64,000 bases of DNA from NCBI GenBank assembly GCA_018350325.1, contig JAEVLN010000003.1, positions 951,985-1,015,984 of the forward strand. The letters are read 5' to 3'. Below, piece by piece: positions 1-64,000 of this stretch. How positions within the stretch are numbered: the first letter of the stretch is position 1; each line of letters opens with the position of its first letter. The notes under the pieces were generated by a model. It was given only the letters and a program-made list of their open reading frames with translations, did not search any database and was not told the DNA's origin. Source of the stretch: Globodera rostochiensis. Lineage: Eukaryota > Nematoda > Chromadorea > Rhabditida > Heteroderidae. A program made the position numbers and the translations under genes.

Positions 1-115
1 TGAAAAAGTTATTTCAATAAAACTATGCAAACCCTCGATTTTGGGTGCTTTTTCACATTGTAACTTTTTTAAAAGTTTTGAACCGCTTGGCTTTCCCCTA
101 AATGATTCTTTTCAT
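1..115 (+). repeat. Copy of the 5' flank of the PTB-gene duplicates
   Basis: This stretch matches the DNA just upstream of the two PTB-domain gene copies, at about 49,960-50,065 and 55,125-55,225. Shared landmarks are an A-rich start, 'CCTCGATTTTGGGTGCTTT' here against a similar block there, then 'TTTTCACATTG' and 'CGCTTGGCTTT'. The PTB coding part does not follow here, so only the flank is present. It shows this flank is dispersed in the genome. Confidence 0.6.
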
Positions 116-264
116 TTATAACTTTCTAATTACACTAAAATTCTCCTTCCGGAGCTTTTCTTGGCATCCGCCGGTTTTTGAAAAATCGAAATCCCGGATC
201 GTCCCGGTCGGACCGAGAAAAAAGTACACCCCTAAGGATGGGATTTTTGAGTTCAAAATGCGGT

Positions 265-335
265 TTGGTGATGGTGTAGTGGTGAGTGATATCCTAAGTG
301 TGGGTGGAGTGGTGGTTCTGATCCCCCTAGTGTGT
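265..335 (+). repeat. tRNA-derived SINE-like head
   Basis: A possible Pol III A box (GGTGTAGTGGTGAG, near 273-286) lies about 40 nt before a possible B box (GGTTCTGATCCCC, near 314-326). Order and spacing fit a tRNA-derived SINE. A second, more diverged copy of the same A-box text is at 8,333-8,346. No cloverleaf can be folded with confidence, so this is not called a tRNA gene. Confidence 0.3.
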
Positions 336-362
336 AAATTAGTTTCACCTTTGACCACTAAA

Positions 363-480
363 AAATTTTTTATTGCCAGCCCCGGTTTTTCCCGGTCCCG
401 ATCCCGGTTTAAAATGCTGGTCCCGATCCCGGCTTTCACGGTCCCGATTTTTCCCAAAAATCCCGGTCCCGGCCTACTCT
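363..480. mobile_element. Short element built from iterated CCCGGTCCCGAT words
   Basis: The segment is made almost entirely of variants of CCCGGTCCCGATCCCGG. The same vocabulary recurs at 3,164-3,273, 3,500-3,592 and, expanded, at 25.6 kb. The closest parallels in this window with visible ends are short hAT-type elements (1,627-2,156 and 56,866-57,034). No terminal inverted repeat or target duplication was resolved here, so the mobile origin is inferred. Confidence 0.4.
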
Positions 481-708
481 AGCCAGACTCAACCGGCACT
501 AAAAGGATTAACTTGCCTTGTTAAAGGCCATTCTCGCTTTTGAAATCCTTGCCAATGTCGAAAACGATGTTTCAACATTTCCGCCAGAACGTGACTGACT
601 GTTAGGAAACAAAAAAATTTTGTATTTTATAAATCATTAATTTTTCCCCAAATACATATTTACAGTTGCCCAAATTTTTTTAAACATATGTTTAAAAAAA
701 TTGTCGTT

Positions 709-1005
709 TTACCCTTGGCCACCACCGTGGCAGCCTGGGAATTTTTCCTCTTTGTAGGTTCCAGGACAACCATTTCCGTCCTGAACGCAACCGTCGCATC
801 CTTGCGGGCAATCATTTTTGTATGCCGGATCGCAACAGTAATAGCAACTGCATTTTCTTATCAACTTGCAATTGTCCGATGGATCGAAGATGGACTCGCA
901 CACGGCACAGTTCCATCCAAAAAAGTCGCAGTTTCCAGTTATCCCGCACTTTATTGAGTTAAGGGTGAGAGCGGCTGCAATTTTGCAGATTGAATATATC
1001 GTCAA
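709..1005 (-). CDS. Cys-rich, possibly secreted protein (exon or small gene)
   Basis: The reading frame encodes about 98 residues. From residue 20 on there are 14 cysteines in about 77 residues, with CxxC, CYYCC and repeated GC pairs, as in disulfide-rich extracellular proteins. The first 17 residues (IYSICKIAAALTLNS) are mildly hydrophobic and could be a weak signal peptide. Alternatively that part is intronic: a TTGCAG acceptor sits just before the Cys-rich portion. The frame ends at a TAA, but GG/GTAAAA at the same place could be a splice donor, so the gene may extend to lower coordinates. I do not recognise the family. In a plant parasite a Cys-rich secreted protein would suggest an effector, but nothing here proves that. 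Confidence 0.4.
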   Translation of the reverse strand: MTIYSICKIAAALTLNSIKCGITGNCDFFGWNCAVCESIFDPSDNCKLIRKCSCYYCCDPAYKNDCPQGCDGCVQDGNGCPGTYKEEKFPGCHGGGQG

Positions 1006-1618
1006 CTTTTAATTATACCGCCTAATCCTGTACCGCAGCAGTCATTGTGATATATGTGGTGTGAGCAAGGCAAAACCTACACAATACGGCTTTTAAAAAG
1101 TATACGATATTTTGGAATAACCTCAAAGATTTTGGCAAAAAAACAAAGTCCGATAAAACAGAGCATAACGAACATAAATTGCATTCAGCTGAAATTAAAT
1201 GGTTCAAAACTTGACAATGGATAATAGAAAAATGGGTCAAACTTTAATCCGTAAAGTATTTGAAATCGGAAACAGAGTAAGAATGGACCCTGATCACTCT
1301 CAATCTCGATTCCGCTTCTTGTTTTACAGCAATTCCGATATTGAAGGCAAATGATGTCAATTAAGATTTAAGTGTTTTTAAAATGATGATGCTCTCCATC
1401 CAAAAAAGAATCCCTAGGTGAATACGAAAAATGCATTAATTTGGCATCGATATGTTGGATGGAAAACAGAGTCAGAATCGTACTATTAAGAGTTAATAAT
1501 TCACAACTTTTAAAATTAATACTTAGACGATGTCATATGACATTTTGGGGTCAACAGCATGTACGAAACCTTAAACTGATTTTTGTATTATTTTTAAAAA
1601 ATGTTAAAAAGTTCGAAT
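1006..1618. other. Stretch without recognised gene
   Basis: AT-rich DNA with only short, unconvincing frames on both strands. Its right end (about 1,596-1,618) already belongs to the left arm of the inverted repeat. Confidence 0.5.
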
Positions 1619-1626
1619 GTCAAAAA

Positions 1627-2156
1627 TAGGGTTGGCACCCCGACGTCGGGGTTGAGAATTGCGGGGTCGGGGTTTTTCGGGGGCGGGACTGTCGGGGTCG
1701 GGGTTACCCAAATCGGTCGGGGTTTCGGGGAATTTTTTTTAAATTCCTCCAAAATTAGGTGTCAATTTAATTGATCAAAATATAATCTGTTACTGAAAAA
1801 TCTATCATTGACGCAAATTTTTTTAAAGAATTTATTCTTATAGAAGAGAAGGGTCGGCATCAGGGATCGGATGCCAAAAAAAATTCCGGAAACCGAATTC
1901 CTGACCCAAAATTTTCGAAAATTTCAAATTTTGTTAACGCACTTTTGCGGTAAATTTCTGATATACAATTAGTCGGGTCCAACAGCGATAGTGGGACATT
2001 TTTAGATAACATTTTTGTTTAAAATTGGTCAGGAATACAAATTATGTGAATTCTGCTTAATTTCTGGAGGGTTAGGGGTCGGGGGGGGGGGGTTGGAAGG
2101 TCGGGGACGAAGAAAAAACGCTGAAAAATGGCCTATGCGGGGTCGGGGTGCCAAAC
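1627..2156. mobile_element. Non-autonomous hAT-type element with 8-bp target duplication
   Basis: The element begins TAGGGTTGGCACCCCGAC and ends GTCGGGGTGCCAAAC, an imperfect terminal inverted repeat. GTCAAAAA lies directly on both sides (1,619-1,626 and 2,157-2,164). The inverted copy of the host sequence near 12,330-12,350 reads straight through with a single version of this site, so it is an empty-site paralogue. An 8-bp duplication and a TAGGG terminus are typical of the hAT superfamily. The 530 bp hold no transposase frame; the body is rich in GGGGTCGGG words and includes a G10 run. Confidence 0.75.
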
Positions 2157-3163
2157 GTCAAAAAAATTAAAATAAAGTTGAGCTGAATGATAATCGTGAA
2201 AATATGTGCTTATACAAAAAATTAAATCAAAAAATTTCTAAAGACATCTTAGCTTTAATTCTTTAGGTTTTGATATATGCTAAAAGTAACTTTAATTCTA
2301 AACTTTTTGGAAATATATTTGAGCTTCTCCCCGATAACTTTATTTGCAAAAAAACATATAAATCCCAGTCCTATTAATAATTGTAATTATGTTAAGCTTT
2401 TATTAAAAGAAAATGTGCTTCTCACTTTTTATTTTGTTTTAAAATTTTTTCATTTTGGTTGTTCAACAATTTTGTTTTGGCCAACGCCCACCGATGGGAC
2501 AGATGGACGGACACTCGTCCCGTTGATGACGGACGGATTGATTCTTCCACACACACTCACTACATATAATAACAAATTTGTAACATAACTTTTATAATAT
2601 AATTTTGTTTAAATGATGCATTTTTGTTATGTGCCGCTGCTGCTGATCCTCTTCTTCACCGAGCATTGTTTCCCCGCCAGCGCCACCAGCGGTTGGATTG
2701 AATTTTGAGGAAATTAATTAAATATAATTAATATATTTTGATGGTAAATAAATTGCATTTATACAGAACCTCGTTTGTTTAACAAATATTTCCATATTTC
2801 ACGCAGACACCAAAAACGAAACGACTACAGTGGAAGCGGTCTGTAGGCGGCCGAAATGTCGTTTTTGGCTTTGGTGTAACGCCGCAGGGCACCCAAACAA
2901 TGCGCACATTTATTTCACACTTGCTAATCGGTGAATATTTTTGGCTTAATAAAGTTTTTAAAACAATTTAAAGCATTTGTGGCCATTGCGCGTGCCATTT
3001 ACGTCGGCCCCGTGGACACATTTTGATGCCGCAGGCCAAACGGAAGAAGAAAACAGAAATTCTGAAAAACTATCATTTGATTCTGGCAAACGCCAATTTT
3101 ATATTACATTATTGGATCGAGAAGCCTGCTTGACAAACAATTTAAACTATAATCGTAAAATTA

Positions 3164-3273
3164 TTGAATTTTTATTAGAGTTGAATGTGAATGGTATTAA
3201 ATTTAAAAAACCCAACCCGGGATTAATTGACCGGGACTGTGAAAACCGGGATTGGGACCAACTTTTTGAGTAT
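3164..3273. mobile_element. Insertion of CCGGGA-word element in the inverted repeat
   Basis: About 110 bp here, containing ATTGACCGGGACTGTG and CCGGGATTGGGACC, interrupt sequence that is continuous in the right arm near 11,485. The flanking text (ATCGTAAAATTA then CTCGCAA) is joined directly there. A related copy lies at about 3,480-3,592. No clean target duplication was seen. Confidence 0.5.
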
Positions 3274-4035
3274 ACTCGCAACTGGTCATAACCGCATTCG
3301 GGTATTAAATCAACTTTCACTGCCAATTTGGAGATTTTTTTAATAAGAAATATTTACAAAAAAAATATTAATGTTATTTATTTTTATTTCTCCTTTTCCT
3401 TCCATTTGAGACCATTGGCGTATTCGGTTCGGAAACGCACAAAGTGACCCATCCAAAGGCCCGCAACAACATTTGGATTTTATAGAGTTGAATGGAAATG
3501 GCATTTTTTGAAAAAACCAAGGCCGTGATTGATTGACCGGGACTATGAAAGCCGGGATCAGGACCAATATTTTGAACCTGAATCCAAAATTCATTTCTTG
3601 TATTTTTATTTTAAAATTATGTGAAAAAACTTAAATCCAAAATATCTGGTCAGTGATGTTGATGATTGATCAAAATTTTTTGTTATGCTTAAATTTTGTC
3701 CAAAAAGCTCCGAACCTCCGACAACTCCGACCCTTTAATGGTGAGACGACCGTTGAGAATATTAAAAGGCATTATTTTAGTTTGGCACGGAGCTGTGAGA
3801 GATTGAGGCAATGGGATTATTGAGAAAAATAAAATACTTTCTCAAATTTATTCTTAAAATTTATTCTGAATGTGATCCAATCCAATCGTCTCGAGCAGAA
3901 GATTTTGGGCTGACTGGGAAAACAGCCCCCCCCCCCCCCTCCCTCTCCTAAATTAATGGGCATTCCATATTCTAAACGAAATGCTGAAGGCTTTTTAAGT
4001 GTTCATTCTCTCCCTATTTTCTTTACTTTACCAAA

Positions 4036-7000
4036 ATGCCAAAGTTCCCACTTTGGCTTCAATTTCCTTTTCTCGGTCCCCATGTCCTTCTCGCCCTTCC
4101 CGCCATTCTCCTCGTCCTTCTTCAGCTTCCCTCCCCGGTGTTCTCCACCAATTTGTACCTGAAAAGGCAATTCGGAGAAAACGAGTTTATTGTGGATGGA
4201 AAGAAATTAAATTGCTCGCTGAACGGGATCGACTTGGCCGCAATCGGTTTGGAACGGTCTTGCGAAGAGTGGCCTGACCTTGGTGGGAAACTGAATGAAA
4301 TATAAATAATAAATCATTTTGACAAATTAATTAGCAATTTAAATTTGTTCACTTTAAAATAAATCGTTTAGCACCAATTTACTGCGACGGAAAAATCATC
4401 GAGGTACTATTTACCTACGACATCATCTACACCCAATACTGTAGAGGGCGGATTTTTTGTATCAATAACATTTTCGAAAAACGGAATTTTGGTTTTGGTT
4501 TTTTCATTTTGTTAAGCCCAAAATTAAAATTGTTAGAAAGAAAGTTCAGTTCAAAAATACAGGGGCCCGGTTATACATTTCGTAGTTTGAAAGTCAGGGG
4601 AACAATCAAATTGTTTGGCACAGGCAGTGAATTACTGGGGCGATCGGATGCTGTTGTTGCGTGATTCAAAACACTTTGTGGACCGTCCCCTGCTGAAGGA
4701 AGCCAAAAAGGTCGTCGAGGAGTTCAAGACCAACTTCAATGTGACCGACTGGAAAAAGTTCGATGTGAGCGGAATGAGCCCCGCCGCAGTGGAACAATTG
4801 GGCAAATTTGTCCGACGGAATTTTGGCATGGCGGACGAAGCGTTGATCTCGTAAAATTAAATACTTAGATTTAAAAAATATCTAATTTAATTTATGCACA
4901 AATTAAGACACGCACCGGAAGATTGGGTGGAAAATCCACAGAAGTTTAAGAACATCACAGATAAGAAGTTGGCGGAATGGGCAAAACAACTGAACCAAGG
5001 GTGGAAGGCATTGAGCAAAAAAATGCCAAAAGATGTAAAAAAGGACATAATAAATTTAAAAAAAAAACAAATTTGCTTAAGATGAGCAACAACAAAGGCA
5101 ACCAAAAGCACTCGCTGATTTATGTGTCCAACCCTTTTGTGGTGCCGGGCGGCCGTTTCCGCGAATTCCACTACTGGGATGCATTTTGGATTGCGCGAGG
5201 ACTGATTGCTTCGGGTCAGTGGCTATCAGAATTAAGAGGAGCTTTGAAGCTAATTATGGATTCATTATCCTCAAAAATATTTTTAAATTTATAAAATTAG
5301 GAATGACGAAAACAGTGAAGAACATGTGCAAAAATTTTGCCGAAATGATCAACCAATTTGGCTTTGTGCCCGCCGGCGGTCGCATTTATTATAGTAAACG
5401 TTCTCAGCCACCCTTCCTCACACTGTACTTAAGAAACGATTAAAATATCTAACATTCAAATCATTCAGCATGGTCTATGATTATTTTGAGGCCACCAGAG
5501 ACACGAAATTTCTGAAGGAAATGCTTCCGACGCTTGAAAAGGTCAAAAAAAAAAAGTTAAAAAGGAAGGCGCGCCATCTAATTACCCCTCATTAACAATT
5601 TTATTTCAAATCACTAATTTTGTTTTAATTATGAAAGGAACTCGACTTTTGGCGAACAAATCGATCTGTTGAAGTCAATGTGCAAGGCCGGAAGAGGACG
5701 TATTTCCAGTACAGAACGAAAAGCAATGTTCGTCCAATTTTATGGGTTTTTTATTTGATTTTTTAGATGCCACGCCCGGAGGCATTTTGCCAAGATGTTG
5801 ATCTTGTCAAGGACATTTCTGATCCCAAGGAAAAGGCAAAAGTTTGGCAAAACATCGCATCGACCTCCGAATCGGGATGGGATTTCAGTTGTGAGTGGAC
5901 ACATCTCTAAAATCAATTATGGGGCAAAATTAAGCCCGATGGATCCGCAAAGACGACGCGGACAAAAAGAACCCGTGGAAATTGACCAATTTGATGACGA
6001 CTAAAATTGTGCCGGTGGATTTGAACGCTTTGATCTGTGGAAATCTGGACATGCTGGCCCATCTGTACCTCCAAATTGGTCAGAAATAAAAATAATTAAG
6101 CAAATGACTAAACTTTAATATAATGATCCAAAATATTCACTTAATCTAAAATGCTATAGAAATTTGATAAAAGAATTTGGAGAACATTTCCTTTCTTTAT
6201 GAATTCAATTGCCAATCAATCGCTTTTAATCGTCCAAAATTTTCTCAAGACGACAAAGCAAAATCCATGGCGTACCATGGGCAGTACCAACTGTTTCTGG
6301 AGGACTTCAAAAGCCTGTTCTACAAAAGGAGCACGGCATTTGGTACGACTACAACCTGGACAGTGGCAGACTGAACGAGGAGTACTACGGTAGTGCAGCG
6401 ATGCCGTTGTTCGCGCGTTGCTACGACACCATCGACGTGGACACGTCGGAGAGAATGTTCCAGCGGTTGGAGCTGTTTGACAAGCAATACAAAATGCTCA
6501 GCCAACCGTTTGGAATGCCCTCCAGGTGATGAATGTGCATGACTTATAAATGATTTACAAATCGAAAATGGGCCAAAGTTAAAATTTTACACAAACATTT
6601 GCAGCGCAATAACCTCTTCACAACAGTGGGACTTTCCCAATGTTTGGCCGGTAAAAAATTTATTTATGTGTCTATTATTTAAAAAGAGAAAGATCAAAGA
6701 GAGAATAATCATTTTTCCACTTGAGCCTTTGCAACACATGCTCATCGAAGGCCTACGTCGATCGAACAACAAAAGGTACTAACTTGTTTAGTTCATACAG
6801 TAAGCCATGACAGTTTTTTTCTGGCAATTTTCAATTAATTGTTTTAAAATTCAATAATTCACTGAACACATAGAATGGAGGACCAAGCAAAGGAATTGGC
6901 ACGGAAATGGGTGTCAGCCACCTACAAGCTGTACCAAAAATGTTGGCGGCAAATGTGGGAGAAAATGACTGCGGACACGGGCACACCCGGCAGGGGAGGA

Positions 7001-7274
7001 GAGTACAGCGCGCAGGTGAGGCGGTGATTGGTTAATTAAGCAAAAGCAATTGCATATTTTCGGTTTAAGAGAATTGTGTGGATTACTGTATTTTGATCAA
7101 TCTTAATCTTATTATTATTATATTTTTCGTCAGATGGGCTTTGGATGGACTAATGGTGCCGTGTTGGACCTGCTGGTGACGTATGGAGACAAACTGACGG
7201 TGGACATTGCTCCAGAAAGCAATTGTGACAACAAAATTGTGGAACAGGAACCGGACGAATACCCGAATGAAGTG
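4036..7274 (+). CDS. tre: Secreted trehalase (glycoside hydrolase family 37), 15 exons
   Basis: GH37 trehalases hydrolyse trehalose to two glucoses. Exons by splice phase: 4036-4282, 4372-4403, 4624-4850, 4908-5034, 5082-5214, 5301-5424, 5469-5541, 5638-5727, 5767-5890, 5935-6078, 6250-6525, 6605-6650, 6726-6775, 6874-7015, 7134-7274. Residues 1-37 form a long hydrophobic signal peptide. Family hallmarks are the PGGRFREFHYWD signature (about residue 233; the family's usual Tyr positions are His and Phe here), SGWDFSSRW with the catalytic Asp (about 390), QWDFPNVWPP (about 540), and GGEY with the catalytic Glu (about 608) followed by GFGWTNG. Length to the last exon is about 659 residues, normal for the family. 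Exon 11 needs one extra base at the A4 run 6324-6327 to stay in frame, so there is a frameshift or a sequencing error. No stop follows at the usual C-terminus: the last exon can splice in phase 0 into the cathepsin B exons. If unspliced, the frame ends at 7445. Confidence 0.9.
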
Positions 7275-7335
7275 GTTTGTGAAAGAAAAAAAATTACACA
7301 ATATTCGAGCCTAATTTATTATTATTATTTTTTAG

Positions 7336-9314
7336 TCCGAATACAGGGAACAACGTTTAATGGAAATGCAGAAAAAAGCGGACGAGTTGAACAGCAGAAA
7401 AAATATATCTTGGAAGGTGAAAATTTACTCTCAACAAATACATAATCCTTTTTTTAGGCAGCCGTCTACGAACCTTTTGCATTGATGACGGAAAAGGAGC
7501 TTAAACAACTCTCTGGCGCAAAATTGGAGAAGAAAATTGTTAAAAAGAAATTGCAACTGCAACTGAAGGCTTTGTCGGACGACGACAACATCGGGGATTT
7601 GCCGTTGGCGTTTGATGCGCGGGAAAAATGGCCCGAATGTGCAGCGTTCATCGGCAAAGCTGTGGACCAAGGTTTTCACAAAGGTTTCGCCGGCGATTAT
7701 CTGTTAATATAGGCAAGTGCGGGTCATGCTGGGCAGTTTCGGCTGCCAGTACACTCACGGACCGCATTTGCATTGAACGCCTTAAAAAGGGCATAAAAAC
7801 GGACCCCAACGACCCAAGGGCATATGTTTCGGCACAATACACGCTGGAATCCACGCCGGGGACAGACGGGTAATGAAAAGGCATCATTTGTGGTATAGCC
7901 GATAAATTATAAATGTTTTTTATTAAAGATGCATCGAAGGACGTGGTAATCTTGCATGGGATTTCTTTCGGGACGGAACAGTCTCTGGAACGGATTTTGA
8001 AATGTACTCTGGCTGCAAACCGTACACCGTTGAACCTTCGAAAGGGTTGTGGAAAAGTATGCTTACAGCATTGGACTTCATCAACGACGATGCTTCGTGG
8101 AAAAGAAAAGAGCCTTCTTGCAAAAAGGAATGCACAAAAAAGCATCTGCAACAGCAATATGCGGATGGAAAAATGCCTCTTGAGCCCTTTTTGCACGGTG
8201 AGTATGAGATGGAGTTGGCCGGGATAGGAAGTCGGGTTATCCAAGTTTTTGAAAAATTAAAGTCCCAAGGACCGGGATAAAATAAACCCTAAGAAAAGGA
8301 GTTTTGTTACAAAATGTATTGTGGTGGTGGTGGTGTAATGGTGAGTGGTGGAGCAACTTTACGTGGGTGGGCTTCAGATCAGGTGTGCTCGTAATTACGA
8401 GTTACGGATCACCTTTTCCAACATTTTCTGGTATAAGTTTCCGATTTTCTTAACAAAAAAATCATATAAATCTTCAAAACAAATTGAATTAAAAATTCTA
8501 AAATTTCTCGGCGGCGCCTATCGGCACCGCCGACCCCCTCCTCTCCTCTCCCCGCCTCAGAGCACATCTCTGTGTCTCGACTGTCGGATTGATGGTTGCC
8601 GACCTGAGAAAAAATTGTTGCACGAATCTTGAGAAACTCCTATTTTGCACGACAATATCCTCCTTTACAATTTTGATTAGGATATGAAGTAAATTTTGAG
8701 ACTCGAACAGTATAAAAAATTTTTGGAAAATTACGAGTTACGAATTTTTGGTTGGGGTTTTGTCCTGCACTCCACTAGCTTTAAATGTGTAATATTTTTT
8801 ATTAAATTGAAAAAATTACGTATTTTCTTACAGAAATGGAAAAAATGCCTCGTGTTATCCATACAACCCATTGGCACACTGATGGTGATCCGAATCGTAT
8901 AAGGGACATGATGCTCGAGATTATGGCAAATGGATCAATTCAAGCCTATATGAAAACGTACGATGATTTCCAAACGTTTTACACCTTTGGTATTTATGAG
9001 GTAAAAAATATCAGATTTATAACCAAATGAAAAAGTCCATTCAGAGCAGTTTCATTAGCACACCAATGGGTAATCATCTTGTTAAGATAATAGGGTGGGG
9101 AGAACAGCGAACATACCTTGGACTTGGTGGAGTTATGAAATATTGGCTGATCGTCAATTCGTGGGGTTCCGGGTTGGTAAACGCTTACAAATTGTCAAAA
9201 ATTAACGTAGCTATTTTAAGGTGGGGGATCAATGGCTTATTCAAAATACGCCGCGGGTCGAATGAATGTGATATAGAAGATGGAGGAATTTATTTTGGAA
9301 TTCCGGAAATTTGA
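7336..9314 (+). CDS. Cathepsin B-like cysteine protease (C1A), 7 exons, no own signal peptide
   Basis: Exons: 7336-7416, 7458-7671, 7713-7869, 7929-8197, 8834-9000, 9045-9172, 9221-9314, all joined by consistent phase, giving about 369 residues. Residues 1-60 match a cathepsin B propeptide (LNSRKNISWK, then ALMTEKELKQLSG). The mature part starts near LPLAFDAREKW. The active-site set is complete: Gln in VDQGKCGSCW, Cys104, His307 in GNHLVKIIGWG and Asn334 in IVNSWG. The His-His pair of the occluding loop is missing between CKPYTVEP and PSCKKEC, so loss of exopeptidase activity is likely (inference). No Met plus hydrophobic segment precedes the propeptide: only 61 nt separate it from the trehalase exon. 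It is therefore either the C-terminal half of a fusion or a downstream operon gene that lost its signal. The intron 8198-8833 is unusually long and carries a repeat. Confidence 0.88.
8315..8790. repeat. Repeat inserted in the long cathepsin B intron
   Basis: Nearly all of this intron is unlike the others in the gene (636 nt against 41-171 nt). It opens with the SINE-like text GGTGTAATGGTGAG and contains AATTACGAGTTACG twice (near 8,394 and 8,732). An insertion into an ordinary short intron would explain the length. Ends and target duplication were not resolved. Confidence 0.45.
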
Positions 9315-9535
9315 GAAAATTTCTAGCTTTTTAATTGATTTGAATAAATTTTCAAAAGAGTTGACCATTCGTCCTTTTCTCTCGGAGGGCTAGCGCAAGC
9401 TACACTGTATTTCAACAAAAAATTTCCATTAAAATTACGATCAAGCGCCGTCTCTGTCGTCGCACCCCGAACTAATTTTTTTGCATTTTCTTTTTTATTT
9501 TCTTTGGATAATTTAAGAAAACCGTGTTGTGAATT

Positions 9536-10414
9536 GTTAAAGTTAATTACATTTAAACTTAAATAAGAATATTTAAACTGTTCTTGGATTTAAAATTCAC
9601 TCGAGTAAAAACTAGTTGGGAACCAACCAACTGCCCTACAAAATGAACGTTTAATCTCCAATCATTCTAAATACAACCAAATTTTCACCGATCTCTCAAA
9701 CGGGCCAATAATATTTGATCAAAAATGTTTGTTGAAAGGGCCTCGTCCGGCGATCAATTTTTAATCGCTTTTTAAATATTGGGATAGGCCTGAAATGGCT
9801 GAAACTTTATCGGTTCATTAAGTTTGGGACCAAAGGGAATTGTTATGTAAAAGTGATCGGAGTTCGCTTCTTTTTAGCCGTTCGCGTCCATTTTCTTCAC
9901 CAACCAACCAACCAATCTCCGAAACGATTTGTCTTCAATTTCCGCCCCAGGCTTTATCCAATCGTCCGGACGCTTTTTCTGAGTGCCCGGGGCGTAAATT
10001 GTTTTCAGTTTCAAAAAAGTTTGGAGATTTTATTAACAGAATATTACAGTGCCTTTCCTCATAATTTCTGACCATATATTGCTGCAGGTTGCCCAAACCG
10101 CTTTAAGCCTATTCAAACGAAAAGTTTTCGAATAAGCAAAAAAGTTATCACTTCGCGTGCATCGAAATGAGCCGCTCTTTTTTGGATTTAAAATAAGCGC
10201 TTAAAACATACCTAACTCGGTTCGGTGCCAGCGACGTTTAAAGTGCCCTAACTCTTCTTGGAACCAACCAAACTACAGTATAATCTAGCAGGAACTACGG
10301 TCCCAAGAAGAGTTATTGCGCACTTCACGGTAACCAACCGTAAGCGTCCAATTGAACAACTCCCAAATTCAAATCCTTAACCAATTCCTCTCATAGATTC
10401 TTTCATCACAACCT
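9536..10414 (+). repeat. Dispersed repeat family, copy A (partial)
   Basis: This is a shortened version of the unit at 12,486-15,965 (copy B) and 51,946-54,525 (copy C). It matches copy B from about 13,860 and lacks the Q-rich exons: the text jumps from the 'GCCCGGGGCGTA' point to the block after them. It retains the conserved hairpin. No intact frame of interest remains. Confidence 0.75.
10241..10325 (+). other. Conserved 85-nt hairpin, copy A
   Basis: The left arm AAGTGCCCTAACTCTTCTTG pairs with the right arm around CCAAGAAGAGTTATTGCGCA. The loop is about 38-40 nt, including ACTACAGTATAATCTAGCAG. The same 85-nt layout occurs at 15,145-15,229 and 53,671-53,755. Confidence 0.6.
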
Positions 10415-11184
10415 TTTGATCTCAACAGGGCGCAATTGTACGACGCATTCCGTCAACGTTCAAAGCCCAAAGTCACGGGGCACTGGTAGGACTGGCCTCA
10501 ATCGTGCCGGCCTATCTGGTCATCGCGGTTGCCCATTACCAAAGCGGCACGATTTTATTAAACGACATTTTGCGTGGGGCCCCAAATTGAGAAACATAAT
10601 TTAATTTAATCAAGAGAAATTCACACAAAAAGTAGGGGGATGTTCGAGACAAAAGACTTGATCTCGAGACTCGAAAATATAAGCGCCATTTTGGTAATAG
10701 GCAATGGTATTTGAACAGCTCTATACACGGGACTTCTACTGTACTCTGTCGGTATGTTTAAAATACTTATGCGGCTTTTCATATTACAGTATAAAAAATA
10801 ACTATTTTTAATTACTTAAGCCTCGGCCACCGTTGTGCCATTTTTGACCACACTTTTCTCTCAGCAATGTGAAGAGTCGCAGAAAGGTGAATTTTGGCAT
10901 TTTTTTAATCAAAAAAATTATATTTTTTAGGCGTTTGTTTGGGCGCATTCCGTTCGATTGGCGCATTGGCCAGAGCTTGCGGGCCGTTGGTTGGCTCACT
11001 TTGTGCGTTTCCGAGACATTTTTTTTATCCGAAAGAAAATACCAATTCAAAAAGGATTTTAATATTAAATTGCATTGGGTAAAGCCATTATTAAAATTCA
11101 TAATTTTAAAGTATTTTGGCTGTTGGGGCCGACTCTGAGCTACGGCATCGGTGCCGTCGGGCTCATTGTGCCGGCAAATAATGT
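10415..11184. other. Stretch without recognised gene
   Basis: Holds a fragment of the GAGACTCTCGA-word family near 10,640-10,680 (TGTTCGAGAC and CTCGAGACTCGA). Otherwise only short unsupported frames. Confidence 0.45.
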
Positions 11185-12362
11185 CTTTTAATATTCTCAA
11201 CGGGTCGTCTCACCATTAAAGGGTCGGAGTTGTCGGAGGTTCGGAGCTTTTTGGACAAAATTTAAGCATAACAAAAATTTTTGATCAATCATCAACATCA
11301 CTAACCCGATATTTTGGACGTGCATTTAATAATTTTGTGAAAACCCCGACTGAGGTTGGATCGGGGCGGATGTCGGGGGTCAGTGAATGACTCAAAACTT
11401 TAGAGGTCGGTATAAATTCTTTCAATTTTTCTCTGAATTTGGCACTAGAAGGCGCGGTTATGGCCAATTGCGAGTAATTTTACGATTTGTAATAGGAAAA
11501 TTTAAATTGTTTGACAAGCAGGCCTTTTGTATATAAAAAATTGGCTTTTGCCAGATTTCAAATGATAGTTTTGAAGGTTTTTATAATTGAATTTCTGTTT
11601 TTGTTCTTCCGTCTGGTCTTGCGGCATCAAAATGTGTCCACGGGGCCGACGTAAATGGCACGCGCAATGGGCACAAATGCTTTAGAATTGTTTTAAAAAC
11701 TTTGTTAAGCCAAAAATATTCACCGATTAGCAGTGTGAAATAAATGGACGCTGTGTTTGGGTGCCCTGCGGCGTTACACCAAGGCCAAAAACGACATTTC
11801 GGCCGCCTACAGCCCGCTTCCACTGTAGTCGTTTCGTTTTTGGTGTCTGCATGAAATAGGGAAATATTGTTAAACAAACGAGGTTCTGTATAAATGCAAT
11901 TTATTTACCATCAAAATATATTAATTATATTTAATTAATTTCCTCAAAATTCAATCCAACCGCTGGTGGCGCTGGCGGGGAAACAATGCTCGGTGAAGAA
12001 GAGGATCAGCAGCAGCGGCACATAACAAAAATGCATCATTTAAACAAAATTATATTATAAAAGTTATGTTACAAATTTGTTATTATATGTAGTGAGTGTG
12101 TGTGGAAGAATCAATCCGTCCGTCATCAACGGGACGAGTGTCCGTCCATCTGTCCCATCGGCGGGCGTTGGCCAAAACAAAATTTGTTGAAAAAACCAAA
12201 ATGAAGAAATTTTAGAATAAAATATGTATATAGAAAGTGAGAACCAAATTTAAAATCTTAGCATAATGAATTTTTCATCCAGAAATTATTATAAATTATT
12301 TCACGAATCATTCGGCTCAACTTTATTTTATTTTTTTCGACATTCGAACGCTTTTTGTTAAG
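11185..12362 (-). repeat. Right arm of the inverted repeat
   Basis: Reverse-oriented counterpart of 1,596-3,780. It lacks the 530-bp hAT-type element present in the left arm and so provides the empty site near 12,330-12,350. It has its own extra block near 11,340-11,385 rich in GTCGGGG words. No gene was recognised. Confidence 0.8.
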
Positions 12363-14438
12363 TCACCGAGGGGGGGGGGCAACTTGACACCGCCGGGCCC
12401 GCCCAAAACAATTAGTAAATTTTATTTCCCAAGAACCTTTTTAAGTGTCATTAGCAAAATTGGATTGAACATTTTTTTGATTAAATAATTCGTTTATTTC
12501 TCCTAATTTTCACTCCACCAAAAATTGCCATTATCATAATTTTAAAATTGCAATTTTCTCGTTTGTTGTTTTTATGCCGCCCAATGCCAATTTGGGTGGG
12601 CGTCCGTCGAACACCATTTTTGGTGCTTTGGCAAAAAAGAGAAAAATGGGGCCTCGGGCGCCGTTCAAAGTCTATGCGTCTCTGACTCCTTTCTTTCTCT
12701 CTCTCTCTCGCCCCATGCCTGGGACGTTTAGAATTTCGCTTCTCTGGCGTCTTGAGTTGGGGCTGATATGTTTATTCGGCTTTCTCTCTCTCCCTGCAGC
12801 AAGCATTTAAGGCAGGGTCGCCAGTGTCTGCTTTTGCATCGTTTCTTTGTCCGCCAATACTATTTCGTCGCGTCTTTTCTCTATTCTTTAGCTTCAGCGT
12901 CAGTGTCTGACGTCACTCTGGCTTCTCTGTCTTCTGCATCATTAGCACTCTTTCACTTCTCCCCCCCCCTTATCTCTCTAAAAAATGATGCTTTCCTCCC
13001 CTCCATTCGTCCTTTCCCCTCAAGGGCCGCTCGCTCTCTCTGTCTCCCGCCGCTAGCCGTCCGAACTCATTTTCTGCACCATTTTTACGTACAAGAAGCC
13101 CTTCGGCGCTGTGTTTTTGGTTAGGCACGCCGATTTTCCCCACATTCCCTCCGGCAATACGTAAAATATCAAAGCACTTTAAAGCCCCTCGGGCGATGAG
13201 AGTCACACGCTCTCTCTCTTAAAGCCTAGCTGCAAAAAAATATTCGGCCACTTTTGAAGCTTTAGACACATTTTATTTATGCCCTGTAGGGCGCATTGGC
13301 GCTTTTTTAAAGACAATTTTATGCCATTTTTATATTGTCCTTATAAAAGGGGACCGACCGGACCTGAGGGTTTATAATTTTGGAATGAATTTTTTGACAA
13401 AAAAAGTTTTCCTTTTTTTAAATATGCCCAAGTAAAGGCAAAATTTGTTTTGATTTTAAATATGTGACAAGAATTCTTGGACCAAAATATTAAAAGACAT
13501 TGATTAGGTATATTATTATACACTTCAGTTGCTAGAGGCGATTATCTCTGAGGCTTCTCCCGCCCCCTTGAAAATCCCCCCAGGCGAAATTGAAAACCTT
13601 TGAAAGCCGGCGGACACAGCAAAAGCCCAAAGCCTTTGCGAGGCTCTTAACCAAATAACCGACCAAAAGTACTAAAGTGTTACACACTGTACGACAAAAT
13701 TCCTTGCGGCGAAGCTCCCGCAATTAGCACGTAATTGGAGGGTAAATGGGCGGCGGGGGGTGGTAAAGCCCTCACTTTGCTTGTCAACCCGCAAAACCCC
13801 CTCCCCCCCCATTTTGTAATTTCGTTTTGGGAAATTCAATTGAATAGTTTTTGTGGTCAAAAAGTTAAAGTTAATTGCATTTAAACTTTAAATACTATTT
13901 TTGATTCAAAATTCCTTCGACTAAATATTATTGGGAAAGTCTGGGAACCAACCAACTGCCCTATAAAATGACTGCTTTTTATGTTTAATCCCCAATCATT
14001 CTAAAATTACAACCAAATTCTCACTGATCTCTCAAACGGGCCAATAATATTTGATCAAATGTTTGTTGAAAGGGCCTCGTCCGGCTATCAATTTTTAATC
14101 ACTTTTTAAATATTGGGACAGGCCTGAAATGACTGAAACTTTATGGGTTCATTTCGGCCTTTTCTTCCAATTGCTGCTTGTCCGTCCCGTCCCGGTGTGA
14201 TCGATCTTTCCAAAGGTCCACAATTGATCGATCACCGGTCAATAATAAATCAGAATGATCTGATCACTTTGGTCAAAGTTTGGGACCAAAGGGAATTGTT
14301 ATGTAAAAGTGATCGGAGTTCGCTTCTTTTTAGCCGTTCGCGTCCATTTTCTTCACCAACCAACCAACCAATCGCCGAAACGATTTGTCTTCAACTTCCG
14401 CCCCAGGCTTTATCCAATCGTCCGGACGCTTTTTCTGA

Positions 14439-15838
14439 GTGCCCGGGGCGTACGCCCTCAACAAAACGTATATTAACAAATTTAATACCTTCGCTGAACA
14501 GCCGCAACAGCAGCAGCAGCATCAACAGAAAATGTTCGATGGAGTCCAGACGACAGCAGCAGCAGCAGTGGCGGGCACGCCGACGGCGACGACGACGACA
14601 GACCCTCAGGGTATGTGTTGTGTGTGCTGTTTGGTGTGCTCACAGGTGGAACAATCTGTCGTCCCCCACGGGCACTCTCCCAACAGACGTACTCACTGAT
14701 CGTCCATTTGCCCTAGAAAACGACGCTCTGATCAAATCACATCAAATGATTTTTCATTTTTTACGGAACTGCTTCTGTTAGGCGACCCGAACTTTAGTTT
14801 TTCAATTTTGAAGAATTGGAGAATTTTGGATTCGTCTCGCTCCTTTTTGGTTTGATTGTGAGAAGAAAAGCGTCTCATTACAAAGCCATTGAAAATGTTT
14901 AAAATTGTCGGTTTCCAAAAATTTATTAACAGAACAATTATCAGTGCCTTTCTCATAATTTCTGACCATAAATTGCTGCAAGTTGCCCAATCGCTTTTAG
15001 GCCTATTCAAACGAAAAGCTTTCGAATAAGCAAAAAAGTTATCACTTAAGCGGGCATCGAAATGAGCCGCTCTTTTTGGATTTAAAATAAGCGCCTAAAC
15101 ATAATGAAAACCGATTGGGATCGGTTCGGTGCCAACGACGTTTAAAGTGCCATAACTCTTCTTGGAACTAACCAAACTACAGTATAATCTAGCAGGAACT
15201 ACGGTCCCAAGAAGAGTTATTGCGCACTTCAAAGGTCTACGGTAACCAACCATGAGCGTCCAATTGAACAACTCCCAAATTCAAATCCTTAACCAATTCC
15301 TCTCATAGATTCTTTCATCACAACTCTTTGTTCATGCACACACCAGCAACAACAGCAGATTAGACCTTCTCGAAAAGAGGAGACAAAAAGTGATCGGACT
15401 CGGCGGATACGGGTAAAATCGAATTTCAAAAAGTTCCAAAGTTCAAATCACAAGCTTTCCCACTCCAAATTTAATTCCCAGGTCAGCACGTCGTTGCCGA
15501 ACTGCGCGTTGTCGCGTGAGCCCAAGGCGGAGGCGGAGCAGCATCAGAACGACGTGACGGCACCAGAACCGGTGTCATCGGCATCGGTGCTGAACTGCTC
15601 GCACAAGCAGCAACAGCAGCAGCAGAAAGGCCGCGGCGGCAGAGGCTGTGTTGTCGGTGCCGTGGAGAAGGCGAAAAGTCGCGGGCCACCCGAGCAGCGC
15701 CAGCAGCACAACCACCACACTCCACAGCACATGGCAGTTTCTTGGCACTGTTCGCGAGACGGTGGAGTTTCTGCGCGGCACCATCGGGTGGGGTGGAGCT
15801 TTTCGTTTTTAATTCTGACAGTAATTGAGAATTTTTAA
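14439..15838 (+). CDS. Q-rich hypothetical protein, copy B (two exons, probably broken)
   Basis: The first exon runs from about 14,439 to the donor near 14,610. It encodes AYALNKTYINKFNTFAEQ, then poly-Q and MFDGVQT, then an Ala/Thr-rich tail. The second follows a TTCCCAG acceptor at 15,480. It encodes a low-complexity segment beginning VSTSLPNCALSREPKAEAEQ, with a CAG-coded Q6 run. Compared with copy C there is one extra A near 15,734 (GGCAGTTTC against GGCGTTTC), which shifts the 3' end out of the FLGTVRETVEFL frame. A different frame from 14,143 (MGSFRPFLPIAACPS) overlaps the first exon and is open in both copies, so the true frame is uncertain. I do not recognise the family. Confidence 0.3.
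15145..15229 (+). other. Conserved 85-nt hairpin, copy B
   Basis: Same hairpin as at 10,241-10,325, with a slightly better stem (CCATAACTCTTCTTGG against CCAAGAAGAGTTATTGCG). The stem extends outward through TTTAAAGTGC pairing with GCACTTCAAA, one mismatch included. Confidence 0.6.
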
Positions 15839-15965
15839 ATTTTTTGGCGTTGTTACCGTACTCAGAAAAGCACAGTTAACCGAATTACTAATTTGGTTAT
15901 TCATTATTTTTTGGTCACCGATTCTTTTTTTCACATTTTTTTTTGATCACCAATTTGAGTTTTCA

Positions 15966-16905
15966 TTTTGATCACCAACTGATTGACCATATTCCAAACT
16001 CATATAAAGTTTTATTTCCCTCGGGGGATTTTAACAACAAAATTTTTTTCTTTCAAAAAGCCCACCAAATGCCCCCGCCATGTGTCACAAACAAATATAT
16101 ATTTTTGCGGGCAATTTGTGAAGTCGATCATCGCAGCATTCCTCCCACACAAAATGTGTGCGGCTTTATAAATAGATTTGTGACGGGAGCAAAAAATGAT
16201 GGATGGCTTAGGCTTAGGGGGGGGGGGGGATGTGTACAAAATGATTGGATGATGACATCGGATATGGCCATAAAATGTCTGGAAACAAAAAAAGAATTTT
16301 GAAAGTGTGGACCCAGTTTTTGGGCTGGTTTTACGAACAGAAATTTGCTGAAGGAACCGAAGCAATTGTTGCCCGTTTTTATTGCTGAATTATCCGAGAG
16401 TCGGAACCCCCCCCCCCCCGGGGCTTTTTACTGATCAAAGGGTTTTTTGACTGAATTTGATCAATCTTCTACCCATCTACAGTTTTAACGATCGGCAGCG
16501 TAAACATGAACCAGGGGACTCGAACCCCGAAATCAAACCCAACCTTCCCGACCCCTACAAACAATTCTGATCAACTTTGATCGGAATCCACCAAAGACTT
16601 CTTCGAGTTCAATTTAAAGTTGCGACTTTAAAAAAAATTTGCATTTTTATAAATTTAGCCTTGACACAAATCCATTCCAAAGACGACAAATCCAATACAA
16701 ACATTCATTTCCGATTTGTTTGTTTCTGCGCCTTCAATTGCGCCTATTCTTATGACCTTGTGTCCTCTGAACTTCCTTCGTTATATTTGCGATTTTGCTG
16801 ACCACGAGACTCTCGAGACCCCAAAAAGCCGAGAAATTTCTCGAGTCGAGCTCCGAGACCGAGACTCTCGAACAATCCCACTAATTTGGATGGATCATCT
16901 CGAAT
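15966..16905. other. Stretch without recognised gene
   Basis: AT-rich DNA with G and C homopolymers near 16,209 and 16,409. At 16,805-16,887 is a palindromic segment of the GAGACTCTCGA family ending AACAATCCCACTA, which may be a transposon terminus. No supported frame. Confidence 0.45.
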
Positions 16906-17187
16906 TTGAAACTAAATGAAAGAAATTCAATAAGTTTCCACCAATTCCCTCAAAAATGGACGGGGAGTGCCCTCCCGCGGACGAGGGATTTTATTTTAAA
17001 CGCAAATCCCCCCCCCACTTCCATTCAACCAGTAGCAGCACCACAGCAAAAGCACTTGAACGTTTTATATCCACAGAATATTCCCCCGCCCCCCGTCGGT
17101 CATGTTCATCCAATTCGCCCCCAAAATCCAAATGTTTGCGCTCCTTTTTTGGGTCAGCCATTCGTCCGTCCGTCCGCCCGTCGATGA
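16906..17187 (+). CDS. Pro-rich coding-looking exon
   Basis: The frame, most convincing from about 17,000, reads NANPPPTSIQPVAAPQQKHL and continues with IPPPPVGHVHPIRPQNPNV. The Pro/Gln/His composition resembles a disordered region of a transcription or RNA-binding protein. No splice sites were fixed and no family was recognised. It may be chance in C-rich DNA. Confidence 0.22.
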   Translation: MKLNERNSISFHQFPQKWTGSALPRTRDFILNANPPPTSIQPVAAPQQKHLNVLYPQNIPPPPVGHVHPIRPQNPNVCAPFLGQPFVRPSARR

Positions 17188-20100
17188 TCCATGCGATTCA
17201 TTCAGTTCGGTGCTCCAAAAATAAAAACAAAAATCTTTTGAGAATCTAAAAAATCCCCCCCTTACCTTTTGAACTAACATTAAATTTTCCTATTTATGTC
17301 TTCTCAGTCACTTGGCCATTTTGCTTAATGATCAGTGATCGCGATCACTTTTAGAAACTCAAAAGACCCCTTAAAGTAGGGGAAGCCCGCAGGTGATTTG
17401 GGCGGAGTATCGGGAATACCCACACTATTTTTGGGAACGGGGGCGTCCCCGAAGTAAGGATGGGCCAACCCGATCCCCAAAAAAGACCCCTAAAGGGTAA
17501 AAAGGAATTTTGGGGGATTTTTTTAATAGACCATTAAAGGTTTTTAAATATAAAATAAAGAATGAATATATTTTCCCTTTTATGAAGCCTTTTTTGAAAG
17601 ACACAATCTTTAGGGACGAAACATTTTTGTGCGAGTCCCCGGCGCAATTCCCGAACAGCCCATCCCCGAAAGCCTTCAAAATGGTCGGGTATCCCCCGGG
17701 GGGAACAAATGCCTTTCCTACCAAAATTAATATAATTCCACCAAATAACACCAAACTTTTACACATTAATTATTTGTTAATTACCCCCCCCCCCCCGCTT
17801 TGTTGTATTATTATTTATGTTGTTTTGTATTTGAAAATGCAGCGGGGCAATTCACACAATTTGGTCACTCACTTTCTCCCGCCGCCCCCGGCGCCATCCT
17901 TATCTCGTGTAGAGGCGGGCGGTTGTTTTCCGCCGCCTGCAACGGCTTTTGATGCTTATGATAACATTCGTTTTGCCCCCTTTTTGTTGACCGAAACCAC
18001 AAAAGTTGCTGATCAGTTTTTGATCGGGCAGTAGGCATTCTTCTGGGCCTATCCGATTTACCTTATATGTATGTATCGTTTAAAACTAAATCATAATTTT
18101 TTAAACTTTTGAATCAATATTGAATGATTTTTATTGACAAATCGGCAGGCAGGTCAGGGCATGCCATTGCCGCCGACCGCCCCCTCACTCCCCGCCGTCC
18201 AGACGCGGCGAGTGATCCAAGAGCTCCCCAGACGGGCGGGGGGGGGGGGGCGGTGGGTGCCTCTGCAGGGGATGGGTAATCCTTTCACATTCTGTCGTTC
18301 CGCGAACCCCCTCGGGCGATAGGATGAAGGGGGAGGAGGGGATGATCAAAGGAAGATGATGATGATGATCGCTAATCACCCCATCCATCGTCGGATGGGT
18401 TGGGCGAGGAGCACCCCCCCCCCCACTCCCACACCTAAATCCACGTTCCTCCCCTCCCCCAAAGCAAATCGATCAAACTCCCGCCCACCACACGTTTATT
18501 TTCCCCCGCTCAAAATCCATCAAAAATTGCCGAAAAATGCGAATGCATGTGTTCAGAGTGTTCAGCGTCTAGCAAATGTGTAAAAGACGCCGCATTTCGC
18601 GGAAGTCACAAATTTTAGCATCTTTTACATGGACATTTTGCACAAGTTTTGTTTGTTTTACCAAATGTTGTGTTCGGAGGTTTGTGATATAAAGCTTAGC
18701 GAAGCGAACATGCCGGGAATTGGATGGATTTTCTGTGGCCAGGGGGGGGGGGGTTGAATGTGAGCGTAAAAATTGCGAAAAGTCCCCCCCCCCGCCATTT
18801 TCCCCCTAAATTCTGATTTTAAATGATTTGTGATGATCGGTGTGAATTTTTTGATGTTTTTTCACAATTATCAATGGGGACGGGACGGACAATGTGTCCA
18901 ATATAATCTACTCGCATTCTTGAGTGAGTGAATGAGTACTCTCGCTCAACAATCCTCCAAAATATTCAAATGCTTTTTTCCCGCCAATCATTTCTGGTCC
19001 AGTGATCGAACAATTGCAGCATTTTTATGTGCATGCTGCAATAATAATAAGTACAATAATTGTTGTTACGTTACAATATTATTTTTGTTGGTTATTTACA
19101 CATCGGACCAATTTTTGATTTGAGACGACTTTTTGTTGAAAATATTTTTCACTAAAGGCTTTTTTAAATCGGTAAACTTCAGACGCTAATTGAAACCAAA
19201 AACGATTTGTTTTGGACCTTTCCACCATTTTTTTGTGTTGTGTGTTTGTCGCTGCTTCGTTTAAAATTGAATGGGCGACAATGAAAAAAGATTGATGCCG
19301 CTGCTGCTTTTTACAACGAAAACCTGAAAACCTTTAAAATATGTTGAAAATCCCCTTAGGGCACAGCTGGAAATTTTGTCCTCCGGTGCCTGGAGGGATC
19401 ACATAAATCCCCAAACAAATTTGCCTCCCCCCCCCCAGCTGTGCGACGACAAACCTATCGCTTGAGGGCAATTTTTGACAGATTCTAAAGCCATGGAAAT
19501 TTCCAGCTTTTGAAGGCCTGCTTAATCTTATAAGCGCGGGTTCTCCGTTTTTTTTTTCGATGATTAAAAGTTTTTGTTAAGATTTTTGGATAAATAGGCA
19601 AAGAATTTTATTACAAAATTTATCTTATAAAATGATTAAAAATACAATTCAAATTTTTGTTTTATAATTTTGGATTATTGCGCCTCAAGTCCTCAAGTTT
19701 CATCTTTTTCAACATAACTCCAATTTTGCGAATTTGCATAATTGGGGATTGGCGAGAGATTTGTGCAAAATGCAATTTTTCGGGAACTTTGGACAAGTTC
19801 CATGTCCAATTAACACCTCGCTTGCTTGGCCCATCTCCTCTTCGTGAAAACGGATTCAATTCAATTCAATTAGCCTTCCCCTGGGGGGGGGGGGGCGCCG
19901 TTCTCTCAGAAAATCCCATTTTAGGCCTAGACGCCTCCCGGCTCCATTATCGGCATTAAATTTAGTTTTTGGTACAATGGGCCCCGCGTCATAAGTCTTT
20001 TGTCCCATTGATTTTCGTTCAAAAAGTTATTTTAAAATGTTTGGCCCATAGGCGCTATTGTCGTTCACTTCGGTAATTCCACTTTCGACCTATTCCCTTT

Positions 20101-22887
20101 CAATTGTTACTGAACAAAAGCCCATTTTAAAACGAAAGTCCATCTTTTGCAACAAATTTTTCGTCCAAAATCCAATTTTAATAATATTTCTTTGCTTTTT
20201 TGGATGTTCAACCAACAAATTCCACTTAATGCTTGCAAAAATGACAATTAAAACCGGAGGAAATTTTCAAAAAGTCCGGTTTATAATTTTTCGTCAAAAA
20301 AAAATTACGCAATAAAATATTTTAAATTTTTTTGTCATATTTTTGCAGCGTTGAAATTTTGGTTCAACAAACTTTGAGAACGCATTCTTTGCCCATCGGC
20401 TTTTCCCGTGAATTATCTCGCGAAATCCCCTCAAGTGAACGCCCCCCCCCCCCCGGGGGTTTCTCTCTTAAGGCTCTCGAACAAATTCTTTTTTTTTTGG
20501 GATTTTCGTAAAATCCTCTTCTTTCTTTTTTTCTGTTTGCATTTTGTGGACAACGGACGGACGGCCCGCGGACAAAAATTCCTTCACAAAATCGGCTTAT
20601 GCGCTGTGTGGAGTTTATGACGGTTTTCTATTTTAGCCGAACCGAAACAAATATTTGAAAAGAGTCGGAAATTTTTTCGTTTTTAGTAGAAAAACCCAGA
20701 ATCCCGACATTTTTTGTGAATATTTACTGTATTGAATACCGTAGCCGTTTGAGTAGTGTACCGTGCCCTGTCTCTGCCGAGTGCAAACTTTCCTTTAAAT
20801 GGACCCATAAAATACAAAATGAGAAATGCTCCGTCCAATCCAATCCAATTTTCCTCCGCCAAAATGTGCGCAATAAAATGTGTTGCACAGACACACAGCA
20901 AACACATCACATTCATTCGCATGAATTGGCTTGTTTTCGCCTGTCCATCCGCCGTCATAAACTGTCACGCCATGACCTTTTAAGGGAAATGACCCCCCGG
21001 GGGGGACATCAAAGCCTCCGGGGGATATAGGGGCGGGCGGGCACATCATCCGTGCCAACCAGTGTTTCCCCCATATGATCATCCTCAGGTCCCTGCGCGT
21101 ATGATCCGGTTATGTTCTGATTTCCCAGGACACCGAACACGATCCATTCAACTCTCCATGGTTAGAATTGATGACGACAAAAGTTGTACCATAATGACTC
21201 TGACCTATGCCCAGGTTCGATCATGTGCCAAAGGATAGCGAAAGATCAGTGATCCAAGATGATCAGTTTCGAATAAATCAGGGTCAGATCACTCAAAAAA
21301 AAATTGTTTTTGCAGAAGCCCACCCAGCGAATGAATGATTTTGGGACGATGGAACTGTTTAGGGGGGGGGGGGGCAGGTGTGCAAACAAACACCGGAATA
21401 AGCAGTCAGAATAAGAAGGCACAAAGGGGCCATAATATATCCGTCCGTCCGTCCGTCTCCCCGTTGGGCGAATCAGTCAGCCCCCCGGAGGGGTCATCGG
21501 ATGGGGAGGGGAGGGGGGGACAGAGACTGACACGGACAGACATCTGCCCCCGCCACCCTTTCCGTCCGTCCATTTCATTCGTTGTACGCGCGCCATTCCC
21601 CAAATTATTTGATGGGTTTTGGACGGCGGAGGCGACCCTTTCGCCGCTTCCTTTATTTGGCCATTTCGCCTTCCGAACGGACGGCCCAATTCACACAAAT
21701 TGGCCATAAATTTTGTGCCAATTTTCGAAAACGATTCTTCAAAAAGTTTAAATGATGCTTAAAATAATTAGCAATCAACACAAAGATTTGGCCTAAAAAT
21801 TTCGAAATGTTTTCAAAAAAAACTAAAAAACTTTATTTTGCATAAATAATTAAATTTTGGATCTAAATCCCACGAGTTTGGACACGAACAGATTGTTGAT
21901 TTTAAGCCCCTTTTTCTCCAATTTCACGAAAAATGCAAAATATATTTTTAATTTAATTAATTTGTAAGCCTTAAGCCTTTTTTAAAACAATTCAAATTAA
22001 AAGGGTTCTTTTTGACATTTAAAGAAACATTTGCTATTTAATGGGGCGGGGGGTAATGGGGAGACTCCCCCCCCCCTCCAACGACGACGGACAATTACCC
22101 CCCCCCCGCAAATGTACGCATCGGATTTGTCGCACTGGACCCCCTCAAGCAGTTCAGTTTCTGCGACCACTAGTCCAATGGAATTATCAACAAATTCTTT
22201 CATAATACAAGCAGAACTTTGTCCTATGAGAGAGAGCTTTCTTCCACTTTTTCTCTTTTTTCGTCCCCTCCCCCCCCGTCTTTTGAAAAGTTTTTATTTT
22301 GCGGTACAAAAGCGCTCAACGGAATTTCAAAATTCACGCGGAAAATACAAAAGGCCAACAAATCAACGGAATTCCGCAAAAATTATTTGAATAAGAAAAT
22401 TCTCTTTCTGTCCAATAAATAACATCTGCTGTTATAGGGACACAAAAAACAGCTGTTTTTTTTTGCACCTGTGAGAATATTTATTTGTTGGGGGCACAAA
22501 ACAACACACAAAATAATTGTTGCTTATAAAAACGGCACTTTAATTTCAAATGGCCTCATTCATTCACAGAGTTTATGGCCTGAAAATTGAAAATCACCAA
22601 TTGTAAAACGACACTTTTTCCTATATAATTAAGAGCTAATAAAAGAAGCAGTTGAGGGTCTTAATGCATCTTTTTTTTTTGAAAATTCAAGCCGACGCCT
22701 GAACGGGGTTTTTTGCCCCATTGCACGCGAATAATTCGATTTTTGTACTGTCTCTAAATCTTTGAGAAAATTTAGGCCTAAGCCTAAATCTTCCAGTAAT
22801 TTAGGCCTAAGCCTAAATCTTCGATAAGCCTAAAATGAGGGGTTAAGCCGCCCGGACGTGCTCGGCTAGTTGGGCGCTAACTCGCTC
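17188..22887. other. 5.7 kb gene-poor region rich in G and C runs
   Basis: No gene recognised. Contents include G/C homopolymers of 9-14 nt near 17,785, 18,238, 18,412, 18,741, 19,429, 19,880, 20,443, 21,361 and 22,065. There is a GGGGGA/TCCCC-word repeat at about 17,370-17,720, TGATCA-rich text near 21,090-21,290, and a small TTAGGC/GCCTAA palindromic cluster at 22,770-22,834. Frames such as 17,838-18,034 and 21,335-21,709 are open but look like composition effects. Confidence 0.5.
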
Positions 22888-23030
22888 TCAAAATTTGGGC
22901 CATTTAAGCGCAGCAACATTTTGTCCAGTACCCAAATACGCGGTTCCGGATTGTCCGTCCGGTGTCTTGTGCATGTAGTCTGCGTCCTCTTCCAATAAAG
23001 ATTGAGCGAGGAGCAAAAAGTTTATTTTTG
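22888..23030 (-). CDS. Coding-looking terminal exon
   Basis: On the minus strand the frame reads SLLEEDADYMHKTPDGQSG and continues AYLGTGQNVAALKWPKF to a TGA at its low-coordinate end. The acidic/polar mix and varied codons look coding, unlike the surroundings. The upstream part becomes AT-rich near 23,030, where an acceptor could lie. I do not recognise the family and no other exon was found. Confidence 0.3.
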
Positions 23031-23455
23031 TAAAATTTACCGCACAATTTTTTCTGCAAAAATTCCATAAAATTTTTGTTGTAATTTTGCAAGCTGTGCA
23101 CAAAAATGTTTTGTGCATGCACTGCACAAAGGCAGCACCGTCTTTTTATGTGCGTGTGCTGCGCCGCGTGCAATAAATAAATTTGTGTGCTGCCATTATT
23201 ACGACTTTATAGCACTTTCGCCGCTCGTCAATTTGGCCATAATATTTTATATTGCTGATGACCCCCCCCCCCTTTTTGGCCAATTTCCGCTCACAAACCA
23301 TCAAAAATTTGACGACGTTTTGCCCGTCCAATCTATTTTCAATCGGATGGATATTTTTAGTCTCCACGGCTGAAGCTGCTTGCTGCCGCATTATTAGTTC
23401 TCAATGCAGCAGTGTGTTTGGCTGATCTGGCTTTTTCGAAAGTGATCAGAGCGTC

Positions 23456-24072
23456 GTGATCAGAATGCCCAGATCAAATGATCAGAATGCCCGGATCAAA
23501 TAATCAGAATGCCCGGATCAAAGGATCAGAATGCCCGGATCAAATGATCAGAGCGTCGTGATCAGAATTCCCGGATCAAATGATCAGAGCGTCTCGTGAT
23601 CAGAACCGGATCAAATGATCAGTGTTCAGAGCGTCGTGATCAGAATGCCCGCATCAAATGATCAGAGCGTCGTTGATCAGAATGCCCGGATCAAATGATC
23701 AGAGCGTCGTGATCAGAATGCCCGCATCAAATGATCAGAGCGTCGTTGATCAGAATGCCCGCATCAAATGATCAGAGCGTCGTTGATCAGAATGCCCGGA
23801 TCAAATGATCAGAGCGTCGTGATCAGAATGCCCGCATCAAATGATCAGAGCGTCGTTGATCAGAATGCCCGGATCAAATGATCAGAGCGTCGTGATCAGA
23901 ATGCCCACATCAAATGATCAGAGCGTCGTTGATCAGAATGCCCGGATCAAATGATCAGAGCGTCGTGATCAGAATGCCCGCATCAAATGATCAGAGCGTC
24001 GTTGATCAGAATGCCCGGATCAAATGATCATAGCGTCGTTGATCAGAAATGCCCGGGTCAAATGATCAGAGC
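23456..24072. repeat. 36/37-bp TGATCA minisatellite with two-unit higher order
   Basis: About 16-17 tandem units of roughly ATGATCAGAGCGTCG(T)TGATCAGAATGCCCG(G/C)ATCAA. Units with CGTTGATC mostly carry CCCGG, units with CGTGATC mostly carry CCCGC, and the two types alternate over most of the array, making a 73-bp higher-order repeat. The first units (23,456-23,545) are shorter, lacking the AGAGCGTCG half. Each unit has two or three GATC sites. There is no spacer/repeat architecture of a CRISPR array. Confidence 0.92.
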
Positions 24073-25599
24073 CCTAAAATCTTCAAAAATGATTTGTCGC
24101 TTATTTGGCTCTGTTGCCGCCGCCACCTTTTAAATTAATTTGTCTGTATATACCCAATTCTGATCAGGATCAAAGTCAGAGATCCTTTTGGCTTTTGCTC
24201 ATTCACAATTATTCTGTCATACCAGTGTGTGCACAGCTGGGGATTGCATAAATGTGAAAAGCCATCAAAACTTCTGCTGCATTCCGTTCCGGTGATACAT
24301 TAGAGCCTGTTTTGCTCTGAGAAAGAGAATTGTCGTGTGGAGTTGTCCAACCCTTTAGGGGCTATTTCAATTAATTTAGCTTAAAAATTTACCCCCTTGA
24401 GAGTACCCCTGGGGGGTTTTTTGGGGAAATCATTGACTGATCTCCCCCCCCCCCCCCATATTTAAATAAGATCACTCCGCCGCAGTAATTTATGTAAAAT
24501 CTTCCAATGAATAAAATATATAATTCAGAGATACGACGCCTTGCGTACGTGTCTGTCTTCCCCCCTCTCCCCTCCGGGAATTTTTTACGAAAATCTTGCA
24601 TTAAAGCGCCTCCAGGAATTTAAATTCAAAGGGTCCCCCGCACACTTTCCCAGCACCGTCCTCCTCCTCCTTCCTCTTCGTCTTTGTCGTTTTCTTTGCC
24701 CTTTTGCCCTCCCCCCCCCCCCCGGCAATTATTTGTTTAAGAGAAGAGAAAAAGAGTCATTTTCCGTCACAACAGCCAAAAAGTCGGTGGGTCGAAGCCG
24801 GTTTGCGATCCAGAATGAGCCCTGCCCCTCCTCAACTTCAGCCCCCCCCCTCTCCGACAATTCAGGCGGCTCCAAAATTATGTGTCTCATCATCCAACCC
24901 CCCGGGCGCCCCCCCTCCAACCCCCCGACCTTTTGGTCCCCTTCTCCATCGTCAACAACAACATTTTCGCTATTTCATTTTACAGCTCCACTTAAATTTT
25001 GTTAATTTCTATTATTTACTACCGCCCTAAAATTCGGCCCCGCCGTCCCCTCGGGGGTGGGCATGTCGGGGGCCGGGCTGAACCCGCAAATCGGTCGTGT
25101 ACATAATGTGCAGGAGATAAATTGTCCAAATAAAATAAATTGGGAGACAAAAACATAATCCTATTTAAATAAGCAACAGAATTGGGGCGTTGTTCAAGAC
25201 CGGACAATCCGGCACAGTTCCGATCATTGAATTGATAAGTCTTTAATCAGTTACTTCCAAATTGTCCCCGAGAATACGGGCGGATATTCAGTATTTTGGA
25301 ACAAACCGGTGAATTGAACAGCCCCAAACAAACCAAATTCAAATTTAAAAAAGATTTCAAAGTGATCGGCACAAACCCGTTGAGGGCATTTATTGGTTGA
25401 ACCCTCTCGATTTATTTTATTAGCTTGGCTACCGGATGTTTCCACCTCTGATCAATCAATCAATCGATCACTGTCGCTCTGATCAAATCGACAGAAACAG
25501 CTTCCCCTCCCTCCGAATCCGATCGCATCAGCAGTTCCTCCACGTTTCACCTATCAATCATCTCATCAGCTCCTCCCCCTCCCTCTGCCCCGTCCCCGC
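24073..25599. other. Stretch without recognised gene
   Basis: C-rich tracts near 24,444 and 24,710, and pyrimidine-rich text at 24,640-24,730. Frames at 24,541-25,030 are Pro/Ser-rich in two registers at once, typical of C-rich DNA. No gene is supported. Confidence 0.45.
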
Positions 25600-25850
25600 T
25601 AAGCATGTCATCCCCGCTTTCATTGTCCCCGTCAGTCTCATCCCCGCTTTCATTGTCCCCGTCAGTCTCATCCCCGCTTTCATTGTCCCCGTCAGTCTCA
25701 TCCCCGCTTTCATTGTCCCCGTAAGTGACTCCCAGCTAAACATGTCATCCCCGCTTTCATTGTCCCCGTCAGTCTCATCCTTGTCCCAGCTAAGCATGTC
25801 ATCCCCGCTTTCATTGTCCCCGTCAGTCTCATCCCCGCTAATTTTCGTCC
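25600..25850. repeat. 30-bp minisatellite (ATCCCCGCTTTCATTGTCCC)
   Basis: Four clean 30-bp units plus diverged partial units (spacing about 63 and 57 bp) follow one another. Because 30 is divisible by three the array is open in several frames on both strands (plus: IPAFIVPVSL; minus: GTMKAGMRLT), which explains the long frames at 25,436-25,927 and 25,558-25,971. The unit resembles the ATCCCGGCTTTCACGGTCCC text at 424-447, so it may have grown from that short element. Confidence 0.9.
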
Positions 25851-27780
25851 CTGTCGAGCTTATCATCGCCGCTTTTATGTCCCCGCGTCCCCGCCGGCTC
25901 ATCTCTCCTCGTCTCGTGCCCGAATGAATGCAATTCCAATTCCAATTCCTAATTCCCATTAATTCCCACATTCCTCATCCCCGCCGCACAAGTGCGTGCA
26001 CTCCCATCTTATCGTCCCCCAATCTCCCCCCCCCCCCTCCACATAAACCCCGTCCCCGTCAGAGCAGGCATCCCCGATCTTGATCCCCGTCCTCGTCGGT
26101 GGTCATCCACCAACTTATGGCGCGTATCCCCGCGATCTCATCCCTCCCCGTCGGGCGGGCACGTCATGCCTAAGTGCTGATCTCATAATCTCTGTTGCCC
26201 CCCTCTCCCATTGCTTTGCATTTGCATGTAATCCGTACACTGGTCTAAACCCCCGCCCGTCCCCCCCCCCCCCGTTGGTTGGGTACGTCACCATTGCCCC
26301 CCGCACCGCCCCCGCGCGACCCGCGCGCGGAACACGATAAAAGGGAGTGGGGAGGTGGAACCGGTTCATCCCCCCCCCCCTCCCCCTAATGGGCTCCGAT
26401 CGAATCGGAGAAGACCTCCGCTTCACTGGGTTGGTTATTGGTCAAACCCAAATTCCAACGCACCACCAAATTCCAGCACTTTAGTGAATGGTTTGAGGGT
26501 GGGGGGGGGGGGGGGGGCACCGACAAAAGAAAGTGTTTGTTGTGTTGGTTAGAGGGCATTTCGCCAAATTAAGGCCAAAATTTACGCCAAATTCGAATAG
26601 CGGGGACAGACGGCGGATAGGCCACGCGCTCGTCAGCAGCAGAGTGTGGTGTCACACGTGACAGTTTTTTTCATTTTTTACTTCCCAAAATTTTATGTTA
26701 AATTAAATTTAGGGGGGAATATTTCACAAAATGTGCCGACAAAATGCCACTTTTAATACCAATGTTACACATAAAGCCGATAGCGTGCTGTTTAGAATTT
26801 ATGCCAAAAATGAGAAATAAACATTACGCCAAGTTACACAGGACGTAAATTTCAAATAAATGTTTATTTTTTTCCTACGGTTTTTGGTTGTCCGATGTGA
26901 AGCCCCAAAATTTCAAAAAATAATTAAATTCGCCAAACTTTTTTTCTTAAATTTGAGCGGTTTTTTTGTTTGTTTGTTTTGAAACGCCATAAAATGAGTC
27001 GGGCGGGAACGAGCAATTGTATAAACATCAACATATTTTTCTTTTTTGGAGAAGGCCTCGTGGGAACAATCGGCGGGAATTGATGGAACAAAATCCCCCC
27101 GGGCGAATGTGCTCATTGAAATTTCTAAATTTATTTTAAATGGACCCCGGGAATAAATTCAGTCTTTTGAAATTTACTAAAATTTCCAAAAATCTTCAAT
27201 TAATATTTACATAATTAATTGGCAGAACAAAAAACACCCAAACAATTTTTCCATAAACTTTAATCCCCCAAAGAATTCTTTTTGATCAAACAAAACACAT
27301 TCAATTCAATTCAATTCGTTATCAGTCAAATGGAAAATTTTCTTTCCAAAATTCCACTTCACTGCCCCCTCAAATAATAAATATACAACAAACAGAAAAA
27401 ATATTTTGTCCAAAACTTTTGTCTCGGCGTTATTAAAAATCCCCTATTTTATACGCTGCACATCATCATTAATGCTGCTAATTACCTAAATAATCCATTA
27501 AAAGCAAATAAATTTATTTGCCCCCCTGGCGACGATTTTGTCAATTGTCCGTTGGGACGCCGCCGTATTTTATCCGCAATTTTTGCATCCGTTGCATAAT
27601 AAAGGCATTTTATTATGTTCGACGGCGCCCCCCCCCCCTCTTTTATCTTCTGTCAATTGCTGCTGACCCTTTCCCAAATTTGGCCAAAATAATTACAAAA
27701 TAATTTCCTTTTATCTGCCGCCCTATGATCGATCATTGATCGCTTATTGAAAGGAGCCGCCCCCATTTATTTATTCTTTT
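25851..27780. other. Stretch without recognised gene
   Basis: The first 350 bp continue CCCCG-rich text related to the adjacent minisatellite. Later come C14 near 26,264, C12 near 26,370 and a G18 run near 26,502, then AT-rich DNA. Only short unsupported frames. Confidence 0.45.
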
Positions 27781-27837
27781 ATGTATGGTCCGCTTCTTTT
27801 TTTTTTGTTGAGAAATTTGCTCAATTTCCGTGTTTAC

Positions 27838-28080
27838 ATGCCACGATCTCCGCAACCCAGCGAGGCCCCTTGTGACACCGGAATTGAAATTCTGGCCAAG
27901 TGCCAGAAATGCCTCGGGGTGTGGATCATCAAACCTTCGCAATCAACCACATTTTTTGCCAAACCCACCGACCAAATCCCTTCACAGTTTTTGTTCTTCG
28001 AACATTTCCGGGAAATTCCATCCGTAAAATATTCCGAAAATGCACTGCTGCGTTGTGTCACCAACCATCGCATTAAGTGA
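27838..28080 (+). CDS. Coding-looking exon with a CxxC pair
   Basis: The frame reads MPRSPQPSEAPCDTGIEILA then KCQKCLGVWIIKPSQS and ends ALLRCVTNHRIK at a TGA. Varied codons and a CQKC pair suggest real coding sequence, possibly a last exon. It lies alone in gene-poor DNA; no neighbouring exon or family was recognised. Confidence 0.28.
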   Translation: MPRSPQPSEAPCDTGIEILAKCQKCLGVWIIKPSQSTTFFAKPTDQIPSQFLFFEHFREIPSVKYSENALLRCVTNHRIK

Positions 28081-29236
28081 CGTGTAAACGGCTCCTCCTC
28101 TCTTCCCTAAATTCCAATTTTTCGAGCAGTCACCCGACCGACCGAACATCGACTCCCCCCCCCCCCCCACGGGGTCCATAGGCCCCCCCCCAACCCCCCA
28201 CCCCCTCGGGGTCCATAGGCCATCCCCCCCCTCCCGCATCTTTTTGTTGTCACGTGTTGGTTGTGTGTTCTCGCCGCATAATTTGTGGCTCTTGTGTTCT
28301 CTGCTGCCTGCCGGGGGGCATACAAAGGACCGACCGACCCCTCGGGGGGCCTGGAAATGGCCAAATGAGCTTTCCAAAATGCAACTAACTCATCTCAGCT
28401 GATAAAACTGGCATCATGTGCGTTATGACACGCTTTTTTGGGGGGTTGACAATGTCGTCATGCGTAATAGAGATTCATATTCTATGTAACTCAATTAAAA
28501 AAACATTGATGACAAAGGAATTAATTGTACCAACAAATGAAACAAAATTAGGGGCCGAACCCTCGGGGGATGAAATAGTTCAACTCATCTAAAGGTCTAC
28601 GAATCTTGCTAATGACGTAACTTAATTTGAGATCAATTTTAATCAATTAAAAGTGCACTGATCGTCGTTGATAGGGCTTGATCAGTCAGTCAGTACTTTG
28701 TCTGCGGCTCAGAAGGTTTTGATCGGTACACATTCACTCCATCACAGATTTTAGTAGTTACGAAAGTGCATATTAACGAATTAGGCAATTTATATATTAG
28801 CTTGAGAATATTTTTAAAAAAACCCCCTCCCTCCCTCCCCTGTGGGGTAATAGCATTTTGTGCATCGTAAATTAGCGAATTTCCAAGCAGAAAGCGCCTC
28901 AAGCGCTTTCATTATTCATCGCATCCCATCAGTCAGAGCAACAGCAGCATTAATCAACACAAATATTCGCCCATTCAGCAGCAGGATGCACGCACATTGC
29001 ATTATTTTGTATGAGTAAGAAGTATTCATGCATGAATCATACAAGAAAAAAAAACAATTTTTAAGCCTTTTCTGGTGAAGTTTTCTTTTTTGTTGTTGTT
29101 GTCTGTCTGTATTCTCTGGGCCAAAAGTGTTCGAATGAACCGCCGCGCACACTCTTTTTTGTCCTCTGTTTTCTCTGCCTTCGCTTTTCCTCTCTGTCCT
29201 CTGCACTCTCTCGCCACTGCTGCTGCTACTGCTGCT

Positions 29237-29267
<31 letters not shown>

Positions 29268-30613
29268 CTTGCTGTTCTTGCTGTGTTCATTGTCTTCTTC
29301 TTTTACCCCCCCCCCCCTCCTGGCCGCTGTTGGCTGCTGTTGGAGTGTGTTGTCCCAAAATAATACGTTTTGTGTACACCCCATCCAAAAAAAATCATCC
29401 CCCAGCCCCCGCCCTCCGCCCGCCGCCCGCCCGAACAATGAATGAATGGTTCCGTCCGACGGAAATTTCCCCCCCCCCTCCCCCCAATCGGCCGAGGTTC
29501 CCCTGACAACACACAAATCGACTCGACTCACTCTCTCGACGCCGACGCCGACGGCGACGGCGACAACAATGCCAACAAAAAAAATTACCTCCCCATTTTT
29601 CAAAGGCCCATTTTCGCGCCTTTTTCCACACCAATTTTTGTGTCGTTCGCGTGCTGCGTAGTTTTTTTTTGTTTTGATTGTGTGGCATTTTTTGTTCAAA
29701 AATAACTTTTTCCTCTGACATTTTCCAAATAATGGACAATAATTGGGCGGGAGGGAGGGAGGGAGGGCATGCATTTGATGTGTTTGTGCTGCAGAGAATT
29801 AATCAAAAATTGCAAAAAAAAAAAATTTGTTTCCCATACAGAAATTGGATTGAAAATAATTATTATAAACGAATTTTTTTTTTGCTAAATTTTATTCATT
29901 TTCTGCTCTCATTAAAATGGGGGGGGGGGGGGGAGGGGGTTGCCTCCGAAATTGAATTGATTTCCCCTCGGGCGCAGTTCTTTCGCATCTTTGTTCTCAG
30001 CGCCGCCCGTTCCTTTGTGTCTCTTCCATTTTCTTTTCGTTGTTTATGTTTAATATCAGCAAAATATTACACTTCCCCCCCCCGGCCCCCTCCCCTCGGG
30101 CTGTTTATTATTTGTGTGAATAATAAACATACCGTACACATCTCTTTATACGGTAATTCCTTCATGTGGGTACAGTATGTAGGCGCTCTGGAGAAACAAA
30201 TGCGCATATTGCCGCAGGCTGCAAGGAACCCCCAAGGAGGTGATGATGATTACTGTTGTTGTGTGCACATTGGTATTACGGTAGATCGGAAATTCTCTTG
30301 CCTAGGGGTGTTTTTGTATATTCAGGATAATGTTAGAAAAATGCAGTCAGCAATTACCGATTTTATACAGTATCTGTCGTCGTAGGGCGCTGCTTACTGT
30401 AAATAAAAATTAGCGATTGCCTGAGGCGAAAAAGGACGCGGAGGAGCATCCGCTAAAGTCCCCCCCCCCGCCCAATTCATTCATTAATTCGTTTTTATAT
30501 TCCATCCAAAACATTCATTCACCGCTCCCCCCCCCCCAAGGTCAGCCGCGCCACCTGTCTGTCCCACCGGCCATCTAAAAACGCATCCATTCAATCGGAG
30601 CATTCAAAAAATT
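28081..30613. other. Stretch without recognised gene
   Basis: Holds C14 near 28,148, a CTG/CAG microsatellite at 29,217-29,275, CGACGG/CCGACG text near 29,535-29,570, a G16 run near 29,919 and a CGGTA-rich stretch near 30,130-30,300. A 235-codon frame at 29,678-30,385 is AT-rich and repetitive and is not accepted. Confidence 0.45.
29217..29275. repeat. CTG/CAG trinucleotide microsatellite
   Basis: An interrupted (CTG)n run of about 15 triplets with CTA interruptions. It could encode poly-Ser, poly-Ala or poly-Leu in different registers, and no register is backed by flanking coding sequence. Confidence 0.9.
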
Positions 30614-30841
30614 GTGGCGATGGGAAGGCGTCACCCCCCCCCCCCCCCGCCCCCCCCCCACCATCCGCCGACGGAAAATTTAAAAATCCCATCCCGCATT
30701 AAGCGGAAAAGAGGCTCAATTTCGTGCCAGCCGACCCCGACGGGGCCGTTCGAGATCACCGATCACATTGCACTCTTGGGATCAAATCCCGGCTCATTGA
30801 TCTTCGAAAGTTGCACTCCGGATGAACACTTGGGGGGCTGA
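30614..30841 (+). CDS. Possible exon, Pro-rich start
   Basis: After a C-run that codes poly-Pro, the frame continues ENLKIPSRIKRKRGSISCQP and FEITDHIALLGSNPGSLIFE to a TGA. The second part looks coding in composition. No splice partners and no family recognised. Confidence 0.22.
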   Translation: MAMGRRHPPPPPPPPHHPPTENLKIPSRIKRKRGSISCQPTPTGPFEITDHIALLGSNPGSLIFESCTPDEHLGG

Positions 30842-33800
30842 CTATGTTGACCAGACCACAGATCAACTAACTGAAAGCAATAATCAATCAATACATATGC
30901 TTAATGGAAATAGAATGGAATCGGCAGAGTGTTTCCCGTCAGACATTGAGAGAGGCGAGAATGTGGCGAGAGAGTGCAGGTTAAGTGGAGAGTGTTTGTT
31001 GTGTCTTCAATGCGAGAGTGAATTCTTGGACGAATTTACAACAGAAAAAGCGGAGAGAGTTTTGTTGCCAGACGACGAGAGCACTTTAACTTTCCCTCAA
31101 AAAGGGCGATGAAATGGAAGTCCCATAAGAGAGAGAGTAATTACTAATTAGTTAGCGTTTAGAGTTAGTTTTACCTATTCCAAAAGGCTTTCCCTTTCGG
31201 GGCGATTGACCGCGCGGCGTCCCATTTGAGGAGCGGCGCCGACGGCGACGGCGCGACCTGATTAGCCCCCGGCGTTTTGCGTAATGTTTGCTGCTGCTGC
31301 TGTTGCTGCAATTATTGGGGGGGGGGGGGGGGGGATTTTTGTGGAATTGGTTATTCGGGCGAATAATCACAGAGCGCTGGCGGCGGTGGCGGCTGCGGGG
31401 AACGATGTAAAACATTTCAGAAAATTCAAACGCATTTTGATTAAGTCTCCGAAAATTTAAATTCAATTCCTAAATTAATTTGTGATTGATGTGTTTATTT
31501 GGGGCATTCTTTTGTCGTCTTTTTCGATAATTTTCCACCACTATTTTTAGCATTGTTTTACACCAATTTTTGAGCAACAATTTATTGGAGAGAATAAATT
31601 AATTTATTGTCTTCGCACGCTGCACAAAATTAATGACGCTGTCGGGCGTGCATTTGCGCCAAAGTTCGGCAGGCGCTGTTGCCGCAGGCGTTGCACGCCA
31701 TCCGCAGCAGCAACAACAACACAACAGCAGCAGCAGCATTTCAGCGCTGCACGTCAACAAAGTGTGGACGCCGCGGGGGACAACGGCTGTTGCCTGGTCA
31801 AGGCGCTGATCTCCAATCTGATGCTGGCATTTACTACGTAATATCGAAACTATTACCCTTTTTTTGCCTTTAGGCACTTTTAGAGAATGTGGAGAGACAT
31901 TTTTTATTCCTTTAAAATACAATAGTAATTAAATTTAAACAATTCTTGCTTTTTTCCGTTTTTCTAATTTTTTGAATTTGTCGGGACGCTCTTAAAAATG
32001 ATCGTTGGTCTTTTTCTTTCTTTCTCTATCGGACTGAAATAAAAAAATGGAAAGGTCTTTTCCACTTTCGTCCACTCAAATTTCCCTCCTCTCGTGCAAA
32101 TTTTTGCAAAAATTTGTGTTTGTCTCCCCCGCCAAGTCTTCGTTTTTTTTTTATTATGTAGCAGAGATGTAACCGGATTCCGAACATTTTTGTTGGCATT
32201 TTAGTTAATTTTGAATTTATAAAATTAACAATTAAAATCTCTTCGGTTTTTTAGAGGTGTCGGGGGGGGGGGGGGCTGTACATTCATTCATTACATGTGA
32301 ATCACTCCCCCCCCCCCTCCCGCCTCTCTCGCCCCCATTTTGCTTCAATTCCATCATCTCTCCCCGCCCCCATCATTTTCCCCCCCCCACACGCACAAAT
32401 TCATTCATTCCATCCTCCGAGTTCGGTTTTTCTCGTTTACTCAAAAATTTTTTGAAAAATGTCGCAAAATTATCCGCATTTTTTAAAAAAACGTTTTAAA
32501 TTAAAGTATAAAATGGAGAAAATCTCTGGGAATCTCTCCAACTAAAAATCGTTTTCAATCTCGGGAGCGCTCCATTTTCTAAATTCAAGCTAAGCTTGGG
32601 TTGGTTGTCGGTTTCTGAAAATTCTTCATTAGCAAAACCGAATTGAAACTGAAACCAAAATGCCAATCCACCAAAAATGCCGTTTTTTTTCGGTTTCGGC
32701 GGTTTTAAACCGACAGCCCTATTCAAACATGGACCATTAATATTTCAAGAAGCCCCGCCTCTCAATTCTTTCATTCATTTCGCAGCGCATAAAATCGAAA
32801 AATTTGGACTCCCGAAACTTTGCTTAACATAAAAGAGGGGGGCCCCCGGGGGGGGGGGGGGGCTAACACTGTTTTGAAGGGGGACGGACTTCACCGCTCG
32901 TTGACCATTATTGTTTGTATTTATTGTGTGTGGCCATATTTATATGTTTGAGGGGCCCCACCCCATCCAACGAAAATCCCCTCCAGCGAAAACAATCGCT
33001 TCGAAACTCGCATTCGCTTAAAAGCCTACCGAAAACATCCACTCAATGTATTAGGGGGGGGGGGGGGGGGTCATTGAGGGGTCAGGGGGGGCCAATGGGC
33101 GGGCAAAGGCTCTCCGAGAACGGACGGACGGAGCCACCCGAAATTCTGACACACACACAAAATCGGATTTGGGCCCTTAGCCCTCGCCATTGGCCAAAGA
33201 CTCAAATTTCTGTTCATTGGAATCGGCGGGGGGGGGGGGGGGGCTGCGGGCTCATCCGATCATCGCTAAAGCTCCACCTATCGGCATTTTAATACCTGAT
33301 AAATATAAAATTCAACTTTTATTCGATCGGTACCCCCAGAAATTACACCAATACCGAGAAATCCTTTTGATCAATTTTTTCGATTTTTCCGAATTCGGGA
33401 GAGTTTTTTGAAGATTTCATAGTGAATTTTCGAGGTTTTCCTTACGGTTTTCCAGGTCCAGAGGAGGAGGTATTTTTCCGAAGGATATTCCGAGTTTAAA
33501 AAAAAGATTTTTAATCAATTTTTACAGTTTTCCTGGAAAAAACAAACAAAAACTTCCCGCGCCGTTCTTTGGTCCTCAAGAAATGACTCTTCTCCCATTC
33601 AAAATGAATTTTCTCCCTCAAACTCTTTTTATCCCCCCAAAACGAACGCTTTGACGGGTCAAAATGCTTAAGGCATTGGGAAATTGATTGAAATTTGAGT
33701 CTGATAAGACGCAAAACGTGTCGGAAAGCCCCTGACGAAACCGTCCCCCCCCCCAGGGGCCAACCAAATTTGCGTGGTAACCGGACACCCCCCCCCCGGT

Positions 33801-35000
33801 AGGGGCCGGAAGATCTTTTGGATGGAGGACAACAGAACATTCGCCTTGGGGGGAAAGAGTGAACGTCGTCAAACATTGCGCGGGAGAAGGAGTTGAATTG
33901 TAAAATATTTTGTTTCGAAACCAATGTATTTGGCTGGCTTCTCCGATTTTTGATGCGTGAGTCTGTCCCGCCGCTGGAGGGGAGACTGTTGGGGACAATA
34001 AAAACAAAAAAAATTAATTTTCTGTTCCTCGAGCCCTTAACTAACAGTTAGGAATGTTCGAGAGTCTCGGGTCTCGGCTCTCCTTTTTTTGGTCTCGTGT
34101 CAAGTCTCGGCGATTTTGAGTCTTGAACAAAAATCTCGAGTTCCCCGGGGATCGGTGCCTCCTCAGAGTCTGAGGCTCAGACTTGTTGAGTTTTTCTAGG
34201 AGCTCCAAATTGGGGGGAGGGGGCAGGCAGCGGTTGCGCAATTTTATGACGTAATACAAAAATAGAAATCTTACCACAAGCCCTGGGGGCTGTGTATGTT
34301 AGCATAAGCTTATTCATTCATTCTTTGACATTATTCATTCATTTTTGCGCTCATATGATTTTTGGTGACGAGGTCAGGCCGCTTCTGAGTGTCCTTTTCT
34401 ATATGCTTTTGTTCTCGCGCCCGGAGGCGCTTAGCATTTATCCGGAATTCTCTAAATTTGCCGTAGGGGTTGGTTGACAGATTCAAATAAAACTATTTTT
34501 AGTGGGTGCCCTTTAATTTTGTAATTTTTAAAAACAAAAAGTTTGAATTTAACAAAATTTGACAATGCATCCAATCCATCTTCAGCAGGGAAAATGTAAT
34601 GTTTGGGAATTAGGCATATTGACTGTCCCCCCCCCCCAATCCATTCAAAGGTGTTGAATGAATGGTAATGAATGGTAATGAATTGTAATTAATGAATTAA
34701 TGGGGGACCTCCGATGGTTTGACTGATAAAAGTGTAAAATTAGGTGACAAATCGTCGTCACACACTTTTCTCGACGCCGACGACTTTGCTCTCAACTTTA
34801 TACTCTCATCGTTTATTATTTATTCGTTATCATTTCAAATTTTTGTAAAATTGTTAAAGCCAAAATGCACACGGACAAACAATTAAACCGAAAATTCCAA
34901 TGTTTTTAAATTCCTCAATTCGAAGTTTCTTCCCCAAATATAATTTATTTTTATTCTTTCGATTCATTCCCCGCAATATTTCTCATTTTTATAATTTTTA
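30842..35000. other. 4.2 kb gene-poor region with many G/C runs
   Basis: G runs near 31,316 (about 19), 32,262, 32,845, 33,053 and 33,227, and C runs near 32,307, 33,746 and 33,786. A CAG-rich, possibly exonic stretch lies at 31,680-31,840 (reading AARQQSVDAAGDNGCCLVKA in one frame). A GGTTT/AAACC-word element lies at 32,598-32,722, and GAGTCTCGG-word segments at 34,050-34,170. No gene can be fixed. Confidence 0.45.
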
Positions 35001-35109
35001 TGTCACAATTCGGCCAATTATTCCCCGTCCCATACATTTTTGAAATATTTTGCGCCTGCCGTTGTAATTTTTTCCAAAAATTGTTCAGATTCTTAAAAAA
35101 GCCGCTCTC

Positions 35110-35512
35110 ATGGGCTTTACCAAATCCGATCAAATCCACAACCATTCCCCGACGTTCGGCGATCGTGTGTGTGAATTGCACGTGCACAATAGGGCCAAAT
35201 CGTCGTCGTCGGACAGGTCGCGCCTGTCCCGGCTCGGTGCCTACCTGTTCGGCACGTGCATTTGGGCCGAGAAGGCGAGCGAATGGCACCAGCCGCCCTA
35301 TCATCCGCGAAGGTTCCGAAATGTTCGGGTGTTGTTCAGCTGCAAGTCCATGAACCGAAAAAAACGGGACAGTTCCGCGAATCCGAAATGTTCGGGTGTT
35401 CAGCTACAGGTCCATGGAACTTACTTCAGCAGAAGGCATTTATTTGGCCAGTGTCGGAGGCTCAAGAAATTATTTTCGAATAAATTTACAAATTTTTGGT
35501 TTCTGATTTTTG
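35110..35512 (+). CDS. Coding-looking exon with an internal 67-bp tandem duplication
   Basis: From 35,150 codons are GC-rich at third positions. The frame reads GDRVCELHVHNRAKSSSSDR then LGAYLFGTCIWAEKASEWHQ. It stays open to GAG/GTTAGA near 35,512, a possible donor. About 67 bp (starting CGAAATGTTCGGGTGTT) occur twice in tandem from 35,317. As 67 is not a multiple of three, the second copy is read in another frame. No family was recognised. The minus strand is also open (34,951-35,304), so the strand is not certain. Confidence 0.33.
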
Positions 35513-36134
35513 AGGTTAGAATCCTTTCGGGACTCATTCGGCCTTTGCTTTTCTGGCCTTGACACCAATCGGACGGAAATGGCGAAGAGTGAAAATGCAA
35601 AATGCTCAGCCTGGACTGGCTGCTCAAATGTTGACATTCCCAACATTTAAAAAATTTCTTTTTTTCCCGTCCCGACATTTGCATATTATTATTTTATGTC
35701 CTCAAATACCAGTTGATTCCATTCCCAGCCTTTCTGCCCCTCCCTCATTCGCCATCCAATCCTTGCCCCTGTGGGGATGGAATTGTCAAATCATCCCCGG
35801 AGGGGGTTAAATGGCAATTGGGCCCATCTCCATTTATGTAAAACTGTGGCTCTAACAATTCATTAGCGGTGACCCTTTTAAGTTTATGGAAAGTGAACGT
35901 TTTTGTAAATAAGTAAAAAGTCGTTCGATGCGTTTAGGAAAAGTGGTAAACTCTGGAGGTTGTTATTCGGGTTTCTGGGGGGGGGGAAAGCAACACCAGA
36001 GAGCAAGCAGTACATCCATTTCATTCACACAGAAAGTAATTGGCGTCGCGGGGGGCGTTGTGAAGCGTGTAAAATGATTTTTAGATCGGTGCGCAAGCTA
36101 GGCTAACAGACAGAAAAGCATCTGTCAGACTATT
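35513..36134. other. Stretch without recognised gene
   Basis: Short unsupported frames only; one G8 run near 35,979. Confidence 0.4.
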
Positions 36135-36435
36135 TTTTGTCTTCTCTGTTTTCTTTTCGGGCTCTTTCTTTCTTTTTTCTCTTTTCTCATCTCTCCTCCC
36201 TCCCTACCTTTCTCTATTTCACTCTCTCTGTTCTGTCCCCCTCTCTCTATCCCCCTTCTCTCCTCTTACTCCCCTCCCTCTCCCCGTCTCTCTCTCTCTT
36301 TCTTCTCATTTCCTCCATTCTCTTTTTTCTTCTTCCTCCTCTTTTGCCTCCTTTCTATCTCTCTCTTTTCCTCCTTTCATTCACTGTAATATTTTTAACC
36401 TGTTCTTCTTCTTCTTCTTCTCCTCCTTTCTTGCT
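36135..36435. repeat. 300-nt polypyrimidine tract
   Basis: About 300 nt almost wholly C and T on the plus strand, with very few purines, including (CTT)n near 36,403-36,420. Such tracts can form triplex (H-DNA) structures. The 104-codon Ser/Phe/Leu/Pro frame across it is a composition effect. Confidence 0.9.
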
Positions 36436-37863
36436 TAATTTGCCATTTTAAAATGTGTGGTAAATTTCGTTTTCTCCAGAAATTTCCATTTTTGTCTTTT
36501 CTAATTGGCGCCTTCCCCCTAATTGGCACTTTTTGTTGGCAAATTCCAAAAATTGCAACCCATCAAAATCTTTTTTTGTTGTGATGAGCACTGAAATATC
36601 CAATCAAATCCCGTGGGGAATTCACTTTTTGGGGCTGAGAGATTCTTATCCATTCGAATTTACGTGCCAGCAGATGATTAAATAATAAGCGAAATTATTT
36701 ATATTTAAAAAAGAATATTTCATAATTTATTTTTGGAATTCTAATACAGAAATAGGTAATCAGAAACCCATTCTCTTCCGGTTCTTCTAAAATTTTACTT
36801 CCGTTAAATTTTCAAATAATTTTTATTTTTGGCAATTTAAAATGCTTCGCATTTTGGAGATTTTTGTCCCAAAAATTGCGGATTTTTCAAAATGGCTGTT
36901 TTAGCTTTTGCGCCCAAATTATCCCTAAAAAGCTGAAAAATACAATTTTGTGAGGGGGGGGGGGGGCTGACAGACGGAAAAGTACCAAAATTTGCATATT
37001 TATTTATTTGACTATTTTATATTTAATGGACCATTTGGCTTTCATCTCAAAAGCGCCGGGGGTGTTTTAAGAATTTGTCGCCCCATTCATTTTGTACACA
37101 GCCAAACAAAATTTGCATTCCGTCGGAATGAGCGGGCAAAAATTACAATTTTTTAAACTCTTTCGTCGTCTTCGTCGTCTTATGCCATTATTCACCCACC
37201 CGTCAATCAAAAATCTGCAAAATGCAAACGGAAAACCAACCAACCAATTTATTTTTTATTGTTTTTAAAACTGAGACATTCGTTCATATTCATTCACTGA
37301 GTGATGAATGAATGAATGAGCCGGAAAATTGATTTTTTAAATCATCCAAACATTTTTTGTCATTAAAATTTTCGTTATTTTTAACTTCTAATAGCTCAGC
37401 TCTGCGCAATTAAATTTCGAAATATTTTATATGCACACATATGTATGTAAATAATTCATGTTAAATAAGAAGAGATGGTCCGAGAGTCTCGACTCGAGAA
37501 ATTTTCTGGGACTTATATTTTGTGCAAATTTCCAACTTTTTTGCCCCGCTTTTCAGGGTGTTAGGGCTCCGAATTTTGTATCTCCAAATTTTGTATGCCG
37601 AATATTAAGCGTCATTTTACAACGGTCGCCGTTTGCGATCTGAGCACCAAATGCAATAGTCCAAATTCACCCTCCGCGATTAAGGCGATCAATTTGAAGT
37701 CGAATTGGCTTGTCAGCCTCGTTGAACGATTGTAAATCTTTATATTTTACTCTTTTGGTTTTGTAAATAGATAGTAATAGGAATTTTAATTAAGAGGCGG
37801 GGGGGGGGGCTTTTAAATTTAAAAAAAAAAAGAAAATAAAAATTTTTTCCCCAATTTTTTCAG
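36436..37863. other. Stretch without recognised gene
   Basis: AT-rich; G13 near 36,954, a GTCTCGACTCGAG word near 37,485 and a G10 run near 37,800. The 5' exon(s) of the following MOB2-like gene should lie here but were not identified. Confidence 0.4.
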
Positions 37864-39705
37864 TCGTTCCCGTCGGAAGGGCGCCGACTTGGCGGGCGGG
37901 CGCGAGTTGGCCCAACGGGCGGGGCCCGGCAACAACGGCAACGGCGTCTGCCCGGCGCCGGACAACGCCAACGGCCCGTCGGCGTGTACTTCCGCTGGAC
38001 AACAACAGCAGCCGTCGAAGAGAACGGTGCTCATTTCATTTTCGCAGGTATTTTGGAGACAAAAAGCTGTCAAAAAATGTAAAAAAAAAAACTCTTAAGA
38101 TTTTGAAAAATGTTCCAATTTTAATACAAAAAAAACAAACAAAAACTAAGTCGGAGAATTGTGTGAATGATGGAAAATTCTTCCCCGGGTCGTCGATTCG
38201 ACAACAATTTTGAATGCATTTTTCAATAAATGAAGAAAATTGTCGCTGTTAGATCAAACATTGAAATTACTTATTCCGAAGTTTTCAAACAAACAAAAAA
38301 ATTCAATTTTAATTTTAAAATCAAAATTTGCATTTTTTTTTTTTAGACCGGCTCCGCCCAATGCACTCGAAAAACGGTGCAATCGGTGGACACGTGCGTT
38401 GCCGACTCATTTGATGACCAAATGGTGGACAAAATGTGCTCATTGCCCAAAGGGTTGGACCGGCACGAGTGGCTGGCCTCGCACGGTTCGCAATTTTTTT
38501 CTTTATTAAACTCAAAAAACCTGAAAAATTTGCCATTTTATTCTCTCCTAAATTTGACGCTTTAATTATTGGCCGGACGGTCGAGAGTCTCGTCGAGATT
38601 TTTCGAGATCTTTATCGACGAATTTTAGAGCATTCTGGAATTTATAGTGATCTTGGTAAATTTTTTTTTCGAGATTTTTTGAAATCTCGACTCGTCCTTC
38701 TTAAGTCCGGTATTCGGTTTAAACAAAAAAAAAAGTGTTTTAGTGCTTGCGCTGTTTGAACACGTCAATTGCCTCAGCTCCACGCTGTCCGAAGTGTGCA
38801 CGCCGGTGACCTGCTCGACGATGAGCTATCCGGGAAACTCGTCAGTTTTTTTTTTTTAATTTTTGCAAAAATATGAAACTGATTGAGAGGGATTTTTCTG
38901 TTTTATGACTTTTTTTTTTCTTAATTTTCAGGAAGGCCCAATGGGTGGACGAGAGGGGCAAACGGCACAATTACTCAGCAATGCGCTACATTGACTCTGT
39001 GATGGCATTGTGTGAGGGGTCTCGCAAAAATCAGTCGTTGTTCCCGACCAAATACGGTCATTTATAACGAATTTATTTTCTTACAATTTAAGAAACATTA
39101 AATTTAGGCGCTTCCTTCGCTGCCGAGTTCGAGCAGTACTGCGCCCGGATGGTTCGTCTGCTATGGCACTGTGCAGGGCACGCCTATGCAAAGCATTGGG
39201 AACACCTAACCGCACTCAATTTACGCCTCCAATTCGGGTACAGTAAATCAAACCAAAAAAAAAAAACCCGGATTCCGAACACGTTGGAAAATTCGCGCAA
39301 AATTTTCTTCATGGCGTTTATTTGATTGCTTTATGAAAAAGCCAATTGTTCTTCTGCCCCTATTTTATTTTTAAAACTTACACAAACTTAGACTGGTGTT
39401 GGCGCACATGGCCAAGCTTGCCAAGCTGTACTCGCTGATGTCCGACAAGGAGTTGAGCCCGTTGATGCACACGCTACAGTTGGCTCGCCCGTCCACGACA
39501 ACGATGACGACGGCGAGCGCAAGCGACAGCTGTGAAGCAGCCGTCGTCAGGCGCTGTTGTCGAACAGCAGCAGCAGCACAGGCCCACGAAGAGGGCGTTG
39601 GACGACTCGACGCTGACGACAACGGCGGGTGAGGATCGGATAAGACTTGGCCTTTTTTTTGACAATTTCTTTATTATAAGGTACAACGACGGCATCGAAT
39701 GGTAG
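37864..39705 (+). CDS. mob2: MOB2-like kinase adaptor, 5' end incomplete
   Basis: MOB proteins bind and activate NDR/LATS-type kinases. Exons by phase: 37864-38047, 38347-38485, 38744-38840, 38932-39056, 39108-39237, 39392-39628, 39681-39705. Core landmarks are LPKGLDRHEWLASH, ALFEHVN, VDERGKRHNYSAMRYIDSVM and FPTKYG, the last two favouring MOB2 over MOB1. The Cys-x4-Cys (CTPVTC) and His-x3-His (HCAGH) of the MOB metal site are both kept. The first listed exon begins in mid-codon after a TTTCAG acceptor, so an upstream start exon is missing. The C-terminus is ambiguous: phase gives a stop at 39,705, but a second frame from about 39,540 (EQQQQHRPTKRALDDS) splices cleanly into a Q-rich frame that stops near 39,961. 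The intron 38486-38743 carries a GAGTCTCG-word repeat. Confidence 0.85.
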
Positions 39706-39961
39706 CAGTACGGCATTGCAAGGCCGTGCCATTCAGCAGCAGAAGAAGGCACATAAACGGGAAGCGAAGGAGGACTGCAAGCAGGCCCAGCACCATCCGC
39801 AGCACTGCACGCTGAAGAGCGGCTCATGGGGCGGTCATTCGGCGTCGACGGTGGCGCTTACTGTAGCGCCTGCTGCAGCGGTGGCGGATTACGGTAGCGA
39901 GTTGGTGAAGAAGAACTGTCAACAACAGCAGCAGAAGTGCTGCTGCGCGCAGACGTGCTGA

Positions 39962-42691
39962 TGGAGTTGTCAGCAACAGCAGTTGGACATGCGGGAAGAA
40001 ATTGTTGGGGTTGGAGCAGTATCTGCTGCAACACAACACCCACACTCACTCGTTCGTTCTGCCGTCATGGTGTCCTCTGACACAATAAATGTCCTCCTCC
40101 CTCCCGTGCCGTTCGCTCGCAAACACATTTGTATGATGTCATAATATCCACAATGGCAAAATGTCATCATCGATTTGCTCTCATTTGGATTTGAATTTTG
40201 TTTAAAGAACAAAAGGTTTCGGGTGCATAAGCCAAAAGTCGAACTCAAATTTTACGCAATTATTCGTGAATTTGGACCCGGTCGCGGACATTAAACAATG
40301 CTTTTTTGAAGAAGGCTTTCTAACGCCAAAGTTCGCTTCCTGGCTTCAGAATGGGGGGATTAATAATCTGAGAAGCTAATTTTTTTTCTTGGGTTCGAGA
40401 CTGTAATCTTTGGAACAACACATTCGAGAACACACTCTCGCCTCGGTCGTTCCTCCAACTCAATATGCAATCGAATCCGAAAATGTCCACGAGCAGAAAT
40501 GAATGTTGAGGGGGCCCGCGTAACGATAAAATATTCTGAAAATCCAAAAAAAAAAAGAAGCGTAACGCATTCATTCCAAAAGCGTCGTCGTTACGGGGGA
40601 AATCCCCCCCCCCCCTCCATTTTATGACAAACAATTCAATCGCTGATAAACATTTTGGTTGTTTTGTGCACGATGTTTAAAAACTTCACCGGTGTCCTTC
40701 ACCATCTGCGAAAAATTGTTAAAAATATCACAAATACATCTTTATACTTTTAATTGTTTTGATTTTCTGTGTGCCCTCACTCAATGGGTGCTTCTTCGTT
40801 TTTTACATTTTTTCAACTTTAAAGTGCCGTCCCGACGCCATCCGAATTGTGTTTTTTTTGTATGTTCCAACAATCATTTCAACAAATTGTTTGGTTGGTC
40901 CGTGAAATTTAAAATTTCGTTATTAAAAAGAGTTTAGCTAAATTTTAATTATCAACCGGACCAACAACCTCCCAAAATTGACGCCTCCCCCTCTGACAGG
41001 GAGATTAGCTTTTGTCGATACAATTTCATCCCCTAAGGGGTCATTGTCGCACATATATATTCTCTTGTTCATTTTATAGGCAAATCGCTGCAATAACTTT
41101 CCCTGTTTCTTTCTTTCTCTTTCCGTGTTCAGTTATGCCGGGTTTGAGCGCCGATCAGAGCTTACCTAGCTTTTAGATTTGATTGGATTTTTTTAGAATT
41201 TTATCCGATCGCTTAGCTTTTGGCATCGCTGACGGCGTTCAAACGGCGGCGCCCGAAGATGCGGATGCCGCATTTGTTTACCACCACTGTCTTTTTCTGT
41301 CTTCCTTCCGGTGTTGTCCATACACAAAACGCTGCACTATTTCTGCCACCTTTTCACTCTGTCCCCCCCCCCCTCTCCCCTTTCTCCCACATGTTTAATT
41401 GGGTATGAAAATAAAATTGCTTACATCTAAAATTTACATAAAAACAAATTGGCAATAAAAAGCGGAAAAAAGAACGCTTATGTCAGTCATAGAAATGATT
41501 CGTAAGGCAGTTGGAAGCAATAAAATCATTAAAACTTGAAAAATGCAAAGTTTCCAAGCCCAAATTGTCCTGCGGGGAGCATGGTGGTCTCATTTCCGTA
41601 CTATTTTCCACGACGAAAAAGGCAATCTCAATCTTTAAAATTATCACACAAACGCTTTTAAACCAATCGAATCGGCGCATTTTAGCCAAAAATGAGTTGA
41701 TCAGTTTTTTTTGAAAATGTGCAAACAAATCATAATAACCGGTTTGAATTAGTGGTGTAGTGAATCTCCAAAAATAATATGTCCGTTTCCGGCGGCGCTA
41801 GTGGGGGATCGATCTCATTCATCTTTGAAGTGGATTGAAGCAGCATGAAACTTGGAATGGGAAAACATTTTAAGATGAAAGGTGAACAAAAGCTTCCCCC
41901 CGGGGGCACGGAAATGCTTCTTCCTCTGCCCCTTCATTTGTCCTAATATTCGAAATTCTGGCTCCTCCAATTTCAGTAGAAAGTTTAATTGTTTCCCTGA
42001 TGGCCTCGTTGGCTTTTGAGATTTTACAGAGAACCAACCGCCCGCTCATTAGTAGAAGCTAACAATTTCAATATCATTAGCACCACCGCGCGTCTCAGCT
42101 GAATGACCAATCATCATCATCAAATCGTCTCCGTCCGTCCCCCACCCCCTCTCATTGTCGGCTAATTATTGTGCTGCTGCTGCTGCGTGTGTTTGTTGTT
42201 CATGTTCGTTCATTCAGCATTTGTTTCGGCGAAATGGCGTTGACTGACTGACGTTCGTATTCCGTCCCGTCCACTTTTGAGTCGGCCGGGGGTACGTACC
42301 GCCGCCGTTGCGACTGACTGAGTCGGTCGGTTCCTTAGGCCCATGCAAATGCGAATTTCAGTGATCAGTGTTTTTTGGTGATCTAATTAAAGATTTAATT
42401 GGGTGACAAAAAAAAATCCTGAACCCCAGAATTCCGGCTTAAAATTTTTCCGAATTACAGAATGAACGGCCAGATCAGTGCCAAACCGTGCCAATTATCC
42501 ATTATCGACATTCGCGTTACCTTTAAACAACTTAAATCCGACCAATTTTGTTTTAGTGATATCCGATACTTTAAACAACAACTGATCAAACGTCTGATCA
42601 AAGTTCAACGATATTCATTCTTCACAAAAGCAATTTTTACATTCGACCGTAGTTGTGTGGCAGCACCTTATCCAAAGCAAAAGTTACCAAA
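39962..42691. other. Stretch without recognised gene
   Basis: Possible 3' part of the MOB2-like gene at the very start. The rest is AT-rich with a C-run near 40,605, a CT-rich stretch near 41,345-41,390 and no supported frame. Confidence 0.4.
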
Positions 42692-44829
42692 ATGCAATCC
42701 ATACAACAACTGTTCCTGCTGCTGCTCTTTGAGTTGCTGTGTGCAGCATTCACTACAGTATTATCGGTAAGTTGGCGATGTTTTTTGAAGAAGATGAGAG
42801 TACGGTAATCTGACACGAATACGGTACTTCAGCAAAAAGACTGTGGACTACCGACGAACCTTCGCGAGTTGCCCAACTTTGCACAGGACGAACTTCGTTC
42901 AGTGTGGTAAAATGAGCTTCATATTTTTTTAAATAAAAGTGAAGAACACCGAGATTAAATGATTGTCCGATGTTTCAAGTAATTAACTAAAAAAAGTCTT
43001 ATTTAAGCTAATGGGGGAGAGCAGTGATGAAAGGGCCCGGCCGCTTACTCAATTAGGCGCATTTTAAATGCTTGAAAAGCATTGAAGCCATTAATGTGTT
43101 TTGTGTCTTCGTTTTTAATTCATTATTTGATCCTTGACGCTTAATCTTGTACCTTGGCTTAACTGATCACTTTTTTTCTGATCCATTAACTGATCAGCAA
43201 CGTGATGTTTTGAACTCGTCAAGGCGTGATTACGTGCCGGGCCGTCGCTGTGAGAAGGAGCAGCTGATCACTGAAGACATTCTGACCGTGTTGGACATGT
43301 TCGACAAAGAGTTGATGCCGCGCGGAACGGTCAAAGACGACACAAAGCCGTCGCCGACGGGTTTGGAGTCGCTGTCAGAGGCAATCAACCGTTGAAGAAG
43401 CATCAGCAGCTCGGCAAATAGTTGGAGAAGTACAGGTTGAACAAAGAACTCAAGCAGTTCGAAGCCGTTCACGGATGCTTTCAGCAGATTGGCCATGCCG
43501 CCCCAATTGTGCCGTCTTCGCCTCGAGCGAATCAAACGCTTACAACAACAACAACAACAACAACAACTTCTGATCAAACTCCTTCGCCACCTGCTTCAAC
43601 GACAATTAAAGCAATTGCATCAACACATATTGAAGCAGTGCCAGCATCAACCAAAGTTGAGCAACAGCAGCAACAACGACTTTTGCAGAAAGACTCTAAG
43701 AATGCAGAAATGTGGGCATTATTTAATTTAATTTTTTCAAAAAAATAAATTCCAAGTCCAATGTCCGATCGGGCACAAAGACCGGGCAAATTCCCTTCAC
43801 CACATTCGGTTGACTATGAGCTGGACACCGGTTCGGGAATTTCCGAAAAACAGAGGTTTCTTGAGTGAAAATATTTCCCGAGAAAACAATTTTTCCAAGT
43901 CCTGAAGACATTGTTGACGCCGTTCGACGCCCTCAGAAGCAAAAAATTTCAAAAGATGATGTGGAGCAGGGCGTTGAAGAAGGCCAACAACTGCTCGGCA
44001 AGGTGTGGTGGATTGATTGTCTATTTTCTTTTCCATTAAAAATTAATCATTCATTAGGCAAATGATGCAGAGCAATTTGAATCCGACAAACAATTGTTGC
44101 CCTTTCTGCAAGAAGCGAGCACAGACGTCGTGCAGGTAATTGAAGTGATCAAAGCGTTGTGAACTGATCAGTGCCGTGAACCGGAATAGTGCCCGGACGA
44201 TCGAGAAGCTTTTCGAGATTTATAAGATTATCGATTGAACTGTGATTAGTGTCGGATATGGCGTTGGTCTCTGAACATGCGTATCAAAACACCATTAAAT
44301 TTCAATCCGTGCTGCTTGCTGTTTCAGGTGTTCATGGAAGTGATGGAGGACCCGGACATACCCAGCGAGAGGCGACGCCTTGAGGAGGTCTGAACCAATC
44401 ACTAATTAATTAGCACACTATTCGTCTAATTAAAAATTAATTATATTTCAATTATTTTAGCTCCATCTGTTGGCCGTCTCCTATCTGAACGCTCACCAAC
44501 TGGACGAGTACAACCGATGGTCAACAACTCGGAGAAAGTTTGAATTGAAATGCAAAAATTGAGAAACAGTTAAACTGAACGAAATTTTAATGTAAAATAA
44601 AACATTTCTGTGCGCCTCAACATTTTCAAGACGTATCCAGAGCCGGGAGCGCCAACTGCACAACCTGTCACCGCGGGCGCGCGACGCACTGCGACAGCTT
44701 GCACTTACGACAGACGTGCGTCAGGCACGCGCGCAACTGCGCCGCATTGAACCGGCGTTGCGTGACGAGCTGCAGTCGTGGGGCAAGTCGCGCGAGCGTG
44801 CGGTTGCACTGGTGGCACGTGCAGAATGA
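42692..44829 (+). CDS. Secreted SXP/RAL-2 (DUF148)-like protein, middle part uncertain
   Basis: The first exon (42692-42766) is a complete signal peptide, MQSIQQLFLLLLFELLCAAF. The second, from 42833, encodes QKDCGLPTNLRELPNFAQDE. The 3' exons join by phase: about 43912-44002 (EDIVDAVRRPQKQKISKDDV), 44058-44135, 44328-44387, 44461-44542 and 44631-44829. They end in a charged helical region with NLSPRARDALRQLAL and IEPALRDELQSW. The charged helices and the LSP-then-helix pattern resemble the nematode SXP/RAL-2 domain, a secreted family of unclear function; this is a pattern call only. Between 43,198 and 43,740 coding-like text occurs in three frames (GRRCEKEQLITEDILTVLDM, EVQVEQRTQAVRS, LNKELKQFEAVHGCFQ) with stops, so this part is mis-assembled, spliced in a way I did not resolve, or decayed. 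Confidence 0.5.
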
Positions 44830-45732
44830 GAGTGAAGAGAAGAAGTTGCCAAATCGGGCCGGAGTTTTTTTTTTGTATTGACTTAACAATATTTTACCCT
44901 GAACAAAAGTATGGCGATTCCCATACATAATTTAATTTGATTTTTCTCCATTATAGACAATGTGCTTTCGAATGACCTTATTTGTTTTGGTCAAATACCG
45001 TATTTCCTCTATTAGTAGTTCCCGCTAGAGTCCGAACCAAAACCAAAAATTTTTTTGGGTTTTTTATACAAAAAATTGGTTTTGGTTTTGGTCAAATTGG
45101 AGAAAATCCAAAAGAAACCAAAACCAAAATAAACCCAAAAAATTTTGTTTGGGTCATGCCCTTTTTTGTACAAAAGTTTTGGGTGTCTTCAAGTTGAATT
45201 TACTCCCCTAAAGATGGCATCATCGAATGATTTTTCAATCTTTTTTACAAGAAGCTTCTAAGAATTTATGCCTTAGTGGCATGTGAAATTGTGAATTTTG
45301 ATTAAATAATAAATCTTGGATAGTAAGCGCATTAGAGAATGGTCAAATCAAGAGCAACCACTGATCTCTTTACGGTAGATTTTCTGTATTTGAAAAAAAG
45401 GAGTTACATATTCAGGGAATCAAAATCTGGATTTCCCTTTGTTGTAATTTTGTGATTTTTGCATGTTTTTAATTTTGGAAGTTTTTTAATTTTTGAAAAA
45501 AGATGGGTAATGGCGAAAATAGAACCTTGGCGCCACAACATTTTCTCTCAAAGTTTAATTTTTGTTGAAACCCAAAAAGTATGGACATTACTCAACTTGG
45601 CCACATCGCCCGCATTACCAGGTCCCTGGATTTGTCCGCCCAGCAGCGGAAGAAACGAACGACAGAGACTACCGACAACGAATTTATTAATATTTTATTT
45701 ATATAAAAAATGTTTTCAATTTCGTTTAACAG
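44830..45732. other. Stretch with a palindromic CCAAAACCAAAA element
   Basis: At about 45,010-45,150 GAACCAAAACCAAAAATTTTT is followed by its rough reverse complement GGTTTTGGTTTTGG and again by AAACCAAAACCAAAA. This is another short element made of one iterated word. A frame at 45,582 (MDITQLGHIARITRSLDLSA) looks coding and may be an exon of the following PTB gene. Confidence 0.4.
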
Positions 45733-46450
45733 AAATGCCTCCGGCTCCACGTCTCCAAGTGCCTCCGGAAAGTTCTGTTCGGGAAACTTCGTCCCAGTCA
45801 AGCTCAAACAAAAGTGGACAAAACCCTTCGAGGTAAAAATGATTGGGAAATAATTTGGGTGAATTTAAAAATGAATAAAAATTTAATTTCAAAGCTCGTG
45901 TAATACATTACTGATGAACCCAATAATTTTCAAAAATATTTAAATGCATTAATTTTTCAATTTAAGTTAGGTACGCGCAGAGCAAGTTGATGTGACACGA
46001 ATTGTGCTTGAAGTGTCGCTGTCCGGTATAATCATCCGGGACCTCGACGTAAATTGTGATGAGTTGAGGTTAAAGTTTTGACATAATGTTTTCAGGAAAA
46101 GGTCCTTCATTGTTATCCGATTGGAAATATTCAGGCAATTAAAACAAAATTTAATTTAATTTCTTTATTCCATTTTTAAGGCGGTGTGCCAAGATGACGT
46201 GGATAAGCATTGGTTCGCCTTCATTCTCAAAGAGGGAGAAAGCCGTTTATGTCACGTGTTTTGCGTACTTACAGCGGTAAAATTGGCATTTGTTAAATTT
46301 CTGACACTTTCTTTTTGATTTAAATTTAATAAAAATTATTCGAATTTATTTAATAAACATAAAATTTTGTAGACAATCGCCAAGGAAATTATTGTGACGC
46401 TGGGCGAAACTTTCAACTTGGCTTACAACATCACATTCCAGAAGCAATAA
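45733..46450 (+). CDS. PTB-domain gene fragment, copy 1
   Basis: Exons 45733-45832, 45971-46048, 46181-46276 and 46373-46450 join in phase. They match the C-terminal half of a phosphotyrosine-binding (PTB/PID) domain: VTRIVLEVSLSG, AVCQDDVDKHWFAFILKEGE, CHVFCVLT and TIAKEIIVTLGETFNLAYNI. The last helix is closer to the PTB consensus (EIIVTLGEAFELAY) than in the other two copies, so this is the least diverged C-terminus. The YLGS strand and F-box-like N-terminus of the other copies are absent. PTB domains bind NPxY-type peptides in signalling adaptors. Whether this copy has a start is unknown. Confidence 0.6.
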
Positions 46451-47783
46451 TTGCACTCACTCATTGTTTATTACATAAATGCCAAATTTTATTAAACGAA
46501 TTATTACTTAAAAAAATAATTGTTAAAGTTATTTATTAAATTTTTTTTTTTTAGAAATTATTAACATAAAAAAAGTAATTGTTGAAGGTATTTATGTATT
46601 GTGCCCGGCAAAATGGAATTTTCAAAAGCGTATGATAGGATTTTTCCTTTTTGCCAATCTCTTATTTATCTTAGGGGGGTCTTTTATTGTGCTGTTTAGC
46701 AAATCGATCAACGTTCTTTGATCTGACAATTTGCATAGCATTGGGGTGGGGAGGGGGGTTGTTTAACATTTTGAAAATCAATTTTTCTCATGGGTCCATT
46801 ATTCGCCGTACCTTTCTATTGAAAGTTCATTCGCCGTACCTTTGCTATTGAAAGTAGACAAAATTACTCAGAAATTGCCAACGTCGAATTCAAAATTGGT
46901 GAAACAAATGCGGGCAGATTATTGCAAAAAATAGCAAAAAAATCACTAATTTGTAAACGCGGAACGATTATATATTTTTTTTTTGTTTTCTTTATTGAAA
47001 CTGATTTGTGAGTACTTTCCAATTGGTCCTAGCCCCCTCCCTCTATTTCGCTCTTCCCACACTCCTTTTTATTCGCGTTTTTTTTCTCATTTATAGAAAA
47101 TAAAATGCAACTTTATAATTCTGTTAGCAAATCTCCTCTCGCCAACAAAAAATTTGCCAAAATTTAAAGTTTTGAGCCCCATTTCTTTAAATTTCGGCGC
47201 CTATTCGCATCGCCTGCCCTCATCAAAGCAAAATGAGCAATGTGCCTGATTAAATGTTCAAAAAACAGAGATTTCGAATTATGCCTTGATAATTTGATTT
47301 TTGAATTAGGTTTGCTCATCTTGCCAGGGTGTACTTACAGAAGTTTTTTTGCCACCAACACCCCCCCCCCCTTCAAATGAACCAAAAACTGCTGTAATCA
47401 TTCTTTCGTCCTGAATTTTTTTTTATTTATGCAGGGCTCCCAGATATGAGGAAAATCCTCATTGTGTGGCTTTTGGAGAGGGCGAACGGAAAAATGTTGC
47501 TTGAAATCTCTTAAAGGACAACATTTTAAGTGTCTCGACAGCGCCCAGCGCCTATTGGCATCGTAGAGATCCCCCCCCCCGCTCCCACAAAAATATTTTG
47601 GAAAGTTTTTCCAAAATTTACCAAATGGTAATCATAAAAAACCCGGCCACCGGGGGCCGAGACCGTTTGCTAGAAAAAACCCGCCCGGGTCTCACTGAGC
47701 TCGTACAATCCGGGCCCGGGTTTCAAAATTCCGACCCTACGAGACATTAACGAAACCCGGTACAGATTGAAACAGATTCCAAA
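46451..47783. other. Stretch without recognised gene
   Basis: AT-rich. A CCCGGG-word segment at 47,641-47,765 with ACCCGGCCACCGGGGGC and CCGGGCCCGGGTTT resembles the short iterated-word elements. C-runs near 47,361 and 47,572. Confidence 0.45.
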
Positions 47784-49325
47784 ATGTGCGGCATATTTGC
47801 TTACCTCCATTTTTCTTCGCCAAAAACCCGCTCGGAAATCATTGACACTCTTCTGCTGGGTCTTCGCAAAACAAAATGCAGCGGATGCGACTCATTCGGT
47901 AAACGATTTTTCTTGGTTTAATCCCCCCCCCCAATTCATCGAAATAGCTTTTTTCTACTTTTGAATATTTTTTGTATCAAAAAATTAGAATGGTACAAAC
48001 ACAACAGCCTTCTAATGCCATCCTCTAGAAATTGCGATTGACTCCTTCATGAATCAACCGAATGCGGGTGCCGTGTACTCGGGAAGAGCTGAACTGTTTT
48101 TCCAGTCGCGTCCTCCAACGTTAATTTACATTAAATACCTATCTTCATCGCCTTAAAGATACAAATTGTTTTTTATTGCATTTCAGAAGAAGCAGGAGCC
48201 TCAGCCTATATCCTCAACAGTAAGTGACTTGTTTGGGTTGTTTAACAGTACTAACGCAGTTTGTATTTATTTTGGCTCACATTTTCAAACAAAAAAATTT
48301 TATTTGTATTCAGCTCATACTGGAAAAAATTGGATACAAACTACATTAGTGCCCGTTTAATACATTCCTTACCATTTAGACCATTGCGCCATCGGCAATA
48401 CGTTCAGCGAGAAAAATGAACATCCACAATACTGTGACCCATTTAGGAAATTTTTTAAAAGACTGAATTCGAGCATAGGCACAAATGTTTTGAATTTTTC
48501 AAATTTGACTGCATTTAGCCACGACATGCCCAGACTTTGTGGTGTTTCACAACGGCACTATTACAAATTGTGCAGAGATCAAATCAAAATGGGGCCAGGT
48601 TGACGACACAGATCTGCTCTCTCAACTCGCGCAGGGAATATACAAATGGCACCACCACTTCCTGTATGAGATTGTCATAAATGTTGTTAAACATCTGGTT
48701 AGTCATTTACCTTTCATTTCAGAACTCACAAATTGGTAAAATTCCATAATTCAGAAGGGCTCGTTCGCTCTTATGATCAAAAACCATCGGTTCCCAGGAA
48801 AATTCGCTGCTACCCGGCGTGGAATGGTCCCTCTTTTTGTTGGCATAAAAACAAAGTGTGTGCCGAGCAACGTTCCGGTCTTCTATCATGGTGAAGGTGT
48901 GCTTTTATTTGATTTTTTAAATTATGATAAAACTTGTGAATTGGCAGAAAATTCCCGGCAAAATTCTTTCTTTATCTTTAAAGAATCGCTTTTTTAGCGA
49001 TTTATAAGCCACATTTGGTGGGTATGTCGACCGTGCCAAGCAGCTCTCAGCCGACATCCATTGCAGACCCAGTCGAATATTTTGTCGCTTCGGAATTGAG
49101 GTGTGATTAATATTTTGAAAGACATTCTCTTGCTTTTATTCTCCAATAATTATTTTCAGCGCGGTCCTTGAGCAAACGCAGTGGGTGGTAGTTCTGAAGG
49201 ACGACGACGTTGTCTCCGTTGAGGATGGCGTTTTGTCCATCTATCGCATCAAACCCAGCGAAGGCAGTAGCACTGCACACATGGAACAGACGCGCCCGGT
49301 ACACGATTTGTCAGTGGTAGAAATG
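47784..49325 (+). pseudogene. gfat: Truncated glutamine:fructose-6-phosphate aminotransferase N-domain
   Basis: GFAT makes glucosamine-6-phosphate; its N-terminal Ntn domain frees ammonia from glutamine. Recognisable exons: 47784-47898 (MCGIFAYLHFSSPKTRSEII), 48029 on, 48187-48219, 48380 on (HCAIGNTFSEKNEHPQYCDP), 48519-48697 (FVVFHNGTITNCAEIKSKWG), 48755-48896 (GSFALMIKNHRFPGKFAATR), 49009-49100 (ADPVEYFVAS) and 49160-49325 (VVVLKDDDVVSVEDGVLSIY). The catalytic Cys after Met is kept. The family motif HTRWATHG is replaced by unrelated residues and the YRGYDSAG segment is altered (CSGCDSFG). Nothing resembling the two sugar-isomerase domains follows. It is best read as a decayed partial duplicate, unless it is a divergent stand-alone amidotransferase. 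Confidence 0.7.
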
Positions 49326-49718
49326 GTGAGGAGATTTTTGTTAGGGTTGTTACATTGTGTGATGCGGTATTCGGGGGGAATGGTCAGGGGTGCCCGGATG
49401 GCCTCCCGTGTCTCAGGTGGTCCTTCCCCATCAACCGCTTCCACCTTTGTCTCCGAAAGTTTATTCATTTCCAAATGTGACGAGAAGAAATGGTAATCGG
49501 TGAGAAAGAATGAATGTGGAACAATGGGTAAAGCCTCAGGAACGGCCCACTCACTCGCCAGCCCTCGCCCGAGTCGTGCCTGAGGCACGACTCTCGAAGG
49601 TCCCCGAGGAATGAGCCACTTTGCTCTTTCCTCCTCGGCTTATATGTCTTTTGGGCAGTGTCTGGGGCCGGTTACAATTGTGTTTGGGGTGGAGTCCATA
49701 GCCATCAATCAAAGTGTG

Positions 49719-51644
49719 TTCGGCGTTCCATTCTGATACATTACAATTGCCTTTGGGTGGACTGAAAAAAGTCGAAATATTTTTGAAACGTTGGAACTTT
49801 GGGGGGGGGGGGAGAGTACGTCAGGGCGGATCACTCACTCACACTTCAGTGCCAGCAATTTTGAAATTATAACTTTTTTTAAACTTAACCAAATCAAACA
49901 AACAACTGCTATTCGAAAGCTCTAAGCACTTAAAAGCTATTGTTAAGCCAAAGCTTAACAATTAGAATATAAAAACCCCCGATTTTGGTGCTTTTTCACA
50001 TTGAAGATTTTTAAATGCTGAATTGAATCGCTTGGCTTTTTCTTTAAAATTAGCTTTTGAATGGCATCTTTTTTGTTTGTTTTGGTTGAGCTTAAAAAAG
50101 TTAACGACTTTTAAATTTGACTTTAAATTTGCTGGAAGCAATAATCTGTATCATCCATCATTCCCTACGAGTTCATGAGAAACGCGTGCAGCAAAATGGG
50201 AGGGGGTCAGAGCCCCACCATAAAATCCGGGGGAAAGAGTACACATTCCTCTCACTCCCACTCCACCAAATTCATCTTTTCTTCCACCCCACAAACAATG
50301 GGTGGAATTCGAAAAAAAATTCCGCCCGAATTAATTTATGAATTGGTCGGTGCTTTGCGTTTGGATGTCCGTTGGGCTTTTGTACGGGTTTCAGGGGTCT
50401 TTGACTATTTCGTGCTAAAAGTCCAAAGTGTCTGGATTAGGAATTGGATTAGAAATTTGATGGTTTTGGTGAGCTTTTTTTGGTCCGATAGATTTGGGTT
50501 AGTTTATTTCATTTTTAATTTTATAGCGCCGTTTTTCGGCACTTTATTTGGGCTCCACGGAACTTTCGAATGCGGAAGGAACCGAAGATTGTCGTCGGGC
50601 CATGCAATCGGCCAAAGTAAGACAGACGGACAAACAATTATTAAGAGTTTTTATATTTAATAATATAAGATTTTTCTGAAAATTTTTTTTTTGGAATTCC
50701 GGCACCAAAAACATTCCAATGCCGATACATTCCTGATCAGATCAGACCAGTTTTGCAAATATTAAATGCATTAATTTTTCAATTTAAGTTGCGCGTAGAG
50801 CATGTTGATTTGACACGAATTGTGCTGGAAGTGTCGCTGTCAGGCTTAAACATCCGGGACCTCAACGTAAATTGGGATGAGTTGCGGCAAAAGTTTGACA
50901 TAATGTTTTCAGGAAACGGTCCTTCATTGTCATCCGATCGGAAATATTCAGGCAATTAAAACAAAATTTAATTTAATTTCTTTATTCCATTTTTAAGGCG
51001 GTGTGCCAAGATGACGTGGATAAGAATTGGTTCGCCTTCATTCTCAAAGAGGGGGGACGCCGTTTTTGCCGCGTGTTTTGTGTACTTACAGCGGTACTTA
51101 CAGCGGTAAAATTGGCATTTGTTAAATTTCTGACACTTTCTTTTTGATTTAAATTTAATAAAAATTATTCGAATTAGGCGAATGAAATAAAAGAGAGGCT
51201 GGAAAACGCTACCAACTTTACCTACAACATGACGCCGAAGTAAATCGATCGGTTTTGTGTGTGGTTATTTTTTGACACAATTAATTTTGTTGTTTTTTCT
51301 GACTTCAATTCTTCTTTTGAATTAATCGAATCATTTAACAAAGCTTTTGTGAAATTGGAACGATTTGTTGTTGTTCGTCCATCGCCGGGGGGATTCCTTA
51401 TGTTTGGAATTTGGGGTGGCGAAGCCATTATTAGAATTGTTGTCCATTCATTTACGTTAATACGTTTTTGGAGAGTAAGCGATATTTGCCGATATATTGC
51501 CCAAAGGGGAGAGATGAGGGAAGAAGAAGACACGAAGTTTTTGGTCTGCCTCAATTTTTGTCGTTCCTCTGCGTGTAATAGCCTCGTCCGGCGATCAATT
51601 TTTAATCACTTTCTAAACAAATTTGCCATTTTTACGCATCGGAT
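49719..51644 (+). repeat. Segmental duplication, copy 1
   Basis: This 1.9-kb block is almost identical to 54,876-56,807, including introns and flanks of the F-box-like/PTB gene. Differences are few indels: 12 bp near 50,128; 26 bp present only in copy 2 near 55,801; a 12-bp GGTACTTACAGC-type duplication present only here near 51,093; and G-run length near 49,800. Both copies end within a block (CCTCGTCCGGCGATCAATTT) that also occurs in the dispersed repeat copies A and B. Confidence 0.93.
50175..51243 (+). CDS. F-box-like plus PTB-domain protein, copy 2
   Basis: Exons by phase: 50175-50468, 50527-50616, 50789-50866, 50998-51105, 51178-51243, about 190 residues. Exon 1 has IPPELIYELVGALRLDVRWA then VRVSGVFDYFV, which looks like a short F-box-type helix motif (substrate-receptor adaptors of SCF ligases). 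Exon 2 has FSALYLGSTELSNAEGTEDC, the first strand and helix of a PTB domain (compare YLGS...GTE...A in ANKS1/CED-6-type proteins). Exons 3-5 supply RIVLEVSLSG, QDDVDKNWFAFILKEG and a last helix NEIKERLENATNFTYNM that has drifted from the consensus. The third intron starts at GTAAATTG; read through, it stays open for 25 more codons, so intron retention is possible. The domain names are pattern calls without a search. Confidence 0.55.
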
Positions 51645-51945
51645 GCCAGCACCAAATGCATCGTCTGGAGTTGAACATGACCCAAGAACACATCGTCGGG
51701 ATTGAAAACCATTGGACAGCCAGGAGCTCAAACTGTACAACAAGCGGAAGGAGTAGCTGCTGTACATGTATTGTCTTCTGATCGAAAACAGTCGATGGTG
51801 GACCATGCTGATCAGATCTATCGGCAACACTGAGCCCCATTCGCAAAAAATTGCAAGACGAAAATCATATCAGTTGAACGTAACACACGGGAAAAGCTAT
51901 TTTCAAAAAGCAATCAATTGAACTAATCTCAAAAAATAAAGTCTA
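51645..51945 (+). pseudogene. Decayed coding fragment
   Basis: Coding-like text occurs with a frame change and an internal stop: MHRLELNMTQEHIVGIEN in one frame, then QELKLYNKRKE, a TAG, and LLYMYCLLIENSRWWTMLIR in another. It looks like a remnant of a helical protein. I do not recognise it. It begins exactly where the two segmental duplicates stop matching. Confidence 0.35.
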
Positions 51946-52869
51946 TTCGTTTAATTTCCTAATTTTCACTCCACCATACCATTTTCTATCATAATTTTAA
52001 ATTGCAATTCTTCCTTTGCTGTTTTTATGCCGCCCAATGCCAATTTGGGTGGGCGTCGGTCGAACACCGTTTTTGGTGCTTTGGCAAAAAAAAGAAGATG
52101 GTGCCTCGGGCGCTGTTCAAAGTCTATGCGTCTCTGACTCCTTTCTTTCTTTCTCTCTCGCTCCATGCCTGGGACGTTTAGAATTTCGCTTCTCTGGCGT
52201 CTTGAGTTGGGGCTATTAGATATGTTTATTTCTGCTTTCAGTCACACGCTCTCTCTCTTAAAGCCTAGCTGCAAAAAAAAAGGCCAGTTTTGAAGCTTTA
52301 GACACATTTTATTTATGCCCTGCAGGGCGCATTGGCGCTTTTTCAAAGACAATTTATGCCATTTTTATATCGTCACTATAAAAGGGGACCGACCGGACCT
52401 GAGGGTTTATATTTTTAACAAATTATGGAATGAATTTTTTGACAAAAAACTTTTTCCCTTTTTAAATATGCCCAAACATATAAAAGACATTGATTATATA
52501 TATTATTATACACTTTGGTTGCTAGAGGCGATTAAAGTCTCTTTCTGAAGCTTCTCCCGCCCCCTTAAACTTTATGGGTTCATTTCGGCCTTTTCTTCCA
52601 ATTGCTGCTTGTCCGTCCCGTCCCGGTGTGATCGATCTCTCCAAAGGTCCACAATTGATCGATCACCAGTCAATAATAAATCAGGACAATTTGATCACTT
52701 TGGTCAAAAGTTATGACCAAAGGGAATTGTTATGTAAAAGTGATCGGAGTTCGCTTCTTTTTAGCCGTTCGCGTCCATTTTCTTCACCAACCAACCAACC
52801 AATCTCCGAAACGATTTGTCTTCAATTTCCGCCCCAGGCTTTATCCAATCGTCCGGACGCTTTTTCTGA

Positions 52870-54355
52870 GTGCCCGGGGCGTACGCCCTCACCAAAACGT
52901 ATATTAACAAATATAATACCTTCGCTGAACAGCCGCAACAGCAGCAGCAGCATCAACAGAAAATGTTCGATGGAGTCCAGACGACAGCAGCAGCAGCAGC
53001 AGTGGCGGGCACGCCGACGGCGACGACGACGACAGACCCTCAGGGTATGTGTTGTGTGTGCTGTTTGGTGTGCTCACAGGTGGAACAATCTGTCGTCCCC
53101 CACGGGCACTCTCCCAACAGACGTACTCACTGATCGTCCATTTGCCCTAGAAAACGACGCTCTGATCAAATCACCAAATGATTTTTCATTTTTTACGGAA
53201 CTGCTTCTGTTAGGCGACCCCAACTTTAGTTTTTCAATTTTGAAGAATTGGAGAATTTTGGATTCGTCTCGCTCCTTTTTGGTTTAAGCATTTGTTTGGC
53301 CGCTCATTTACTTTTTTGAAGCTAACTGAATGAACCCTCGAGGTGAAAGGAACTCGTTAATTACCTATTAATGTTGAATGTGAGAAGAAAAGCGTCTCAA
53401 AGCCACTGAAAAATGTTTTAAATTGTCAGTTTTAAAAAAGTTTGGATTTTACTAACAGAACAATTACAGTGCCTTTCCTCATAATTTCTGACCATAAATT
53501 GCTGCAAGTTGCCCAATCGCTTTTAGGCCTATTCAAACAAAAAGCCTTCGAATAAGCAAAAAAGTTATCACTTCGCGGGCATCGAAATGAGCCGCTCTTT
53601 TTGGATTTAAAATAAGCGCCTAAAACTTAATGAAAACCGATTGGGATCGGTTCGGTGCCAACGACGTTTAAAGTGCCATAACTCTTCTTGGAACTAACCA
53701 AACTACAGTATAATCTAGCAGGAACTACGGTCCCAAGAACAGTTATTGCGCACTTCAAAGGTCTACGGTAACCAACCATGAGCGTCCAATTGAACAACTC
53801 CCAAATTCAAATCCTTAACCAATTCCTCTCATAGATTCTTTCATCACAACTCTTTGTTCATGCACCCACCACCAACAACAGCAACATCGACAACAGCAGA
53901 TTAGACCTTCTCGAAAAGAGGAGGCAAAAAGTGATCGGACTCGGCGGATACGGGTAAAATCGAATTTCAAAAAGTTCCAAAGTTCAAATCACAAGCTTTC
54001 CCACTCCAAATTTAATTCCCAGGTCAGCACGTCGTTGCCGAACTGCGCGTTGTCGCGCGAGCCCAAGGCGGAGGCGGAGCAGCATCAGAACGACGTGACG
54101 GCACCAGAACCGGTGTCGTTGGCATCGGTGCTGAACTGCTCGCACAAGCAGCAACAGCAGCAGCAGAAAGGCCGCGGCGGCAGAGGCTGTGGTGTTGTCG
54201 GTGCCGTGGAGAAGGCGAAAAGTCGCGGGCCACCCGAGCAGCGCCAGCAGCACAACCACCACACTCCACAGCACATGGCGTTTCTTGGCACTGTTCGCGA
54301 GACGGTGGAGTTTCTGCGCGGCACCATCGGGTGGGGTGGAGCTTTTCGTTTTTAA
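52870..54355 (+). CDS. Q-rich hypothetical protein, copy C (two exons)
   Basis: Exon 1 (about 52,870 to the donor near 53,043) encodes AYALTKTYINKYNTFAEQ, poly-Q and MFDGVQT. Exon 2 (from 54,023 after TTCCCAG) encodes VSTSLPNCALSREPKAEAEQ and ends HMAFLGTVRETVEFLRGTIG. Relative to copy B it has one more CAG in the Ala/Gln run and one more GGT-type triplet in the Gly/Val region, both in frame. Its 3' frame is open where copy B is shifted. The large intron contains the hairpin. Family unknown; the overlapping frame from 52,574 (MGSFRPFLPIAACPS) is an alternative. Confidence 0.35.
53671..53755 (+). other. Conserved 85-nt hairpin, copy C
   Basis: Same layout as the other two copies. One change in the right arm (CCAAGAACAGTTATTG) breaks a single pair. 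Confidence 0.6.
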
Positions 54356-54738
54356 TTCTGACAGTAATTGAGAATTTCTAAATTTCGCGTTGTTACCGCA
54401 TCAGTAAAGCACAGTTAACCGAATTATTAATTTGGTTATTCATTAGCTTTTATTATGCGCTTATGTTTTTTGGTCATCGATTCTTTTTTCACAATTTTTT
54501 TTGATCACCAATTTGAGTTTTTATTCCAAGCGTTGCTCTTTTTTTTAAATTTATGAAAAAACAAAAAAAAAATTTTTTGGAATTTTTCTAAGCACCCCTT
54601 TCGAACAAATTTTACTATTTAATTTAAGACAAAAAAGTGAATTGTTTAATTATTATTATTTTTTCGCTGGCAACCCGAAAATCAAGCGCTGATCAAACGG
54701 CACACTTCGTTCCCGCCGCCGTTTGAGCCCTCGCCGTA

Positions 54739-54875
54739 CTCTTTTTGTTGGCATAAAAACAAAGTGTGTGCCGAGCAACGTTCCGGTCTTCTATCATGGT
54801 GAAGGTGTGCTTTTATTTGATTTTTAAAATTTAAGATAAAACTTGTGAATTGGGGGAAAATTCCCGGCAAAATTC
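54739..54875 (+). pseudogene. Second fragment of the GFAT-like sequence
   Basis: Matches 48,832-48,962, the 3' part of one GFAT-like exon (FVGIKTKCVPSNVPVFYHGE) and its intron start. It joins directly to sequence that in copy 1 lies 757 bp further on, so the duplicated block originally included the GFAT remnant and then lost that interval. Confidence 0.8.
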
Positions 54876-56807
54876 TTCGGCGTTCCATTCTGATACATTA
54901 CAATTGCCTTTGGGTGGACTGAAAAAAGTCGAAATATTTTTGAAACGTTGGAACTTTGGGGGGGGGGGGGGAGAGTACGTCAGGGCGGATCACTCACTCA
55001 CACTTCAGTGCCAGCAATTTTGAAATTATAACTTTTTTTAAACTTAACCAAATCAAACAAACAACTGCTATTCGAAAGCTCTAAGCACTTAAAAGCTATT
55101 GTTAAGCCAAAGCTTAACAATTAGAATATAAAAACCCCCGATTTTGGTGCTTTTTCACATTGAAGATTTTTAAATGCTGAATTGAATCGCTTGGCTTTTT
55201 CTTTAAAATTAGCTTTTGAATGGCATCTTTTTTGTTTGTTTTGGTTGAGCTTAAAAAAGTTAACGACTTTTAAATTTGCTGGCAGCAATAATCTGTATCA
55301 TCCATCATTCCCTACGAGTTCATGAGAAACGCGTACAGCAAAATGGGAGGGGGTCAGAGCCCCACCATAAAATCCGGGGGAAAGAGTACACATTCCTCTC
55401 ACTCCCACTCCACCAAATTCATCTTTTCTTCCACCCCACAAACAATGGGTGGAATTCGAAAAAAAATTCCGCCCGAATTAATTTATGAATTGGTCGGTGC
55501 TTTGCGTTTGGATGTCCGTTGGGCTTTTGTACGGGTTTCAGGGGTCTTTGACTATTTCGTGCTAAAAGTCCAAAGCGTCTGGATTAGGAATTGGATTAGA
55601 AATTTGATGGTTTTGGTGAGCTTTTTTTTGGTCCGATAGATTTGGGTTAGTTTATTTCATTTTTAATTTTATAGCGCCGTTTTTCGGCACATTATTTGGG
55701 CTCCACGGAACTTTCGAATGCGGAAGGAACCGAAGATTGTCGTCGGGCCATGCAATCGGCCAAAGTAAGACAGACGGACAAACAATTATTAAGAGTTTTT
55801 ACTGGGAAGAAAAATTCCTTAAATTGTTATATTTAATAATATAAGATTTTTCTGAAAATTTTTTTTTGGAATTCCGGCACCAAAAACATTCCAATGCCGA
55901 TACATTCCTGATCAGATCAGACCAGTTTTGCAAATATTAAATGCATTAATTTTTCAATTTAAGTTGCGCGTAGAGCATGTTGATTTGACACGAATTGTGC
56001 TGGAAGTGTCGCTGTCAGGCTTAAACATCCGGGACCTCAACGTAAATTGGGATGAGTTGCGGCAAAAGTTTGACATAATGTTTTCAGGAAACGGTCCTTC
56101 ATTGTCATCCGATCGGAAATATTCAGGCAATTAAAACAAAATTTAATTTAATTTCTTTATTCCATTTTTAAGGCGGTGTGCCAAGATGACGTGGATAAGA
56201 ATTGGTTCGCCTTCATTCTCAAAGAGGGGGGACGCCGTTTTTGCCGGGTGTTTTGCGTTATTACAGGGGTAAAATTAGCATTTGTTAAATTTCTGACACT
56301 TTCTTTTTGATTTAAATTTAATAAAAATTATTCGAATTAGGCGAATGAAATAAAAGAGAGGCTGGAAAACGCTACCAACTTTACCTACAACATGACGCCG
56401 AAGTAAATCGATCGGTTTTGTGTGTGGTTATTTTTTGACACAATTAATTTTGTTGTTTTTTCTGACTTCAATTCTTCTTTTGAATTAATCGAATCATTTA
56501 ACAAAGCTTTTGTGAAATTGGAACGATTTGTTGTTGTTCGTCCATCGCCGGGGGGATTCCTTATGTTTGGAATTTGGGGTGGCGAAGCCATTATTAGAAT
56601 TGTTGTCCATTCATTTACGTTAATACGTTTTTGGAGAGTAAGCGATATTTGCCGATATATTGCCCAAAGGGGAGAGATGAGGGAAGAAGAAGACACGAAG
56701 TTTTTGGTCTGCCTCAATTTTTGTCGTTCCTCTGCGTGTAATAGCCTCGTCCGGCGATCAATTTTTAATCACTTTCTAAACAAATTTGCCATTTTTACGC
56801 ATCGGAT
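54876..56807 (+). repeat. Segmental duplication, copy 2
   Basis: Near-identical copy of 49,719-51,644, same strand, about 5.16 kb downstream. High identity in introns points to a recent event or an assembly duplicate. Confidence 0.93.
55322..56406 (+). CDS. F-box-like plus PTB-domain protein, copy 3
   Basis: Exons 55322-55615, 55675-55764, 55964-56041, 56173-56268 and 56341-56406 give nearly the same protein as the copy at 50,175. Differences are Tyr for Cys at residue 5 and a changed end of exon 4 (RVFCVITG here against RVFCVLTAVLTA). Upstream, both copies share the same 450-bp flank, also seen in part at 1-115, so promoters should be alike. Domain content and doubts are as for the other copy. 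Confidence 0.55.
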
Positions 56808-56865
56808 AAAATGTGACGAAAGTCGCGAAGCCCGCCCACTTCGATTGTTATTTATTGGTTTTAAA

Positions 56866-57034
56866 TAGGGTTGGACAAAACCGGATTATCCGGGTCCCCC
56901 GGATAGCTTAAAAACACCCGGATATCCGCCCGGATACCGGTGGGGTTGGTCCAAGACCCGGATAATTTTACCCTAAAAATTTCCAAAAACACCCGGATAC
57001 CGGTCCCGGATAACCCTGGGTTTGTCCAACCCTA
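56866..57034. mobile_element. 169-bp hAT-type MITE with perfect 14-bp ends
   Basis: Starts TAGGGTTGGACAAA and ends TTTGTCCAACCCTA, a perfect 14-bp inverted terminal repeat, flanked by GTTTTAAA on both sides (56,858-56,865 and 57,035-57,042). An 8-bp duplication with TAGGG ends fits the hAT superfamily. The body is built from CCCGGATA words. It is too short to code for anything and would need a transposase from elsewhere. Confidence 0.9.
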
Positions 57035-57042
57035 GTTTTAAA

Positions 57043-58349
57043 CGTCGCTGGTGCCGAACCGTAAGCGCCCAACTGAACGACTCCCGGACGCACTACTCAA
57101 GCAGTGCGGGCGATGCCGCACTTTCGCGAGCAGTGCGCGTGTTAAAAGGGAAAATGACAAATTTTAAGGGCACTTTTGTTTCAATTAAAGGAACAAATGC
57201 GTAACCAACAAAACACACAAATGCCAAAGAATATAATTTTGCCATGGCAGGAGAAATTTATTTTCGGGAACAAAAAATATTAGAAAATATTGCCTCAGGC
57301 GGGATTAAGGGGAGGGGGGGGGGGGTCTTCGGGGCAAAAACCAAAGTTTTTTGGCTTCATAAACAAAATTTGGGCTTTCGATGCCCCGTCTCTTCCTCCT
57401 TCTCCTCAAGCCTGGCTTTCGTCGTCGCCGGCATCGTCAAGCGGTCCTGACAATAAATTATTGTGAAACTTTGGCCAAACAGATTAGTACATATTAATAA
57501 ACAAACAACAGCAATACAACAAAAATATTTAAAATTTATTAAAAACAACAAAAACGAGGAAATGACATAATTTAAATATATGTAAATTATACAATTTTCA
57601 CAAAATAAATTATGCAAATGACGATAATAATATCGGTGTTCATGGAAAATTGAAAAGCCCGGGTTGTTCAATACGTACCGGGGAGGTTCCGTATGGTCGG
57701 AATCGCCTTGAACAACCCTATCAGAAAGGATGAAACAATGAGGTGCAAAACAACAACAGCACACACCGCAAGCAAACTCTTTCACAGCCCCACACACATA
57801 CACAACAACAGCTGCTGCTGCTTCTGTTACGGCTTGACATCGTCCTCTGAAAAATTAGAGCGTACCAGAACTCCTACTCGATTTGGGGGAGTTTGAGTCC
57901 ATTTTTTCTACTTGAATTAAATGTTAAATAAAAAATTACATTTGTCATATCAATTTTTGACTCAAATTTCTAAGACATGTTTCGACTAGTCGTGCAAAGA
58001 ATAAAAAAAAATTGAAAATCAAAAAAATTCGTGTTTGCAATCAAAAGCAAGCCAAACATAAAAAAATTAAAAGGTATTATTGAAACAGTGTTTCCACGCT
58101 ATGTAATTTGATCTGATCAGGATTTATTATGCATTGATCAGAACTGTGGTCTTTTTGTCACGGAAACTTTGGGGGGGGGGGGGGGTCGAATAATCAAATA
58201 AAAATTCGGCTTTTTGGATATTTGTCTGGAGATCGGCGGAAAAAGCCTGGCTTTTTTTTTGTATTAATCCGGTCTCATGGAAACACTGGTCAGGTGAGTA
58301 AGCACTCCCAAACACATGGCCAAGTCGTTCAGGCCAATGTAGCTGACAC
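57043..58349. other. Stretch without recognised gene
   Basis: G10 near 57,307 and G15 near 58,170, AT-rich DNA and short frames. A minus-strand frame at 57,357-57,450 (MPATTKARLEEKEEETGHRK) is charged and may be an exon, but nothing adjoining supports it. Confidence 0.4.
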
Positions 58350-60040
58350 TCACGGACCTTCGATGTTCAGCGTCAACTCCACATTGGCCTCGCCCGCGTC
58401 ATTTTTGATGTTGCACGTGTACGTCCCGCTGTCCTTTGCCTTGTAATTCTGCAACAAAAAAGACATGTTTCATGAAACAAAAATGGTGTTTCTTCCAACC
58501 TTCAACTCCAGCTGGGCCGTGTACGTGTTCGCGCCGCCGTCCGGTGTCAGGCCAAACTTGATTCTGCTGGACTCCTTCATCTTCTTGCCCTTCGCGTTCA
58601 GCCAAATCACTTCCGGATTTTGGTCGGCCTGCCGTGTTAAGGAACAGGAATTTTTTTCTATTTTTTAAATTCCATCTCAATTTAATAACCTGGAATCCAA
58701 TGTCGAATACAATTGCCGGATCGCCGGAGTCTGACGTTTTTTGCAGAATCTGCGGTTTGCGCGTGAAGGTGGGGGCACCTTGCGGGACTTAAAAAAAGCA
58801 AAGTTTTGTTGGAATATTCTTTTAAAATTCGCTCAAATTAAACCAACAATCGAAAATTTTTGGGTTTTCTTCCCATTTCACATCCCCATAAAAACAATTA
58901 AAAATGCCCCAAAATAAAATGTTCGGACCTTCAAATTTAACTGAAAAAGTTGCGGTCAGTTTTCCCGACTCGTTTTTGGCCGTGCACACGAACTGTCCGG
59001 CGTCCTTCTCCTTCTTCGGCTCCACAATTTCCAACGCCGCATAATACTCAAAACATAAAAAATTAACAAAACATAAAAAAATTGGGGGGGGGGGGGGGGG
59101 GGTTTAGCAAAAAGAAAAACCTCGTGGTTCCCCGTTTCCTTCAGAATGATTTTATAGCGGTCCGACTCGGCCACAATTTCGTCGCCCTTTTGCCACACAA
59201 AGGTCGGCTTCAGAATGGATTTTGCCTAAAATTAGAAACGATGATGAAAATGAAAAGCGTTTTGTAATCCGAATTTAGAAAAAAATATTTAAAATTTTAA
59301 AACACTAATTTTTGCGCAAAATAAAATTTTATTGCGCACTTTGAACTCCATGATCATCACCCGACCGTCGTCTCGTGATGAAATCTGCGGCTTTTCAATA
59401 AAAGTCGGTGAACTGAAGCCTAAACGAACGATTTGTTTGTTGAAAGATTTTACTGAAGACAATTTCTACAAAAAATGAAAACGAACTGACCGGTCAGCTT
59501 CAAGTTGAAGTTGGCATTGCCCTTGCCGAACGGGTTCACGATGGCACAGCGGTAAGCACCGGCGTCACTGTCCGCCAGGTCCTGAAAAAAACATAAATTA
59601 AATTTAAAAAACATTCAAAAATATTTGGATAAAAGAAAATTAGGGGTTTAAGTTTTTTTTATTAAAACCCGATTAAGGTTCAAAAACTATAGACCACCTT
59701 AATTTGTAGAATCGCCGAGTAAGCTTCGGACCCTCGGTTGTCTAATCGAAAAGAAAATCGCTCGGTTGGCTTCAACTCATTCTGAAAACAAAACAAATGA
59801 AAATCGGTTTAATAATTTGTTGGGGATTTTCTAAATAAAAAAAAACGGTGTCTGATTTTACTTTCTATTTTTTTTTTGGAAAATTGAGGTTCCTTTTTGA
59901 TGAAAACCCACGTTTTCATAGAACCATTTGATGTCCGGGACGGGATTAGCCTCGAGAAAGCATTCCAGCTCAAGCGAGCCGTCCTCGTTTTGCCTGGCCA
60001 CCGGTTGTTGAGGGAAATGTGGTGCCTTTCCGTCCGGCAT
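58350..60040 (-). CDS. dim-1: DIM-1-like muscle protein with three Ig domains, 9 exons, complete
   Basis: Exons (minus strand, 5' to 3'): 60040-59912, 59781-59698, 59581-59491, 59419-59340, 59225-59121, 59046-58929, 58787-58690, 58628-58500, 58448-58350. All phases agree and give 310 residues from [20 protein letters not shown] to LNIEGP. Three I-set Ig domains are visible. Domain 1 has [19 protein letters not shown] and [14 protein letters not shown]. Domain 2 starts [14 protein letters not shown] and has [15 protein letters not shown]. Domain 3 starts [13 protein letters not shown] and has [20 protein letters not shown]. There is no signal peptide, as expected for an intracellular muscle protein. 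Three Ig domains in about 300 residues match the short form of nematode DIM-1, which helps hold body-wall muscle attachment and myofilament order. Twitchin-type proteins share the Ig type but are far larger. Confidence 0.9.
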
Positions 60041-60717
60041 TTGCTCGTTTATGAATAAGCAAAAATAAAAATAACCCCTGTAAATTGCAAATTTACATAA
60101 AACGTCCCCTTTCTTCTGTCCATTTTATATTAAATAGAAAAAAAAAGTGCTTTTTTTTCTTTTGAGGAAAAGAAACAACAGCAGAACAGAGCCCAAAAAA
60201 GTCGGTTGCCCTTACAAATTTAAGCTAACGCTTGTCCAAACAATTTGCTTTAAATAAAAGTCCAAAAAATTATCTGAAAAACTAAAATTTTTTTTTTCAT
60301 TAAATCGGAAAACTTCTAAAGCAAATTTTCTGTACACCTGTATATATATTTGAAACAATGTAATTCATTGTTGGATTAGACGAAAATTGGGAACGACAAA
60401 GCGAGGAGAAAATGAATGGAATTGGGGAATGTTTGTGCTTTCCCCCTCTCCATCCATGAAAGTTTACATATTATCGGCTCAAAAATCTCCGAAAGGGGGA
60501 AATGATGCGATAACGATAAAACAAAGACAAAATGGGGCAATGAGAACATTTCATTTTTAAAAACATTATTTACAATAAATAACCGGTAAAAAAATTTCCG
60601 GGAGCCGGGGACAGGAGTTCAAAATTTACCGGGAATGGGAGCGGACTCCCGTTAAAAAATCAACGGGGGGTTTACGGGAGCGGGATTTTGAAATTTTAAC
60701 GGTTTTGTAATGAAAAG
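60041..60717. other. Upstream of the dim-1-like gene
   Basis: This should contain the promoter, but no motif can be assigned. A CGGGAG-word element (TTTCCGGGAGCCGGGGACAG, GGGTTTACGGGAGCGGGA) at about 60,585-60,708 is interrupted by the fold-back element and seems to continue at 61,165. Confidence 0.45.
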
Positions 60718-61108
60718 CGTGTCCGGACAAGTCGGCTACGGACAACTCGGCTACGGACGACTTTTTTTTGTTACAACTTTTTTCAGACTACTCAAAATGA
60801 TTAGCTTTCTTTTGTAATATTACTCAGCTCAACGAGAGCTTTCGATTGATACTAATTACAACTAGCTAGCTTGAGCATAACCAAAGTTAGGACAGGAAAG
60901 GGCGAGTTTATAGGAGATGAACTGCTTTTCAAGTTCTAACTTTTTTGCAAGCCAACAAAATCAGAAGAAATTACTATCAATCGAAAGCTCTCGTTGAGCT
61001 GAGTAATATTACAAAAGAAAGCTAAGCATTTAGAGTAGTTTGAAAAAAGTTGTAACAAAAAAAAGTCGCCAGTAGCCGAGTTGTCCGTAGCCGAGTCAGC
61101 ACCACGCC
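60718..61108. mobile_element. Fold-back (long-TIR) element nested in another repeat
   Basis: Arms of about 120 bp, 60,729-60,852 and 60,975-61,097, are inverted copies (for example TAATATTACTCAGCTCAACG and its complement CGTTGAGCTGAGTAATATTA) around a centre of about 120 bp. Outer ends carry iterated CGGCTACGGACAA. AATGAAAAG flanks both sides (60,709-60,717 and 61,109-61,117), a likely 8-9 bp target duplication. No coding frame of note. Confidence 0.85.
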
Positions 61109-62696
61109 AATGAAAAGTGGTCAAAAATTAAATTAAAAAATTTTAACATTACGCCAAAGAATATTTCCGGGAGCGGGAGTTCAAATCGACACCGAACGAC
61201 CCCGACAGCTTTAGAATTGAGTTTGAAGCTATTGCATTTAAAACAACCTGCGATCTAAGGCTTGAGCCACAATACGGACCGGAAATCTAATTTAAATATT
61301 TTTTGAAAAGTTATTTTGGGCTTCTGCCATCAACACATATTCTCAGCAACAAAAAAACAAGAAGTAAAAACCATCGGCGCCGAACTGCGTGGTTCCGCCA
61401 GTTCGGTTTAGTCCCGGTTGCCTAAAACCTCAGGGCATGGGGTCGGGATCGAACACAGTTGGATGGTGGGTGGTGGCGGAGAAATGTGTTTATTTAAAAT
61501 TTACTATGAAACCCCGCAAGCGAAATGTTCTTTGGGTCGGCCCGCCCGGGGGCAGTTTCCGATTCTCAATTTTCACCCTTTGGAGACGCGACAGGAACAA
61601 ACAAATGCAAAACCCATGGGCGTGGGTAAAAAATGTGAAAAGCCAGCACGATGTCAGCAGTGGCGCAACGAATAAACGAGTTAAAAGGAATTGAATGGAT
61701 TTATAATACGCAATTTTTAGAAAATTCAATTAGAATCAGCGGAAATCAATGTTTGTAAGGCATGCAAAACTATTCTTCCCTTGGAGCTGTGCGCGTCTCG
61801 GTTCTTGAGGCGAGATGTTTCTCGGCTTTTTTGGTTTTGTCTCGACTCTTGTGGGATTGTTATGTAATTAATGCCAATTCTCGACCCTTGATTATCAGTA
61901 AAATTCAGGTCTCGCTCAGGCCTTGGTAGGGATGCCGTCGATTTCCTGGGTCATTTTAGGCACCGGAATTCCGTCTACACCCACAAAAATAACCCTCCCC
62001 CCCCCCGGGTAGTCCAATTAACAATCCTCGGGGAGAGGATATCGGCCATCTCAGGAGGCTGGGCATGTGAAGGTCTAAAGTTGCCGCCCTAGGGGCTGTT
62101 TTTAGGGTTCCAACTGCCGGGGTTGGTGAGGGTGGAAATGATTGGTGAGAAGATTTAGGCCTCCGTCGTCGTTTCACTTCACCACCACCACCCCTCCCTT
62201 CCCCAAACCTTTTCGCCCGAGGGGAATGACGAGACGAGAGACAGGTTGGAGGAGTAATGCTAATTGAGTGAAGAGAGTGTGCAAGATGAGAGAGTGCCAG
62301 ACAGATGGAGGGATGGGTGAAAAGAGTATGGCAAATTGAGAGAAGGAGAGAAGCAGGAGACAACGGTTAGGTGAAAACATCCGCCTACGCTTCCCAATGG
62401 CGGGAGTCTTTTAGGACAGCAGCCACCCCCGAAGAAAGATAAATTGGTCCGGAAAGAAGTAGAGGCCGGACCGGAATCAGATTGGATCAGCACAGAGAAA
62501 GAGATAATGGCGATCAAAGAGAGTGCTGCTGATCAGACAACATGACTATGCTCTCTGACCACGCCATCGTCCTTCTGCTGGCAAATGTGCAGGAGAAAAT
62601 GGATAGTAACGTATGAGCATTAAGAGAGTGATCAGAGAAAGCATAAGCTTAATGATTATAGAAAATCATTAACAGTGATAGAGATAAGTCATTACA
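61109..62696. other. Stretch without recognised gene
   Basis: Continuation of the CGGGAG-word element near 61,165, GTCTCGG-word text at 61,795-61,870 ending TGGGATTGTT, a C-run near 61,997, purine-rich DNA at 62,220-62,350. Frames at 61,389-61,694 and 61,956-62,380 are not supported by splice logic or family features. Confidence 0.4.
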
Positions 62697-62885
62697 GAGT
62701 GATCAGAGATGGGAAGGCCGAGAGAGTGACAGAGATGGGAAGGCCGAGAGAGTGATCAGAGATGGGAAGGCCGAGAGAGTGACAGAGATGGGAAGGCCGA
62801 GAGAGTGATCAGAGATGGGTAGGCCGAGAGAGTGATCAGAGATGGGAGCGGACAGAGCGATCAGAGATGGGAAGGTGGAGAGCGT
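62697..62885. repeat. Minisatellite of about 24-27 bp (AGAGATGGGAAGGCCGAGAG)
   Basis: Seven to eight tandem units of AGAGATGGGAAGGCCGAGAGAGTG with an optional ATC that creates GTGATCAG. Units with and without the ATC alternate at first and then the ATC form dominates. Confidence 0.92.
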
Positions 62886-64000
62886 GAGAGGACAGCAGCA
62901 GTGGCGGGATAATGTGTGTAACTTTAGCCTTTGCACACAGCGCCATAAGACATAGGTCCATTCAAGAGCTTTCAACAAGCTTTTCCTCCTCATTCATCGA
63001 CGGTTGGTTGGATGTGTGTGTGGTGAAAAGCTGCAAATGCTGCCACGGGAGGGTTGGTTGGTTGGTTGGTTGTGGGATGATTAGTGAAAATGGACTGACG
63101 ATGAATGAACAACAAACAGCAGGTGGATTTATAGAGATTTGTGAGATTTGGGGAGACTGAGTGGCCATTGGGCTAATAACTTTTCGACGGATGTTTGTGA
63201 ATGAGTTTGAAAATATGCTTTACGGAGATGCCTTTAGAACCGAGTTTGAAAATGCGAAAATTTGATGCCGTAAGATTAAAAAAGGCCGAGGATTTCTTGC
63301 ATAAAACCCGGGGTAACCAGCCAGAGCTTGAGGTTTCAGCCTCATTTTGTTGTTTTTTGAGAGGCCGATGAAGCCAAATCTGGCTACCTAAATCTTACTT
63401 TTTCTGTACTTTAAATTAAAGTAGAGCGGGATCGGGATTTTAAGGAAATCTCGGGATCGGATTAAATACCGGGATTTACAAGGAAAAGTAAATAAATCTT
63501 AAAAAAGGCTTGTGAAATTTTTTCTGCACAAACGCGTCTTGAGGGATAATTAGCCTAATATATTTCACTTGAAATGACCGACCGTTTTTATTTACTTAAA
63601 TATTGAAAAAGCTTGCAAATTAATTAAAAAATGTATCGGGCATTTAATTACTTCTCTGATTATCGGAAATTATTTTCCCAAATCACGTTACAGTACTCCC
63701 AATGGACGGTCAGTGCCATTTGTTGTGCCATCCGCCCGTAGCTCATCGGAGAAAAGTCTGCAAAGCTTGGCCGTCTTTTGGTTTTTGTAGGAGAATTTTG
63801 TGCGCTATTTAGCCCTCAAGACGTTTTTTTGCAGAAATGTTACAAGTCCTCAGGGATTTTTTTTCCAAAATGACCCAATAAAATGAAAATTTTCTGTGCC
63901 TATTTTGGCATATTTTGCTAAGTTTTGTGCCTATTTTGGGAGTTTTTAGTGTCTATTTTAGGCGCCTATTTTGCGTTTTTAGTGCCTGAAAATGCCATCC
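62886..64000. other. Stretch without recognised gene
   Basis: (GGTT)n near 63,053-63,070, a GGGATCGGGAT-word segment at 63,424-63,476, and at the end TGCCTATTTTGGCATATTTT and related TTTTGG/CCTATTTT words, probably another short iterated-word repeat that runs beyond the window. Confidence 0.45.

What the first reader, a model, noticed from the sequence alone, without database searches (positions are those of the whole stretch)
4036..9314. Apparent trehalase-cathepsin B fusion gene sharing one signal peptide
Seen: the last trehalase exon (ends 7274, phase 0) has no stop at the family's normal C-terminus. A normal GT...TTTAG intron of 61 nt leads in phase 0 into a cathepsin B propeptide exon at 7336, and all 22 exons then agree in phase to the stop at 9314 (about 1,028 residues). 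The protease has no signal peptide of its own and no room for one. Known: trehalases and cathepsin B are normally separate secreted proteins. Inference: one preproprotein with two enzymes, perhaps cleaved apart by the protease, or an operon pair read as one. I know of no such fusion, but cannot check.
Basis: partly seen in the sequence, partly recalled or inferred. Interest (0 to 1): 0.88.

Follow-up and report, generated by a model that had tools for sequence, protein, structure and literature searches.

The report
Trehalase–cathepsin B fusion in cyst nematodes
A sugar-splitting enzyme and a protein-cutting enzyme that are normally separate appear to be encoded as one secreted protein in cyst nematodes (crop pests), although the copy in this window has a break in its reading frame.

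Summary
The window lies in Globodera rostochiensis (golden potato cyst nematode). The trehalase–cathepsin B gene is real and recurrent: seven more copies lie in this genome in the same order and strand. In 8 of 8 copies the 141-nt last trehalase exon has no stop and joins, through a 52–142 nt phase-0 intron, a 78–81 nt propeptide exon. Six of the other seven are open along their length (one with an unresolved 3' end). Two unfused trehalases of the same genome stop 2 and 5 residues after the corresponding motif. Public gene models with both domains exist for G. rostochiensis, G. pallida, Heterodera trifolii and H. schachtii; none was seen elsewhere among listed hits, and no paper describing it was found. 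The fused trehalases form one clade (100/100). An operon is unlikely: no stop lies between the domains, and two copies lack any Met in the propeptide exon. New: fused trehalases have lost an Asn kept in 38 of 38 unfused rows, so trehalase activity is doubtful; the protease active-site motifs are kept in 8 of 8 copies. Transcript proof is missing.

The parts
4036..9314 (+). Whole trehalase-cathepsin B gene, 22 exons, with a frame break inside exon 11
   Evidence: spliced alignment
4036..4146 (+). Probable signal peptide (about 37 residues, ending ...SPVFS; cleavage site judged by eye)
   Evidence: translation, hydrophobicity; no signal-peptide program was available
4036..7274 (+). Trehalase (GH37) part, exons 1-15: 4036-4282, 4372-4403, 4624-4850, 4908-5034, 5082-5214, 5301-5424, 5469-5541, 5638-5727, 5767-5890, 5935-6078, 6250-6525, 6605-6650, 6726-6775, 6874-7015, 7134-7274
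   Evidence: Pfam PF01204 hits
6320..6330 (+). Approximate place of the frame break in exon 11, not found in the six paralogues with a complete exon 11
7275..7335 (+). Junction intron, 61 nt, phase 0
7336..7416 (+). Cathepsin propeptide exon (SEYREQ...), no signal peptide of its own
7336..9314 (+). Cathepsin B-like part, exons 16-22: 7336-7416, 7458-7671, 7713-7869, 7929-8197, 8834-9000, 9045-9172, 9221-9314; Cys, His and Asn motifs present

Best explanation
This is one copy of a gene family, seen only in cyst nematodes, in which a secreted trehalase (GH37) lost its stop codon and was joined by an ordinary phase-0 intron to the propeptide exon of a cathepsin B-like gene, whose own signal-peptide exon was left behind. 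Intact members encode one secreted preproprotein of about 1,000 residues: signal peptide, trehalase domain, cathepsin propeptide, papain-fold protease. Shown by sequence: order, strand, phase, conservation, one clade on the trehalase side. Inferred: that transcripts span the junction; that the propeptide in the middle keeps the protease shut in the secretory route; that its later cutting, by the protease itself or another one as in ordinary procathepsin B, frees the protease and leaves the trehalase part with the propeptide attached. The trehalase part keeps both catalytic carboxylates in most copies but has lost a conserved Asn and a Tyr beside the active-site motifs, so its activity is probably weak or changed. 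The window copy has a frame break in exon 11: a damaged member, or an assembly error.
For: 8 of 8 copies in this genome share the 141-nt stop-free last trehalase exon, phase 0, intron 52-142 nt and 78-81 nt propeptide exon. L039, L040, L041 and L042 are open from Met to stop over 23 exons and L048 over 1,064 residues; L043 is open with an unresolved 3' end. L048 and L040 equal the public models P0001 and P0008 letter for letter. Seven other trehalase loci had no cathepsin match in the fetched DNA; unfused L047 and L046 stop 2 and 5 residues after the ..FP motif. 13 double-domain models, all from Globodera and Heterodera (12, one more, P0026). Trehalase tree: 15 fused rows one clade, 100/100. 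Propeptide exon pN/pS 0.38. The Heterodera models come from a pipeline that weighed RNA-seq and PacBio isoforms (PMC11817004, passages). Protease Gln, Cys, His and Asn motifs present in 8 of 8.
Against: No transcript or peptide was seen. The window copy has a frame break and L044 a damaged 5' half. Support for the 15 fused cathepsins as one side of a branch is only 74/85. Several public models are flawed: P0011 skips the propeptide exon, P0013 lacks the protease, P0004 and P0005 repeat segments. The last 25 trehalase codons are weakly constrained (pN/pS 0.69, a few close pairs with dN/dS above or near 1 on very few changes). L044 is annotated (P0024) as a separate protease starting in the last trehalase exon.
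Confidence: 0.85

Rival explanations
1. Two genes of one operon: the trehalase message is cleaved and polyadenylated in the junction intron and the protease message is trans-spliced to a leader at 7336.
For: G. pallida uses operons and spliced leaders (PMC4054857, passages). In 6 of 8 copies the propeptide exon has a Met at residue 9. In 5 of 8 an in-frame stop lies within the intron.
Against: No stop before the intron in 8 of 8; in the window, L042 and L044 the unspliced reading runs past the intron. L043 and L048 have no Met in the propeptide exon. The residues before that Met ([S/T]EYR) are the same in 8 of 8. A protease made this way would lack a signal peptide.
Confidence: 0.06
2. Mixed output: splicing gives the fusion, and retention of the junction intron gives a trehalase alone with a short tail.
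For: In 8 of 8 copies the unspliced reading gives a trehalase with a tail of 3 to 59 residues. H. schachtii model P0013 is a trehalase that ends after the propeptide.
Against: Tails of distant copies share nothing beyond the first residues, so no selection on them is visible. P0013 keeps the propeptide, so it is not this product, and it may be a truncated model.
Confidence: 0.12
3. The window copy is a pseudogene, and the fusion matters only in the other copies.
For: Frame break in exon 11 not found in six paralogues. No public protein close to identical to the window's cathepsin part was listed (best 47% identity; 120 of 417 rows listed, proteins of 203-647 residues only).
Against: All seven cathepsin exons and the other trehalase exons are open, and the propeptide exon of the window against the others has dN/dS 0.28-0.44. 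The break may be an assembly error.
Confidence: 0.45
4. Artefact: neighbouring genes joined by misassembly or by gene prediction.
For: Some public models are clearly flawed.
Against: Eight loci on four contigs and four species show the same junction; the junction was found here from DNA, independent of annotation.
Confidence: 0.02

Closest known systems
GH37 trehalase, animal secreted or membrane-anchored type (e.g. Meloidogyne P0152, P0153; H. schachtii P0154)
   Same: Domain over Pfam cut-off, signature motifs, catalytic Asp and Glu motifs mostly kept.
   Different: No stop at the C-terminus, no hydrophobic C-terminal tail as seen by eye in P0152-P0154, protease attached; Asn of VPNGGR and a Tyr of FREFYYWD replaced.
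Unfused trehalases of cyst nematodes (P0144-P0149, P0151; L046, L047)
   Same: Nearest relatives of the fused trehalases in the tree; end at the same ..EP..FP motif.
   Different: Stop there instead of splicing on; keep the Asn.
Cathepsin B-like cysteine protease (C1A), with solo Heterodera relatives P0025 and P0027
   Same: Peptidase_C1 over cut-off, best solved relatives are cathepsin B and procathepsin B, Gln-Cys-His-Asn motifs.
   Different: No signal peptide of its own; the loop region between ..GCKPY.. and ..MP.. does not align with human cathepsin B and shows no His-His pair; propeptide below Pfam's cut-off.
Trehalase plus trypsin model P0239 of the copepod Tigriopus californicus
   Same: A trehalase joined to a protease domain in one annotated model.
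   Different: Different protease family, one model, not checked; may be a merged annotation.

Membership tests
GH37 trehalase | Pfam Trehalase domain over its cut-off | tested here: met
   P0001, P0006, P0008, P0009 412.7-440.6 bits (cut-off 21); window exons
GH37 trehalase | Catalytic Asp and Glu (in ESGWDFSSR and GGEY) | tested here: met
   Asp in the window and 9 of 10 readable fused rows (P0001 has Asn), Glu in 12 of 12; roles from PMC7411730 passage and recall
GH37 trehalase | Asn of VPNGGR and second Tyr-motif residue of FREFYYWD | tested here: not met
   Asn 38 of 38 unfused rows, 0 of 11 readable fused rows; Tyr 37 of 38 unfused (one Phe), 0 of 10 fused. Near-universal here, but whether it is required is not tested
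GH37 trehalase | Hydrolyses trehalose | not testable with these tools
   no enzyme assay
Cathepsin B (C1A) | Papain-fold domain with Gln, Cys, His, Asn | tested here: met
   Pfam; motifs in 8 of 8 copies
Cathepsin B (C1A) | Occluding loop with His-His pair (recalled) | tested here: inconclusive
   no aligned segment in that region; no HH seen in the window sequence by eye
Cathepsin B (C1A) | Cathepsin B propeptide (PF08127) over cut-off | tested here: not met
   P0006 21.9 bits, below 32.7; no match in the window part at E <= 0.001. P0004 and P0005 carry PF08127 in the precomputed column
Gene fusion (one protein, two domains) | In-frame splice between domains, conserved in copies and species | tested here: met
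   8 of 8 copies; models of four species
Gene fusion (one protein, two domains) | One transcript spans both domains | not testable with these tools
   no reads were available
Nematode operon | Upstream gene ends in its own stop and poly(A) site before the downstream gene | tested here: not met
   no stop before the intron in 8 of 8; poly(A) signals were not scanned
Nematode operon | Spliced leader on the downstream gene | not tested
   no transcript data

The most novel reading that the evidence does not exclude
A protein of cyst nematodes in which a former trehalase is no longer mainly a trehalase: its pocket was remodelled at or after the fusion, and the domain now serves as a sugar-binding, targeting or holding module for a secreted cysteine protease that is freed when the middle propeptide is cut, the module being left with the protease's own inhibitor attached.
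Probability: 0.35. Interest if true: 0.78.

Novelty: new variant of a known kind. Interest (0 to 1): 0.62.

Why it matters
It would be a lineage-specific fusion of a carbohydrate enzyme with a protease in crop-damaging nematodes. Trehalose is tied to their egg dormancy and hatching (PMC5478601, passages), and plants respond to a nematode trehalase peptide (PMC12309661, passages). The Meloidogyne trehalases listed (P0152, P0153) are not fused, so the fusion may mark cyst nematodes. It is hidden in databases under the name 'Trehalase', which may mislead expression studies: eight trehalase genes are up in G. pallida males (PMC4054857, passages), and whether some are fusions was not checked.

Tried and rejected
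A mixed alignment with solo cathepsins (A1) looked misaligned (low identities, trehalase columns filled) and was not used; A2 leaves them out. The donor cathepsin was sought in G. rostochiensis: a C11 gene with a propeptide matches only weakly; no close solo donor was found. Frame breaks first called in the cathepsin part of L039 and L040, and two stops in L041, came from an intron missed by my aligner; with it the genes are open. In one search the breaks called in L039, L041 and L042 fall in a stretch of query P0008 (residues 73-131) that looks like retained intron. My first hand-made exon list had wrong borders (treN is misread after exon 5) and was replaced. Passages of one review gave no residue list for the conserved Asn. 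Seven library searches asked about the fusion and listed no paper that names it in title or abstract start; seven papers were searched for terms inside, the others were seen as listings only. In one search, 15 of 150 papers were listed. Three more searches served other ends. Subscription papers and preprints are not held.
Full report
WHERE IT IS. The window is G000:C23:951985-1015984 of a 92.6-Mb assembly. The protein of a paralogue, L048, equals UniProt A0A914H7A0 (P0001) of Globodera rostochiensis letter for letter, and L040 equals P0008 of the same species. I take the genome to be that species (Heteroderinae).

THE OBSERVATION. Spliced alignment gives 22 exons, 4036-9311, with GT..AG introns. 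Exons 1-15 encode a GH37 trehalase with a hydrophobic N-terminus; exons 16-22 encode a cathepsin propeptide and a papain-fold protease. The junction intron 7275-7335 is phase 0, and no stop precedes it. Inside exon 11 the homologous reading changes frame at about 6,320-6,330. Six paralogues with a complete exon 11 (L039-L043, L048) show no such break. These calls cannot tell a damaged gene from an assembly error.

IT RECURS. Trehalase and cathepsin matches lie in the same order and strand at seven other places: four more on C23 (L039-L042), one each on C67 (L043), C17 (L044) and C38 (L048). In 8 of 8 genes the last trehalase exon is 141 nt, ends in phase 0 without a stop, and is followed after 52-142 nt by a phase-0 exon of 78-81 nt that begins [S/T]EYR. 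L039, L040, L041 and L042 are each open from Met to stop over 23 exons (997-999 residues, no frameshift, no stop). L048 is open over 1,064 residues. L043 is open, but its last exon and stop are unresolved. L044 has a damaged 5' half. So 6 of 8 look intact, 1 is degraded and 1 (the window) has a frame break.

CONTROLS. Seven other trehalase loci of this genome (L045, L046, L047, L049, L050, L051, L052) gave no cathepsin match in the 7.5-9.5 kb fetched for each (E <= 0.001). In unfused L047 and L046 the reading stops 2 and 5 residues after the ..FP motif; the fused ones splice 3 residues after the corresponding motif. A caution: the public G. rostochiensis model P0145 has a different C-terminus from the DNA reading of L047, to which it seems to belong, although G. 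pallida P0151 agrees with that reading (pairing by eye). The junction intron differs more than its neighbours between the window and the seven others: matches over longer length 0.39-0.65 for the intron, 0.72-0.75 for the last trehalase exon, 0.65-0.74 for the propeptide exon. The measure is crude, and against L048 intron and propeptide exon are nearly equal (0.64 and 0.65). The propeptide exon has mean pN 0.13 and pS 0.34 over 28 pairs; the last 25 trehalase codons are less constrained (0.25 and 0.37), with a few close pairs at or above a ratio of 1 on very few changes. Pairs are not independent.

NOT AN OPERON. G. pallida does use operons and spliced leaders (PMC4054857, passages). Here no trehalase stop precedes the intron in 8 of 8, and L043 and L048 have no Met in the propeptide exon. 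The unspliced reading stops within the intron in L039, L040, L041, L043 and L048 and runs past it in the window, L042 and L044. The intron lengths are not multiples of three in any copy. A trans-spliced protease would lack a signal peptide. Poly(A) signals and leaders were not tested.

OTHER SPECIES. A search with residues 560-1023 of the L048 protein gave 23 hits; 12 carry both PF01204 and PF00112, from G. rostochiensis (2), G. pallida (5), H. trifolii (3) and H. schachtii (2). With the trehalase part 120 of 189 hits were listed, with the window cathepsin part 120 of 417; rows with both domains were again only from these two genera, with one more G. pallida model, P0026. Rows not listed were not seen, and the search needs shared words. 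The Heterodera names fit a pipeline that weighed RNA-seq and PacBio isoforms (PMC11817004, passages; that these protein names belong to that paper is my inference). This is support, not proof. Some models are flawed: P0011 skips the propeptide exon, P0013 lacks the protease, P0004 and P0005 repeat segments.

ORIGIN. In the trehalase tree (35 rows; the window by its N-terminal piece; P0013 counted as fused) the 15 fused rows are one clade at 100/100, nested in unfused cyst-nematode trehalases; the next group is Meloidogyne plus H. schachtii P0154. In the cathepsin tree (35 rows) the 15 fused rows plus two solo Heterodera proteases form a clade (100/99); the fused rows alone get only 74/85. One fusion before the Globodera-Heterodera split is the simplest reading. 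Whether the solo Heterodera proteases are the donor line or later losses of the trehalase half is open; they have a hydrophobic N-terminus of their own (P0027; P0025 by eye).

FUNCTION. The catalytic Asp motif is kept in the window and in 9 of 10 readable fused rows of A2 (P0001/L048 has Asn; two of 38 unfused rows also differ there); the Glu is kept in 12 of 12. But the Asn of VPNGGR, present in 38 of 38 unfused rows, is Ala or Thr in 11 of 11 readable fused rows, and the first Tyr of the YYWD motif (37 Tyr and 1 Phe of 38) is Arg in 10 of 10. In this genome the Asn site is Ala in 7 copies and Ser in L043; the Tyr site is His in the window and Arg in the six intact copies. Three Heterodera rows also lose the Trp of FGWTNG. 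A paper on plant sensing of nematode trehalase says the peptide around this motif holds predicted substrate-binding residues (PMC12309661, passages). That this Asn contacts sugar in the E. coli enzyme is recalled, not checked. So the trehalase part is probably weakened or changed. The protease keeps Gln, Cys, His and Asn motifs in 8 of 8 copies. The likely working is that of a procathepsin: held shut by the propeptide, then freed by its removal, which here would also cut off the trehalase part. This is inference; no structure could be predicted.

LITERATURE. Seven searches of the open library asked about the fusion and none listed a paper naming it; most listed papers were not opened. Read as passages only: eight trehalase genes up in G. 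pallida males (PMC4054857); a trehalase up in dry G. pallida cysts (PMC5478601); a secreted H. schachtii trehalase as an effector candidate (PMC12309661). Which of these are fused copies was not determined. The gene models themselves are already public under the name 'Trehalase' or as hypothetical proteins.

Noticed in passing
L048 (G000:C38:105224-109774), protein P0001: Asn stands where the catalytic Asp of GH37 lies (ESGWNFSSR), so this copy's trehalase part is probably inactive.
   Followed up: partly
window 8198-8833: The one long intron (636 nt; the others are 39-220 nt) holds a GGT-repeat and GC-rich stretch; possibly an insert.
   Followed up: no
H. schachtii P0013: A 644-residue model with trehalase and cathepsin propeptide but no protease; if real, a trehalase carrying only the inhibitor part.
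   Followed up: no
H. trifolii P0025: A solo cathepsin-like protein with its own hydrophobic N-terminus and two propeptide-like repeats.
   Followed up: no
L044 (G000:C17): The 5' half of the gene is degraded; the public model P0024 starts in the last trehalase exon and still splices into the cathepsin part.
   Followed up: partly
Tigriopus californicus P0239: A gene model joining trehalase to a trypsin domain.
   Followed up: no
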